51,256 bases of DNA from Komagataeibacter saccharivorans. GTDB taxonomy: Bacteria; Pseudomonadota; Alphaproteobacteria; Acetobacterales; Acetobacteraceae. The position numbers were made by a program, and so were the translations under genes. The notes under the pieces were generated by a model. It was given only the letters and a program-made list of their open reading frames with translations. It was not told where the DNA came from and did not search any database. The stretch is taken from positions 1 to 51,256 of the forward strand of contig NZ_NKTY01000023.1 of NCBI RefSeq assembly GCF_003207825.1. The letters are read 5' to 3'. Position 1 is the first letter of the stretch. Every line of letters starts with the position of its first letter. Below are positions 1 to 51,256 of the stretch, piece by piece.

Positions 1-153
1 CAGATGGCCAACAGCAACGCCGTCAGAAGGGCGGCATAACAACAACCAGGTATAGCTTATCAAGCCCGCAAAACTGTCCGAACGGACGGGTCCACCTCTC
101 ATCGTTGAAAATTGATTAATTTGGTCCTGTTGGAAGTTCTTTCCTGTTGGCCT
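1..153. other. Left edge, possible 3' tail of a plus-strand gene
   Basis: Bases 1-39 read in frame 1 as twelve codons followed by TAA, so a plus-strand gene may end here. Too little is present to name a family. The rest, up to the HNH gene stop, is AT-rich and holds a short GTCCG/CGGAC inverted repeat near 77-88. No gene is supported in it. Confidence 0.25.
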
Positions 154-918
154 TTAATACATGCAGCCACTCCCTATTAGATCGGATAGTTCCTCTATAT
201 TCAACCAAGGACGTTGCGCATGGATCATACGGTGACAATTTGCGCATACGAGAGCTAAGTCATCCAAACGTGTTCTTGTCTCTTTCGGAAGGTCACAAAG
301 AGGTTTGATGTGGTGACATTCAATAAACCCTTGTCCTCTATCGCCATATTGCTGTGCAAAATCGAACCCGCACGCTTCGCAAGCGAGGCGTCCTGTTTTT
401 GTTAGAACAGCCTTTTTCTTAGCCTGGATAATCTTTCTGGAACGCTCCCGGCTGTGGTGCATCACCGTAAGGATTCTTCCCTCAGGGGCATCCACTTCTT
501 CAGAGCTCAACGCATCATTTTTTACATAGGCAGTGGACAATAGGGTGTTGTCCATAATCGCCAGCCGGATAGCTTCAGCCGTTTCTCTCAGATGTTGTGG
601 CTGGCCTGCAAAATCGTTCCATACTTCTACTTCTAGACGGTTACCCGCTTTCAACCCGTCCACATCTTCGAATGCTGGGTCATGAGAACGAAGATTCATA
701 AGCTTCATTTTGACGCCGTTGGGATTGCGTAGGGTCACCCCATCAACACCCCGTGCATGCCAGAGCCTATTCAAGGTGTGGCTTAAATCCTGAACTCTTG
801 TATCTTCAGGGGCAGGCCATGTTCCCTCAAGTTTTTGATAAAGATCAAGGGCAAGGATAATCTCGTCACGTGTCCATGGTGGATTGCGCTTCGTTTTTTC
901 CGTTTTTGCCACCACCAA
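154..918 (-). CDS. HNH endonuclease
   Basis: A 254-aa protein with a C-terminal HNH nuclease domain (about residues 178-235). Visible are the paired zinc cysteines C180/C183 and C225/C228, the core ECHHIKPL at 200-207, and CANCHRMIH at 225-233. The N-terminal 130 residues are a separate domain beginning with a WTRDEIILAL helix, of the kind seen ahead of HNH domains in restriction-type or defence nucleases. Such proteins nick or cut DNA, often foreign or modified DNA; the target is unknown here. The gene is clearly more AT-rich than the genes to the right of the tRNA-Ser and has no functional partner nearby, which suggests horizontal transfer. No methyltransferase gene is visible in the window. 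The family call is firm; the biological role is inference. Confidence 0.88.
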   Translation of the reverse strand: MVVAKTEKTKRNPPWTRDEIILALDLYQKLEGTWPAPEDTRVQDLSHTLNRLWHARGVDGVTLRNPNGVKMKLMNLRSHDPAFEDVDGLKAGNRLEVEVWNDFAGQPQHLRETAEAIRLAIMDNTLLSTAYVKNDALSSEEVDAPEGRILTVMHHSRERSRKIIQAKKKAVLTKTGRLACEACGFDFAQQYGDRGQGFIECHHIKPLCDLPKETRTRLDDLALVCANCHRMIHAQRPWLNIEELSDLIGSGCMY

Positions 919-1418
919 ATATCCTCCGATAAATCCTGAGGGAGAGATAAGCGAATATTGAAGGCAGTGTCAGAAGAAAAACTGCCTTAGCGGCACCTCT
1001 GGTGCGACCAGTCCAGATTCTATCGGTGAATTGTTTCTACCATATCCTCTGCCTTGCATTTCTTGATCCACGCAACGGCGGCAGACCGATGGTTGTTAGC
1101 AGGTGCATACCTATCTCAAAGTGGATGGTTGCCAATATCTCTAGGCGTAGGGCTATAGCTTTCTTGCAGTCGGTCATGTTCAGAGTCTTGGCTATCTCCC
1201 CCTTGTGCCTGCTCTTGGCACCGAGAGCCCTGTCTACCTCTTGAAGGCGCTCACGCGGCACATGAAGGCGACGCTCTGTGCTTGTTTACCGGGGCGCCGG
1301 AAGATGTGGTGCATGTGTTCATATCTTACGATATGTAATGCTGCACACGTAACTACACCATAGCGACCGTAACGCTGGAGGTAGTTAACTGACTGATTTT
1401 TTAGGAAACATAGAAACA
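919..1418. other. 500-bp gap between HNH gene and tRNA-Ser, no convincing gene
   Basis: AT-richer than the chromosome average. Short open frames exist on both strands; the most protein-like is on the minus strand at 1037-1261 (GTG start, 74 aa, rich in charged residues in its first half), but I recognise no family, see no clear ribosome binding site and no neighbour that supports it. It may hold decayed remnants of an integrated element. Confidence 0.4.
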
Positions 1419-1509
1419 TGGCGGAGAGAGTGGGATTCGAACCCACGGTACGCTATTAACGTACACACGCTTTCCAAGCGTGCGCCTTAAGCCGCTCGGC
1501 CATCTCTCC
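1419..1509 (-). tRNA. tRNA-Ser (anticodon GGA)
   Basis: Reading the minus strand from 1509, the sequence starts GGAGAGATGGCCGAGCGG. It has a D-loop, the anticodon stem-loop around CTTGGAAAG with anticodon GGA, a long variable arm (GTACGTTAATAGCGTAC) typical of class II tRNAs, the T-arm GGTTCGAATCC and an encoded CCA end at 1419-1421. The acceptor stem GGAGAGA pairs with TCTCTCC. It decodes UCC and UCU. Its 3' end faces the AT-rich HNH region, the usual orientation for an integration target. Confidence 0.96.
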
Positions 1510-1641
1510 AGCCGTTATCGGGATCGGACCATCCTGTCGGGTGGCCCTGTCCGATGCGTGCGGAACATATCACCAATTTTCCTGCGCGCAAGAGGAAAAC
1601 AGCATGCTCATGCTCCGCCATGCACGTTACGGGGTGGCTGG

Positions 1642-3447
1642 TTACTGATCCATCTTCAGGGCAGCGAGGAAGGCGCTCTGCGGGATTTCGACCTTGCCGA
1701 ACTGGCGCATGCGCTTCTTGCCTTCCTTCTGCTTTTCCAGCAGCTTGCGCTTACGTGAAATATCGCCGCCATAACATTTGGCGGTCACATCCTTCGACAT
1801 GGCGCCAATCGTCTCACGCGCGATGATGCGGCTGCCGATCGCGGCCTGCACCGCAATCTTGAACAACTGGCGGGGGATCAGTTCCTTGAGCTTGGCGCAG
1901 ATGGAACGCCCGCGTGTTTCCGCAGCCGAGCGGTGGGCGATGAATGACAGTGCATCCACCGGTTCCTGATTGACGAGGATGGAGATACGCACAAGGTCGC
2001 TCTCCTCATATCCGTCCATCTGGTAATCGAAGCTGGCGTAACCGCGCGTAACCGATTTCAGGCGGTCATAGAAGTCGAACACGACCTCGTTCAGCGGCAG
2101 GCGGTAGACCGCCATGGCGCGGTTGCCGACATAGGTCAGGTCTTCCTGCATGCCACGGCGTTCGCTGCACAGGGTCAGCACGGCGCCCAGATATTCATCC
2201 GGCACCATGATGGTGGCCCTGATCCAGGGTTCCTCTATCTTCTCGATCAGGGACTGATCGGGCATGTCGGCGGGGTTGTGCAGTTCTTCTGTCGTGCCGT
2301 TGGTCAGCAGCATGCGGTAGACAACCGACGGGGCCGTTGCGATCAGGTCGAGATCGAATTCCCGGCTCAGGCGCTCCTGAATGATTTCAAGATGCAGCAG
2401 GCCAAGGAAGCCGCAGCGGAAGCCGAAGCCAAGGGCAGCGGATGTCTCGGCCTCATAGTGGAACGAGGCGTCATTGAGCCGGAGCTTGGCCAGACTGTCG
2501 CGCAGCTTTTCAAAATCATCGGCCACCACGGGATACAGGCCGCACCAGACCACGGGGATGGAAGGCTTGAACCCCGCCAGCGGTTCACTGGCCGGACGAC
2601 GGTCGTCGGTAAGGGTGTCGCCCACGTTGGTGTCGGCCACGGTCTTGATCGCGGCGTTGATGTAGCCGATTTCGCCGGGGCCGAGTTCGTCCACATTGGT
2701 CATGCGCGGGGCGAACACACCCACCTGATCAACCAGATGGACCACGCCGGTGGACATCATGCGGATGCGCATGCCGCGCTTGAGGCGTCCTTCCTTCACG
2801 CGTACCAGCGTGATGACGCCCAGATACGGGTCGTACCAGCTATCGACCAGCAGGGCCTGCAACGGCGCGCTGGCATCGCCCTTGGGCGGTGGCAGGCGCT
2901 TGACCAGCGCTTCCAGCACGGCTTCGATATTCAGGCCGGTCTTGGCCGAGACCTCGACAGCGTCATCGGCGGGAATGCCGATCACTTCCTCGATCTGCTC
3001 CTTGACCCGGTCGCAGTCGGCGGCAGGCAGGTCAACCTTGTTGAGGACCGGCACGATTTCATGATTGGCGTCGATGGCCTGATACACATTGGCCAGTGTC
3101 TGCGCCTCCACCCCCTGCGAGGCATCGACCACCAGCAGCGACCCCTCGCACGCGGCCAGCGAGCGGCTGACCTCATACGCGAAGTCAACATGGCCCGGCG
3201 TGTCCATAAGGTTCAGCACATAGGTCTTGCCGTCCTGCGCCGGATAGGACAGGCGTACGGTCTGCGCCTTGATGGTGATGCCACGTTCACGTTCCAGATC
3301 CATGTTGTCCAGAACCTGATTGGTCATTTCCCGCTGTGTCAGCGCACCGCATGCCTGGATCAGGCGGTCGGCCAGGGTGGATTTCCCATGGTCGATATGC
3401 GCGATGATCGAGAAATTGCGGATAAGGGAGAGGGGCGTGTCGGTCAT
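1642..3447 (-). CDS. lepA: Elongation factor 4 (LepA), translational GTPase
   Basis: LepA is a ribosome-bound GTPase that back-translocates or remodels stalled ribosomes. The protein is 601 aa, the usual family length, when started at the ATG at 3447. The frame stays open about 80 codons further upstream, but that extension has no family resemblance. Visible are G1 AHIDHGKST near residue 14, the switch region ERERGITI, G3 DTPGHVDF and G4 NKVDLP. The C-terminal LepA-specific domain ends with [17 protein letters not shown], the lysine-rich tail typical of the family. It is transcribed away from the S24-like gene, with about 230 bp of untranslated sequence between them. No good Shine-Dalgarno is visible before the ATG. 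Confidence 0.97.
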
Positions 3448-3680
3448 GGGCGAGACATAGTGTAAAATTGCGGGAAAGTCAGCCGCTACCTGTTCCGGTA
3501 ATGCGGAAAATATCACAGGCACCGGCAGACGCGCCGCCCCGGTTCCACGGGGTGGCCGGATCGGACGCCGCAGTGCTTCGGGCCTGCTGGCTGCGGGCTT
3601 TGTGCCATGAGTTCCCGCACTCCGATTCCCCGTTTCCCTGCGGCATTCGCAGTTGCCGGTCGCTCTTTTCTGAAAGCGCC

Positions 3681-4352
3681 CTACATGCACGCCATGGTGA
3701 TGCGGTGGACACGGGTTGTCCCGTCCAGAACGATTTCCTCGCCCATCATTGCGGCCAGTCCCTGAATGCGCACCAGTTCGTGAAGGGGGGCCGTGGCAGG
3801 CATGTCATGCCACCGTTCGGTAACCATGCCGCAGCATGGTGCCCCCTGCGGCGTATGCAGAAGCACACGGTCGGAAACGCGGATCGCGGCGGTGGGGGAA
3901 ATGATGAGTGTGCCGCCCTTGCGGAAGATGGGCTCCATGGAATCGCAGTCCAGATGCACGGCATAGGAATGATGGTCCGCCGTGCCATGAAAATCCCATT
4001 TTTCCCATATATCCCCTTCCGGCAGGCCGGTTTCGTCAAACAGTTCAGGATGGGCCAGTTGGGAAAACGAGACGATTTTCAGGTGTGAATGATGGGCCTT
4101 GCCCCCCGCTTCCAGATCATTCTGCCCCAGAAGCAGGCGACTGAATCCCTCAAACGAAATGCCCGTGGCCGACAGGATGCGCGCCAGGCTTTCCGTACCG
4201 GGCCAGCGCGGGCGACCCGCCGGCGTGATGCGTTTGGAAGGGTTGAACGTGGTGCTGTCCAGACCCGCCGCGCGGGCCAGGCCGGAGGGGGTCAGCCCGC
4301 GTTCGGCGGCCAGCCGGTCTATGGCGCGCCAGATATCGGCATGGCTGATCAT
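3681..4352 (-). CDS. HTH/S24-like repressor protein lacking the protease lysine
   Basis: A 223-aa protein with an N-terminal helix-turn-helix (residues ~5-45, [18 protein letters not shown]) and a C-terminal LexA/CI-type S24 fold. The motif [12 protein letters not shown] places the nucleophile serine at S138. In active LexA-type proteases a lysine follows the GDRVVV-type strand; here the matching stretch ([18 protein letters not shown], ~160-177) has none, so I infer it does not self-cleave. It is probably a transcriptional regulator using the S24 fold for dimerisation or sensing. Its start ATG overlaps the stop of the small upstream gene by 4 bp, so the two are translationally coupled. A nearby TGTCC/GGACA repeat is a candidate operator. 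Confidence 0.85.
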
Positions 4353-4567
4353 GTCGGCAGTTTCAGTATTTCGGTCCGGTGCCGGGCCTGTCCCTGTTCC
4401 GTCAGGGTGAAGCGCTGCCCATCGTTCAACCGGGCCAGTCCCATACGTTCCAGCCGACGCAGGCAGGGTTCATCGCGCTGGTCCTGCGGACGGCCGTCAG
4501 GTCCGCTCAGTTTCAGCCGGTGCAGGGCGGAACGGCAGCAGGTCTCAAGATAGGGTTCATTCCACAT
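4349..4567 (-). CDS. Small protein coupled to the S24-like regulator
   Basis: A 72-aa protein if started at the ATG at 4567; the frame is open further upstream to 4666 but that part has an unlikely composition. The C-terminal half (LRRLERMGLARLNDGQRFTLTEQGQARH) has the look of a winged-helix recognition helix and wing, as in small marR/arsR-like DNA-binding domains. I cannot assign a named family. The stop overlaps the start of the S24-like gene (ATGA), so both proteins are probably made together and may regulate together. Cys-Cys at residues 10-11 could be functional or incidental. Confidence 0.6.
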   Translation of the reverse strand: MWNEPYLETCCRSALHRLKLSGPDGRPQDQRDEPCLRRLERMGLARLNDGQRFTLTEQGQARHRTEILKLPT

Positions 4568-4883
4568 GGGCAGGGACCGACAACGGGGCGGATGGTCACG
4601 CCGCCATGTCATGGGGCGGGTAACCTGGGATTTACACATGGTCAGGTAGGGTTCCGGGCGTGTCAATTACCGGGAAAGCTCAGGGCTGTCCATTATGGGA
4701 CACGGTATATAGACCGGTATCGTCTGCGCCTGTGTGGAGGGTGGCATGTGCTGTGTGCTCTACGTTTTCAGGAATGGAGTATCATATTCTTTCAGAAAGA
4801 AAGTGCATTGTCATATTTCTGACCACGATATGGTGCATCTTTTGGCGATGTTCATGTAGTAATCAATTTTCAAGGCTGTGTTT
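4568..4883. promoter_or_regulatory. Divergent promoter region with TGTCC-N6-GGACA palindrome
   Basis: This 316-bp region separates the minus-strand regulator pair from the plus-strand secreted protein. At 4687-4702 there is a perfect inverted repeat, TGTCC ... GGACA with a 6-nt spacer, the size of a typical repressor operator. Just to its right lies an AT-rich stretch (GGTATATAGACC). The final ~90 bases are AT-rich and likely hold the promoter of the secreted-protein gene. AAGG at 4872-4875 is a suitable ribosome binding site for the ATG at 4884. Operator function is inference. Confidence 0.4.
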
Positions 4884-5402
4884 ATGAGAATTCGGGAATA
4901 TATTCTTGCCCTGTCCATCGCGGGCGTCACATTTGGCGGCTCTGTCGGTGCGATGGCGGCGGATTGCGGCAGCGGACAGAACACCCCCAAATGGGATGTG
5001 CTGGGCCGCGCGGCGCAGGCTGAGAACTGCGCCAACAATCGCGTTCAGTCCTACAACAACTCCGTCAACCAGAGCGTGCAGGATCGTGAGCAGGCGCTGA
5101 AGAACGGCCAGCAGAACCTGCGTCAGGGCTATGACGACAAGGTCAACAGCCTGCGCGACAATACGGTGGGCAAGTGGCAGAAGGCCCGCGATAGCGAGGC
5201 ACAGAACCTGACGGATGAACGCAGTCGCGTTGATCAGAAGATCCAGAACGGTCGCGACCGTCTGGATGCGATTCGCAATGCGCCGAAAAACCGGCTGGAT
5301 TCCCTGCGCAATGCAGGCAGCGAGGAAAAACAGCGCTGGAATACGCTGAAGAACCAGACAGGTTCGGATGTGAACAACTTCCTGGGCGGTAACGGCCAGT
5401 AA
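4884..5402 (+). CDS. Secreted helical (coiled-coil) protein of unknown function
   Basis: A 172-aa protein with a clear signal peptide (hydrophobic core residues ~6-22, cleavage after AMA at residue 25). The mature part is highly polar, rich in Asn, Gln, Arg, Asp and Lys, and almost entirely helix-forming, with heptad-like spacing (NSVNQSVQDREQALKNGQQN, then similar stretches). Two cysteines (C28 and one in ENCANN) are close to the mature N-terminus and could form a disulfide. A GTG two codons upstream (4878) is an alternative start; the ATG has the better-placed AAGG. No family is recognised. A strong terminator follows, so it appears to be monocistronic and probably acts in the periplasm. 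Confidence 0.8.
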   Translation: MRIREYILALSIAGVTFGGSVGAMAADCGSGQNTPKWDVLGRAAQAENCANNRVQSYNNSVNQSVQDREQALKNGQQNLRQGYDDKVNSLRDNTVGKWQKARDSEAQNLTDERSRVDQKIQNGRDRLDAIRNAPKNRLDSLRNAGSEEKQRWNTLKNQTGSDVNNFLGGNGQ

Positions 5403-5408
5403 CCACGA

Positions 5409-5444
5409 AGGCCCATGCCATGGCGGCATGGGCCTTCTGTTTTC
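5409..5444 (+). terminator. Intrinsic terminator of the secreted coiled-coil gene
   Basis: A perfect 12-bp stem (AAGGCCCATGCC / GGCATGGGCCTT, 5409-5420 and 5426-5437) with a 5-nt loop, followed by CTGTTTT. It lies 6 bp after the stop codon. It also sits between two convergent genes and may act weakly in the other direction. Confidence 0.85.
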
Positions 5445-5465
5445 GGGGGGCTGAAATCCCTCGCG

Positions 5466-6224
5466 TTACCGGGCGGTGATGGTCAGCCGGTAGGGCTGAG
5501 CCTTCTGCACCGTAGCGCCGGGGCGCAGCGTCACCTGCACCAGATACAGATCGTCCTGCGGCACCGTCCATGACAGTTTGTTGGCCGCCGGTTCGATATG
5601 GGGGTCCATCACGCGCAGGCTCAGATCGTCATGACGCGATTTCAGCCGGGCCGTCACCTGTTCCCCCCGATGCAGCCCAAGACGGTATACGCAGGTTGCA
5701 CCGTGTTCCAGCGTGGCACGCCATTCCAGCCTTGCACCCTGCGCCAGATCCTGTGGCTGGTTGCACAGCGGTGGGGCCATGTTCTGGTTTTCCAGCAATG
5801 TGCGCACATCAGCCGGTTTGGTAACGGGGGTCGTGCCCGTCGTGTAAAGCGAAAGCTGGCCGGGGTTGAGAATGCCCGCGGTCATGTCGCGGCCCGAGCG
5901 GTCCAGCACCAGCCATGCGATACTGCTGCCCCCTTCATGGGGCTTGTTTCCCGTCATGAACAGGACATCACCCGCGGCGGTCAGGGGGCCTGCGACCTGC
6001 ATGTTCTGGATGAAGCTGCCATACTGCGCGCCCAGTTCCTGCTTCAGGATATCAGCCAGCGGACCCGTGCCCAGCAGGTTGCTGTCGGCGGCGTAATGTC
6101 CGGTCGCAGCAGCAAGTTCCTGCTCCAGCGCCGTATCGGGGGCCGCATGTGCCGGTCTGTTGGTGACGGCGCACAGGGCGAGGAGGGAAGTCAGGGAAAG
6201 AAGGGAACGACGGATATCCAGCAC
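5466..6224 (-). CDS. Secreted hypothetical protein
   Basis: A 252-aa protein if started at the GTG at 6224, which is preceded by AGGAAACAGG. The ATG further upstream (near 6282) lies inside the terminator of the helicase gene, so it is unlikely to be the start. The N-terminus is a signal peptide (RRSLLSLTSLLALCAV, cleavage near RPAHA). The C-terminal ~90 residues look like a beta-sandwich (ATLEHGATCVYRLGLHRGEQV ... WTVPQDDLYLVQVTL ... YRLTITAR), reminiscent of pre-peptidase-like domains. One cysteine pair (PPLCNQ, ATCVYR) may form a disulfide. I recognise no named family. It is probably periplasmic or secreted. Confidence 0.72.
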   Translation of the reverse strand: MLDIRRSLLSLTSLLALCAVTNRPAHAAPDTALEQELAAATGHYAADSNLLGTGPLADILKQELGAQYGSFIQNMQVAGPLTAAGDVLFMTGNKPHEGGSSIAWLVLDRSGRDMTAGILNPGQLSLYTTGTTPVTKPADVRTLLENQNMAPPLCNQPQDLAQGARLEWRATLEHGATCVYRLGLHRGEQVTARLKSRHDDLSLRVMDPHIEPAANKLSWTVPQDDLYLVQVTLRPGATVQKAQPYRLTITAR

Positions 6225-6249
6225 GGGCAAACCTGTTTCCTGAGTCTGT

Positions 6250-6282
6250 AAAAAACATGCCCGACATGAAATGCCGGGCATG
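6250..6282 (-). terminator. Intrinsic terminator of the DEAD-box helicase gene
   Basis: On the minus strand a 12-bp stem (CATGCCCGGCAT / ATGTCGGGCATG, one G-T pair) with a 3-nt loop is followed by TTTTTTAC. It lies 40 bp after the helicase stop codon and just before the start of the secreted-protein gene, separating the two transcripts. Confidence 0.88.
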
Positions 6283-6321
6283 AATGAAACGCTCAGTTGT
6301 GGATACGGTTGCCCGCAACCT

Positions 6322-8073
6322 TCAGGTGCGCGGACGCTTGCGTGAGGAAGCGCCACTGCGCGGCGGGCCACCAAAGCCACCGGGACGGCCGCCGCCACCG
6401 GGCTTGCGGGCGAACGGACGGCCACCACGCGGCGGACCGCTCCGGCGCGCCGGGCCACCTGCGGGGGCCGTGGCGTCGGTGATCTGCACTTCGTCATTTT
6501 CGATCGAGGCAATGCAGGAACGGAACTTGTCCGTCGATTCCGGCGTGATCTCGAACAGGGTCTGGGTATCGTTGATGCGGATGGCGCCAATATCCGCCTT
6601 GCGCACACCACCAAGGCGGCAGATCAGGGGGATCAGCCACTTCGGGTCGGCCTTGTCCTGACGGCCGACACTCATGGCAAACCATGCGCCGGGTTCACGG
6701 CTCTCATAATTTTCACGCGGCGGACGGGCGGCACCTTCACGGACGGGGCGCGGTGCTTCGGGCGTGATGTGGCGCACGTTTTCCGCTGCCGGAAGCCGGG
6801 CGCGATACATCTGCAGCAGGGCGGCGGCAAGCTGCTCCTTGCTGCGGCCTTCGACAAGCTGGCCCACCAGTTCCGCATCCGCTTCGCTCACATCCTGCTC
6901 CAGGGCGGGATCGGCCAGCAGGCGCCTGGCGTCATTGGCGCGGATTTCCGCAGCCGTGGGCACGCCGGACCATGTGGCGGTGATTTTCGCACCCTGCATC
7001 AGCCGCTCGGCACGGCGGCGCTGTGACATGGGAACCATCAGCACGCATACGCCCTTGCGGCCCGCACGGCCCGTACGGCCCGAACGGTGCAGCAGCGTGG
7101 CCGGATCGGTCGGCAGGGTCGCATGGACCACCAGCGCCAGCGCCGGGATGTCGATGCCACGGGCCGCGACGTCGGTTGCAACGCAGACATTGGCCTGACC
7201 CTTGCGCAGGCTGTCGATGGCGCGGGTACGCTCGTTCTGCCCCAGCTCACCCGACAGGGCGACGGAGGAGAAGCCGCGTTCCACCAGTGCTGCCTGCATA
7301 TGGCGGACCATTTCACGCGTGGCGCAGAAGACCATGGTGGTCTGGCTGTCGGTATAACGCAGCACGTTGACCACGGCGGGGATCAGTTCCCGCGCGTCGG
7401 CCACGATGGCGCGATATTCGATATCGGCATGCTGCTTGGCGCCCGACAGGGTGTCGATACGCACCGCGTCGTTCTGGTAACGGCGCGCCAGCGATGCGAT
7501 TTCCTTGGCGATGGTGGCCGAGAACAGCAGCGTGCGCCGCGTCTTGGGCATGGCGTCAAGCAGTTGCTCAAGCTCGTCGCGGAAGCCGAGGTCAAGCATC
7601 TCGTCCGCTTCGTCCAGCACGACCACGCGCAGGGCCGACATGTCCAGACGCCCACGCGACTGGTGATCGCACAGCCGTCCCGGCGTGCCGACAACGATAT
7701 GCGCGCCAAGCTGCAGGGCGCGGGCTTCACGCCGTGCGTCCATGCCGCCGATGCACGATACGATGCGGCCGCCAGCGGGGGCGTAAAGCCACGTCAGTTC
7801 GCGTGTGACCTGCATGGCCAGTTCGCGCGTCGGCGCGATGATGACAGCCAGCGGCGGTCCCGCCTGGCCGAAATGATCCGCCCCGCCAAGCAGGGTATCG
7901 GCCATGGCGATACCGAAGGCGACGGTCTTGCCCGAACCCGTCTGGGCGGAAACAAGCAGGTCGCGCCCTTCGGCGGAAACATCGAGAACAGCTTTCTGGA
8001 CGGGAGTCGGGGTATCGTACCCACGCTCGTCCAGCGCGCGTTGCAGGGCGGGGTGGGTTTCAGGAAACGGCAT
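6322..8073 (-). CDS. DEAD-box RNA helicase, CsdA/DbpA-like
   Basis: An ATP-dependent RNA helicase of 583 aa, started at the ATG at 8073 (MPFPETHPAL). Motifs in order: Q-motif region TPTPVQKAVL (~21-30), I AQTGSGKT (43-50), Ia PTRELA (81-86), II DEAD (154-157), III SAT, VI HRSGRTGRAGR. After the two RecA domains comes a DbpA-type RNA-binding domain (about 450-530). The tail is rich in Gly, Arg and Pro (GGRPFARKPGGGGRPGG), as in helicases that bind RNA non-specifically. Likely roles are ribosome assembly and cold adaptation; deaD/csdA is the closest named relative, but the exact orthology cannot be settled here. It has its own terminator and seems to be transcribed alone. Confidence 0.95.
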   Translation of the reverse strand: MPFPETHPALQRALDERGYDTPTPVQKAVLDVSAEGRDLLVSAQTGSGKTVAFGIAMADTLLGGADHFGQAGPPLAVIIAPTRELAMQVTRELTWLYAPAGGRIVSCIGGMDARREARALQLGAHIVVGTPGRLCDHQSRGRLDMSALRVVVLDEADEMLDLGFRDELEQLLDAMPKTRRTLLFSATIAKEIASLARRYQNDAVRIDTLSGAKQHADIEYRAIVADARELIPAVVNVLRYTDSQTTMVFCATREMVRHMQAALVERGFSSVALSGELGQNERTRAIDSLRKGQANVCVATDVAARGIDIPALALVVHATLPTDPATLLHRSGRTGRAGRKGVCVLMVPMSQRRRAERLMQGAKITATWSGVPTAAEIRANDARRLLADPALEQDVSEADAELVGQLVEGRSKEQLAAALLQMYRARLPAAENVRHITPEAPRPVREGAARPPRENYESREPGAWFAMSVGRQDKADPKWLIPLICRLGGVRKADIGAIRINDTQTLFEITPESTDKFRSCIASIENDEVQITDATAPAGGPARRSGPPRGGRPFARKPGGGGRPGGFGGPPRSGASSRKRPRT

Positions 8074-8179
8074 GTATCGGGCAATCCGGACAAAACATGA
8101 AGAACACGGGCGACGCAGGAAGGAAACTGGCCGCCGGCCGTTCATGCGTCAGGGAGAAGGCCGGTGCATAAAGAATGAT

Positions 8180-8213
8180 TGTCCCAAAAGCCAGAAATAA
8201 TAATGGCGGGACA
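8180..8213 (-). terminator. Imperfect hairpin downstream of the alcohol dehydrogenase
   Basis: TGTCCC and GGGACA arms (8180-8185, 8208-8213) with an inner GCC/GGC pair and a 4-nt bulge. On the minus strand it follows the dehydrogenase stop by 24 bp and is followed by a T-rich run. It could terminate that transcript or belong to the 5' region of the helicase gene. Confidence 0.3.
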
Positions 8214-8237
8214 TTCCGCCCCGCCGGTATGGGACGC

Positions 8238-9224
8238 TCAGGGCACCAGTACGGCGGCCCCTTCGAAGCGGCCGTGACGCAGGTCATCCAGCGCCCTGTT
8301 GGCCTCACGCAGGGGGTAGGGCGTGGTTGTGGTACGGATGCCCACGCGCGGGACAATATCCAGAAAGTCGATGCCGTCCTGCCGCGTCAGGTTGGCGACC
8401 GACACGATCTGGCGTTCTTCCCACAGCAGGTCGTAGGAAAAGGCCGGGATCTCGCTCATATGGATACCGGCGCAGACCACGCGCCCGGCCTTGTGCACGG
8501 CCTTGAGCGCCGCAGGCACCAGCGCGCCCACGGGGGCGAAAATAATGGTGGCGTCCAACTGTTCAGGCGGGGCTTCGTCCGATCCACCTGCCCATACGCA
8601 GCCCAGCGAGCGGGCGAATTCCTGCGTTCTGGTATCGCCGGGGCGGGTGAAGGCGTAAACCGAACGCCCCTGCCATATCGCCACCTGCGCGATGATATGG
8701 GCGGCGGCCCCGAACCCGTACAGCCCGATGCTGCGCGCGTCTTTCCCCGCCATGACCAGTGACCGCCAGCCGATCAGCCCCGCGCACAGCAGGGGCGCTG
8801 TCGCCACGTCGTCATCGCCGTCTGGCAGGGGAAAGGTGAAATGCGCGTCCGCCACCGCCATCGTGGCATAGCCGCCATCGCGCGTGTACCCGGTAAACAG
8901 GGGATGGTCACACAGGTTTTCATGGTCGGTTTCGCAGTAATGGCAGCATCCGCAGGTATGGCCCAGCCACGGAATGCCGACCCGCTGGCCCATATGCAGC
9001 CCTTCCACATTCGGGCCGATGGCGTCGATCCGCCCTACGATCTCGTGCCCCGGTGTCAGCGCGTGGCCGGGGAAGGGCAGGTCCGCATCCACGACATGCA
9101 GGTCGGTGCGGCACACGCCACACGCTCCGACCCGGACACGGATCTGGCCCGGTCCCGGCTGTGGATCGGGTAGTTCGGTCCATTGCAGGGGAGTGTGCGG
9201 GGCAAGCAGTCGCATTGCGTACAT
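8238..9224 (-). CDS. Zinc-dependent alcohol dehydrogenase family protein
   Basis: A 328-aa cytoplasmic medium-chain dehydrogenase. Catalytic zinc ligands are C38 (GVCRTDLH), H60-E61 (GHE) and C147 (LLCAG). Structural zinc cysteines are C91, C94, C97 and C105. The nucleotide-binding glycine motif GLYGFGAAAH lies at 167-176 and lacks the more usual GxGGxG spacing. These enzymes oxidise alcohols or reduce aldehydes with NAD(P). The substrate cannot be told from sequence; this subgroup is often annotated AdhA-like. It lies in a run of minus-strand genes, with ~100 bp on either side, so it may have its own promoter. In acetic acid bacteria such soluble enzymes act alongside the membrane-bound PQQ dehydrogenases. 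Confidence 0.93.
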   Translation of the reverse strand: MYAMRLLAPHTPLQWTELPDPQPGPGQIRVRVGACGVCRTDLHVVDADLPFPGHALTPGHEIVGRIDAIGPNVEGLHMGQRVGIPWLGHTCGCCHYCETDHENLCDHPLFTGYTRDGGYATMAVADAHFTFPLPDGDDDVATAPLLCAGLIGWRSLVMAGKDARSIGLYGFGAAAHIIAQVAIWQGRSVYAFTRPGDTRTQEFARSLGCVWAGGSDEAPPEQLDATIIFAPVGALVPAALKAVHKAGRVVCAGIHMSEIPAFSYDLLWEERQIVSVANLTRQDGIDFLDIVPRVGIRTTTTPYPLREANRALDDLRHGRFEGAAVLVP

Positions 9225-9327
9225 GGTCCGGTCCTTGCGCTGTCGGTGCGGCCCCTGGGGGCGCTGGTAAGGAACGTGTTATATCATGCCCGTCGGTCCG
9301 TGCGGCATGACCTGCATCATCGGGCGA

Positions 9328-10482
9328 TCACAGATCGGCGCGGTAGGGGGTCAGTGCATCAAGGGCGGGCAGTTCCGCTTCTATCGCCGCGCGTTCATGC
9401 CGCAGGTAATCGGCCACGGCTTCGCGCAGGCCGGGATGGTCGATCCAGTGCGCGGAATGGGTCAGGCAGGGGCGGTAGCCGCGTTGCAGCTTGTGTTCGC
9501 CCTGCGCGCCCGCTTCCACCCGTTTCAGTCCGGTGGCGATGGCGAAGTCGATGGCGCGGTAATAGCACAGTTCAAAATGCAGGAACGGCCAGTCCCCTTC
9601 CAGCCGCCCCCAGTTACGCCCGTACAGCGTATCGCGGCCCATGAGGTTGAGCGCACCGGCCACAGGCACCCCGTTCTGTCGTGCCACCATCAGCACCACC
9701 CGGTCGCCCAGACGTTGTGACAGCAGGGGAAAGAAACCGGGCTGGAGATAGGCGCGGCCCCATTTACGGTCCACGGTGGACAGGTAGAACTGATAGAAAT
9801 CATGCCACAGGGATTCGGTAATTTCGTGGCCGCGATAGGTATGGAAAGTCAGCCCGCACGCATTGGCGTCACGCCGTTCGCGTCGGATGGCCTTGCGCTT
9901 GCGTGAGGCCAGCGTGTCCAGAAAATCGTCAAACGTGGTGTAGTCGCAGTTATCCCAGTGGTACTGCACCCCAAGGCGCTGCAACCAGCCCGTCTGGCCC
10001 ATCAGGTCATATTCATGCTGCGTGCAGAACGTGACATGGACGGATGACAGGCCCAGTTCCCCGCATGCCTGTCGCAGCGCGCGGGCGGCAAGCTGGCGCA
10101 GCGCGTCGGCATCGGGCGCATCGGGATGCACCAGCAGGCGCGGGCCCGGCACGGGGGAGAAGGGAACCGCAGCCTGCAGTTTGGGATAGTACTGCCCGCC
10201 CGCCTGCGCAAAGGCCTGCGCCCATTGCTGGTCAAAGACGTATTCGCCAAAAGAATGGCTTTTGGCATAGAGCGGGGCCACTGCCAGCAGTCGCCCCGCA
10301 CCGTTGCGCAAGACAAGATGCTGGGGCAGCCAGCCGGTCTGGGGGGAGGTGGAACCACTTTCTTCCAGCGCCGACAGGAAGGCATGGCTGACAAAGGGAT
10401 TGTCATCGCCCGCGCAGTCGTCCCATTCCCGTGCCGGGATTTCGGCTATCCTGCGATGCAGGATCATTGTGGTGCCGGTCAT
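9328..10482 (-). CDS. GNAT/FemAB-like protein (peptidoglycan-recognition type, COG3146)
   Basis: A 384-aa protein that matches, by recognisable features, the family formerly called DUF482. Examples are the N-terminal DDNPFVSHAFLSALEESG, the central RKAIRRERRDA, and the C-terminal LCYYRAIDFAIATGLKRVEAGAQGEHKLQRGY. The fold is two GNAT-like domains as in FemX-type aminoacyl transferases, so transfer of an acyl or aminoacyl group to an amine is plausible; no substrate is established. There is no signal peptide or membrane segment, so it acts in the cytoplasm. An ATG five codons downstream (10467) is an alternative start. It follows the RidA gene by about 80 bp on the same strand. Confidence 0.88.
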   Translation of the reverse strand: MTGTTMILHRRIAEIPAREWDDCAGDDNPFVSHAFLSALEESGSTSPQTGWLPQHLVLRNGAGRLLAVAPLYAKSHSFGEYVFDQQWAQAFAQAGGQYYPKLQAAVPFSPVPGPRLLVHPDAPDADALRQLAARALRQACGELGLSSVHVTFCTQHEYDLMGQTGWLQRLGVQYHWDNCDYTTFDDFLDTLASRKRKAIRRERRDANACGLTFHTYRGHEITESLWHDFYQFYLSTVDRKWGRAYLQPGFFPLLSQRLGDRVVLMVARQNGVPVAGALNLMGRDTLYGRNWGRLEGDWPFLHFELCYYRAIDFAIATGLKRVEAGAQGEHKLQRGYRPCLTHSAHWIDHPGLREAVADYLRHERAAIEAELPALDALTPYRADL

Positions 10483-10563
10483 GACAGACGCACCATCAGG
10501 TCGGGTGCGTGGGGCATCTGGGACATGACAGGCTCCCTAAGCTTATGTCTGATGCGTTTTACA

Positions 10564-11031
10564 TCAGGCGATTTCGAACAGTCCTTCCACTTCCACTGCC
10601 GAATCAAGCGGCAGTGACGGCACCCCCACGGTGGAACGGGCATGACGGCCCGCATCACCAAATACCGCAACCGCAAGGTCGGATGCACCATTCATGACGG
10701 CGGCATGCTGCGTGAAGTCGGGCGTGCAGGCGATGAACCCGCCCAGACGGACAACCCTGCGCACGCGCGACAGGTCGCCAATGGCGGCCTTCACCTGCGC
10801 GATCACGTTGATCATGCTGTAGCGCGCGGCCTCGACCGCCAGTTCCACCGCAACACTGTCACCCAGCTTGCCCGTGGTCAGCAGCTTGCCATCCACCAGC
10901 GGAAGCTGCCCGGACACCACCAGCGATGAACCGCTGATTACGGCGGCGACGTAATTCGCCACCGGGGCGGCGGGTGTGGGCAGGACAATGCCAAGGTTCT
11001 TCAGGCGCTGTTCGGGAGTTGTGTCAGGCAT
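10564..11031 (-). CDS. RidA family protein (first of two in the window)
   Basis: A 155-aa protein of the YjgF/YER057c/UK114 family, in the longer subgroup (NYVAAVISGSSLVVSGQLPL near the N-terminus). The conserved arginine of active RidA proteins is present as R132 in RHARSTVGVPSLP, so imine/enamine hydrolysis is possible. RidA proteins deaminate reactive 2-aminoacrylate and related intermediates formed by PLP enzymes. It lies 39 bp downstream of the RNR-like gene on the same strand, so the two may be co-transcribed. This subgroup is less well characterised than classical RidA, and the exact substrate is unknown. Confidence 0.93.
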   Translation of the reverse strand: MPDTTPEQRLKNLGIVLPTPAAPVANYVAAVISGSSLVVSGQLPLVDGKLLTTGKLGDSVAVELAVEAARYSMINVIAQVKAAIGDLSRVRRVVRLGGFIACTPDFTQHAAVMNGASDLAVAVFGDAGRHARSTVGVPSLPLDSAVEVEGLFEIA

Positions 11032-11070
11032 CGGGGTATCCTTCTGTCAGGGTGGCGGGATGGACCGGCC

Positions 11071-12666
11071 TTATCCGACCAGTCGCAGCCCACGCCGCCG
11101 GGGTGGCGTGTCATCACCATCGTCATGCCCGGATTCGGGCAGGTCAAGCGGCAGCATGGGGGCAGGGCTGTCCGCCATCATATCCTCATGCGGGGCATCG
11201 GGCAGCCTGCGACCCAGATAGGCATCGGACAGGGCCCGGAATGCGTAGTCCAGCATGGATGTCGCATAGGATGCAACCGGATCGCCCTCCACCGTGCCGG
11301 CAGGGCCGAAATGGGTGTAGGCAAAGGCCTCCACATAGCTTTCCAGCGGCGCGCCATATTGCAGGCCAATGCTGACCGCCTGACCCAGCGTGTCCATAAG
11401 CCCGCGCACCATCGGGCTTTCGCGCGTGGGCGTCAGGCTGATTTCACCCAGCGACCCGTCGGCATATTCCCCCGTGCGCAGGAACAGGCGATGACCGCCC
11501 ACGCTTGCTTTCTGGGTGAAGCCCCCATGACGCGGCGGCAGGTTGCGGCGCACGCCGCGTTCCAGACCGGACCGGGTGGCCAGCGTATCGCGCGTGGCGT
11601 CGGGGCGGGCAGGGACATGATCGACAAAACCGCTCAGTGCGCGGTGCATGGCCTGATGCGAAACGGCGCCGGGCAGCGGCAGCACGGTTTCACCCGCCAG
11701 CGTCGCCGCGAAGGCGGCTTCCAGCGTCAGTCCCCGGCAGGCCAGACGGGCCAGCGTGCTCATGGCCAGCCGCCCGTCGGCACGCAGCGGGGAAAACACC
11801 GGCGCAAGGCCACAGGCTTCCACACCCAGCAGCGCATCAATCGGGCCGGGGGTGGAAAAGCCGGTTTCCACCCGGGCCGCGGGCTGGTCGGCCTCGACTG
11901 CGGCTTCCTGCCACACGGCGCGGGCAATCTGGCTGACACCGGGCAGCACGCTGCGCACGGGCGGCAGGGGCATGGCGTCAGCACCCTCGCCCGCATGGGC
12001 GACAAGGGTTGCCAGCGCCACGATGCTGCAGGCCGCATCCCGTCCGGTCTCGCTGTCGTAATCCAGTCCCAGCCCGGCGAGGCAGGCATCGAGATTGGTC
12101 AACTGGATGGTGCCGGCGTTGGGCAGGCGCTCATGGCTTTCCACCGGCTGCGGCATCACCACGGGCCGCAGGTGCGGCGTGGCGCGGCCCGCAGGTTCGG
12201 GCAGGGGCAGTTCGCCGTTGCGCATATGGATTTTCTGTTGCGACACCGCGCGCAGGACGCGGGCCAGCAGCCGCAGGGCGGCGACGAAATCCTGCGCCAT
12301 GAAGCCGTTATCGGCTTCCACGAACGCGGCAAGGTTGACCACGAAGGCGGGTCTGCGGTCGTGATGGCCATGCCACAGGCTTTCCGCCGGCGCCGCCTGC
12401 CGCATGAGCAGGAGGCACGACAGCGTGCGCGCGACGGGCCGGATGACCGGACCGGACACTTCGCCCAGACACAGGTCATCTATCCATCGCGCGGCCTCGA
12501 CCGGCAGGCTGGCGGGACCGTGACCGGGGGCCAGCCGGGCAAGGGCCGCGGCTGCCGTGTCATCCCAGTCGGCGGGCAGGGTAACGGAACGTGGGGCGTC
12601 GTCGGGGTCGGCTGCGGCCTCGACGGTGCGCATGCGCACGCCGTTCCAGTGGCTTCGTGCTGTCAT
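11071..12666 (-). CDS. Stand-alone protein like the C-terminal (TSCPD) part of class II ribonucleotide reductase
   Basis: A 531-aa protein if started at the ATG at 12666; a second ATG 11 codons in is possible. The last ~140 residues closely follow the C-terminal region of alphaproteobacterial B12-dependent RNR: RRNLPPRHGGFTQKASVGG, then LFLRTGEYADGSLGEISL and SIGLQYGAPLESYVEAF, then HFGPAGTVEGDP and LDYAFRALSDAYLG. The N-terminal two thirds contain RNR-like fragments (AFVVNLAAFVEADNGF, CLAGLGLDYDSETGRDAA), but I do not see the cysteine and glutamate active-site motifs of a working reductase. It is therefore probably a regulatory or degenerate paralogue rather than an enzyme. No full nrdJ is in the window. 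A 16-bp inverted repeat lies 69 bp upstream. Confidence 0.8.
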   Translation of the reverse strand: MTARSHWNGVRMRTVEAAADPDDAPRSVTLPADWDDTAAAALARLAPGHGPASLPVEAARWIDDLCLGEVSGPVIRPVARTLSCLLLMRQAAPAESLWHGHHDRRPAFVVNLAAFVEADNGFMAQDFVAALRLLARVLRAVSQQKIHMRNGELPLPEPAGRATPHLRPVVMPQPVESHERLPNAGTIQLTNLDACLAGLGLDYDSETGRDAACSIVALATLVAHAGEGADAMPLPPVRSVLPGVSQIARAVWQEAAVEADQPAARVETGFSTPGPIDALLGVEACGLAPVFSPLRADGRLAMSTLARLACRGLTLEAAFAATLAGETVLPLPGAVSHQAMHRALSGFVDHVPARPDATRDTLATRSGLERGVRRNLPPRHGGFTQKASVGGHRLFLRTGEYADGSLGEISLTPTRESPMVRGLMDTLGQAVSIGLQYGAPLESYVEAFAYTHFGPAGTVEGDPVASYATSMLDYAFRALSDAYLGRRLPDAPHEDMMADSPAPMLPLDLPESGHDDGDDTPPRRRGLRLVG

Positions 12667-12734
12667 GCCTACTGTTTTACCGGCACGTACAGGGCGGGCG
12701 GAACCCGTTTGGAGCGGAGTCGCAACTATACATT

Positions 12735-12750
12735 CCACTGGATACCGTGG
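12735..12750. promoter_or_regulatory. 16-bp inverted repeat upstream of the RNR-like gene, NrdR-box-like in size
   Basis: CCACTGGA / TACCGTGG pair at 7 of 8 positions with no spacer. NrdR boxes are 16-bp palindromes ahead of ribonucleotide reductase genes, and the position here (69 bp before the ATG at 12666) is suitable. The match to the consensus is only partial. The remaining ~300 bp between the divergent genes show nothing else I can name. Confidence 0.3.
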
Positions 12751-12986
12751 ATATGGGGGATAACTGCAAACGGTGTGCCGCAGCGGTGAAAAATCGGGGC
12801 TGGCCGGGGTGCCGGGGTCCGGAATCCGGGCCATCCGCCGGGCCAGCAGACCGGGGGCAGCCCCTACGCGCGCGGGTTCATATGGTGTTTCGCGCAGGGT
12901 GGACGGATGACCGATCCCGCAGATGTGACGGGCGCGTGCGCATATCCGCGTGGACCATGCGGGCACGCGCGGATTAGGCTGCGTGC

Positions 12987-13355
12987 ATGGCAAATCTAGG
13001 CACCCGTATCTATACCCGTTTCAGGGGGCGGCTGGTCGGCAGGGACGCCGATGGCCGGTGTTATTATGAGGCCCGGACCCTCAACCGCACTGGCGGCGGG
13101 GAAAAGCGGCATGAACGCTGGGTCATCTACCATAAGGGGGAGGACGCATCCGCCGTTCCGCCCGAATGGTGGGGCTGGCTGCACCATATGGAGGCAGCAC
13201 CCCTGCCCGAAAGCGCGCGCCAGCCATGGCAGCAGCCGTGGCAGCCCAACCGCACCGGCACGCCGGAAGCCTATCATCCCCCCGGCAGCGATGTGCAGGG
13301 CGGCCAGCGGGCTTCAACCACCAGCGATTATGAGGCATGGTACCCCGAGGGATGA
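12987..13355 (+). CDS. NDUFA12-type NADH:ubiquinone oxidoreductase accessory subunit
   Basis: A 122-aa homologue of the mitochondrial complex I subunit NDUFA12 (B17.2), found in alphaproteobacterial NDH-1. Recognisable features are LVGRDADGRCYYE near the N-terminus, ERWVIYHKGEDASAVPPEWWGWLHH in the middle (with the family's PPEWWGWLH block), and a proline-rich C-terminus with the TSDYEAWYPEG ending. It binds the hydrophilic arm of complex I at the inner membrane. The nuo genes are not in this window. It heads a same-strand block with MlaD and the DUF2155 protein, an arrangement common in this class. Confidence 0.96.
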   Translation: MANLGTRIYTRFRGRLVGRDADGRCYYEARTLNRTGGGEKRHERWVIYHKGEDASAVPPEWWGWLHHMEAAPLPESARQPWQQPWQPNRTGTPEAYHPPGSDVQGGQRASTTSDYEAWYPEG

Positions 13356-13414
13356 AGTCGGTGGCGTAACCTGCTAGGGTGCGTCCCATCGGATATTGGG
13401 GAAGCTTAGCCACC

Positions 13415-13951
13415 ATGGTTGCTGCTGTTTCAGGGCGCGCAGGCCGTCAGCCAACGGAACTTCTTGCCGGTTTCGCCGTACTGGCGGCGCTGGCCGGGCT
13501 GCTGGTTTACGCCGTTGTTGACAAGGGACGCCCGCATGAAACGGGCTACCGGCTGAATGCGGGTTTTGCCCATATCGATGGCCTGTCCATCGGGTCGGAT
13601 GTGCGGCTGGCCGGTATTACGGTGGGGCAGGTGGTTGACGAACATGTCGACCCGAAGACCTATGCGGCGCAGGTTACCTTTACGGTGCGGCCGGACATAA
13701 AGCTGCCCGATGATACGGCGGCGATCATCACCAGCGACAGCCTGCTGGGCGGCAAGTATATCGCGCTATCTCCGGGCGGGGATGAGAAGATGCTGGCCCC
13801 CGGCGGCATGATCGGCCAGACGCAGGGCGCGATCAGCCTTGAGCAGCTTTTAAGCAAGTTCATCTTTTCCGTCACCGATACACTGACGAAGAACCGGCAG
13901 GACAAGGCCGCGCAGCAACTGCCGCCGCCCGGTGGTGGAGACGCGCCATGA
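13415..13951 (+). CDS. mlaD: MlaD-type MCE domain lipid transport protein
   Basis: A 178-aa protein, started at the ATG at 13415 preceded by GGGGAAG. It has one N-terminal membrane segment (~16-35) followed by an MCE domain (GFAHIDGLSIGSDVRLAGI ... VGQV ... DSLLGGKYIALSPGG). MlaD is the periplasmic, membrane-anchored substrate-binding part of the Mla system that moves phospholipids between the outer and inner membranes. The partner genes mlaE and mlaF are not adjacent, as is usual when this gene sits beside NDUFA12 in alphaproteobacteria. The stop overlaps the start of the next gene (ATGA). Confidence 0.92.
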   Translation: MVAAVSGRAGRQPTELLAGFAVLAALAGLLVYAVVDKGRPHETGYRLNAGFAHIDGLSIGSDVRLAGITVGQVVDEHVDPKTYAAQVTFTVRPDIKLPDDTAAIITSDSLLGGKYIALSPGGDEKMLAPGGMIGQTQGAISLEQLLSKFIFSVTDTLTKNRQDKAAQQLPPPGGGDAP

Positions 13952-14178
13952 GCCACGACGCATCGGATAATGCGACGACGCCCCGCATCTGGCCACAATC
14001 TGATGGCACACCCGTCTCATGTCGGGACAAATTGCTGATATTGCAGGAAAATCATGAAGAGATTCAGGGAATCCTGCGTGATGCGTTCGAGGATGCCATC
14101 CTGATGGGCGTGGATGAGGCCGCAATGCGCCAGATCCTGCTTGATGTGGTCAATAACCTGCGGAGCCCCAAGGTATGA
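13948..14178 (+). CDS. Small conserved-looking hypothetical protein between mlaD and DUF2155
   Basis: A 76-aa acidic protein, predicted cytoplasmic. It is predominantly helical after residue ~25 (DKLLILQENHEEIQGILRD, then DAILMGVDEAAMRQILLDVVNNL). Both ends overlap neighbours by 4 bp (ATGA), so it is translated in step with mlaD and the DUF2155 gene; this tight packing is the main evidence that it is real. I do not recognise a family. The coupling suggests a role with lipid transport or the envelope, which is inference. Confidence 0.7.
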   Translation: MSHDASDNATTPRIWPQSDGTPVSCRDKLLILQENHEEIQGILRDAFEDAILMGVDEAAMRQILLDVVNNLRSPKV

Positions 14179-14834
14179 GGTCGGCTGCGCGCTGCCTGCC
14201 CGTTCTGCTGCTCGCCTGCCTGCCCGTCAGTGCCCATGCTGTTGAATGGCTGCCCGCACCTGCCATCTATCCGGCCGATACATGGCAGGGCCAGTCAGTC
14301 GCGGTTGTGCGTGTGCTCGACAAACTCGACGCCCATACCCAGACGCTGACCGTTCCGGTCGGGCAGGATGCGACCTATAAAAGCCTGACGGTGCATGTGA
14401 CATCGTGCCTCCAGCGCCCGCCTACCCTGCCTGCCGACAGTGCGGCATGGCTGGAAGTGCGTGATGCGCATAAGGGCATGACCCCGTTCCAGGGCTGGAT
14501 GGCGGTTGCGGAACCCGCGACGGGCGTATTCCAGAACCCGCTTTATGATGTGCAGCTTGTGGCCTGTAGCGGGGATGTCGTGGCCCCCATCCCGCCGCCG
14601 CTTGCCGTAGCGGCGGCCCAGAGTGCCGCGCAGCCGGCCGTGCCGCCCGCTGCGGATGGCGGTACCGCTGCACCTGTATCCCCCGCTCCATCCGCGGGGA
14701 GCGAGAGCACACCCGCGCAGGGCATGTCCCCCGTGCAGGCACCCGTGATGGCACCGCCCGTGCCGTCCCCATCCGTATCCCCCACACCATCCCAGCCGGA
14801 GGACGATGGGGGTGCGCCCCTGATGCTACATTAG
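14175..14834 (+). CDS. DUF2155 periplasmic protein with proline-rich tail
   Basis: A 219-aa protein with a signal peptide (residues 1-22, cleavage after AHA) and a DUF2155 domain (~38-130). Its pattern VVRVLDKLDAHTQTLTVPVG ... SLTVHVTSCLQRPP ... AWLEV is typical of the family. Two cysteines (SCLQ, VACSG) may form a disulfide. The last ~85 residues are low-complexity Ala/Pro/Val/Ser, probably an extended linker crossing the periplasm. The function of DUF2155 is not established. It is the last gene of the NDUFA12-mlaD block. Confidence 0.9.
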   Translation: MRSAARCLPVLLLACLPVSAHAVEWLPAPAIYPADTWQGQSVAVVRVLDKLDAHTQTLTVPVGQDATYKSLTVHVTSCLQRPPTLPADSAAWLEVRDAHKGMTPFQGWMAVAEPATGVFQNPLYDVQLVACSGDVVAPIPPPLAVAAAQSAAQPAVPPAADGGTAAPVSPAPSAGSESTPAQGMSPVQAPVMAPPVPSPSVSPTPSQPEDDGGAPLMLH

Positions 14835-14928
14835 AAAAAAGTTTAGTTTATATCGTATTAATGCACGCTTTGGTTCGGGCCGGTTCCGGGCTTGCGTATT
14901 CCCCAGCTATGCCGGAGGCTAGAAAACC

Positions 14929-15684
14929 ATGAGCAAGATATCTTCCCTTCCTTCGCTCGAACGGCTACCTCCACCGGCCAAGGCGGCATTCCTGCTGGAT
15001 TTTGACGGTACGCTGGTCGATATCGCTCCCACGCCTGAATCGGTCGTTGTCGCCCCGGGCCTGCTGGATACGCTCAGACGCCTGCGCGAGCGGTGCGGCA
15101 ATGCGCTGGCCGTCATTTCCGGCCGCTCCATCGAACAGATCGACCATTTCCTTGGGGATGTGCCCTATGCCGTGGCGGGGGAGCATGGCATCGCCATCCG
15201 GCACGCGCCGGGCCAGCCGATCGAACGCTCGCCGCTGCCGCCTGTTCCCGCCGCATGGCTGGAACAGGCCGAAAGTCTGGCGCAGGCCCATCCCGGCGTG
15301 CGGATCGAACGCAAGAAGGCGGGTTTTGTCCTGCATTACCGCGGCGCGCCCGATGCGGGTCCGGAACTGGGCCGCATCGCGCATGAATGGATCGCAACCA
15401 CCAATGGCGCGTTTCACGTGCAGGCAGCCAAGATGGCGTGGGAAATCCGGCCAGCGGGTATCGACAAGGGACATGCGGTGGCGGCCCTTATGCAAAGTGC
15501 GCCCTTTGCCGGGCGGTCCCCCATTTTCGTGGGCGACGATGTAACCGATGAGGACGGCGTGCGCATGGCCGAACAGCTGGGTGGTATCGGATTGCGTATT
15601 CCCGCCGATTTCCCTGATCCTGAAGCATTCCGCGCGTGGCTTGCGCGTCTGGCCGGGGGAGGCAGTGATACATGGGGCGACTGA
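14929..15684 (+). CDS. otsB: Trehalose-6-phosphate phosphatase
   Basis: A 251-aa HAD-superfamily phosphatase that converts trehalose 6-phosphate to trehalose. The motif I FLLDFDGTLVD places the nucleophile and acid-base aspartates at D24 and D26. Motif II ISGR and the C-terminal FVGDDVTDEDG are also present. The ATG follows a good ribosome binding site (CGGAGG). otsB comes before otsA, and its 3' end overlaps the otsA start by 13 bp, so the two enzymes are made together. Trehalose protects against osmotic, acid and ethanol stress, relevant to acetic acid bacteria. Confidence 0.96.
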   Translation: MSKISSLPSLERLPPPAKAAFLLDFDGTLVDIAPTPESVVVAPGLLDTLRRLRERCGNALAVISGRSIEQIDHFLGDVPYAVAGEHGIAIRHAPGQPIERSPLPPVPAAWLEQAESLAQAHPGVRIERKKAGFVLHYRGAPDAGPELGRIAHEWIATTNGAFHVQAAKMAWEIRPAGIDKGHAVAALMQSAPFAGRSPIFVGDDVTDEDGVRMAEQLGGIGLRIPADFPDPEAFRAWLARLAGGGSDTWGD

Positions 15685-17024
15685 TTATTGTTTCAAACCG
15701 CGTTCCTTCCCCGCGTGAACGCAGCCAGCCTGCTGGTGGTCTGGCCGTCGGGCTGAAGGATGCCCTGCGCGAGGGGGAATCGCTCTGGTTCGGCTGGTCG
15801 GGCAAACAGGTCCAGCTTCACGGTGGCGATCCGGTGCCCCGGCTGGACCGGGTCGATAACGTGACCTACGCCACCATTGACCTGACACCCGCCCAGTATG
15901 AGGGATTTTACCAGAATTTCTCCAACGGCATCCTGTGGCCGCTGTTCCATTACCGCGTCGGGCTCATGAACTATTCCCGCACGGACTGGGAAACCTACCT
16001 TGCGGTCAACGCCATGTTCGCCCGCACGCTGCTGCCGCTGCTGCGTCCTGATGACGTGATCTGGGTGCATGATTACCACCTGTTCCCGCTGGGGCAGGCA
16101 CTGCGCGATCTTGGCGTGACATGCCGTATCGGCTTTTTCCTGCATATCCCGTTCCCGCCATGGAGCCTTGTACGCTCGCTGCCTGGCGCGGACCTGCTGC
16201 TTGAGGATATGCAGAGCTACGATCTGGTGGGCGTGCAGACTGCCGAGGATGCGGAAAACCTCAATCACGCGCTGCGCGTCAACAATCTGCCCGAACGGGG
16301 GCAGGCCTTCCCCATCGGTATCGACCCGGTTGAATTCCGCACGCAGGCTGAAAAAAGCATGCAGGGGGCGGAGGTCGAACGGCTCGAATCCAGCCTGCGC
16401 GGCGCGAAACTGGTGCTGGGCGTTGACCGGCTGGATTACTCCAAGGGCCTGCCCGAACGCTTCCGGGGGTATGAGGCGTTTTTGGCGCGCTACCCCGAAC
16501 ATCGGGGCAAGGTCACTTTCCTTCAGGTCGCGCCCATCTCACGCGGGGGGGTGGAGGAATATCGTCAGCTTCGCCGTCAGCTTGATGAACTGACCGGCCG
16601 GATCAACGGTGCGTATTCGGAATTCGACTGGACCCCCATCCGCTACATCACCCGCCCGATTGCGCGCGAAGTGCTGGCGGGATTCTACCGCCGGTCGGAA
16701 GCAGCTCTTATCACCCCGCTGCGCGATGGCATGAACCTTGTGGCCAAGGAATATGTCGCAGCCCAGGACCCGGCCAATCCGGGGGTGCTGATCCTGTCGC
16801 ATTTCGCGGGCGCCGCCCCGGAAATGGAAGAAGGGATACTGGTCAACCCGTATGATCCCGATGAGATCGCCGATGCCCTGCATGCCGCCCTGACCATGGG
16901 GGTGGATGAACGGCGCACGCGCTGGCAGGCGCTAGAACAGGAAGTCAGCCGGACCACGGCGATAAGCTGGGCGGCAGATTTCATGCGTGCGCTTGAGGCA
17001 GCACCCGTCGCGGGCCAGTCGTAG
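15672..17024 (+). CDS. otsA: Alpha,alpha-trehalose-phosphate synthase (UDP-forming)
   Basis: A 450-aa GT20 glycosyltransferase that joins UDP-glucose and glucose 6-phosphate to make trehalose 6-phosphate. Visible family motifs are IVSNRVPSP with R10, the donor loop GGLAVGL (22-28), WVHDYHLFPL, LGVDRLDYSKGLPERF and LITPLRDGMNLVAKEY. Length and motifs are complete. It starts inside the end of otsB (13-bp overlap), and dsbB follows after only 6 bp, so all three may be on one transcript. Confidence 0.97.
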   Translation: MGRLIIVSNRVPSPRERSQPAGGLAVGLKDALREGESLWFGWSGKQVQLHGGDPVPRLDRVDNVTYATIDLTPAQYEGFYQNFSNGILWPLFHYRVGLMNYSRTDWETYLAVNAMFARTLLPLLRPDDVIWVHDYHLFPLGQALRDLGVTCRIGFFLHIPFPPWSLVRSLPGADLLLEDMQSYDLVGVQTAEDAENLNHALRVNNLPERGQAFPIGIDPVEFRTQAEKSMQGAEVERLESSLRGAKLVLGVDRLDYSKGLPERFRGYEAFLARYPEHRGKVTFLQVAPISRGGVEEYRQLRRQLDELTGRINGAYSEFDWTPIRYITRPIAREVLAGFYRRSEAALITPLRDGMNLVAKEYVAAQDPANPGVLILSHFAGAAPEMEEGILVNPYDPDEIADALHAALTMGVDERRTRWQALEQEVSRTTAISWAADFMRALEAAPVAGQS

Positions 17025-17030
17025 CCGGTC

Positions 17031-17546
17031 ATGCGTTCCTATGCCTTACTGCTCGTGCTGGCAGGCTGCATGGCGCTGGGTATCGCGTGGTGGAGCGAGC
17101 ATGTTCTGGGCACGGTGCCGTGTGAACTGTGCCTGATGGAACGCTGGCCCTATCGTATCGTGATCGGACTTGGCGTTCTGGCGGCCGTGCTGCCGCGTGG
17201 GGGGGCGCGTCTTGCCCTGTGGCTGTGCGTGCCGGTCCTGTTATCGGGCGGCGTTCTGTCGTTCGTGCATGTAGGGGTCGAGCAGGGATGGTGGATCAGT
17301 CCATTCCCGTCATGCCGCGCCCCGGTTTTTCACGGCGGCACCTTTGCCGAACGTCTGGCCTCCATGCCGCGCCACCCGGCCAAACCGTGCGACGCGGCGA
17401 CTTATCTGGTGCCGGGCCTGCCCCTTTCAATGGCGGCCATGGACGGGATCTATGCCCTGCTTCTGATCCTGCCCGTGCGCCTTGCGCTCCGCCACGGCAA
17501 GGTCAGGGCAATGTTCCGCGACCGCGGCCAAAAAACAATCCAATGA
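17031..17546 (+). CDS. dsbB: Disulfide bond formation protein B
   Basis: A 171-aa inner-membrane protein with four hydrophobic segments. It re-oxidises DsbA and passes electrons to quinone. The two redox cysteine pairs are present: C31/C34 (CELC) in the first periplasmic loop, and C95/C120 in the second (PSCRAP, KPCDAATY). It follows otsA by 6 bp on the same strand. Its last 44 bp overlap, in antisense, the small DUF1328 gene on the other strand. Confidence 0.93.
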   Translation: MRSYALLLVLAGCMALGIAWWSEHVLGTVPCELCLMERWPYRIVIGLGVLAAVLPRGGARLALWLCVPVLLSGGVLSFVHVGVEQGWWISPFPSCRAPVFHGGTFAERLASMPRHPAKPCDAATYLVPGLPLSMAAMDGIYALLLILPVRLALRHGKVRAMFRDRGQKTIQ

Positions 17547-17679
17547 TGAACAGCACGATGAAGATGAAGAACAGCACCTTGCCGAAATAGGCAAAGGTGT
17601 CTGAAATGCCACCGAAGCCAAAAACCGCGGCGATCAGGGCCAGGACAAGGAATGTGATGGTCCAGCGTAGCAGGTCCAT
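17503..17679 (-). CDS. DUF1328 small membrane protein
   Basis: A 58-aa protein read on the minus strand from the ATG at 17679 to the TGA at 17503. It starts MDLLRWTITFLVLALIA, continues AAVFGFGGISDTFAYFGKV, and ends in a second hydrophobic helix followed by GLFFGRGRG. This is the typical DUF1328/YtjA pattern: two transmembrane helices with a glycine-rich turn and a short basic tail. The function is unknown; relatives are small inner-membrane proteins often linked to stress. The gene is convergent with dsbB and shares 44 bp with its 3' end. Length and motif match are good. Confidence 0.9.
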   Translation of the reverse strand: MDLLRWTITFLVLALIAAVFGFGGISDTFAYFGKVLFFIFIVLFIIGLFFGRGRGTLP

Positions 17680-17804
17680 GATTCGGTTCCTTCCGTTCGT
17701 TGTTTGACAGACGCGGCAATGGAATCCGCCCTATAACAATGCGCCAGAGGGCGGGCGGTTCATCGGAACACATGATTTTGGCCAGGCCGGGTGGGAAGCA
17801 GGAT

Positions 17805-19865
17805 ATGACAGCAGGCAGTACGACAAGCGGATTTTACAATCTGTACCAGCATGGTTTCGCCCGCGTGGCGGCCTGTACGCTGCCTGTTGTGCTGGCCGAT
17901 CCGATGGAAAATGCCCGCCGCACGTATGATGGTATCCGTGCCTGCCATGATGCGGGCGCTGTGGTGGCGGTGTTTCCCGAGCTGGGCCTGTCGGGCTACG
18001 CGATCGAGGATCTGCGGCAGCAGGACGTCCTGCTTGACCGGGTGAATGACGCCCTGGTCTGGCTTGCGCGGCAGACGGCGGGGTTACGGCCACTGGTGCT
18101 GGTGGGCGCGCCGGTGGTGTGGCGCGATGCGCTGTATAACTGCGCCGTCGCCCTGCATGATGGCCGTATTGTCGGCATCATCCCGAAATCCTACCTGCCC
18201 AATTACCGTGAGTTTTATGAAGCCCGGCAGTTCACCGCCGGGGCCGGGCTGCGCGACGGTCATATTCTTCTCGACGGTTCTGACGTGCCTTTTGGCACAG
18301 ACCTGCTGTTCGATGTGCAGGGCGTGCCGGGACTGGTGGTCGCCGCTGAAATCTGTGAGGACATGTGGGTGCCGCAGCCGCCGGGCATCCATGCGGCCCT
18401 GGCCGGTGCGTCGGTCATTGCGAACCTGTCCGCCAGCAACATCACGGTTGGCAAGGCGCGTACGCGCACCCTGCTGTGCCAGTCCCATTCGGCGCGATGT
18501 GTCTGTGCCTATGTCTATGCTGCCGCGGGCGAGGGGGAATCGACCACCGATGTCGCATGGGACGGTCAGGCATCGATTTTTGAAAATGGCACGATACTGG
18601 CCGAAAGCGCGCGCTTTCCTTCCGGTCTGGTGACATTGCTGGCGGATATCGATCTGGACCTGCTGCGGCAGGAACGCCTGCGCATGGGCACGTTCGCCAA
18701 TAACCGTGCCCAGACCATCACGCAGGAATGGCGTCGTATCGCCCTGTCCGTCACGCCACCTGCCGGGGATATCGGCCTGCGTCGCGCCATTCCCCGTTTT
18801 CCCTTCGTGCCAAGCGATCCGGCGCTGCTGGATCAGGACTGTTACGAAGCTTTCACCATACAGGTGACGGCGCTGAAGCGACGGTTGCAGGCTTCGGGTG
18901 CGAAAACGCTGGTGATCGGGGTATCGGGCGGACTGGATTCGACGCATGCCCTGCTGGTGGCCGTGCGGGCGGCGGATGAAAGCGGACTGGGGCGGCAGGC
19001 AGTGCGGGGCTACACCATGCCGGGTTTCGGTACTACCGACGGCACGCGCGGCAATGCCCATGAACTTATGGCGGCACTGGGTGTGCAGGCGCAGGAGATA
19101 GACATCCGCCCCGCCGCACGCCTCATGCTGGAACAGATGGGTCATCCGTTTGCACAGGACCTGCCGATCTATGATGTCACGTTTGAAAACGTGCAGGCCG
19201 GGCTGCGCACGGATTACCTGTTCCGTCTGGCCAACCAGACGGGTGGAATCGTGATTGGCACGGGGGACCTGTCCGAACTGGCGCTGGGATGGTGTACTTA
19301 TGGCGTGGGCGACCAGATGGCGCATTACAACGTCAATTCCGGCCTGCCCAAAACCCTGATCCAGCACCTGATCCGTTGGGTCATGGCGAACGGGCAGGAA
19401 GATGCCCGCACCCGCACGGTGCTGGAGGCGATCCTGTCGACCGAAATTTCGCCCGAACTGGTGCCCGCATCGCCCGGACAGGCCGTGCAGAGCACCGAAG
19501 CGCTGATCGGCCCTTACGCATTGCAGGATTTCACCCTGTTCCATGTGCTGCGTTATGGTTTCCGTCCCTCCCGTATCGCATTCATGGCCCTGCATGCATG
19601 GGGAAATGCGCAGGCGGGCGAGTGGCCCCCCGGTTTTCCGCCGGACAGCAGGCAGGCGTATACACTGGCTGAAATCCGGCACTGGCTGGGTGTTTTCCTG
19701 CGCCGCTTCTTCGGGTTCAGCCAGTTCAAGCGTTCGGCCATGCCCAACGGGCCAAAGGTGGTGGCAGGGGGCGCGCTGTCGCCCCGTGGTGACTGGCGCG
19801 CGCCGTCGGACGGCAATGCCCGCATCTGGCTGGAGGAACTCGAACACCGCGTGCCATTAAACTGA
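17805..19865 (+). CDS. nadE: Glutamine-dependent NAD+ synthetase
   Basis: A 686-aa two-domain enzyme started at the ATG at 17805 (the frame is open 35 codons further, without family resemblance). The N-terminal nitrilase-like glutaminase domain has the triad E59 (FPELGLSGYA), K128 (IPKSYLPNY) and C184 (AEICEDMW). The C-terminal synthetase domain has the ATP-binding P-loop VSGGLDSTHAL. It makes NAD+ from deamido-NAD+ with glutamine as the nitrogen source. The length fits the long form known from Mycobacterium tuberculosis. nadD, an earlier step, lies at 44309 in the same window but is not linked to it. Confidence 0.96.
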   Translation: MTAGSTTSGFYNLYQHGFARVAACTLPVVLADPMENARRTYDGIRACHDAGAVVAVFPELGLSGYAIEDLRQQDVLLDRVNDALVWLARQTAGLRPLVLVGAPVVWRDALYNCAVALHDGRIVGIIPKSYLPNYREFYEARQFTAGAGLRDGHILLDGSDVPFGTDLLFDVQGVPGLVVAAEICEDMWVPQPPGIHAALAGASVIANLSASNITVGKARTRTLLCQSHSARCVCAYVYAAAGEGESTTDVAWDGQASIFENGTILAESARFPSGLVTLLADIDLDLLRQERLRMGTFANNRAQTITQEWRRIALSVTPPAGDIGLRRAIPRFPFVPSDPALLDQDCYEAFTIQVTALKRRLQASGAKTLVIGVSGGLDSTHALLVAVRAADESGLGRQAVRGYTMPGFGTTDGTRGNAHELMAALGVQAQEIDIRPAARLMLEQMGHPFAQDLPIYDVTFENVQAGLRTDYLFRLANQTGGIVIGTGDLSELALGWCTYGVGDQMAHYNVNSGLPKTLIQHLIRWVMANGQEDARTRTVLEAILSTEISPELVPASPGQAVQSTEALIGPYALQDFTLFHVLRYGFRPSRIAFMALHAWGNAQAGEWPPGFPPDSRQAYTLAEIRHWLGVFLRRFFGFSQFKRSAMPNGPKVVAGGALSPRGDWRAPSDGNARIWLEELEHRVPLN

Positions 19866-19929
19866 ACCAATCCGCTCCGGATTCTGAATTTCTTAACTGA
19901 TCAAGACTATATCGGTCCTGAATGAAGCC

Positions 19930-20007
19930 TGTTCCGCTCCCGTCATGGCAGCGGAACAACGGATCATCTGCGGCAGGGGATGCAGGCACGCCCTTTCCCG
20001 CAGGGCG
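19930..20007 (+). promoter_or_regulatory. Two hairpins in the leader of the RTX-like gene
   Basis: A perfect 9-bp stem, TGTTCCGCT / AGCGGAACA (19930-19938, 19950-19958) with an 11-nt loop, is followed by a second stem, CGCCCT / AGGGCG (19989-19994, 20002-20007). The second ends 18 nt before the ATG at 20026. Neither is followed by a T run, so they look like 5' leader structure rather than terminators. The first could still end the nadE transcript. Confidence 0.35.
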
Positions 20008-20025
20008 TGAAAAGGACCGGAATTC

Positions 20026-21465
20026 ATGGGTGATGTGACCGTAACCGGCGCAACCGGACTGTTGCTGGGAATCAATCAGGACAGCGGTGCGCTCATACAG
20101 GGGCTGCAGCAGGTCGGCGAGCAGCAGGCACTGCGTGCGCTCAGCCAGCTTACGCTTGGCACCAATGCTTTTGGCGCGGATATCGCAACCGTGGCGGGGG
20201 GCGCCACGACAACCCAGCAGACCGGACGCGTTACAGGCGTGGAGGACATCGATCAGACCCTGCGCAGCAACGCCGGGACTGCGGGCGTGCAGGATGTCAC
20301 CAGTGGCGGAACATATGCCATCGACAGCACTGCTTCCCTTGTCGATATCGGCAGCACCACCACGACCCCGCTGGATCAGGATATCGGTCTGCAGGGCAGC
20401 AGCACGTCATCGTCCGTCAATGTCATGGACGGCGATCTTGGCACCGTGGAGTACAATGCCGGACCGGGGCAGGTAAATTATGACGCCGCCGGGGGCAATA
20501 GCGCCGTGGTCAGTGGCGCGGGGCAGGATACCGTCCATACGATGGGCGGATCGGATACGGTCTATGGCTATGCGGGCACGCCTACGGTTACGGGAAACTG
20601 GTCCATGCCGGGGTCATCGACAACGCTGTTCAGCGGCGGGGTATCGACCGTTGAGGTCATTGATGGCGTGGTCGTGCAGAATACCGGTAACGACACCATC
20701 AATGCCTATGATGACGGCGGCTTTTTTGAAGACGAATATACGGACCAGACCATCAATACCGTGCAGGGCGGACAGGATGACGTCATCAACGGCCATGGCA
20801 GCCTTGTGCTTGATACGGTCAGTGGCAGTTCGATTGTGGCGGATGGCAGCCTGTCCATCACGGGGGGCAGCAGCGATACGATTTCCGCCAGTCAGACGAC
20901 GCAGATTGATGGTCTCGACAACAGCACCATTCAGGTCAGCGTACCGGGAACCCTGACCTTCATTGATGGCAGCAGCGGCATTTCAGATACCGTGACCGGA
21001 AGCAACGCCACCATTTTTGGTGCGGCTGGCCTGGATCTTACCGCTGGCACCACCCGCAGCATGACCTACCACGCCGCCGGCGGGAACGAGACACTGGATG
21101 GCGGCCTGTCGGGGGGGACGCTGTACGCAATGGGTGGCACGGGTAATGACACGCTGATCGGCGGCAATGGCCAGAATATCCTTCAGGCCGGATCGGGCAA
21201 TGATCTGCTCAAGGCAGGGAGCGGGACGACGGAATTCGATTTTATCCACGGTCAGGACGGGGGCCACGACATTATCCAGGATTTTGGAAAGTCGGCTGCC
21301 AATATCGTCAAACTGTCAGGTTTTGACGCGACTCCGGCGTCGATACAGTCGATGCTGGATAACGCCACCATTGCGGGCGGCAGCACGACTGTCAGCCTTG
21401 GCGACAAGACCCAGATTACCTTTGTCGGTGTAACCGATCTCAAGGTCCAGAATTTCAAAAGCTGA
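20026..21465 (+). CDS. RTX-like repeat protein, probable type I secretion substrate
   Basis: A 479-aa, very acidic, Gly/Thr/Ser/Asn/Asp-rich protein with no signal peptide and no lysine-rich regions. Near the C-terminus (~366-402) are RTX-type calcium-binding nonapeptide repeats: GGTGNDTLIGGNG, then AGSGNDLLKAG. These are followed by FDFIHGQDGGHDIIQDF, the usual transition into the serralysin-like secretion region, and a short non-polar end. The middle is a long beta-solenoid-like stretch of degenerate repeats (GGSDTVYGYAG, GGQDDVINGHG). Such proteins are exported unprocessed by an ABC/MFP/TolC channel and act as adhesins or surface proteins. No catalytic domain is visible and no secretion genes are nearby. 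Confidence 0.82.
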   Translation: MGDVTVTGATGLLLGINQDSGALIQGLQQVGEQQALRALSQLTLGTNAFGADIATVAGGATTTQQTGRVTGVEDIDQTLRSNAGTAGVQDVTSGGTYAIDSTASLVDIGSTTTTPLDQDIGLQGSSTSSSVNVMDGDLGTVEYNAGPGQVNYDAAGGNSAVVSGAGQDTVHTMGGSDTVYGYAGTPTVTGNWSMPGSSTTLFSGGVSTVEVIDGVVVQNTGNDTINAYDDGGFFEDEYTDQTINTVQGGQDDVINGHGSLVLDTVSGSSIVADGSLSITGGSSDTISASQTTQIDGLDNSTIQVSVPGTLTFIDGSSGISDTVTGSNATIFGAAGLDLTAGTTRSMTYHAAGGNETLDGGLSGGTLYAMGGTGNDTLIGGNGQNILQAGSGNDLLKAGSGTTEFDFIHGQDGGHDIIQDFGKSAANIVKLSGFDATPASIQSMLDNATIAGGSTTVSLGDKTQITFVGVTDLKVQNFKS

Positions 21466-21493
21466 CCGGCCGACATATCCCTGCGCCGCAAAC

Positions 21494-21523
21494 GGTGCCG
21501 CCCCGTAATGACGGGGTGGTGCC
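21494..21523 (+). terminator. Hairpin terminator of the RTX-like gene
   Basis: A 13-bp stem including three G-T pairs (arms 21494-21506 and 21511-21523; core CCCCGT / ACGGGG) with loop AATG, starting 28 bp after the stop. It is followed by TATTCTCT, a weak T tract. Confidence 0.5.
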
Positions 21524-21818
21524 TATTCTCTGGTGCAGGCCCGGTTTAACGCCGGTTAAATGATTCGGTTACGTTATAAAACTTTCGTTATCCGATAGAT
21601 TCCCTTATATGACTGCGAAATATGGGACGGATGCGGTTCTTGCTGATCTGATCAAGATAAATTTTCATGTGATAACAAAAAATTGCTGGCCTAACCCCTG
21701 TCATCAGGTTACAAGCCGCGACCGTCCAGCCCCGGTGGGTGGTTATGTCCAATCAATTCCATGCGGGCGCAAATATTGACGCAATCAATTTTTAGCCAGG
21801 AAGGAGCGCGCTGTTCCG
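21524..21818. promoter_or_regulatory. Upstream region of the HU gene
   Basis: An AT-rich 295-bp stretch. It holds a palindrome TTTAAC-GCCG-GTTAAA at 21545-21560 and several TTAT/TATAA boxes between 21570 and 21620 that could be promoter elements. A purine-rich ribosome binding site (AGGAAGGAG) lies ahead of the ATG at 21819. I see no RNA gene in it. Confidence 0.35.
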
Positions 21819-22088
21819 ATGAGTAAGGCCTTTATTGCCGCTGTTATACAGGATTCAATCGATTGCACCGGCGTTGCGGCCAACCAGGCGGCCTCTGACC
21901 TGATTGCAGCGATTGTCAAGGAACTCAAGCGGGAAGGGGGCTTTACCCTACCGTCTTTCGGAACATTTACCGTCAAGAAGACCAAGGCGCGCAAGGCGCT
22001 CAACCCCCGCACGGGCGAAGCGGTCAAGGTCAAGGCGGGCAAGACCGTACGCTTCAAGGCCAGCCCGAACCTTAAAAAGGCGGTCTGA
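21819..22088 (+). CDS. HU family DNA-binding protein
   Basis: An 89-aa histone-like protein that bends and compacts DNA as a dimer. The signature GGFTLPSFGTFTVKKTKARKALNPRTGE covers the two beta strands and the arm with the intercalating proline (LNPRTGE). The C-terminal VKVKAGKTVRFKASPNLKKAV is also typical. The N-terminal helix (MSKAFIAAVIQDSIDCTGVA) is less canonical than in HU-beta and has a cysteine. It has a strong ribosome binding site and a strong hairpin after it, consistent with a highly expressed single gene. Confidence 0.95.
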   Translation: MSKAFIAAVIQDSIDCTGVAANQAASDLIAAIVKELKREGGFTLPSFGTFTVKKTKARKALNPRTGEAVKVKAGKTVRFKASPNLKKAV

Positions 22089-22095
22089 TACCAGC

Positions 22096-22131
22096 CCGTC
22101 CCGGCCACATGCCATGATGGGGCCGGGACGG
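22096..22131. terminator. Hairpin between convergent HU and lutC genes
   Basis: A perfect 11-bp stem, CCGTCCCGGCC / GGCCGGGACGG (22096-22106, 22121-22131), with a 14-nt loop, 7 bp after the HU stop and 14 bp before the lutC stop on the other strand. It lacks a clear T run but is placed to act as a bidirectional terminator. Confidence 0.55.
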
Positions 22132-22145
22132 ATTGCGGGTTGCTG

Positions 22146-22730
22146 TCAGGTAAACCAGACGGAAAGCGTGCGCACGCCCTGTGCGCCACGGATCAGCACG
22201 CCCTGAATATCCGCCGTGGCGGACGGGCCGCTCATCAGCACGCCATAATTGGCGGACCGGAATTCCGGCTGCTTCTGATACGCAGTATGCATGTTGGCCG
22301 TAATCGCATCGGCTGACAGCACCACCACGATATGCTGCCCCAGATGGGCAAAGGAATTGATCGGAAGCTGGGCTTCGCTCAGGAAGATCGATCCCATTTC
22401 CGCAATGCCGAAGGCTGCGCGCACCACGGTCACGTCTATCGTCGCGGCATCCTGCGGGGTCTTGATCCGCTCGACCGGCAGCGTCCCCCTGGCCTCCGGC
22501 ACGTTGGAACAGATCACCTTCGCATCCGGGTGGCGGCGCAGGATGGCTTCGTCCAGCGTTTCACCCTCCACCGGTTCCAGTACGTCACCGCCCAGTATCT
22601 TCAGGCTGGTGATGAAACGCTCGCGGCTGGCATCTAGGTCGCCCAGTGTCGCAACGGGCGGCAGGGGATGGTTTTCCGGCGTGGGGCGATTGTTCCGCAG
22701 GGCCTGCAGGATTTCATCGCGTGCGCTCAT
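22146..22730 (-). CDS. lutC: Lactate utilisation protein C
   Basis: A 194-aa LutC/YkgG family protein (DUF162 fold). Recognisable features are the N-terminal SARDEILQALRNN, the central VRAAFGIAEMGSIFL, the block HLGQHIVVVLS, and the C-terminal ATADIQGVLIRGAQGVRTLSV. LutABC together oxidise L-lactate to pyruvate, with electrons passed through iron-sulfur clusters. LutC is the last gene, its start overlapping the lutB stop by 4 bp. It is cytoplasmic and has no cofactor motif of its own. Confidence 0.95.
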   Translation of the reverse strand: MSARDEILQALRNNRPTPENHPLPPVATLGDLDASRERFITSLKILGGDVLEPVEGETLDEAILRRHPDAKVICSNVPEARGTLPVERIKTPQDAATIDVTVVRAAFGIAEMGSIFLSEAQLPINSFAHLGQHIVVVLSADAITANMHTAYQKQPEFRSANYGVLMSGPSATADIQGVLIRGAQGVRTLSVWFT

Positions 22731-24136
22731 TTTGCGGTCTCCGCTGCGTCAGTCTGGCCGGGTGCGCGGTTTTTCTTGTACCAGTCATGGAAGGTCTGCT
22801 TGACCGGATGGGGGTTTTCGCGGTGCTTGCCCCACGGGTTCAGCCAGTTATACAGCACGAAGCGCGGCATGCTGGCCAGCGAGACCTCGGTCATCTTGAT
22901 GGCGGCGCGATACATCTTGGGCTGCCCCATGAGCTTGCCCGCCATGTGCATGATCTCGCGCTTGACGAAGGGCATTTCATGGTGCTGCACCAGCACGCGA
23001 CGCCATTTGTAAAGCTGTTCGTGGATGTTGATCTTGACCGGGCAGACATTGGTGCAGCTTCCGTTCAGCGTCGAGGCATAGGGAAGCGTGCTGTATTTGC
23101 GCTCGTTGAAGGTGGGATCGATGATCGCGCCGATCGGGCCGGAATAGACCGCGCCATAGGACAGCCCGCCAGACCGGCGGTAAACCGGACAGGTATTCAT
23201 GCACGCGCCACAGCGGATGCATTTGAGCGATGTCCAGAAATCTTCCATGCCAAGGCGGGCGGAACGGCCATTATCCACCAGCACCACATGCATCTCGCCG
23301 CCCTTCTGCGGGCCACGGAAATGGGTGGTGTACTGTGTGATGGGCGATCCCAGCGCACTGCGTGACAGCAGGCGGATGAAAATGCCCAGATCGGCCATGC
23401 GCGGCACAAGGCGTTCGATGCCGATGGTGGCGATATGCAGGTTGGGCACTGTCGCACTCAGGTCGGCATTGCCTTCATTGGTGCAGACAACGAACGTGCC
23501 GGTTTCCGCCACCACGAAATTGCCGCCCGTCATGCCTGCATCGGCGTGCAGGATCACCGGCCGCGCGGCCTGACGCTGCGCTTCGGCCAGCAGGTGCGGG
23601 TCACGGATATCGGGATCGGTGTGGTAGTCCTTGGCGAATATCTTCGCCACGTCCGATGTCAGCTTGTGAACGGCCGGGACCACGATATGGCTGGGCAACT
23701 GGTCATCAAGCTGCTGGATGCGTTCGCCCAGATCCGTTTCGGTCACGGTAACGCCCTGTTTTGCAAGATAGGGCCGCATGTCACACTCCTCGGTGACCAT
23801 GGACTTGCTCTTGATCAGGTTGCGCGCGTTATGGGCCTTGAGGATTTCACCCACGATGCGGTTATGTTCCGCCCCGTCGCGCGCCCAGTGGACGTGGATG
23901 CCGTTCTTCTTCGCGTTTTCCTCGAACTGTTCAAGATATTCGGGCAGGCGCGAGAGCGTGTGTTCCTTGATGCGCGATGCCTCCTCGCGCAGTTCCTGCC
24001 ATTCCGGCAGGATGTGCATCTGCGCGTCACGCTTCTGGCGCATGTCCCACAGGCGTTCGTCATGGAACTGGAGATGGGGCGCATCTTCCAGAAAATGCGC
24101 GGCGGCCTTTGCGTGATTGACCGGTCTGTTGCTCAT
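22727..24136 (-). CDS. lutB: Iron-sulfur lactate oxidation protein B
   Basis: A 469-aa protein of the LutB/YkgF type. The N-terminal two thirds are the LutB/DUF162-like domain (WARDGAEHNRIVGEIL ... KSKSMVTEECDMRPYL). The C-terminal third is ferredoxin-like, with CIRCGACMNTCPVYRR (~305-320) and CTNVCPVKINIHEQL (~362-376), giving two [4Fe-4S] clusters. It passes electrons from lactate within the LutABC complex. Overlaps of 4 bp with lutA upstream and lutC downstream show a tightly coupled operon. Confidence 0.96.
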   Translation of the reverse strand: MSNRPVNHAKAAAHFLEDAPHLQFHDERLWDMRQKRDAQMHILPEWQELREEASRIKEHTLSRLPEYLEQFEENAKKNGIHVHWARDGAEHNRIVGEILKAHNARNLIKSKSMVTEECDMRPYLAKQGVTVTETDLGERIQQLDDQLPSHIVVPAVHKLTSDVAKIFAKDYHTDPDIRDPHLLAEAQRQAARPVILHADAGMTGGNFVVAETGTFVVCTNEGNADLSATVPNLHIATIGIERLVPRMADLGIFIRLLSRSALGSPITQYTTHFRGPQKGGEMHVVLVDNGRSARLGMEDFWTSLKCIRCGACMNTCPVYRRSGGLSYGAVYSGPIGAIIDPTFNERKYSTLPYASTLNGSCTNVCPVKINIHEQLYKWRRVLVQHHEMPFVKREIMHMAGKLMGQPKMYRAAIKMTEVSLASMPRFVLYNWLNPWGKHRENPHPVKQTFHDWYKKNRAPGQTDAAETAK

Positions 24137-24876
24137 TCTGCTGCTCCGTTAAGGATCTGCGCGATATGAATGAAGCGGATGGGAACGCCCGCGCGTTCGG
24201 CACAGCCCTGCTGGTGCATCGTGCACGACGAATCGGCGGAGACGATGTATTCCGCCCCGGCCTGATGATGGTCGCGTACCTTGTCCACGCCCATGCGGGC
24301 GGACACGGCTTCTTCCGTAACCGAGAAGGTGCCGCCGAAGCCGCAGCATTCATCAGGCCGTTTCGGGGTAACGAAGCGGATGCCCCGGACTTTTTTCAGC
24401 AGGTCCATCGGCTTTGAGAACGGCTTTTCCCCCAGTTCGGACATGCTGGCGGTGCGCAGGGCGCGCAGCGTGCCGCAACTGTTATGCAGTCCGACGGTGT
24501 GATTGAACTCCGCCCATGGGAAGGCGTCCACCTTCAGCACGTCATGCAGGAATTCCACCAGTTCGAAGGTGTTTTCACGCACATGGCGGACTTCGTCGGT
24601 CTGGGGAATCGCATCGAAATTGTCGCGCACATGATGTGTGCAGCTTCCCGAAGGCATGACGATCTTGTCGAAGCGCGCGAAGTTGCGCACGAACAGCGCT
24701 TCCGCCGCCGCAGCGTCCGAATTGCAGCCTGAATTGCCCATCGGCTGGCCACAGCAGGTCTGGTCCAGCGGATATTCAACATCCAGCCCCAGTTTCTCCA
24801 GCAGTTCCAGCGTGGCGATTCCCGCCTCGGGGTAGAACGCGTCGATATAACATGGAATGAACAGGCCAATCTTCAT
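24133..24876 (-). CDS. lutA: Iron-sulfur lactate oxidation protein A
   Basis: A 247-aa protein started at the ATG at 24876 (MKIGLFIPCYIDAF); an upstream in-frame start is less likely. It carries two cysteine-rich CCG domains, CCGQPMGNSGC (~40-50) and CCGFGGTFSV (~177-186), as in heterodisulfide-reductase and glycolate-oxidase iron-sulfur subunits. It is the first gene of lutABC, transcribed divergently from the LysR gene, which is the obvious candidate regulator. Lactate use fits the metabolism of acetic acid bacteria. Confidence 0.95.
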   Translation of the reverse strand: MKIGLFIPCYIDAFYPEAGIATLELLEKLGLDVEYPLDQTCCGQPMGNSGCNSDAAAAEALFVRNFARFDKIVMPSGSCTHHVRDNFDAIPQTDEVRHVRENTFELVEFLHDVLKVDAFPWAEFNHTVGLHNSCGTLRALRTASMSELGEKPFSKPMDLLKKVRGIRFVTPKRPDECCGFGGTFSVTEEAVSARMGVDKVRDHHQAGAEYIVSADSSCTMHQQGCAERAGVPIRFIHIAQILNGAAE

Positions 24877-24958
24877 TACGGGATACTCATCCTCAGCACG
24901 ATTGGCGCGAAACGTGGCGCATGGCATGTTATTTCGTCAAATATATATTGAAGGCCCT

Positions 24959-24981
24959 TTCCATATATAATTTATATGGAA
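24959..24981. promoter_or_regulatory. 23-bp inverted repeat between lutABC and the LysR gene
   Basis: A perfect palindrome with 9-bp arms TTCCATATA / TATATGGAA and a 5-nt AT spacer. It ends one base before the LysR ATG (24983) and lies ~80 bp ahead of lutA. This is where an autoregulatory LysR operator is expected. If transcribed it would also fold over the LysR ribosome binding site. Confidence 0.55.
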
Positions 24982-24982
24982 T

Positions 24983-25927
24983 ATGGATTTAAGGCATTTA
25001 CGATATTTCGTGGCAGTTGCCGAGAACGGCAGTTTCACCCGTGCGGCGGAACAGCTTGGCATAGAACAGCCGCCATTGAGCCAGCAGATCAAGCAGCTTG
25101 AAAATGAACTGGGCGTACTTCTGTTCCAGCGCCTGACGCGCGGGGTCCGGCTGACGGATATCGGGCTTGTCCTTCTGGATCAGGCCCGTGCGCTGCTGGG
25201 GATGCAGCGGCAGTTCCTGTCCACCGCGCGCGGACTGGCACGGGGCGAGAAGGGGCATATCCGCGTGGGGCTGGCGGGCGCGGTCTCCCTGCTGCCGCTG
25301 ATCCCGCTGACCGTGCGCCGCTTTTGCGAAGTGTGGCCCGATGTCACCATCTACCTTGAGGAAAGCAATACCCCGGCCCTGCGCAAGGCGCTGCATGACC
25401 GGGCCATTGATATCGCAATCGTCCGCCCGCCAGTGCCTGATGGGGCGGGGCTGCTGGTTTCCCCCCTGCTGGAGGAGGAAACGGTGGTCGCCCTGCCCAA
25501 GGGCCATCCGCTTGCCATCCATCCGAATCTGGAACTGGAGATGCTGGCCGATGAACCCTTCATCATCTTCCCGCGTGAACTGGGGCCGGGCTTTCATGAT
25601 GCGATCCTGTCAGCCTGTCACAATGCAGGTTTTACGCCGCGCATGGGCCAGCAGGCCCCGCAGATCGCATCGACCGTGCCGCTTGTGGCCGCAGGACTGG
25701 GGGTATCGGTCGTGCCGCGTTCGCTGCACCAGATCCATTCGGGCGGCGTGACCTATCATTCACTGGGGGCGAAAGCGCCGCGTGCGGAACTGGCCATAGC
25801 CATGCGCGCGGGCCAGCATGTGCCGCTTATGACGAACTTCATCGCCACCCTGCGCGCCTGCTGTCAGGACATGAACGACAGCGCCATTTCCATAGCCCCC
25901 GCCAGCCCGGACATGGAAGGGGCGTAG
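24983..25927 (+). CDS. LysR family transcriptional regulator
   Basis: A 314-aa LysR-type regulator. The winged helix-turn-helix covers residues 1-60 (LRHLRYFVAVAENGSFTRAAE, then QPPLSQQIKQLENELGVLLF). The rest is the periplasmic-binding-protein-like effector domain (IRVGLAGAVSLLPLIPL ... DIAIVRPPVPDGAGLL ... VVALPKGHPLA). It is divergent from lutABC with 106 bp between the starts. It therefore probably controls lactate utilisation in response to lactate or a related acid; the effector is inference. It resembles the BenM/CatM/HcaR-like subgroup. Its end lies 9 bp from the convergent zinc peptidase gene. Confidence 0.95.
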   Translation: MDLRHLRYFVAVAENGSFTRAAEQLGIEQPPLSQQIKQLENELGVLLFQRLTRGVRLTDIGLVLLDQARALLGMQRQFLSTARGLARGEKGHIRVGLAGAVSLLPLIPLTVRRFCEVWPDVTIYLEESNTPALRKALHDRAIDIAIVRPPVPDGAGLLVSPLLEEETVVALPKGHPLAIHPNLELEMLADEPFIIFPRELGPGFHDAILSACHNAGFTPRMGQQAPQIASTVPLVAAGLGVSVVPRSLHQIHSGGVTYHSLGAKAPRAELAIAMRAGQHVPLMTNFIATLRACCQDMNDSAISIAPASPDMEGA

Positions 25928-25936
25928 CGTCCTCGC

Positions 25937-26998
25937 TCAGCCCACGCGGCTGTGATGGATCAGGTCGTGGATGAAGGACAGCTTGCGCAGGATTTCGGGT
26001 GTCAGCACGAACGGATAGAAATCCGGCAGGCCCATGGAGCGGTTGAGGCTGTTGGCGGCATAGGTAAGGGGCAGCCAGCCTTCCGTAATCTCCGTAAACG
26101 ACATTTCGGTATACGGGTCCTTGCGTACGGTGGCGCGCAGCGGCGGGGCAGTGGCCCCCGGCGCGTCAATGGACATGCCATAAGCCCAGGCGGTTTCCAG
26201 CGTCGAGATGATATGCAGGTAATGCGCCCATGTTTCCGCAAAATCCTCCCATGGGTGGGATGTTGCGTACTGGCTGACATACCGCCCCTGCCAGGTATTG
26301 CCGGAAGGGGTTTCGTAGTGTTTTTTCAGCGCCTGTGCGTAATCGGCGCGGTCGTCGCCAAATACGTCCCGGCAGGCGGCAAGGCGTTCGGGGCCGCCGT
26401 CGCGTACCAGCACATTCCAGTAATAATGTCCCACCTCGTGACGGAAATGGCCCAGAAGGGTGCGGTAATATTCCCCCATTTCCAGCCGCATCCGTTCACG
26501 CTGGGCATCGTCAGCCTCATTCAGCGCGATTGTGATAACGCCATTCATGTGCCCGGTCATGGCGGGCGAGCCATCGGGCAGGCTGTCCAGAAAATCGAAG
26601 GCAAGGCCGCCTTCGGGGTCCTCGCGCCGGTTGCGCAGCGGCAGGCCAAGGCGCAGCAGGGTATAGAACAGCCGGTGCTTGGCCACTTCCAGCTTCTGCC
26701 ACCGGGCGGTATTGCCCACCACCGACAGGTTGGGAATGGTGCGGTTGAAACTGCACGCGACGCAGAATGGCTTTCCCGGTTCGGCCAGCCAGTTGCATAC
26801 CCCGTAATCATTGTTGGCACACAGGGCGCGGGGCGTATCGGGGGCGACGATGGGGCGCCATAGCCCGTCGCCCGTGGCTTCCAGCGCACTGAGGGTGGTC
26901 CGTTCAGGCAGGTAGCCCAGTGTCAGGCCACAGCGTTCACATGCAGTATTTTCAAAAAACAGGACCTGCTGGCATGACTGACAGAAAAAAAGCTTCAT
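25937..26998 (-). CDS. Putative zinc-binding metallopeptidase (COG4307 / Peptidase_Mx type)
   Basis: A 353-aa protein started at the ATG at 26998, which overlaps the stop of the transglutaminase gene by 4 bp. The N-terminus is a zinc ribbon (C6, C9, C20, C23), followed by a second cysteine set (C60, C68, C79, C82). The metallopeptidase motif HEVGH is at 187-191 (FRHEVGHYYW), with a downstream DFAETWAHYLH that can supply a further ligand. There is no signal peptide, so it is cytoplasmic. The family has no established substrate. Coupling to a transglutaminase and closeness to the ATP-grasp and alpha-E genes suggests it cleaves or processes the product of that system; this is inference. Confidence 0.87.
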   Translation of the reverse strand: MKLFFCQSCQQVLFFENTACERCGLTLGYLPERTTLSALEATGDGLWRPIVAPDTPRALCANNDYGVCNWLAEPGKPFCVACSFNRTIPNLSVVGNTARWQKLEVAKHRLFYTLLRLGLPLRNRREDPEGGLAFDFLDSLPDGSPAMTGHMNGVITIALNEADDAQRERMRLEMGEYYRTLLGHFRHEVGHYYWNVLVRDGGPERLAACRDVFGDDRADYAQALKKHYETPSGNTWQGRYVSQYATSHPWEDFAETWAHYLHIISTLETAWAYGMSIDAPGATAPPLRATVRKDPYTEMSFTEITEGWLPLTYAANSLNRSMGLPDFYPFVLTPEILRKLSFIHDLIHHSRVG

Positions 26999-27912
26999 GA
27001 GGGGCGCGTCAGTCTTCGCGGGCTGGCATGGATTTCGCTCATGGCGGGCAGGGGCATGGTTTCCATCACGGCTTCGAATGTGGCGACGCACTGGTCCAGC
27101 AGCCCGCTTACGGGGGCGGCGTCCTGCGGGGTGACGGCGACGGCCAGCGGGACATGCCCCTGTGCGGCCAGCAGGCCCGATGTCGTATCCAGACCGATCC
27201 ATCCCGCACCCGGTATGTAAACCTGCGTCCATGCGTGAAGTTCGCAGCCCAGACGCTCCGGGGCGTCGCGTTCGGGCTGGAACAGGTAGCCTGATACGAA
27301 GCGCGCGGCAAAACCCAGGCGGCGCAGCACGGCAATCAGCAGCCAGGCGCTGTCGCGGCATGAACCGGCGGCGTTACGCAGGGTTTCCTCCGGCGACCAG
27401 ACACCGGCTTCAAGCCGGATACAGTAGGTGATGCGCGCCGCGATCGCCCGTGTCAGGCCGGTCAGCAGGTCCAGCGTGGGACAGGGCAGGGTCGCGCGCC
27501 ATTCCCGTGTCAGGGCATCCAGCAGGGGTGTGGGCGTGGCCTCCGTCGCTTTGTGCGGTGCCAGCAGGTACGCGCCCAGCGCGGGATCAGCATTCATGCC
27601 GTTGGCCGACCACAGCCGGGCATGCGGCGCGATGGTGAAGGTAAACGGGTCGGTGGGTGTCTGGTCCGTGGTCAGGCGGACGGTTACGTCAAAATGCGTG
27701 ACCCGTTCGCCAAAAACGACGCGGGCGATGCGGTTGCCGCAGGCGTCATTGCTCCATGTGCGCGTGTGGGCCGCAGGGGCGATGTCCAGCGCGTGCGACA
27801 GCACGTTGCGGGTGCCGGGCAGCGGGTGCAGGCGGATCGTTTGCGGACCAAGGTGGACAGGCCGGTCGTATCGGTATCGCGTGTGGTGGACCAGCATGGC
27901 ATGCGCGTTCAT
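26995..27912 (-). CDS. Transglutaminase-like cysteine protease family protein (COG1305)
   Basis: A 305-aa protein started at the ATG at 27912 (a second ATG five codons in is possible). The N-terminal ~150 residues are the bacterial transglutaminase beta domain (HHTRYRYDRPVHLGPQTIRLHP). The catalytic triad is C185 (GSCRDSAWLL), H226 (CELHAWTQVY) and D242 (GLDTTSG). No signal peptide is seen. Such proteins hydrolyse or transfer amide bonds. It is the first gene of a two-gene minus-strand unit with the zinc peptidase. It faces the ATP-grasp gene across a 289-bp promoter region, a neighbourhood repeated in many bacteria. Confidence 0.93.
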   Translation of the reverse strand: MNAHAMLVHHTRYRYDRPVHLGPQTIRLHPLPGTRNVLSHALDIAPAAHTRTWSNDACGNRIARVVFGERVTHFDVTVRLTTDQTPTDPFTFTIAPHARLWSANGMNADPALGAYLLAPHKATEATPTPLLDALTREWRATLPCPTLDLLTGLTRAIAARITYCIRLEAGVWSPEETLRNAAGSCRDSAWLLIAVLRRLGFAARFVSGYLFQPERDAPERLGCELHAWTQVYIPGAGWIGLDTTSGLLAAQGHVPLAVAVTPQDAAPVSGLLDQCVATFEAVMETMPLPAMSEIHASPRRLTRPS

Positions 27913-27952
27913 GTACTCACTCTCAGCCCCGGAAAACTCTCCCGCATGCCGG

Positions 27953-27972
27953 CCATCGTGATCCGGCGATGG
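27953..27972. promoter_or_regulatory. Inverted repeat in the divergent region of the ATP-grasp / transglutaminase cassette
   Basis: CCATCG and CGATGG (27953-27958, 27967-27972) with an 8-nt spacer, 41 bp upstream of the transglutaminase start. It is a possible operator shared by the two divergent units. No regulator gene is adjacent. Confidence 0.3.
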
Positions 27973-28142
27973 TAACGGTCTGGACGCGGTTATGGATGCC
28001 CCGCCCACGCTATCAGGATTGGCGTTTGCAGCAATATCGTATTTTTCAGGCATTTGGGCGCGAATGGAAGAAGAATGCAGATTCGTTCTTGGCAAGAGAC
28101 GATTTTCTTGCTCCGCTAGGTTGGGATCGAAACTGAAACGAC

Positions 28143-28196
28143 AGGTGGGTGGACATGATTCCTTCGCGCCTGATCCACCTCCATCCCAGCGGAGGT
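28143..28196 (+). promoter_or_regulatory. Two-state leader candidate over the ATP-grasp ribosome binding site
   Basis: The Shine-Dalgarno GGAGGT (28191-28196), 5 nt before the ATG at 28202, is complementary to ACCTCC at 28177-28182 (8-nt loop), giving a perfect 6-bp sequestering stem. The overlapping CCACCT (28175-28180) is equally complementary to AGGTGG at 28143-28148. The two pairings are mutually exclusive, as in translational attenuators. The pairings are directly visible; switching is inference. Confidence 0.4.
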
Positions 28197-28201
28197 AGGG
28201 C

Positions 28202-29668
28202 ATGCATGATATGAAAATGGCGGCGCAGGCAGCGGGTCTGTTCGCGACATACGACATTCCGGATTTTTTTTGTGAACTGCTCAACCGTGGGGATACGCCC
28301 CCTCCCGGCCTGCAGATGGTGCGCGACAGGCTGGCCCGCTTTGACCTGACGGAACTCCGCCGTCGCGCGGCCGCGGTAGAGGCGCAGTTCTACCGTCTGG
28401 GCATCACCTTTACCGTCTATTCCGACCGCGAGGCCATCGACCGCGTCCTGCCGTTCGATGTCATTCCCCGCGTGCTGACGGCGGCGGAATGGGATCATGT
28501 CGAACGCGGCGTGCAGCAGCGCGTCCGGGCGATCAACCTGTTCCTGCATGACATCTATCACGACCGGCATATCCTGCGCGATGGCGTGGTTCCCGCCGAT
28601 CTGGTGCTGGGCAATCCCAATTACTGTCAGGCCATGGTCGGGCTGGATGTGCCCGGCGGGGTTTACGTGCATATCAATGGCACCGATCTCGTGCGGGACC
28701 GTGATGGCCGTTTTCTGGTGCTTGAAGATAACGCCCGCACGCCATCGGGCGTATCGTACGTGCTGGAAGACCGGCAGATGATGCTGCGTCTCATGCCCGA
28801 TCTGGCAACCGGGCTCAATATCCGCCCGGTCGATGAATATGGCCCCCGGCTGCATCGCGCACTGGTGGAAGTCGCCCCCGCCGGTGTCACGGAACCGCAG
28901 GTCGTCCTGCTTTCCCCCGGCATCTATAACGCCGCGTATTTCGAACACGTATTCCTTGCCCGCGAAATGGGTATTCCGCTGGTCGAAGGCCGCGACCTGA
29001 TGGTGGAGGACGGATACGTATACATGCGCACCGTCGCCGGGCCGCGCCCGGTCCATTCCATCTATCGCAGGCTCAACGATGATTTTCTGGACCCGCTGGT
29101 CTTCAACCCCGACAGCCTTCTGGGCGTGCCCGGTCTGGTTGACGCCTACCGGCGCGGGAACGTGACGCTGGCCAACGCGATTGGCACCGGCGTTGCCGAT
29201 GACAAGGCGGTATATGCCTACATGCCGCGCATCATCCGCTACTATCTGGATGAGGAACCGATCCTGACCAATGTGGAAACCCATATCTGCGCCGAACGCG
29301 CGGGGCTGGAATACACGCTGGCCAATCTGGAACAGCTTGTGGTCAAGCCGGTGGGGGAATCAGGCGGTTACGGCCTGCTGATCGGCCCGCATGCGTCACA
29401 GGCCGAACTGGCCGAGTTCCGTGACCGGCTGCGTGCCAATCCGGCCAATTACATAAGCCAGCCGGTTATCAGCCTGTCGGTATCCCCCACCCTGTGCCCC
29501 GCAGGCGTGGAAGCGCGGCATGTCGATCTGCGGCCATTCGCCGTGACGGGGGAAAGCACATGGGTCCTGCCCGGTGGCCTGTCCCGCGTGGCGCTGCGCA
29601 AGGGATCGCTGGTGGTCAATTCCTCGCAGGGTGGTGGATCAAAGGATACGTGGGTGCTGGCATCATGA
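28202..29668 (+). CDS. Circularly permuted ATP-grasp protein (COG2308 type)
   Basis: A 488-aa protein that shows the circularly permuted ATP-grasp pattern: RRRAAAVEAQFYRLGITFTV early, RVLTAAEWDHVERGVQQRV, DLVLGNPNYCQAM, then FLVLEDNARTPSGVSYVLE, a hallmark of this family, and near the end QLVVKPVGESGGYGLLIGP. ATP-grasp enzymes join a carboxylate to an amine or thiol via an acyl phosphate. This family is predicted to form a peptide or amide bond on an unknown substrate. The start has a strong but possibly sequestered ribosome binding site. The stop overlaps the alpha-E start by 4 bp. An ATG at 28211 is an alternative start. Confidence 0.93.
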   Translation: MHDMKMAAQAAGLFATYDIPDFFCELLNRGDTPPPGLQMVRDRLARFDLTELRRRAAAVEAQFYRLGITFTVYSDREAIDRVLPFDVIPRVLTAAEWDHVERGVQQRVRAINLFLHDIYHDRHILRDGVVPADLVLGNPNYCQAMVGLDVPGGVYVHINGTDLVRDRDGRFLVLEDNARTPSGVSYVLEDRQMMLRLMPDLATGLNIRPVDEYGPRLHRALVEVAPAGVTEPQVVLLSPGIYNAAYFEHVFLAREMGIPLVEGRDLMVEDGYVYMRTVAGPRPVHSIYRRLNDDFLDPLVFNPDSLLGVPGLVDAYRRGNVTLANAIGTGVADDKAVYAYMPRIIRYYLDEEPILTNVETHICAERAGLEYTLANLEQLVVKPVGESGGYGLLIGPHASQAELAEFRDRLRANPANYISQPVISLSVSPTLCPAGVEARHVDLRPFAVTGESTWVLPGGLSRVALRKGSLVVNSSQGGGSKDTWVLAS

Positions 29669-30699
29669 CACAGGTTTCTGCCTTTACCGCCCCGGCCCTG
29701 CCGGGGCTGCGCAACCTGCTTTCGCGTTACGGCGAAAACATGATGTGGCTGGCGCGCTATATGGAGCGCATCGAGAACATGGCCCGCCTGATCGATGTGA
29801 CGGGTTCGTCCGTGCAGGGCAGCAACAGGGACGCGGGATGGGACAGTGTCATCCGCATCAACGCGGATGAGGCGTTTTTCTTCCATCACCACAAGGCCGC
29901 GACCGAGCAGGCCGTGGTCGCCTTTTATATTACCGAGAGCGAGAACCCCGATTCAATCAAGTCCATGGCCCGCTGCGCGCGTGAAAACGCCCGTGTGCTG
30001 CGGCCCCTGATCTCGACCGAGATGTGGATGCACCTGAATGTCTTTACCCGTTGGGTCGTCGATCTGGGGCCGGAGGATGTGGGAGCCAGTTACCTGTCCG
30101 CCCTGTGCACGCGGCTGAAACAGGACTGCCAGACGCATTTCGGCATTACGGAGGGGACGCTGTACCGCGATCAGGCGTGGCAGTTCTACAGTCTTGGCAA
30201 GAACCTTGAACGTGCGGACCAGATTACGCGGCTGATCGACATCAAATACCATACCCTGCTGCCCAGTGGGGCCGGGGTGGGGTCGGATATCGATATGAGC
30301 CAGTGGACATCCGTGCTGCGGTCGGCTGCCGCCTACCACGCATTCCGCCGCGTGCTGCCCGATGGCATGACACCGGCCAATATCGTGGGCTTTCTGCTCA
30401 AGAACGATGGCTTCCCGCGTTCTCTGTCCACCAGCCTGCGCAATGTATACAGCGCGCTGGGCATACTGGCGGGCGAATACCGGCTGCGCCAGTGTGGCCC
30501 GATCCTTGAACGGGTGGAAGAACTGCGGGTGACGCTGGTGGAGCAGACGGTGGAAGACATCATCCTGCGTGGGCTGCATGAATACATGGACTGGATACAG
30601 CGCGAGCTGCGGCAGTTGCAGAACGAGATCGCGCAGGCCTTCTGGCCCCCGGTCGTATCGGTGGCCCCCATGGGCGGCATGGAGCAGATGCAGGACTGA
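29665..30699 (+). CDS. Alpha-E domain protein (COG2307 / DUF403)
   Basis: A 344-aa protein started at the ATG at 29665, overlapping the ATP-grasp stop. It is nearly all helical. Family blocks are LLSRYGENMMWLARYMERIENMARLIDV at the N-terminus, SMARCARENARVLRP, WQFYSLGKNLERADQITRLID and RGLHEYMDWIQRELRQLQNEI at the C-terminus. Alpha-E proteins nearly always accompany the permuted ATP-grasp protein and are thought to work with it, but no biochemical activity is established. Cytoplasmic, no signal peptide. A short inverted repeat (GCCCATCG / CGATGGGC, 30707-30738) follows the stop. Confidence 0.94.
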   Translation: MTQVSAFTAPALPGLRNLLSRYGENMMWLARYMERIENMARLIDVTGSSVQGSNRDAGWDSVIRINADEAFFFHHHKAATEQAVVAFYITESENPDSIKSMARCARENARVLRPLISTEMWMHLNVFTRWVVDLGPEDVGASYLSALCTRLKQDCQTHFGITEGTLYRDQAWQFYSLGKNLERADQITRLIDIKYHTLLPSGAGVGSDIDMSQWTSVLRSAAAYHAFRRVLPDGMTPANIVGFLLKNDGFPRSLSTSLRNVYSALGILAGEYRLRQCGPILERVEELRVTLVEQTVEDIILRGLHEYMDWIQRELRQLQNEIAQAFWPPVVSVAPMGGMEQMQD

Positions 30700-30800
30700 A
30701 AACGTGGCCCATCGTCATGCCGATGTATGGCGATGGGCATGCGGTTCCGCACCCGGATGGGCGGGTGCAGGGAACAGATAGCGATTTCAGGAAAAATGGC

Positions 30801-30875
30801 TGGCTGGGGCGGGAGGGTTCGAACCTCCGCATGGCGGAATCAAAATCCGCTGCCTTACCACTTGGCTACGCCCCA
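30801..30875 (-). tRNA. tRNA-Gln (anticodon TTG)
   Basis: Read from 30875 on the minus strand: acceptor TGGGGCG, D-arm TAGCCAAGTGGTAAGGCA, anticodon arm with TTTTGAT giving anticodon TTG, T-arm GGTTCGAACCC, and encoded CCA at 30801-30803. The first base T is typical of bacterial tRNA-Gln. It decodes CAA (and CAG by wobble). It stands alone between the alpha-E gene and the COQ9-type gene. Confidence 0.96.
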
Positions 30876-30923
30876 ACATGCAGCAAACCGCGCGATTCGC
30901 GTGATTGGTGTTCTTCTAATGTC

Positions 30924-30955
30924 TAAAGGGCTGTCCCGTAAAGGGGGGACAGCCC
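30924..30955 (-). terminator. Intrinsic terminator of the COQ9-type gene
   Basis: On the minus strand a 10-bp stem GGGCTGTCCC / GGGACAGCCC (30928-30937, 30946-30955) with an 8-nt loop is followed by TTTAGAC. It lies 11 bp after the stop codon. The T run is short. Confidence 0.65.
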
Positions 30956-30966
30956 GGTTCGCGCCT

Positions 30967-31608
30967 TCAGGCGGAAGGTTCAAGCGGCAGATCGACCATC
31001 GGGTCGGTTTCCATATCGTAATCAGCCGGTGAAGCGGGGCCCTGCGTCGCGGCGGGGGCAAGACCGGTAAAGCGGGCGGCGCGGTCAAGGGCCTGATCCA
31101 GCGCGGCCATGGTGATGCCCATGTCCTGACTGTCATCACGGTCCCATGTCCGCAGGGTCAGGGTCCACACCCCCACCAGCGCCTGCAGGCGGACAGCGCC
31201 AGCCAGCCCCCCGGTTTCCATCCCGGCGGCATCGGCCATCCATTTCATGCTTTCCAGCGTGGCGCCGCCCAGTACCACCGCCAGCAGCGGGTCGGTCGGC
31301 AGGGCGCGCAGGACGCTGCGCACGCCTTCACGATACTGCTGGAACACGTCCAGACGCCGCATGAGCATGTCAAACAGCTTTTCGCGCACGCTGCCTTCGG
31401 ATTCGTCCTCGATCAGGGCCGCCTCATCGGCCTGCCGCCCCAGCGTGAGCAGGATCGTGGTCTTGCACGGAAAACGCTTGCGCGCGGTCTCAAGGCTGAG
31501 TCCGGCATCCCGTGCGGCATCAACGACCGTCGTGCGCCGCCATCCGTGCAGACCGGCACGTTCCAACGCGGAGCGGAGAAGGGTGGCGTCAAACTGGTCG
31601 TTATCCAT
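30967..31608 (-). CDS. COQ9 family protein (TetR-like fold)
   Basis: A 213-aa protein. The N-terminal ~50 residues look like a TetR helix-turn-helix (GWRRTTVVDAARDAGLSLETARKRFP). The rest follows COQ9 (VLRALPTDPLLAVVLGGATLESMKWMADAAG ... VRLQALVGVWTLTLRTWDRDDSQDMG). COQ9 binds lipid-like quinone intermediates and helps COQ7 in ubiquinone biosynthesis, and its fold is derived from TetR regulators. It could alternatively be annotated as a TetR-family regulator. UbiK, another ubiquinone accessory factor, is encoded 1.5 kb away on the same strand. The next upstream gene, proC, starts a separate unit. Confidence 0.86.
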   Translation of the reverse strand: MDNDQFDATLLRSALERAGLHGWRRTTVVDAARDAGLSLETARKRFPCKTTILLTLGRQADEAALIEDESEGSVREKLFDMLMRRLDVFQQYREGVRSVLRALPTDPLLAVVLGGATLESMKWMADAAGMETGGLAGAVRLQALVGVWTLTLRTWDRDDSQDMGITMAALDQALDRAARFTGLAPAATQGPASPADYDMETDPMVDLPLEPSA

Positions 31609-31665
31609 AGAGGGCTTGATCTTCCGGGTTAGGGGTATCGGGGGGAGCCATGCGCTGCCACATGG

Positions 31666-32505
31666 TCATGCAACGGGCTGGGCGCCTGACAGTTCACGCG
31701 AACGTCGTGCCGCGGCCTGCAGGGCGCGTGACATGGTGGCGGGCCAGGCATCAGCGGCCATCAGGACTTCAAGCGCCTGCTGCGTGGTGCCGCCGGGGCT
31801 GGTCACGTTATGGCGCAGGATGGCGGAATCGGTTCCGCTCCGGATCATCAGCGCGCCCGCGCCCGCCACGGTCTGGCGCGCGATCTGGCGGGCCAGGGCG
31901 GGGGACAGCCCTTCCGCCACGCCAACCTGTTCCATGAGTTCGGCCAGAAGATAGACATAGGCCGGACCACTGCCCGATATCGCGGTCACGATGTCCATCT
32001 GGTCTTCACGGTCCGCCCACGCCACGTCGCCTATGGCGCGCAGCAGGCGCGTGCACAGGTCGCGCTGGGCCTGTGTCGCGGCGGGCGGGGCGTAACACAC
32101 GGTCATGCCCTGTCCGATGCTGCTGGGCGTATTGGGCATGGCCCGGATTACCACGGGCATCGGGCTGCCTGCGGGCAGGTGATCCGTCAGCATGTCGGTC
32201 AGGCCGCCCACCGTACGGCCCGCAAGAACGGACAGGACCGGCGCACGCAGCGCGAAGGGGGCGATCGCCGCCATCACGGCATCGACCTTCTGCGGTTTGG
32301 TGGCCAGCACGATCATGCCGGGGTGGAAATCGTCGGGCACGTCATCGGCGCTGCGCACGAGGTGGTGCGGCGCGGGAACTGAGTCGCGATGCCGGTCGAT
32401 GATGAAGGAAGGGGCAAGCCCTTCCTTCAGCCATCCATCAAACATGGCGCCACCCATCTGGCCGCAGCCGACAAGGAGGAGGGGGGGAAGCTGCTGCGTC
32501 ATCAT
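31666..32505 (-). CDS. proC: Pyrroline-5-carboxylate reductase
   Basis: A 279-aa enzyme that reduces pyrroline-5-carboxylate to proline with NAD(P)H, the last step of proline synthesis. The start is the first of two adjacent ATG codons at 32505, overlapping the ybjN-type stop (ATGA). The Rossmann motif GCGQMGGAM lies near residue 13. RAMPNTPSSIGQGMT and the C-terminal signature AISGSGPAYVYLLAELMEQVG ... TSPGGTTQQAL are all present. proA, the earlier step, is at 43020 in this window but not linked. Confidence 0.95.
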   Translation of the reverse strand: MMTQQLPPLLLVGCGQMGGAMFDGWLKEGLAPSFIIDRHRDSVPAPHHLVRSADDVPDDFHPGMIVLATKPQKVDAVMAAIAPFALRAPVLSVLAGRTVGGLTDMLTDHLPAGSPMPVVIRAMPNTPSSIGQGMTVCYAPPAATQAQRDLCTRLLRAIGDVAWADREDQMDIVTAISGSGPAYVYLLAELMEQVGVAEGLSPALARQIARQTVAGAGALMIRSGTDSAILRHNVTSPGGTTQQALEVLMAADAWPATMSRALQAAARRSRELSGAQPVA

Positions 32506-33005
32506 GCCATCCCGGCACAGTCGAGCATTGCAGCTTCGAGTGCCTCTGCTGGGTTTTTGCCGCCCCACAGCACGAACTGGAACGCAGGATAGAAACGTTC
32601 GCATTCGGTCAGGGCGATATCAATCATGTCCTCAAGGCTTTCCATGGATGCGCCACGCGATCCGCGCAGCAGCACCGCATGGCGGAATACCGGCGTGCCA
32701 TGTTCCATATCCATGCCGAAATGGCCGATCCACAGCCGCTCGTTCGCCAGCGCCACCAGTTCGAACAGGTTGCGCCGCTGGCCCGCGGGCACCTTGAGGT
32801 CGAACGTGCAGGTGAAATGCATGGCGTTCACTTCTTCCGACCAGCAGAAGAACAGGCCGTAATCGCACCATTTGCCCGGTGCTTCGGCCGCCATTTCCGA
32901 ATCGCTGCGGCGTTCGAAGTTCCAGTCGTATCCGCCAACGATCTGTTCCATCAGATCAAGGGGATTCGTATTGCGTGAGATTGCTGTCTGAGTCAGAGCA
33001 GGCAT
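32502..33005 (-). CDS. YbjN domain protein
   Basis: A 167-aa protein of the YbjN family, whose fold resembles a type III secretion chaperone. Recognisable blocks are WNFERRSDSEMAAEAPGKW, DYGLFFCWSEEVNAMHFTCTFDLKVP and LFELVALANERLWIGHFGMD. E. coli YbjN affects motility, stress tolerance and exopolysaccharide, but no biochemical activity is known. It lies upstream of proC with a 4-bp overlap, a pair conserved in many alphaproteobacteria. No signal peptide. Confidence 0.92.
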   Translation of the reverse strand: MPALTQTAISRNTNPLDLMEQIVGGYDWNFERRSDSEMAAEAPGKWCDYGLFFCWSEEVNAMHFTCTFDLKVPAGQRRNLFELVALANERLWIGHFGMDMEHGTPVFRHAVLLRGSRGASMESLEDMIDIALTECERFYPAFQFVLWGGKNPAEALEAAMLDCAGMA

Positions 33006-33156
33006 GTGGCACTCCCCGAAGCCGTCGTGGAGGAAATCCGGGCATGACGCCGGATTCCGTGTCTCTGCAACCCGATCCGCGTCCTGTTACGGGGAATCAG
33101 GGCGCGGGCCGTCCGGTTACACTATGGCCCGCGCGCACCGGCTGCAAGCGTTGTCC

Positions 33157-33453
33157 TCAAAGCCCGGAACGGGGCGGGGACGATGGCGCGGTCAGGCTGG
33201 CTTCAAGATCGGACACGCGCTCTTCCAGCCGGGCGATCTGGCTTTCCATCGTGGCCTGCGCCTGACGGGCGCGGCTGGCGACCTCGCGCACGACTTCGAA
33301 TTCGTCGCGGCGGACAAGGTTCAGGCTGCCAAGTGTTTCATCCACGCGGGCACGGACGATGGCTCCGATTTCCTCACGCACACCGGCCAGCGCCGAGAAC
33401 GCGCCACCGGCCACGCCTGCGAGGTCATCAAGAATGCGGGGCCTGTCGGACAT
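33157..33453 (-). CDS. ubiK: Ubiquinone biosynthesis accessory factor UbiK (BMFP family)
   Basis: A 98-aa protein of the UbiK/YqiC (BMFP) family. The N-terminal amphipathic half is DDLAGVAGGAFSALAGVREEIGAIVRARVDE; the second half is a coiled coil (ESQIARLEERVSDLEASL) that drives trimerisation. UbiK interacts with UbiJ and the soluble Ubi complex and helps ubiquinone synthesis, and also perturbs membranes. It is separated from ybjN by ~150 bp of sequence in which I see nothing. The name follows E. coli; function in this organism is inference. Confidence 0.88.
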   Translation of the reverse strand: MSDRPRILDDLAGVAGGAFSALAGVREEIGAIVRARVDETLGSLNLVRRDEFEVVREVASRARQAQATMESQIARLEERVSDLEASLTAPSSPPRSGL

Positions 33454-33616
33454 AGGGGATACTCCATGACGTTCCGCGCCGTGTCTGTGCCAGACCGCGC
33501 GAAGGGGGAAAGGGCACTACTATAGACACATTGCCGCCTCAGGGCTATCCGCACGATTGTAGCGACCGTACATACGCTGCAACATCAACTTCCATGCGAC
33601 AGGCGGGGTGCGGACA

Positions 33617-34597
33617 GTGATCGTGATTACGGGGGGAGCCGGGTTCATCGGGTCGTGCATGCAGCAGGCCCTGCATGCGCGCGGCATCGAAACGGTGGTG
33701 GTGGACTGGCTGGGCAATGCGGGCAAGTGGCGCAACCTGCGCCATCATGCCCCCGCGCGTATTGTCGCGCCTGAGGCGCTGGACGCATGGCTTGCGACCC
33801 GGCCGGACATTTCCGCCGTCATCCACATGGGCGCGATCAGCGAGACCATGGCCACCGATGGCGATCTGGTATGGCGCACCAATGTGGACCTGTCATGCCG
33901 CCTGCTGGAATGGTGCGCGCGCGAAGGGGTGCGCTTCATCTACGCCTCCTCCGCCGCGACCTATGGCGCGGCGGATACCGAAGACCGGTTCAGTGATGAT
34001 CCGGCGCAGATGGATACGCTCCGGCCGCTGAACCTGTATGGCTGGTCCAAACATGCGTTTGACCAGATTGTACTGCGGCGTCTGGGGCAGGGGGATCTGT
34101 CGGGCCTGTCATGGGCGGGACTGAAGTTCTTCAACGTCTATGGTCCCAACGAGTACCACAAGGGGGCGATGATCTCCGTGGTGAAGGTCAAGTATGACGA
34201 AGCCCGTGCCGGTCAGCCGCTGCGGCTGTTCCGTTCCGACGTGCCGGGCCTTGCCGACGGGGCGCAGGCGCGTGACTTCATCTGGATTGGCGATGTGGTC
34301 GATGTCATGCTGTGGCTGCTGGACCATGCGGGCGTGTGTGGCCTGTTCAACTGTGGCACGGGGGTTGCGCGCACCTATACCGATCTGGCCCATGCGGTGT
34401 GTGATGCGGCAAACGTGCCGCGCCGCATCGAATTCATCGACATGCCCGCAGCCCTGCGCGGGCAGTACCAGTCCTTTACCTGCGCTGACATGCGCAGGCT
34501 GCGCGCGGCAGGCTACACCCGTCCCTTTACCGCGCTGGAAGACGGGGTGCGGCGTTACGTGCAGGACCATCTTGCCGCAGCCGACCCGTACATCTAG
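33617..34597 (+). CDS. hldD: ADP-glyceromanno-heptose 6-epimerase
   Basis: A 326-aa SDR-family epimerase that makes ADP-L-glycero-D-manno-heptose for the lipopolysaccharide core. The NADP-binding GGAGFIGS is at the N-terminus, the catalytic YGWSK (Y-x3-K) in the middle, and the HldD-specific KFFNVYGPNEYHKG follows. I prefer the GTG at 33617 since the GTG at 33608 has no room for its ribosome binding site (AGGCGGGG at 33601-33608 is well spaced for 33617). The next gene, lgt, follows in the same direction after 53 bp. The other hld genes are not in the window. Confidence 0.93.
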   Translation: MIVITGGAGFIGSCMQQALHARGIETVVVDWLGNAGKWRNLRHHAPARIVAPEALDAWLATRPDISAVIHMGAISETMATDGDLVWRTNVDLSCRLLEWCAREGVRFIYASSAATYGAADTEDRFSDDPAQMDTLRPLNLYGWSKHAFDQIVLRRLGQGDLSGLSWAGLKFFNVYGPNEYHKGAMISVVKVKYDEARAGQPLRLFRSDVPGLADGAQARDFIWIGDVVDVMLWLLDHAGVCGLFNCGTGVARTYTDLAHAVCDAANVPRRIEFIDMPAALRGQYQSFTCADMRRLRAAGYTRPFTALEDGVRRYVQDHLAAADPYI

Positions 34598-34650
34598 CCA
34601 TTGCGTCCTGACCGTGACCCCGCGACAACCGTGATAATGAAAGTGGGCCG

Positions 34651-35511
34651 ATGCTGCCTGTCCTGATCTTTCCGCAGTTCGATCCGGTGATGGTCCATTT
34701 CGGGCCGCTCGCCATCCGCTGGTACGCCATGGCCTATATCGTGGCGCTGATCGCGGGCTGGCGGATCGCCCGCAGGCTGGCAGCCCTGCCGCCGCGTGCC
34801 GCCACCGCGCTGCAGGTGGATGATTTCCTGACATGGGCGACCCTTGGCGTGGTGTTGGGCGGGCGGCTGGGCTATATCCTGTTTTACCAGCCCGGCTATT
34901 ACCTTACGCATCCGCTGGCCGTGCTGCAGGTCTGGCACGGCGGCATGTCGTTCCATGGCGGCGCGGCCGGGGTGATTATCGCGCTGATCATGTTTACGCG
35001 GCTTAATGGACTGAGCTTCCTTGCCTTTTCTGACCGGATCACGACCGTCGTGCCCATTGGTCTGGGGCTGGGGCGTATCGCCAATTTCATCAACGGGGAA
35101 TTGTGGGGGCGTCCGGCATCGCCATCGCTGCCATGGGCCATGATCTTTCCCGATGCGGGACCGGAACCGCGCCATCCGTCGGAACTGTACGAAGCCTTTG
35201 CGGAGGGGCTGCTGCTGTTTACCCTGCTGTGGTTTGTCTCCCGCAGCCTGCGGGTGCGCCAGCATCCGGGTTTCGTGGCGGGGCTGTTCCTGTTCGGTTA
35301 TGCGGTAGCGCGCACGGTATGCGAATGTTTCCGTGAGCCGGATGCGTTCATCGGCTTTCTGCCCTTTGGCGTGACAATGGGGCAGGTGCTGTGCGTTCCC
35401 ATGGCCATTGGCGGCGCAGGTCTCATGATCCATGCCTGCATGAGTCCGGCGCGTATATCGGTCATGGCGGAACCGGAAAACGCGGACGGGGATAGCGGAG
35501 CGGCCGGGTGA
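34651..35511 (+). CDS. lgt: Prolipoprotein diacylglyceryl transferase
   Basis: A 286-aa inner-membrane enzyme with about seven hydrophobic segments. It transfers diacylglycerol from phosphatidylglycerol to the lipobox cysteine of prolipoproteins. Signatures are RWYAMAYI, HGGMSFHGGAAG and the Lgt motif GLGRIANFINGELWGRP. The stop overlaps the start (GTGA) of the methyltransferase gene. A lipoprotein substrate is encoded four genes on in the same cluster (37353). Confidence 0.96.
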   Translation: MLPVLIFPQFDPVMVHFGPLAIRWYAMAYIVALIAGWRIARRLAALPPRAATALQVDDFLTWATLGVVLGGRLGYILFYQPGYYLTHPLAVLQVWHGGMSFHGGAAGVIIALIMFTRLNGLSFLAFSDRITTVVPIGLGLGRIANFINGELWGRPASPSLPWAMIFPDAGPEPRHPSELYEAFAEGLLLFTLLWFVSRSLRVRQHPGFVAGLFLFGYAVARTVCECFREPDAFIGFLPFGVTMGQVLCVPMAIGGAGLMIHACMSPARISVMAEPENADGDSGAAG

Positions 35512-36551
35512 GCGGGCCGGGCGAACGTCTGGACCAGTTCATGGGCCGGGCGAATGCCGCCTATTACGCGGGGCGCGACCCGTTTGCAGATTTCATCACG
35601 GCCCCGGAAATATCGCAGATATTCGGGGAACTGCTGGGGGCATGGACGGCGGTGGTCTGGCAGCTTCTGGGCAGCCCCGATCCCTTTGTGCTGGTGGAGG
35701 CCGGTCCCGGTCGTGGTACGCTCATGGCGGACGCGCTGCGCCTGCTGCGCCGTGTCGCCCCCGCCTGCCACGCAGCCGCGCGCATACACCTGATCGAAAC
35801 ATCGCCCCGCCTGCGCGCCCGGCAGCAGCGTGCCCTGCATGGGGCGACGGCTGTTCCGCCATGCTGGCATGACACGATTGCCAGTCTGCCCGATGGCCCG
35901 ATGATCCTGCTGGCCAACGAGTTCCTGGACGCCCTGCCCATTCGCCAGTTCGTAAAACGGGCGGAGGGCTGGAATGAACGTTTCGTGCATGATGGCCGGT
36001 TTCATGAATATCCGGCCTGTCTTCCGCCCGCGCATCCGGCAGTCAGCCGGGTGGCGGGCGCTGGCGACGTGCTGGAAATATGCCAGCCTGCAGTTGCGTT
36101 CATGCAGGCCGTGGTGGCGCGGTTGCAGCACCAGCGGGGTGCCGCGCTGCTGATCGATTACGGGTATGATGCCCCCCTGTGCGGTGACAGCCTTCAGGCC
36201 CTGCGCGATGGGCGACCGGCTGACCCGCTGCGCGATCCCGGCACGGCGGACCTGACGGCGCATGTTGATTTCCGCACCCTTGCACAGGTCGCCAGCGCCG
36301 TGGACGTGTGGGGCAGCGTGACGCAGGGGTATTTCCTGTCCGCGCTGGGGCTGGAGGCACGGGCCGAACAGCTTGCGCGTGCGGCCCCCGCACAGGCTGA
36401 TGAGATCAGGACCGCCGCCGCCCGTCTGGCCGCACCGGGCCATATGGGACGGCTGTTCCGCGTGCTGGGCCTGTCGGTCGGTCTGGGGGGCGACATGCCG
36501 GGATTCGCGGGGCGGCGCGATGGCAACGCAACCGGGAATGAAAGGATATGA
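35508..36551 (+). CDS. NDUFAF7/MidA-type SAM-dependent methyltransferase
   Basis: A 347-aa class I methyltransferase of the NDUFAF7 (MidA, COG1565) family. SAM-binding motif I is VEAGPGRGTLMADALRLL; other family blocks are YYAGRDPFADFITAPEISQIFGE near the N-terminus, LIETSPRLRARQ and LLANEFLDALPIRQF. The mitochondrial homologue dimethylates an arginine of complex I subunit NDUFS2 during assembly, so the same role on NuoD is likely here. It starts with GTG inside the lgt stop and overlaps pgeF by 4 bp, so lgt, this gene and pgeF form one translational unit. Confidence 0.94.
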   Translation: MSGPGERLDQFMGRANAAYYAGRDPFADFITAPEISQIFGELLGAWTAVVWQLLGSPDPFVLVEAGPGRGTLMADALRLLRRVAPACHAAARIHLIETSPRLRARQQRALHGATAVPPCWHDTIASLPDGPMILLANEFLDALPIRQFVKRAEGWNERFVHDGRFHEYPACLPPAHPAVSRVAGAGDVLEICQPAVAFMQAVVARLQHQRGAALLIDYGYDAPLCGDSLQALRDGRPADPLRDPGTADLTAHVDFRTLAQVASAVDVWGSVTQGYFLSALGLEARAEQLARAAPAQADEIRTAAARLAAPGHMGRLFRVLGLSVGLGGDMPGFAGRRDGNATGNERI

Positions 36552-37345
36552 CCATGATCCACCGCGCGATTACGGACGGGGAGGTGGTGCGTGCCCCCAC
36601 TCTTGCGGGGGGCAGGCATGGGTTCTTTACCCGTCAGGGCGGCGTGTCCACGGGGCCGTATGCGACACTGAACTGTTCGACCCGTTCGGCTGATGACCCG
36701 GCGGCCCTGCGCGAAAACCGCTGTCGTGTGGCGGATTATGTGGGTGTGCGGCCTGACTGCCTGCTGGGGCTGACGCAGGTGCATGGCGACCGGACCATTA
36801 CGGTGGAAACCCCGTGGCCCGTCGGGCAGGGACCGGAAGCCGACGCCATGGTTACGAACCGTCCCGGTCTGGCGCTGGGTGTGATTACGGCGGACTGCGC
36901 GCCGGTCCTGTTCAGCAATGCACGGGGCACGGTGGTCGGCGCGGCCCATGCGGGCTGGCGCGGCGCGTGTGGCGGGGTACTGGAATCGGTGGTGGCGGCG
37001 ATGACGGCGCTGGGCTGCCCCGCATCGGATATCCGCGCCGTGGTCGGCCCGTGCATTGCGCCGGAAAGTTACGAGGTCGGGCCGGATATGCGTGATGCGG
37101 TCATGGCGCAGGACGGCACGGCAGCGCCCTTCTTTACGTCCGCCGCACGTGCCGGGCATTTCATGTTCGACCTGCCGGGCTACTGCGTCATGCGTCTTGA
37201 GCGGTGCGGCGTAGGACAGGCGGCTGCGCTGGGACTCGATACCCTGCGGGATGAGGCGCGCTTTTTCAGCCATCGCCGCCGCACGCTGGCTGGTGGTGGC
37301 CCGATCGGGCACCAGATTTCCGTTATCGCCTGTCAGGCGATATAG
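36548..37345 (+). CDS. pgeF: Peptidoglycan editing factor PgeF (laccase-domain, YfiH family)
   Basis: A 265-aa protein of the YfiH/DUF152 family, formerly called polyphenol oxidase. It acts as an amidase that removes incorrectly incorporated amino acids (e.g. serine) from UDP-MurNAc precursors. The zinc-ligand motifs are all present: QVHGD, ITADCAPVLF and AAHAGWRGACGG. The start overlaps the methyltransferase stop by 4 bp (ATGA), and the lipoprotein gene follows after 7 bp. Confidence 0.94.
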   Translation: MTMIHRAITDGEVVRAPTLAGGRHGFFTRQGGVSTGPYATLNCSTRSADDPAALRENRCRVADYVGVRPDCLLGLTQVHGDRTITVETPWPVGQGPEADAMVTNRPGLALGVITADCAPVLFSNARGTVVGAAHAGWRGACGGVLESVVAAMTALGCPASDIRAVVGPCIAPESYEVGPDMRDAVMAQDGTAAPFFTSAARAGHFMFDLPGYCVMRLERCGVGQAAALGLDTLRDEARFFSHRRRTLAGGGPIGHQISVIACQAI

Positions 37346-37352
37346 GGGGATC

Positions 37353-38792
37353 ATGATATCAGTAGCTTCCGCCCGGCGCCTGGTCATGATGTCAGCCGTC
37401 GGCATGCTTTCCGTGCTGGGCGGTTGTGTCCAGATGCCGCATCCCTTCCGGCATGATGGTACGGGCGCCACGGCGCAGGCGCCCACGGCCCGGCTGGCCG
37501 TACCGTTATCCACCGCGTCGGGCACGGATATGGCAGGCGCGCAGCAGTGGCAGCATGCCATGGTCGACGCCATGCTGGCGCAGTCGGTGCCCGCCATGGG
37601 GCAGGCCGTTCATACAGGGGACTGGTGGCTGAAAATGACAGCCACGTTCCATGATAATGCGGTGACACCCGTTTATGCCGTCATCACCCCGAAGGGGGAG
37701 GAGCGTGGCCACCTGAACGGTGCCCCCGTTCCCGCAGTCAGGTGGCAGGCGAAGGACGGGCAGGCCGTAACCCATGCGGCGCAGGAAGCGGCCCCCGGCG
37801 TGGCCGATCTGCTGACCGGCATTCGTGCGGCCCAGATGCAGAAAGATCCCAACAGCCTGAAAAACCGTCCCGCGCATGTTTATTTCGCCGGGGTGCATGA
37901 TGCGCCGGGTGATGGCGATCGTGCCCTGGCGCGTGCCTTCATCGCGGCCTTTCCCGACGCGCAGGAAGATATCCGGCATAGCGCCAGCGGGGCGGACTAC
38001 ACCGTGCGCTGCATGGTGGTGCTGAACAATGCGGTCATGAGTACATCCACCACGCCCCAGCAGCACATCACCCTGACATGGCAGGTGCTGGACGCGCAGG
38101 GCAAGGAAGCGGGGTCCGCCACCCAGATCCACGACATCGCGGCCCATTCACTGGACCGGCAGTGGGGCGATGTCGCCATCGCGGCGGCGGATGAGGCCGC
38201 AGGCGCGGTGCGGCAGATCATCACCCGCTATTCCGGCCGTGCCAATGCACCCCTGCCCGCCGATGGCGCGCTGTCCGCGCATGCTTCCACCACCACTTCC
38301 CAGCCTGTAGCCGGTCCGGCGGCAGGCACGACGAAGGTGCGTGGCGTAGCGGCAAAAGCAGTGCCCGCGGTTGCAGCGGGCGCAATGCCAGTGGTTTCTC
38401 CCACTCCGGTTGCCGCTCAGCCCGCCCCACCTGTCGCGCCGCCATCCAGCACGGCCATGACACCGGAAGCAGGGAAGAATGGGACACATCCGGTGGTCGA
38501 ACGGCCCGTATCGCCCGTAGTCAGCAGCCCGGCTGCGCCATTACCGGTTGCAGCCCCGCCCGTTCCGGTTCAGCCCACGCCCACGCCCACGTCTGTCGCC
38601 AGTCAGCCAGCCCCCATGCCAGCCGCACCGCCTGTTGCAACATCGTCTGCCGTTCCCGCGTCGCCAGCGCCGGTTGCGCAACCCGCACGGCCTGCGCCCT
38701 TTCCCGGCGTTACGCTGCCACCGGCGCGCACGGGTGTGACGGATCGGCAACGAGGGGCAGGCGTGCAGGCTTCGCCCGTCTTAGGCAGGTGA
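37353..38792 (+). CDS. Proline-rich lipoprotein of unknown function
   Basis: A 479-aa protein started at the ATG at 37353 (preceded by GGGGGA). It has a type II signal peptide with lipobox VLGGC (C25), so it is an Lgt substrate and membrane anchored. Residues ~55-300 form a globular part (WWLKMTATFHDNAVTPVYAVI, then VYFAGVHDAPGDGDRALARAF and QHITLTWQVLDAQGK), which I cannot assign to a named family. The last ~170 residues are an Ala/Pro/Val-rich disordered tail that could span the periplasm or contact peptidoglycan. It ends the lgt-pgeF gene run. Confidence 0.8.
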   Translation: MISVASARRLVMMSAVGMLSVLGGCVQMPHPFRHDGTGATAQAPTARLAVPLSTASGTDMAGAQQWQHAMVDAMLAQSVPAMGQAVHTGDWWLKMTATFHDNAVTPVYAVITPKGEERGHLNGAPVPAVRWQAKDGQAVTHAAQEAAPGVADLLTGIRAAQMQKDPNSLKNRPAHVYFAGVHDAPGDGDRALARAFIAAFPDAQEDIRHSASGADYTVRCMVVLNNAVMSTSTTPQQHITLTWQVLDAQGKEAGSATQIHDIAAHSLDRQWGDVAIAAADEAAGAVRQIITRYSGRANAPLPADGALSAHASTTTSQPVAGPAAGTTKVRGVAAKAVPAVAAGAMPVVSPTPVAAQPAPPVAPPSSTAMTPEAGKNGTHPVVERPVSPVVSSPAAPLPVAAPPVPVQPTPTPTSVASQPAPMPAAPPVATSSAVPASPAPVAQPARPAPFPGVTLPPARTGVTDRQRGAGVQASPVLGR

Positions 38793-38891
38793 CAGGGTAT
38801 GTGGCGGTTGTTAGAACGCCGCACATGAATAACAGGGACGGCGGATGACAGCCGTCCCGCCGCCAGTACCGCCGCCCGGGAGCGTCACACG

Positions 38892-39881
38892 ATGAAGATT
38901 GTCGCCTGTAACAGCAACCTGCCTCTTGCAGAGAAAGTCGCGGCGGAACTGGGGATGCCGCTCTGTAACGCAACGGTCCGGCGTTTTGCCGATATGGAAA
39001 TCTTCGTCGAAATCCATGAAAACGTGCGCGGCGAGGACGTTTTTGTCATCCAGAGCACCTGCTCCCCCACCAATGACAACCTGATGGAACTGCTGATCAT
39101 GCTCGACGCGCTGCGTCGTGGCTCGGCACGCCGCATCACGGCGGTCATGCCATATTTCGGTTACGCGCGGCAGGATCGTAAATCCGGTCCCCGCACCCCC
39201 ATCAGCGCCAAGCTGGTCGCCAACATCCTGGTCGAAGCCGGCGCCAACCGCGTGCTGACGATGGACCTGCATGCCATGCAGATTCAGGGCTTCTTCGATA
39301 TCCCGGTCGACAATCTCTATGCCGCCCCCCTGTTCACGCGCGATATTCGCGGCCGCATGAAGATCGACGGTGAACCGCCGCTTCCCTATGACGCACCGCC
39401 GATGGATATTCCCGGTGGGCCGCATAACCTCATGATCGTCTCGCCCGATGTGGGTGGCGTGGTCCGTGCCCGGCAGCTTGCGCAGCGCCTGAACGTCGAT
39501 CTGGCGATCATTGACAAGCGGCGCGAACGCGCTGGCGTGTCGGAAGTCATGAACGTGATCGGTGACGTGCGTGGCCGGTACTGCGTGCTGGTTGACGATA
39601 TCGTGGATAGTGGCGGTTCGCTGTGCAATGCGGCGGAAGCACTGATGAAGCACGGCGCAGCGGCGGTGGAAGCCTATGTGACCCATGGCGTGCTGACCGG
39701 CAGCGCGGTCAGCCGCATCGGCCAGTCGCCGCTGGGCATGCTGACGCTGACGGACAGCATCGTGGCGACGGAAGCCGTGCGGGAATCGTCGAATATCCGC
39801 CAGATCAGCACGGCGGAACTGATTTCGCGCGCCATGCAGGCAATATCGGATGAAAGCTCGGTCTCCTCGCTGTTTGACTAG
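38892..39881 (+). CDS. prs: Ribose-phosphate pyrophosphokinase
   Basis: A 329-aa enzyme making PRPP from ribose 5-phosphate and ATP, needed for purine, pyrimidine, NAD, histidine and tryptophan synthesis. Visible are the ATP flexible region [21 protein letters not shown], the [20 protein letters not shown] block and the PRPP-binding loop [13 protein letters not shown]. It is slightly longer than the typical ~315 aa. It begins a same-strand cluster with the histidine phosphatase, rplY, pth and ychF, an order conserved in many alphaproteobacteria. Confidence 0.96.
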
Positions 39882-39948
39882 CTCCGGGGATTGACCCTGC
39901 CGCCAGCACGGCGCTACCCCGCAAGGGTGCAGCAAGAAGGAACGCCCC

Positions 39949-40539
39949 ATGACTGACCTGATAACCCGGCCATACTGGTATCTGCGCCACGGGGAAACGG
40001 ACTGGAACGCACAGGGCCGGTCACAGGGGCGTACGGATATTCCGCTCAATGCAACCGGTATCGCGCAGGCGGAGGCGGCGGGCCTGCTGCTGGCGCGTCA
40101 CTGGAACGACCATGCGCCGATCGTGCGGATCGTGGCGTCGCCACTGGTGCGCGCCCGGCGCACGGCGGAAATCGTGGCTGATCAGCTTGCCGCCAACGGC
40201 GCGCCCCGCCTTGAGATCACCCTGGACGACGGACTGCAGGAAGTCTGCTTCGGGGATGAAGAAGGCAAGGCGATGGGGTCATGGTACGATAGCTGGATCG
40301 CCGGCGACTACACGCCCCCCAACGGGGAAAGCTTCAGCGCGCTGCGCACGCGCGCCATCGCCGCCATGAACCGCGCGCTTGAGCCCGATGGCGTGCCGCT
40401 GGTCGTATGTCATGGCGCGATGTTCCGCGCCCTGCGTTCGGCCATGCATCTCAAGCCCAATGTGCGCCTGCCCAACGCCACCCCCATATGGGCCGAACCG
40501 CATGCGGCGACGGGGTGGAGCCTGACGGCGCTGACCTGA
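39949..40539 (+). CDS. Histidine phosphatase family protein
   Basis: A 196-aa protein of the phosphoglycerate mutase-like superfamily. The catalytic RHGETDWN is near residue 13, with a second arginine block SPLVRARRTAEIV and the second catalytic histidine in VVCHGAMFRALR. It probably removes a phosphate from a small molecule; the substrate is unknown. It lies between prs and rplY with ~70 and ~115 bp on either side. Cytoplasmic. Confidence 0.93.
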   Translation: MTDLITRPYWYLRHGETDWNAQGRSQGRTDIPLNATGIAQAEAAGLLLARHWNDHAPIVRIVASPLVRARRTAEIVADQLAANGAPRLEITLDDGLQEVCFGDEEGKAMGSWYDSWIAGDYTPPNGESFSALRTRAIAAMNRALEPDGVPLVVCHGAMFRALRSAMHLKPNVRLPNATPIWAEPHAATGWSLTALT

Positions 40540-40653
40540 AAACCATGGGCTGCGGGCCTGTGGTGATTGCATCGGGCGCGGTTTTCCGTTAAAGGCCGCG
40601 CACGCGCTGGCACCCCTGGAGGCCTGCGCGCTTGTGTTTCAGGAGCAGAACAA

Positions 40654-41265
40654 GTGACCAAATTCACGAAAATCGAAGTCTCTTCGCGCGCGAAGGCTGG
40701 TAAGGGGGCAGCGCGTGCGACGAGGCGTGCCGGCCATGTGCCCGGCGTTATCTATGGCGGCGGCCAGGAACCCACCCTGATCGCGCTTGACCCCCGTATC
40801 GTGCAGCGTGAACTGCACAAGTCCGGCTGGCGTTCGCGCATCTATGACATCTCCGTTGAAGGTGGCGCATCCGTGCACGCCCTGCTGCGCGAGATCCAGC
40901 TTCACCCCGTGTCCGACATGCCGATCCATGTTGACTACCAGCGCCTTGCCGCCGGTCACAAGGTGCATGTGGAAGTCGAAGTCCGCTTCACGGGTGAAGA
41001 AGTGGCCCCCGGCATCAAGCGCGGTGGCGTGCTGAACATCGTCCGTCATACCGTTGACGTGGTGGTTGATCCGGCCAACATCCCGGAATACTTCACCGCT
41101 GACCTGTCCCAGCTCGACTTCCACGACAACGTGCGCTGGGAAGACCTGAAGGGCACGGAAAACGTGGCCCCCGTGCTGCAGGACAACAACTTCGTCATCG
41201 CCAACGTTGCGCCGCCGAGCGTTGATGATGACGCGGCTGAAGAAACGGCAGAAGCCGAAGCCTGA
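40654..41265 (+). CDS. rplY: 50S ribosomal protein L25 / general stress protein Ctc
   Basis: A 203-aa long-form L25 (Ctc/TL5), which binds 5S rRNA. The start is the GTG at 40654 with AGGAG 8 bp ahead. The N-terminal L25 domain begins with [25 protein letters not shown], and the C-terminal beta domain includes [21 protein letters not shown]. The acidic tail [13 protein letters not shown] is usual. pth follows after 33 bp, the standard rplY-pth pair. Confidence 0.96.
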
Positions 41266-41298
41266 TCCCCGCGCCACGAACACGACAGGAGAAATACG

Positions 41299-41871
41299 AT
41301 GCTGCTCTGGACCGGTCTTGGTAATCCCGAGACGGGGATGAGCCGGAATCGTCACAATGTCGGGTTCATGGCGGTGGACCGGATTGCCGACCGCCACGGG
41401 TTTTCCCCGTGGCGGAAGCGCTTCCGGGGCGAGGTGGCCGAAGGCATGGTGGGCCGGCACAAGGTGCTGCTGCTCAAGCCCATGACCTACATGAACCTCT
41501 CGGGGGAGAGCGTTCAGCAGGCTGCCGCCTTCTATAAACTACCCGCCGAATCCATCACGGCATTTCATGATGAACTTGACCTTGAACCCGGTCGCATCCG
41601 CGTAAAGCGTGGCGGCGGGGCGGCAGGGCATAACGGCCTGCGGTCGATGGACCGTATGCTGGGTACGAAAGAATACTGGCGCGTGCGGCTTGGCATCGGA
41701 CATCCCGGCAGCCGTGAACGCGTGACGGGCCATGTGCTGGGTGATTTTTCCCGCACGGACCGCGAGTGGCTGGACCCGATGCTGGACACGCTGGCTGATG
41801 AAGCCGCGCTGCTGGCGGACGGGAAGCCGGAACTGTTCATGACAAGAATGGCCGCGCAGGCCGGGGAGTAA
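41299..41871 (+). CDS. pth: Peptidyl-tRNA hydrolase
   Basis: A 190-aa enzyme that frees tRNA from peptidyl-tRNA dropped by ribosomes. Catalytic and binding motifs are WTGLGNPETG, RHNVGF with the catalytic histidine, TYMNLSG, FHDELDLEPG and GGGAAGHNGLRS. It is complete and has an AGGAG site ahead of the ATG. ychF starts 6 bp after its stop. Confidence 0.97.
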   Translation: MLLWTGLGNPETGMSRNRHNVGFMAVDRIADRHGFSPWRKRFRGEVAEGMVGRHKVLLLKPMTYMNLSGESVQQAAAFYKLPAESITAFHDELDLEPGRIRVKRGGGAAGHNGLRSMDRMLGTKEYWRVRLGIGHPGSRERVTGHVLGDFSRTDREWLDPMLDTLADEAALLADGKPELFMTRMAAQAGE

Positions 41872-41877
41872 GGGCGT

Positions 41878-42972
41878 ATGGGCTTTAACTGTGGCATCGT
41901 GGGCCTGCCGAATGTGGGTAAATCGACGCTGTTCAACGCCCTGACCGAGACCGCGTCGGCGCAGGCCGCGAACTACCCGTTCTGCACCATCGAACCCAAT
42001 GTGGGGCGTGTGGCCGTGCCGGATGCGCGTCTGGCCAATCTGGCGCGCATTGGCAAATCACAGAAGATCCTGCCCACCAGCCTTGAATTCGTGGATATCG
42101 CAGGTCTTGTGCGCGGCGCTTCGCGTGGGGAAGGGCTGGGCAACCAGTTCCTTGCCAATATCCGTGAAGTGGATGCGATCATCCATGTCCTGCGCTGTTT
42201 CGAGGATGATGACATCACCCACGTGGAAGGGGGCGTCGATCCCATCCGCGATGCGGAAATCATCGAGACGGAACTTATGCTGGCCGATCTCGATTCGCTG
42301 GAAAAGCGGATTGTGGCGCTCCAGAAAAAGGCGCGCGGCAATGACCGCGAGGCCGCCGCACAGGTCGAACTGATGGAGCCGCTGATCGCCGCCCTGCGTG
42401 AAGGCGAGCCCGCGCGCAAGGCGATCCCGGCTGGGCAGGAGGAAGCGGTGCGCCGCCTCCAGCTCATGACATCCAAGCCCGTGCTGTATGTCTGCAACGT
42501 GGATGAAGGTTCGGCTGCGACAGGCAACGCGTTTTCCGAACGGGTGCGCGCCCGCGCCGAGGCCGAAGGGGCTGCCATGGTCGTGGTTTCCGCCGCGATC
42601 GAGGCGGAAGTCAGTCAGCTTGGTGCGGAAGACCGTGTCGAATTCCTCGACGGGCTGGGCCTGAAGGATAGCGGACTGGACCGTGTCATCGCTGCCGGCT
42701 ACCGCCTGCTGGGCCTGAGCACCTACTTTACCGTAGGCCCCAAGGAAACGCGGGCATGGACCATTACCGCAGGCACGAAAGCCCCGCAGGCGGCTGCGGT
42801 CATTCACAATGATTTCGAGCGTGGCTTCATCGCCTGTGAAACCATTGCCTATGACGATTATATTGCCTGCAATGGTGAAGCCGGTGCCCGTGAAGCCGGG
42901 AAGCTGCGCATCGAAGGGCGGGATTACGTGGTGCAGGATGGTGATGTCCTGCTGTTCCGCTTTAACGTCTGA
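41878..42972 (+). CDS. ychF: Redox-regulated ATPase YchF (Obg family)
   Basis: A 364-aa TRAFAC-class protein that uses ATP rather than GTP. G1 is GLPNVGKST near residue 8, G3 DIAGLVRGASRGEGLGNQFL, and the G4 position carries CNVDE in place of the usual NKxD, consistent with ATP preference. The C-terminal TGS domain is AWTITAGTKAPQAAAVIH. It binds ribosomes and is linked to oxidative stress. It is directly downstream of pth, as usual. Confidence 0.97.
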   Translation: MGFNCGIVGLPNVGKSTLFNALTETASAQAANYPFCTIEPNVGRVAVPDARLANLARIGKSQKILPTSLEFVDIAGLVRGASRGEGLGNQFLANIREVDAIIHVLRCFEDDDITHVEGGVDPIRDAEIIETELMLADLDSLEKRIVALQKKARGNDREAAAQVELMEPLIAALREGEPARKAIPAGQEEAVRRLQLMTSKPVLYVCNVDEGSAATGNAFSERVRARAEAEGAAMVVVSAAIEAEVSQLGAEDRVEFLDGLGLKDSGLDRVIAAGYRLLGLSTYFTVGPKETRAWTITAGTKAPQAAAVIHNDFERGFIACETIAYDDYIACNGEAGAREAGKLRIEGRDYVVQDGDVLLFRFNV

Positions 42973-43019
42973 CCGGGGCCATATTGCCCGGTTGGTGATG
43001 GATTAAGGAGTAACGGATT

Positions 43020-44303
43020 ATGGATCAGGCTGTTGCAACCCCCGCGCGGGCAGATGCACCGCAGCCGGACGTGATCCATGCCATGGCCATCGCCGCCCGG
43101 CAGGCCGGTCGCGTGCTGGCGCGTAGCACGACGGAAACCCGCAACCGGGCGCTTGTGGCGGCGGCAGGTGCGTTGCGCGCCCGTCAGACTGACCTGCTGG
43201 CAGCCAATGCGCATGATCTTGCGGCCTTTACAGGAGCCCCCGCCTTTCGCGACCGTCTGACCCTGACGCCCGAGCGGATCGAAGCCATGGCGCAGGGACT
43301 GGAGCAGGTGGCAACCCTGCCGGACCCTGTCGGTCATGTCATGGCGGAATGGGATCGCCCCAACGGGCTGCGTATCCGTCGCGTGGCGACGCCGGTGGGC
43401 GTGATCGGCATGATTTATGAAAGCCGCCCCAATGTAGGGGCGGATGCGGCGGCCCTGTGCATCAAGTCGGGCAACGCGGTCATCCTGCGCGGTGGATCGG
43501 ACAGCCTGAACAGCGCGCGTATCATCCATGCCGCCATGCAGGCCGGACTGAACGAAGCCGGGCTGCCGGTCGAATGCGTCCAGATCCCGCCCGATGCGGA
43601 TCGCGCACATGTGGCGTCGATGCTGGGGGCGGCGGGTCTGATTGACCTCATCATCCCGCGTGGTGGCAAGTCTCTGGTCGAACGTGTCTGCGCCGAAGCC
43701 CGTGTGCCGGTTCTGGCCCATGCGGAAGGGCTTTGCCACACCTATGTCCATGCCGCCGCCGATCTTGAAATGGCGCGGCGCATTGTGCTGAACGCCAAGC
43801 TACGGCGTCCGGGCATCTGTGGTGCGACCGAGACGCTGCTGGTGGATCAGGCGATCGCGCCGAAGATACTGTCCGGCCTGATCGAGGATCTTGCCACCCG
43901 TGGCTGCACCTTCCGCGCGGATGAAGGCGCGCGCGCCATCGTGCCGGATCTGCCTGCCGCGACCGAGGATGATTTCGCCACCGAATGGCTTGATGCCGTC
44001 CTGTCCGTCGGTGTGGTGGATGGTGTGGAACAGGCGCTGGCGCATATCGCCCGTTATGGCAGCGCCCATACCGAAGCCATCGTGACGGAAGATGCGCAGG
44101 CTGCTGCAACCTTCCTGAATGGCACGGACAGTGCCGTTGTGATGTGGAATGCTTCCACCCAGTTCTGTGATGGCGGGGAATTCGGGTTCGGTGCGGAAAT
44201 CGGGATTGCAACCGGGCGCTTCCATGCCCGTGGCCCCGTCGGGCTGGAACAGCTTACGACCTATCGCTACGAGGTGATCGGCACGGGACAGGTCCGGACC
44301 TGA
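43020..44303 (+). CDS. proA: Gamma-glutamyl phosphate reductase
   Basis: A 427-aa aldehyde-dehydrogenase-like enzyme, the second step of proline synthesis. Signatures: [29 protein letters not shown], the catalytic cysteine in [13 protein letters not shown] near residue 267, and [20 protein letters not shown]-type ending. proB is not adjacent. nadD follows with a GTG only 5 bp after its stop, giving the frequent proA-nadD-rsfS-rlmH order. Confidence 0.96.
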
Positions 44304-44308
44304 TCGGG

Positions 44309-44953
44309 GTGCGTGACGGCGGGGTGGATGCGCTTCCGGCCCATGGGGACGGGCGCAGGATGCGGGTGGGCCTGCTGGGCGGATCGTTCAATCCGGTGCA
44401 TGAGGGCCATGTCCAGCTTGCCTGCCGCGCGCTGCGGGAACTGAATCTGGATCAGGTGTGGTTCCTTGTCTCGCCGGGCAATCCACTCAAGCCGGTGGCG
44501 GGCATGGCGCCCATGGCGGATCGTCTGGCCGGGGTGCGTCACCGCATTCGGGACATACAGGGCAGGAAACTGCTGGCTACCGATATCGAAAGCCGGATCG
44601 GAACCCGTTACACCGTCGATACGTTACGCCGACTGAAGCGGCTGTTTCCGCATGTGCGCTTTGTCTGGCTCATGGGGGCTGACGGGCTGGCGCAGATGGG
44701 GCGATGGCGGCGGTGGCGGGATATTGTCGGTATGGTTCCCCTCGCGGTTCTGCCGCGTCCGGGTTATAATCCGGGTGCATTGCATGGGCGGATCGCGCGC
44801 AGGCTGGCGCAATGGCGCCGCCCCGCGCGTGAAGCCGGAATACTGGCCACATGCAGGCCCCCGGCATGGGTCTTTCTTCCCGCGCCGCAGAACGCTATAT
44901 CTGCTACACAAATACGGGCATCGCAGGCCGCGCATGGCCACGGACGGGAGTAA
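44309..44953 (+). CDS. nadD: Nicotinate-nucleotide adenylyltransferase
   Basis: A 214-aa enzyme converting nicotinate mononucleotide to deamido-NAD, the substrate of NadE. The nucleotidyltransferase motif GGSFNPVHEGH (with HxGH-type HEGH) and the C-terminal ISATQIRAS are present. Starting at the ATG at 44360 would give 197 aa and begin right before the conserved core (MRVGLLGGSFNP); the GTG at 44309 is used here as the longest reasonable start. Both are possible. It overlaps nothing, and rsfS follows. Confidence 0.94.
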   Translation: MRDGGVDALPAHGDGRRMRVGLLGGSFNPVHEGHVQLACRALRELNLDQVWFLVSPGNPLKPVAGMAPMADRLAGVRHRIRDIQGRKLLATDIESRIGTRYTVDTLRRLKRLFPHVRFVWLMGADGLAQMGRWRRWRDIVGMVPLAVLPRPGYNPGALHGRIARRLAQWRRPAREAGILATCRPPAWVFLPAPQNAISATQIRASQAAHGHGRE

Positions 44954-45066
44954 CAGCCATAACCAGAAAGCCGACAGCCGAGAGTGGCGCCAAGCGTCGT
45001 ACCGGCAGCACTTTTTCCGCAGGCCAGCCGCATGTTACGGCTGGTTCACTGGGCAGCGCCGTGCAG

Positions 45067-45498
45067 ATGCCGGGCACGCCGCGCAAGAAAGCCGCAGTAG
45101 CCGGTCCGGTTTCCGCCGAAACGCGTGAACCGGACCCCCGCGTGGAAAAGTTTCTGGAAATCATCACCACCAGCCTGGAAGATGACAAGGCGGAAGATAT
45201 CGTTGTCATTGACCTGACGGGGCGTGCTTCCTTTGCCGACCGGATGGTGATTGCAACCGGTCTGGCTGACAGGCAGATCGCCGCGATGGCCGCCCATATT
45301 GACCGCAAGCTGGGTGAAGTCGGGCTGAAGCGCGTCCTGACCGAAGGGGCCAATGGCTCCGACTGGGTGCTGCTGGATGCGGGCGATATCGTCGTTCACC
45401 TGTTCAAGGCGGAAGCGCGTGCGCTGTACGGGCTGGAACGGATGTGGGGCGCGGATCTGGATGTCCCGCCGGAGGCCGCTGCAACACCGGTGGAGTGA
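45067..45498 (+). CDS. rsfS: Ribosomal silencing factor RsfS
   Basis: A 143-aa protein from the ATG at 45067. It binds L14 and blocks 30S-50S joining when nutrients are low. Core motifs: KFLEIITTSLEDDKAEDIVVIDL, SFADRMVIATGLADRQIAAMA and GSDWVLLDAGDIVVHLFKAEARALYGLERMW. The same frame stays open to the left for ~70 codons, and those between nadD and 45061 have coding-like composition. A GTG at 45061 is the nearest alternative, and no ATG or GTG lies between the nadD stop and there. The true start is uncertain. Confidence 0.9.
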   Translation: MPGTPRKKAAVAGPVSAETREPDPRVEKFLEIITTSLEDDKAEDIVVIDLTGRASFADRMVIATGLADRQIAAMAAHIDRKLGEVGLKRVLTEGANGSDWVLLDAGDIVVHLFKAEARALYGLERMWGADLDVPPEAAATPVE

Positions 45499-45501
45499 AC
45501 G

Positions 45502-45963
45502 GTGTTTCACCTGATTGCCGTCGGGCGCATGAAGGACCGGGTGGAGCGCGACCTGTTCGAACGCTACGCCACCCGGCTTTCACCCCGGATAAAGCTGGTG
45601 GAACTGCCCGAAGGCCGGGGAGCGCCCAACGAAATCAAACGTAGGGAAGGGGCTGCCATTCTGGCGGCCCTGCCTGATCGTGCGATTGTCGTCGCCATGG
45701 ACGAAGGCGGCCGGACTTACGACAGTGTATCGTTTTCACGCGCGGTGGAGCAGTGGATCGAAACGCCACGGCCGCTGTGTTTTGTCATAGGCGGGGCGGA
45801 AGGGCTGGATGGCCCGGTGGTGCAGCGCGCGGACCACACGCTTTCCCTTGGCAAGATGACATGGCCCCATATGCTGGTGCGTGGCATGCTGGCGGAACAG
45901 CTTTACCGTGCCCGCGCCATTTCAGCCGGTCATCCGTACCATCGGGCAGGTCGGCCCGAATAA
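45502..45963 (+). CDS. rlmH: 23S rRNA (pseudouridine1915-N3)-methyltransferase RlmH
   Basis: A 153-aa SPOUT methyltransferase, started at the GTG at 45502 (LIAVGRMKDRVERDLFERYATRL). The knotted SAM-binding region is FVIGGAEGLDG, followed by LSLGKMTWPHMLVRGMLAEQLYRA. The C-terminus runs 5 residues past the usual YHR ending. It methylates a pseudouridine in helix 69 of 23S rRNA. It follows rsfS by 3 bp. Confidence 0.96.
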   Translation: MFHLIAVGRMKDRVERDLFERYATRLSPRIKLVELPEGRGAPNEIKRREGAAILAALPDRAIVVAMDEGGRTYDSVSFSRAVEQWIETPRPLCFVIGGAEGLDGPVVQRADHTLSLGKMTWPHMLVRGMLAEQLYRARAISAGHPYHRAGRPE

Positions 45964-45988
45964 AGGGCCGTCCAGCCAGAATAATCTG

Positions 45989-46726
45989 CTAGCGCAGGGA
46001 ACGGTTGGGTGCATCGTCCGTATAGGCAAGAGAGGACGAAGTGCGACCCGTGATGCTATCGGGCGCTTCCGCAACTTCCGTGCCGGTATGGCGCGTCTGG
46101 TTCTGCGCCATGATGGTCGGGTTCTGCACGGCCTTGCGGTAAGTACTCAGCATCATGTTCGAATTCGTGTCCGGACGGGCGTAAATGAACCCGTAAGTCG
46201 GATAGATGCTGCCATATGCGCCGTTACGGCTGTTGAGCGCCACGCGCACGGCCGACCAGTCATTATTGGGGGAAACGTCAATGACCGGCACATCCCTGCT
46301 GATTCCGCGCTGTCCCCAATGGGACTGGTCAATGACGATGGTGCGGTTATTGACGACCTGACGCACGACAGCCACATGGCCAAGCGGCATGCGGCGTGTG
46401 CCACGGAAATTCAGGACGCTGCCTTCTTCCGGCGCATTGCCACGGGCATAACGGCCTGCCGCATTATACCACCAGTCAATCGCATTGCCCCGGATATCGA
46501 CATCCGATGCCGATTTGGCGAAAGCGACGCACTGGATGACATGCCCGCGTTCATGCGTGACATGGTGATAAGCGGCATGGCGGATGGGTGCGTGATGGGC
46601 CGCCGTATGCGTTACCGGGGCGGTATGATGCACGGTGCGTGCATGGCCTGACGCGGAAAACATGAATCCGAACGAAGCACTGAGAACGGAAAGAAAAACG
46701 CCACGCTTCAGGTTTCTGATCCACAT
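45989..46726 (-). CDS. Secreted CHAP domain protein (peptidoglycan hydrolase type)
   Basis: A 245-aa protein started at the ATG at 46726 with GGAGAG ahead; upstream GTGs are alternatives. Signal peptide residues 1-29 (cleavage after SGHA). A His-rich linker (residues 33-62) follows, then a CHAP amidase/endopeptidase domain. The nucleophile is C66 (HVIQCVAFAKSAS) and the general base H117 (MPLGHVAVVRQV), with IVIDQSHWG supplying a third polar residue. It probably cuts peptidoglycan cross-links in the periplasm. The His-rich linker may bind metal; this is inference. It is convergent with rlmH. Confidence 0.9.
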   Translation of the reverse strand: MWIRNLKRGVFLSVLSASFGFMFSASGHARTVHHTAPVTHTAAHHAPIRHAAYHHVTHERGHVIQCVAFAKSASDVDIRGNAIDWWYNAAGRYARGNAPEEGSVLNFRGTRRMPLGHVAVVRQVVNNRTIVIDQSHWGQRGISRDVPVIDVSPNNDWSAVRVALNSRNGAYGSIYPTYGFIYARPDTNSNMMLSTYRKAVQNPTIMAQNQTRHTGTEVAEAPDSITGRTSSSLAYTDDAPNRSLR

Positions 46727-47046
46727 CTTACGCAATCTCTCCACCACTGCCGGGGTGATTCTGTAATGACCCGCTCACATCGTGTTCATCGAGTAGCAAG
46801 CAGATTGCAACTCTGACAAGCCTGTGGCGGGAGGGAAGAACAGTAACTTTGCAGATTTCGATCAAAAACGTTATTTCAGAAGAAAAATAGGAATATAGTC
46901 TCTGATAGGACCATCGTAGCCCTGTTTTTCTGGCTCTGGCAGGGGGCTTCCCTGCCAGGAGAACAGAAGTGGAATGATTCTCCGAAAGCGGGAAAGTTGC
47001 AAAAATGTGACATATCAAATGAGCGCTTTCCCGCCGCCGGATGGCC
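46727..47046. other. 320-bp gap between the CHAP gene and the second RidA gene
   Basis: AT-rich compared with the surrounding genes and likely to hold the CHAP promoter. A perfect 8-bp hairpin TGGCAGGG / CCCTGCCA (46937-46944, 46950-46957) is present but is not followed by a T run on either strand. A minus-strand open frame of 96 codons here has an unlikely composition and no family; I do not count it as a gene. Confidence 0.4.
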
Positions 47047-47397
47047 TTATTTGGTGCAGGTCAGCATGATCTCGACCAGCACGTCGGGGTGCGCCATCGT
47101 GGCCTGTACGCAGGCACGTGCCGGTGCGCCGTCCTTGGGCAGCCATGCGCTCCATACGGCGTTCATGGCATCACGGTCCTTGATGTCCTTCAGCCAGATC
47201 TGGGCCTGAAGCAGGCGGGTATTGTCCGTGCCGTGCAGTTCCAGCGCTTCGTCAATCTGGGCCAGCACGTCCTTGGTCTGGGCCGTGATGTCAGCGGACA
47301 GGTCGCGGGCCACGAAACCCTGCGTGAACAGGAAGCCATGATATTCCACAACCTTGGACAGGATGGGGTTGGGTTCGGTGCGGATGATTTTGCTCAT
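47047..47397 (-). CDS. RidA family protein (second in the window)
   Basis: A 116-aa protein of the compact RidA/YjgF type. The fold pattern VVEYHGFLFTQGFVARDLSADITAQTKDVLAQID is typical, and the conserved arginine is R94 (PARACVQATM) with the glutamate E109 (VLVEIML). It probably hydrolyses reactive imines or enamines in the cytoplasm. It differs from the longer RidA-like protein at 10564 and is not linked to any PLP enzyme. ~80 bp separate it from the mocA-type gene. Confidence 0.94.
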   Translation of the reverse strand: MSKIIRTEPNPILSKVVEYHGFLFTQGFVARDLSADITAQTKDVLAQIDEALELHGTDNTRLLQAQIWLKDIKDRDAMNAVWSAWLPKDGAPARACVQATMAHPDVLVEIMLTCTK

Positions 47398-47476
47398 GTC
47401 ATTGGTCCTGACTGGTTGAAGGGCAGGCGATGACTGCCTGTCCCATCCTCTCTCTTTGCGCTGGTCAGGGCCGAGG

Positions 47477-48112
47477 TCAACCGCCTGCGAAAAGCCGCGC
47501 GAATTCCGCTAGTCGGGCAGGGGTGTCAAAGTCCTGCGCTATTTCCGGTCCAGCGGGAATGCGCAGCATTTCCGGTCCATGCAGGCGCAGCAGGTCGCGC
47601 GCGCCCCGGTCACCCGCAAGCTGCATGAGGGCAGGGAACAGGGCGCGCGCCCATAATACCGGATTGCCGCGCCTGCCGTCATGCACGGGCATTGCGCCCG
47701 GATATGTCGGGTGTGAAGCGAAGCCTGCGATCATGTCGTCGATCAGGCCCGTACCGATCAGGGGCATATCCCCCAGACAGATCAGGGCACCCGCCACATC
47801 ATGCTGACTGGCTGCCTCTATGCCGACAGATAAAGTACGGGACAGACCTGCCGCATAATCTGGCGTGGTGACGAACTGTACAGGATGTCCGGTGGCAGTG
47901 CCCGCCAATGCCGCTTCCCGAATCTCGGCCGCCCTGTGCCCGAGAACGACAATGACCGGTGCCGCGTGGCTTGCCGTCACCGCGCGCAGGGTGCGTGCGA
48001 TCATGGGCAGGCCCATGGCATCGGGGGCAAGCAGTTTATGGGCGGGGGCCGTGCGGCTGGAACTGCCCGCAGCCAGTACAATGGCGGCGACCGGTGCGCC
48101 CGTTCCGGTCAT
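47477..48112 (-). CDS. MocA-type nucleotidyltransferase (molybdenum cofactor cytidylyltransferase family)
   Basis: A 211-aa nucleotidyltransferase. Signature VAAIVLAAGSSSRTAPAHKLL near the N-terminus, the acidic GALICLGDMPLIG, and GNPVLWARALFPALMQLAGDRGARDLL are typical of MocA. MocA adds CMP to the molybdenum cofactor for xanthine-dehydrogenase-type enzymes. The usual LAAGxSxRxGxxK has TAPAHK in place of the glycine-rich turn. Its start overlaps the xdhC-type stop by 4 bp. No molybdoenzyme is in the window. Confidence 0.88.
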   Translation of the reverse strand: MTGTGAPVAAIVLAAGSSSRTAPAHKLLAPDAMGLPMIARTLRAVTASHAAPVIVVLGHRAAEIREAALAGTATGHPVQFVTTPDYAAGLSRTLSVGIEAASQHDVAGALICLGDMPLIGTGLIDDMIAGFASHPTYPGAMPVHDGRRGNPVLWARALFPALMQLAGDRGARDLLRLHGPEMLRIPAGPEIAQDFDTPARLAEFARLFAGG

Positions 48113-49194
48113 GTCCAGCCGGATAACCGGCCCAGTGGCCTGTTGTGCCGCACCGCCACGATTTCAGCCAGAATGGACAGGGCTATTTCCGCAGCCCCGA
48201 CCGCGCCGATGGCAAGCCCCACGGGACCATGCAGCCGGGCAATCTGATGATCCACAAAACCCGTTTCGCGTAACCGTTCAACGCGCGATGCCTGCGTTTT
48301 GCGTGATCCCAGCGCACCTATATAAAAGGCGTCGCTGTTCAGGGCGTATTGCAGCGTCGGATCGTCCAGCTTGGCATCATGCGTCAGCGTCACGATGGCG
48401 GTCTGGTTATCCACGCCCAGTCGTTCAAGGGTTTCATCGGGCCAGTCGGTTTCCAGTGTGATGCCGGGAAAGCGTTCCGCCGTCGCCAGTTGGGAACGGG
48501 GATCGATCACCGTTACGCTGAAGCCCGTGGTCTGCGCCATGGGGGCAAGGACCTGCGCGATATGGACAGCTCCGACAATAAGCAGGCGGGGCGGCATGGG
48601 AATCAGGTGCAGGAACCATTGCGCCTGTCCATTCTCATCTTCCAGCCGCAGGCTACGCCCGGTTTCAAATACTTCCTGCGCGCGGGCATGCAGCCTGCCT
48701 GCCCGAGTATCATCGCCATCTGGTGCCGTGTCTGTTGTACGGTAGAGCAGTTCCGTCCGCCCGGTCGCAAGTTCCGTCGCCACGATAACCGGCACACGGG
48801 CACGACGTTTGCTTGCCACGGTTTCCAGCACGTCCAGCCCCAGTGTTCCCTGCGGGTGGCTGGGCGTACGTACGGCTGCCACATACACATCCAGCAGGCC
48901 GCCACAGGCCAGACCGACCGCCCAGGCATCGTCACTCGATACACCGTAGGACAGGGCGGCGGGATGGCCGGTTTCCATCACCGTGCGGGCTTCCTCGATT
49001 ACCGCGCCTTCAACGCATCCCCCACTGACCGAACCTTCAATGCGGCCATTGGCGGATACCGCCATCATGCTGCCCGCCGGACGCGGGGAACTGCCCCATG
49101 TGGAGGTCACGGTCGCCAGTGCGCAGGGCAGATCCGCCCGCGCCCATTCGATCAGGAGATCCAGAGGATCCCGCGTGGAAGAAAGCTTTGTCAT
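48109..49194 (-). CDS. XdhC family protein (molybdenum cofactor insertion)
   Basis: A 361-aa protein with an N-terminal XdhC/CoxI domain (CALATVTSTWGSSPRPAGSMM, GSVSGGCVEGAVIEEA) and a C-terminal Rossmann-like domain (RLLIVGAVHIAQVLAPMAQ, VTLTHDAKLDDPTLQYAL, FYIGALGSRKTQASRVERL). XdhC binds molybdenum cofactor, helps its sulfuration and inserts it into xanthine dehydrogenase or aldehyde dehydrogenase. It is the first gene of a two-gene unit with the MocA-type gene. Acetic acid bacteria have several molybdenum aldehyde dehydrogenases, which are the likely clients; the client itself is not in this window. Confidence 0.93.
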   Translation of the reverse strand: MTKLSSTRDPLDLLIEWARADLPCALATVTSTWGSSPRPAGSMMAVSANGRIEGSVSGGCVEGAVIEEARTVMETGHPAALSYGVSSDDAWAVGLACGGLLDVYVAAVRTPSHPQGTLGLDVLETVASKRRARVPVIVATELATGRTELLYRTTDTAPDGDDTRAGRLHARAQEVFETGRSLRLEDENGQAQWFLHLIPMPPRLLIVGAVHIAQVLAPMAQTTGFSVTVIDPRSQLATAERFPGITLETDWPDETLERLGVDNQTAIVTLTHDAKLDDPTLQYALNSDAFYIGALGSRKTQASRVERLRETGFVDHQIARLHGPVGLAIGAVGAAEIALSILAEIVAVRHNRPLGRLSGWT

Positions 49195-49326
49195 AGCAGG
49201 GCTACTCTATCAGCACACATACAGTCATGCCAGCCGGTAGACATGCGCCATCGGGCAGCCCATCTAATGTTGCAACGCCCGTGCCGCCTGTGGGTGGCCA
49301 GTGCATGAAACAGGGAGTTTATTTAA

Positions 49327-49707
49327 ATGAGCTATGTCGATCCCGTCTGGTATGTTGTTGCCGATAGCATTCATGCCCGCATTCTCAAGCATGGCGAACA
49401 TGGCCTTGCCACCTTCACGCATCTCAAGAGCGAGGATGCAAAAGGCATCGACGCGCCGCGTGATGGCGCTTACGGCAAGGTTATCGCGGAATTCCTGAAT
49501 GATGCGGTGCGCCGCAAGGAAGCCCCCGGTATCGCTATTGCCGCGCCGGGCGAAGTGATGCACCAGATCCGCACCCATCTGGGCGTGCAGGCCCGTCCGC
49601 TGGTGGTCAAGGAAGTAGAACATGACCTGACCAACACGCCCGATCATGAACTGGCATCGCATTTTGATATTCCCGCCACCGGCTGGCCCGTGTCCAGCGC
49701 TGGCTGA
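49327..49707 (+). CDS. Host-attachment family protein (AtsA/PF10116 type)
   Basis: A 126-aa protein of the family named for Agrobacterium attachment to host cells. Blocks are PVWYVVADSIHARILKHG, GAYGKVIAEFLNDAVRRKEAPGIAIAAPGEVMHQIRTHL and KEVEHDLTNTPDHELASHF. The fold is related to archaeal release-factor domain 2-like (baeRF) proteins, so an RNA or ribosome role is as likely as attachment. No signal peptide. Single gene with GGGAG ahead of the ATG. Confidence 0.85.
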   Translation: MSYVDPVWYVVADSIHARILKHGEHGLATFTHLKSEDAKGIDAPRDGAYGKVIAEFLNDAVRRKEAPGIAIAAPGEVMHQIRTHLGVQARPLVVKEVEHDLTNTPDHELASHFDIPATGWPVSSAG

Positions 49708-49711
49708 TCGC

Positions 49712-49737
49712 TGCGCCCCGCGTTAGCGTGGGGCGCA
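49712..49737 (+). terminator. Hairpin after the host-attachment family gene
   Basis: An 11-bp stem (TGCGCCCC / GGGGCGCA extended by three pairs, one G-T) with a 4-nt loop, 4 bp after the stop. No T run follows on the plus strand, so termination would be weak or factor dependent. Confidence 0.4.
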
Positions 49738-49762
49738 ACATCTGAACATGGGGTCTTTATAT

Positions 49763-50422
49763 ATGTCGGCGTCCCTCTCCCTTGAAATCATCCCGGTTAC
49801 GGCGTTCGGACAGAACTGTTCCATCTTGTGGAACCCCGCTACGCAGCATGCGGTTGTGGTCGATCCGGGTGGGGATGTGCCGCGTATCATGGCGTTTATC
49901 GAACGGAACAGCCTGTCTGTGGACGCCATCTGGCTGACCCATGGCCATCTGGATCATGCCGGGGGCGCCGACGCGCTGCGCCGGGAACTGTCCGTCCGGC
50001 AGGATGCGCCGGTCCCCGTGGTCGGACCGGACAGGGCGGATGAAGCGCTACTGTCTTCCATTACGGAACAGGCCGCGCTGTTTGGCCTGACGGGGCTGGA
50101 GAATGTTCAGCCCGACCGCTTTGTAAGGCATGGTGAGGTGCTGGACTGTCTCGGACAGCGTTTCGAGGTGCACCATGTGCCCGGCCATACGCCCGGTCAT
50201 GTCATTTTCCATGATCCCGCATCCCGCTTCGCCTTTGTGGGCGATACGCTGTTTCGCGGCGGTGTCGGCCGGACCGATTTTCCCTATGGTAACCATGAGC
50301 AGCTTATCGGGGCCATCCGTCGGGAATTGCTTCCTCTGGGGGATGATGTCACGATCCTGCCCGGTCATGGCCCCGCGACAACAATCGGCGCCGAACGGAA
50401 GGGCAATCCCTTCCTGACCTGA
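49763..50422 (+). CDS. MBL-fold metallohydrolase (glyoxalase II-like)
   Basis: A 219-aa metallo-beta-lactamase-fold protein from the ATG at 49763 (an ATG five codons upstream is possible). Zinc motif THGHLDHAGG, the second HVPGHTPGHVIF, FVGDTLFRGGVGRTDF and the final LPGHGPATTIG are all present. It is of the YcbL/glyoxalase II type and probably hydrolyses thioesters of glutathione or a related thiol. Cytoplasmic; single gene. Confidence 0.94.
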   Translation: MSASLSLEIIPVTAFGQNCSILWNPATQHAVVVDPGGDVPRIMAFIERNSLSVDAIWLTHGHLDHAGGADALRRELSVRQDAPVPVVGPDRADEALLSSITEQAALFGLTGLENVQPDRFVRHGEVLDCLGQRFEVHHVPGHTPGHVIFHDPASRFAFVGDTLFRGGVGRTDFPYGNHEQLIGAIRRELLPLGDDVTILPGHGPATTIGAERKGNPFLT

Positions 50423-50457
50423 CGGATGAATAAAAGGGTGCAGGAGAGAATTTGCGT

Positions 50458-50970
50458 ATGATGTCTTTCAAGGCAGGCCGATGGCTGGCTCTGGCCGCAT
50501 GTATGGCTACGGTATCGCTTTCCGCCATGGCGGCGGAAGAAACCGGGGAACCGACCCACGCGCAGCCTGCCCTGCCAACCGCCCCGCTGACCATTACCGG
50601 GGCCAATGGCGTGAAGCATGTTTTCACTGTTGAAAAAGCCATGACCCCGCGCGAACAGCAGGTTGGCGAGATGTTCCGTCCCAGCATCCCCGATGATGGC
50701 GGTATGATCTTTGTATGGCCCTTCCCGCGGCAGAGCGACATGTGGATGGAAAATACGCAGGTACCGCTCGATATCGTTTTCATCGGTGCCGATAACCGTA
50801 TTTCGTCGATTGTCGAAAATGCCGTGCCACTCAGTCTCGCCCGCATCAGCAGCCATGGTCCCGCGCGTGCAACGCTTGAACTGCGGGGCGGAATAACGGA
50901 ACGCCTTGGCATTTCAGTAGGTGACCGCGTGGATTCTGTGGCGCTTTCTGGTGTTTCGTCGGGTAAGTGA
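50458..50970 (+). CDS. DUF192 periplasmic protein
   Basis: A 170-aa protein from the ATG at 50458 (TTG at 50452 and ATG at 50461 are alternatives; AGGAGA lies at 50442-50447). It has a signal peptide cleaved near AMA|AEE. The DUF192 domain (~45-165) shows FTVEKAMTPREQQVGEMFR, GMIFVWPFPRQSDMWMENTQVPLDIVFIG and RATLELRGGITERLGI. The function of DUF192 is not established. It is the last gene before the probable rRNA leader. Confidence 0.93.
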   Translation: MMSFKAGRWLALAACMATVSLSAMAAEETGEPTHAQPALPTAPLTITGANGVKHVFTVEKAMTPREQQVGEMFRPSIPDDGGMIFVWPFPRQSDMWMENTQVPLDIVFIGADNRISSIVENAVPLSLARISSHGPARATLELRGGITERLGISVGDRVDSVALSGVSSGK

Positions 50971-50990
50971 TTCTAGGGATTGTTAGTTTT

Positions 50991-51026
50991 CCGGGGTTTG
51001 AGTGTGACCCCGGGTCATATTTTTTG
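50991..51026 (+). terminator. Terminator of the DUF192 gene
   Basis: A 7-bp stem CCGGGGT / ACCCCGG (50991-50997, 51007-51013) with a 9-nt loop, followed after five bases by TATTTTTTGG. It starts 20 bp after the stop. Confidence 0.6.
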
Positions 51027-51106
51027 GTGTGTGTGCATTTTTCTGATTGACGGTATGACCGGTGGGTCCTATATCCCCCTTCACCGGCGGCGCTGAGGGA
51101 AACTTC

Positions 51107-51135
51107 TTGAGCTTCCTCGGCGGATTTGCTAGGTT
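51107..51135 (+). promoter_or_regulatory. Probable sigma-70 promoter of an rRNA operon
   Basis: TTGAGC (-35, 51107-51112) and TAGGTT (-10, 51130-51135) with a 17-bp spacer. The downstream sequence CTTTGACA ... (51160 on) resembles the leader seen ahead of 16S genes in alphaproteobacteria. Confidence 0.5.
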
Positions 51136-51256
51136 ATTCGGCCCTACGGGGTTTGGATCTTTGACAAGAGAATATGAGAGTATCTGGAAGGGATATGCTG
51201 GCGGCGCGGTTGTTGCTCTTAGGGGCGATGATTGGCGGTCTGGACTGGGTGAGACT
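51136..51256 (+). other. Probable rRNA operon leader, truncated by the window end
   Basis: About 120 bases with no open reading frame of note and no ribosome binding site, beginning with GGATCTTTGACAAGAG and continuing into a G-rich stretch. It follows a good promoter and precedes no visible coding start. The 16S gene itself is not in the window, so this is a family-pattern inference. Confidence 0.4.

Follow-up and report, generated by a model that had tools for sequence, protein, structure and literature searches.

Does a divergent set of four genes in Komagataeibacter saccharivorans, two for a predicted amide ligase and its helical partner and two for a transglutaminase-fold enzyme and a zinc metallopeptidase, form one system, and does the peptidase belong to it? 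The cassette lies in the window analysed here, a 51,256-nt stretch of contig NZ_NKTY01000023.1 (assembly GCF_003207825.1, genome G000), and its features are collected in Table 1. Two gene pairs point away from a common gap, the whole set occupying 4.8 kb, and an ATGA overlap joins the peptidase and transglutaminase genes and likewise the ATP-grasp and Alpha-E genes. The coordinates and reading frames of all four genes given in the original prediction were correct, as were the coupled pairs and the length of the gap between them.

Table 1 Features of the four-gene cassette, in window positions
Feature	Position	Strand	Size or use
Zinc metallopeptidase, PF15887 (COG4307 type) with N-terminal zinc ribbon PF10005	25937..26998	-	353 aa
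HEVGH motif of the peptidase, residues 187-191	26426..26440	-	conservation in aligned peptidases
Transglutaminase-fold cysteine enzyme, PF08379 + PF01841	26995..27912	-	305 aa
Divergent gap	27913..28201	no strand	289 bp
Circularly permuted (CP) type 2 ATP-grasp amide ligase, PF14403	28202..29668	+	488 aa
Alpha-E helical protein, PF04168	29665..30699	+	344 aa

The divergent layout of ATP-grasp and Alpha-E genes opposite transglutaminase and peptidase genes recurs in at least nine further loci (L134, L135, L142, L164, L165, L167, L168, L248, L252), which supports the treatment of the four genes as one unit, and at least ten loci keep all four genes. Against L167 and L168, both of the same genus, and against Komagataeibacter europaeus (L248), dN/dS was 0.06-0.07 for ATP-grasp, 0.10-0.15 for Alpha-E, 0.13-0.16 for the peptidase, and 0.23-0.33 for the transglutaminase, the fastest-evolving of the four, indicating purifying selection on every gene. 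Two relatives look decayed, one in G213 and one in Acetobacter persici (L249). In the second, three genes are split, for which draft errors are another possible cause. The highest 19-residue Kyte-Doolittle mean was 1.33, so that no hydrophobic segment is present; this is consistent with the predicted lack of signal peptides, and all four proteins are probably cytoplasmic.

Full-length Pfam matches confirmed the identities of the ligase pair. The ATP-grasp protein matches PF14403 over profile positions 1-374 of 374 (539.9 bits against a cut-off of 32, E 4e-162), and its nearest solved structure is PDB 3n6x_A (E 1.3e-168), deposited as a putative glutathionylspermidine synthase, a name that is itself a prediction. 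Alpha-E, the sole one in the genome, matches PF04168 over its full length (264.2 bits, E 2.6e-78); its structure model is all-helical (pLDDT 85), and its ER pair is kept in 113/114 (E182) and 112/114 (R183) domains. The transglutaminase triad, described earlier as intact, is conserved across 133 aligned domains, with C185 in 130, H226 in 132, and D242 in all 133.

The peptidase matches PF15887 over positions 1-236 of 236 (353 bits against a curated cut-off of 27, E 9.3e-106) and the PF10005 zinc ribbon with an E of 3.7e-25. Among 43 aligned peptidases, H187, E188, and H191 of the HEVGH motif are invariant, as are the first Cys set (C6, C9, C20, C23) and C68, while C60, C79, and C82 are nearly so, in agreement with the two Cys4 sites that had been proposed. 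One distant relative, L123, is missing the first Cys set. The AlphaFold2 model (pLDDT 93) has structural matches of the zincin type, three of which, to zincins of the M34/PPEP type and to the putative zinc-binding metallopeptidase 4l7a, share 14-16% identity with it. The cassette protein differs from these by its extra zinc ribbon and by having no visible secretion signal, and a common fold is no proof of common function. The protein is a predicted PF15887 peptidase whose activity is read from its motif.

The peptidase had been regarded as an extra module, a view that its distribution does not support, as it tracks Alpha-E almost one to one. Alpha-E was present in 14/14 peptidase genomes versus 61/178 others in the class sample (Fisher 8.6e-7) and in 55/57 versus 64/93 in the own-family sample (Fisher 1.9e-5), with six class matches that were weak or incomplete (G064, G078, G100, G139, G184, G188) and three broken family copies (G212, G213, G257) scored as peptidase-lacking in all Fisher tests; overall, 75 of the 192 sampled genomes of the class carry Alpha-E. 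All 41 tested genomes with a stand-alone peptidase, drawn from the best 80 of 589 confirmed matches and spanning Proteobacteria, Bacteroidota, and Verrucomicrobia, also had Alpha-E; these represent the 52 named unlinked loci after L263, L267, L269, L270, L272, L273, L275, L277, L278, L280, and L283 were left out. Transglutaminase, DUF2126, and the proteasome-like Anbu were more variable across genomes than the peptidase relative to Alpha-E. Neighbours that recurred beside unlinked peptidases did so within Bradyrhizobium or across a small number of Acetobacteraceae and Methylobacteriaceae genera. Of six representatives scanned, three matched no Pfam family and the others matched biotin carboxylase, ion transporter, and PEP-mutase families, so that no alternative partner emerged. 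The two outcomes set beforehand as counting against the prediction, a lack of recurrent peptidase linkage and the loss of catalytic residues in relatives, were not observed. No literature tying PF15887 or COG4307 to this system was found among the matches listed; Iyer 2009 may mention it.

The system itself had been put forward as the best candidate for an undescribed one. However, an operon of CP-ATP-grasp, Alpha-E, transglutaminase, and Anbu is in print, in two papers that both cite Iyer 2009 (PMC6376114, PMC5666114; here and below, papers are cited from the portions of text available). Its first three families are common to the cassette, which differs in being divergent rather than colinear, in having the zinc peptidase, and in belonging to a genome in which no Anbu match was found. 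The ATP-grasps also differ, that of the cassette lying in a separate, Anbu-less clade outside the Anbu-associated one (split 100/99). When the Yersinia bercovieri proteins were co-expressed, the operon partners showed no specific binding to Anbu, and no peptidase activity of this Anbu was detected (PMC6376114). A survey of neighbourhoods had been suggested in search of the peptidase replacing Anbu, and as a genome-wide rule such replacement was rejected, because the two are positively associated (Fisher 1.5e-4 in the class, 0.006 in the family), with Anbu also in 11/14 class and 16/57 family peptidase genomes. For single loci, the only clear case among the matches listed is L121, an operon of the Anbu clade in which the peptidase occupies the position of Anbu; L292 carries both at one locus.

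By its ATP-grasp, the cassette is most closely related to six-gene clusters, in which a DUF2126 amidoligase is fused to a transglutaminase and a second ATP-grasp is fused to Alpha-E. Clusters of the DUF2126-transglutaminase, the fused ATP-grasp-Alpha-E, and a small transglutaminase often carry PF15887, as in L132 and L133, where the layout around the peptidase is that of the cassette. In the ATP-grasp tree, the four-gene loci group with the decayed G213 locus (support 100/99) as sister to L132/L133 (99/93). The active-site motif of the transglutaminase is SCR in 10/10 cassette-type proteins and 42/42 DUF2126 fusions, while the Anbu-operon and small transglutaminases mostly have VCQ. No DUF2126 (PF09899) match was found in the K. 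saccharivorans genome, which also has no fused ATP-grasp-Alpha-E, and in the family sample each of the eight genomes with the four-gene form is without DUF2126 and Anbu and has a single Alpha-E. From gene conservation, the tracking of Alpha-E, and the sister position of the ATP-grasp, we infer that this lineage lost the DUF2126 part of a transglutaminase-DUF2126 fusion, along with the second ATP-grasp-Alpha-E fusion and its small transglutaminase. The description of the cassette as a complete make-and-cut system is thus doubtful, given that it is sister to clusters whose DUF2126 and fused ligase are missing from 8/8 four-gene genomes. A quick tree grouped the cassette transglutaminase and the N-terminal transglutaminase domain of DUF2126 fusions (support 99), and with rooting on a Bacteroidota fusion the cassette type formed a clade (100/100) inside the Acetobacteraceae fusions. 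When distant outgroups were used, all fusions formed a single clade (100) in a quick tree and the cassette type fell outside it, and in a more careful tree the nested grouping had an AU p of 0.559; the transglutaminase by itself decides neither the nesting nor the direction of change.

The divergent gap contains sequence blocks conserved within the genus. It had been named a promoter region, which is a reading of geometry, since promoter-like matches in 25800-30900 were at chance level (1 found, 1.7 expected). With the sigma-54 site motif TGGCAC-N5-TTGCW and up to three mismatches, no match fell within the gap, and matches across the window were likewise at chance level (252 versus 271 expected). 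An operator-like, genus-conserved dyad in the gap, GGCAAGA-N8-TCTTGC, was rejected as a regulon motif: the genome holds fewer of these sites (39/44) than of the reversed control (50/58), and five near-identical copies elsewhere are, judged from two flanks, another repeat. With a view to a graspetide-like RiPP precursor gene next to the ligase, an alignment of the gap from four genomes was examined; it had indels whose lengths are not multiples of three, and no conserved small ORF was seen in the gap.

Nitrogen control has been reported for systems of this kind in Burkholderia and Pseudomonas. In Burkholderia cenocepacia, the homologous cluster I35_5080-83 is NtrC-dependent, its levels falling 6- to 9-fold when ntrC is mutated, whereas the cassette gap has no sigma-54-like site; the cluster encodes DUF404/407, DUF403, and two transglutaminase-like proteins, families like those of the cassette, but one of these is a large transglutaminase-like protein that the cassette does not have, and the available text does not name a PF15887 peptidase (PMC5491218). 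The Pseudomonas putida system is induced on nitrate (PMC8050072). By analogy, the cassette would have a role in nitrogen shortage, for which the gap gives no direct support. The Pseudomonas aeruginosa rlo operon is alike in outline, combining an ATP-grasp, a transglutaminase-fold protein, and a peptidase in one pathway; it differs in that the ATP-grasp is RimK-like, the transglutaminase is an inactive membrane protein, and the peptidase is a secreted aspartic one, and Alpha-E is not named in the available text (PMC12239564).

Our preferred reading, held tentatively and at somewhat short of even chances, is that the cassette is a reduced cytoplasmic form of the bacterial CP-ATP-grasp/Alpha-E system for amide ligation and hydrolysis. 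The ATP-grasp enzyme would turn a carboxylate into an acyl phosphate and then couple an amine, in line with the release of phosphate from ATP by a related enzyme (PMC6376114), with Alpha-E as a partner that may hold the enzyme or substrate. The transglutaminase-fold enzyme could then work on the product as an amidase or acyl-transferase, and the zinc-ribbon peptidase could trim or remove the product or cut its carrier. No product of an Alpha-E/ATP-grasp system is named in the available portions of PMC12239564, PMC12096838, PMC6376114, PMC5666114, PMC8050072, PMC8407117, PMC3597751, PMC5491218, PMC7327166, PMC12521978, PMC10353416, or PMC6414703.

Among other explanations, the ligase may tag proteins with a peptide or amino acid, mainly in nitrogen starvation, and the peptidase, or elsewhere Anbu, may remove the tag or degrade the tagged proteins. 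This is rather unlikely. In its favour, Iyer 2009, as cited by PMC6376114 and PMC5666114, suggested tagging for the Anbu operon, expression in nitrogen starvation fits it (PMC8050072, PMC5491218), two unrelated hydrolases accompany the same ligases, and the zinc ribbon could bind protein. However, neither tag nor tagged protein is known, the failure to detect peptidase activity of Y. bercovieri Anbu counts against it (PMC6376114), and most often the same genome has both the peptidase and Anbu, at separate loci, which makes it improbable that one simply substitutes for the other. Glutathionylspermidine synthetase/amidase joins a ligase and a cysteine amidase in a single unit, which the cassette's ligase and cysteine enzyme resemble. 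A carboxylate and an amine or polyamine might similarly be conjugated here, with release by the cysteine enzyme and metallopeptidase when nitrogen is short; the 3n6x match and the nitrogen link (PMC8050072, PMC5491218) speak for this, but the name of 3n6x is only predicted and a zinc-ribbon, endopeptidase-like fold exceeds the need of a small conjugate; this reading is improbable.

It is very unlikely that the four genes are a decaying remnant, useless since the loss of DUF2126 and the fused ligases: the fast-evolving transglutaminase and the apparent decay in G213 and L249 would fit, but the low dN/dS values, intact active sites, and retention of all four genes elsewhere oppose it. That the peptidase adjoins the transglutaminase by chance is scarcely credible and already contradicted. 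Although 92/152 mapped peptidase loci are unlinked within the flank, other system parts flank the remaining 60 (both counts including the best 80 of 589 confirmed matches; three of the 60, L254, L284, and L295, rest on a transglutaminase or distant match alone). Linkage reaches 28/58 in the family sample and 28/80 among the named loci, which lean to close relatives because they are the best 80 of 589, compared with about 1% expected, by our own estimate, if each 4 Mb held one or two loci of the system. This linkage, together with the near-total co-occurrence with Alpha-E, indicates that the peptidase is not a chance neighbour.

Extending our preferred reading of a reduced ligation and hydrolysis system, it is possible, though we would not yet expect it, both that across bacteria PF15887 serves the Alpha-E/ATP-grasp ligase as a peptidase dedicated to processing or deconjugation, a second near-obligate hydrolase beside Anbu, and that the cassette is a minimal self-sufficient form of the system, remaining after two of three ligases were discarded and enough to make and remove the amide. 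With one Alpha-E, one peptidase, and a linked ligase and transglutaminase, without Anbu or DUF2126, the cassette is a compact single-copy model, and one-by-one deletion of the genes in such a genome would be a clean route to the missing product. In Alpha-E, on which PF15887 depends almost entirely, this orphan peptidase family has its first testable partner.

The original prediction placed four genes in two divergent pairs in the cassette, and this placement was borne out by coordinates and reading frames. Pfam assignments were PF15887 with the zinc ribbon PF10005 for the peptidase and PF08379 with PF01841 for the transglutaminase-like protein of one pair, and PF14403/PF04174 for the ATP-grasp protein and PF04168 for Alpha-E of the other. 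An ATGA overlap joins the genes within each pair, and the divergent starts lie 289 bp apart. Metal and active-site residues are retained in alignments of the cassette proteins, a search of these proteins for a hydrophobic stretch found none, and dN/dS was 0.06-0.33 in comparisons with Komagataeibacter europaeus and two further genomes of the genus. K. europaeus is the closest named relative among the matches listed, with a peptidase 84% identical to that of the cassette, and the window thus probably derives from this genus. Neighboring features are listed below.

Coordinates of the cassette and neighboring features
Feature	Position	Strand	Remark
Four-gene cassette	25937-30699		
LysR-like ORF (putative)	24983-25927	+	peptidase side; named by eye
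Lactate-utilisation iron-sulphur protein-like ORF (putative)	24133-24927	-	peptidase side; named by eye
Lactate-utilisation iron-sulphur protein-like ORF (putative)	22727-24136	-	peptidase side; named by eye
tRNA-Gln (anticodon TTG)	30801-30875	-	opposite strand, ~100 bases beyond the stop codon of Alpha-E

Elsewhere in the same genome, the 21-base word GGCGAGAAATGATTTTCTTGT occurs in exact copies at five sites (contig:position C15:82702, C17:22, C33:52282, C77:5726, and C107:69809). The two flanks that were read agree with each other and both lie within ~25 bases of a contig end, a pattern expected of the end of a mobile element.

Across genomes, the peptidase was closely associated with Alpha-E. 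In the class sample (192 genomes), Alpha-E was present in 14/14 genomes with a full-length peptidase, spanning 11 family codes, compared to 61/178 others (Fisher 8.6e-7), and in the family sample (150 genomes) in 55/57 compared to 64/93 (Fisher 1.9e-5), p-values that overstate independence because peptidase and comparison genomes differ in phylogenetic makeup. The two family exceptions have a genome completeness of 85% (G317) and 66% (G334). Among the 52 loci from named genomes with an unlinked peptidase, the peptidase-bearing genomes of 41 were tested, and all 41 contained Alpha-E, one (G364) by weaker or partial matches only. This near-obligate link between PF15887 and Alpha-E is, as far as the literature was searched, new.

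Physical linkage was mapped at 152 peptidase loci (the window, 13 class, 58 family, and the best 80 of 589 confirmed named-genome matches), with flanks of up to 8 kb in the class and family samples and up to 10 kb in named genomes, many contigs being shorter than this. At least one further part of the system was found in the flank of 60 loci (1 window, 3 class, 28 family, and 28 from the best 80 of 589 named), 41 of them with the amidoligase domain DUF2126 among the partners. At 24 loci, the peptidase is immediately preceded on the same strand by a transglutaminase protein, either carrying DUF2126 or lacking it. Linkage was seen in Gammaproteobacteria in Luteimonas, to transglutaminase only, and in Bacteroidota in Hymenobacter and a member of the Chitinophagales.

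The suggestion that the peptidase replaces the proteasome-like Anbu did not hold at the genome level. A profile built from 12 operon members, in which T1, D17, and K32 are invariant (candidate catalytic residues in the available text of PMC6376114), found Anbu in 58/192 class and 25/150 family genomes, including 11/14 and 16/57 of those with the peptidase, a few by weak or partial matches (G023, G305, G310). Since both occur in the same genomes, they are not alternatives within a genome. Anbu was found at only one of the 152 peptidase loci, in Paracoccus chinensis (L292), the two standing elsewhere at separate loci; L292 contains two tandem copies of the peptidase-ATP-grasp-Alpha-E set, and Anbu lies after them on the opposite strand. 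The sole operon seen with the peptidase in Anbu's usual place, L121, has an ATP-grasp and a transglutaminase that fall in Anbu clades, indicating a separate recruitment of the peptidase. The genome carrying L121, G140, holds three versions, L121, L240, and L247: ATP-grasp-Alpha-E-transglutaminase-peptidase, ATP-grasp-Alpha-E-Anbu, and a DUF2126 cluster.

Related loci have as many as six genes (L132, L133, and also L158 in a different order). In L132 and L133, Alpha-E and ATP-grasp are divergent from a transglutaminase-DUF2126 fusion, the peptidase, a fused ATP-grasp-Alpha-E, and a small transglutaminase. In a careful ATP-grasp tree of 55 sequences, ten four-gene loci and a decayed locus in G213 formed a single clade (100/99), sister (99/93) to L132/L133 (100/95), both within a clade of 42 (100/100) in whose loci no Anbu was seen. 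The intended outgroup of six Anbu-operon sequences could not be split from the rest by a single branch, as two more sequences fell within it. At the G213 locus, the peptidase persists only as a stop-containing fragment and a second transglutaminase match is strongly diverged; in Acetobacter persici (L249), ATP-grasp, Alpha-E, and transglutaminase are each split into two ORFs, by decay or draft errors.

The transglutaminase trees are compatible with this descent but carry less weight. The SCR motif is common to the transglutaminases of the four-gene cassette (10/10) and the DUF2126 fusions (42/42), while in the Anbu-operon and small transglutaminases V replaces S (24/26 and 43/43) and Q replaces R (25/26 and 43/43). 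With one Bacteroidota fusion as the root, the cassette transglutaminases formed one clade (100/100) inside the Acetobacteraceae fusions. A quick tree with distant outgroups instead placed the fusions in one clade at 100, separate from the cassette type, and a careful transglutaminase tree did not decide between the two arrangements: the log-likelihood was 1.06 higher when the cassette type and the Acetobacteraceae fusions were constrained to group (AU p 0.559). Because these trees are divided and their branches long, it is mainly the ATP-grasp tree from which we infer that DUF2126 was lost and not gained. DUF2126 and Anbu are both absent from each of the eight family genomes with the four-gene cassette, and each has a single Alpha-E. 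In five more family genomes with the peptidase and without DUF2126 (G216, G228, G230, G238, G269), the fetched Alpha-E locus contains ATP-grasp and Alpha-E only, making these the steadiest pair. The likely derivation of the four-gene cassette by loss is also new as far as the literature was searched.

The kind of system is already known. In the available text of three studies, a Burkholderia cenocepacia cluster (DUF404/407, DUF403, and two transglutaminase-like proteins) was reduced 6- to 9-fold by mutation of ntrC (PMC5491218), the Anbu and ATP-grasp genes of Pseudomonas putida were up by log2 4.4 and 4.0 on nitrate compared to ammonium (PMC8050072, Table 2), and urea-metabolism domains were associated with domains of this system in marine metagenomes (PMC3597751). 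These data point to nitrogen shortage as a possible setting; no sigma-54-like site supporting nitrogen control was found in the 289-bp gap of the window, so a nitrogen role here is carried over by analogy. In the mechanism favored for this organism, ATP-grasp with Alpha-E would carry out ATP-driven amide formation, and the cysteine enzyme and zinc peptidase may then hydrolyze or transfer the amide product.
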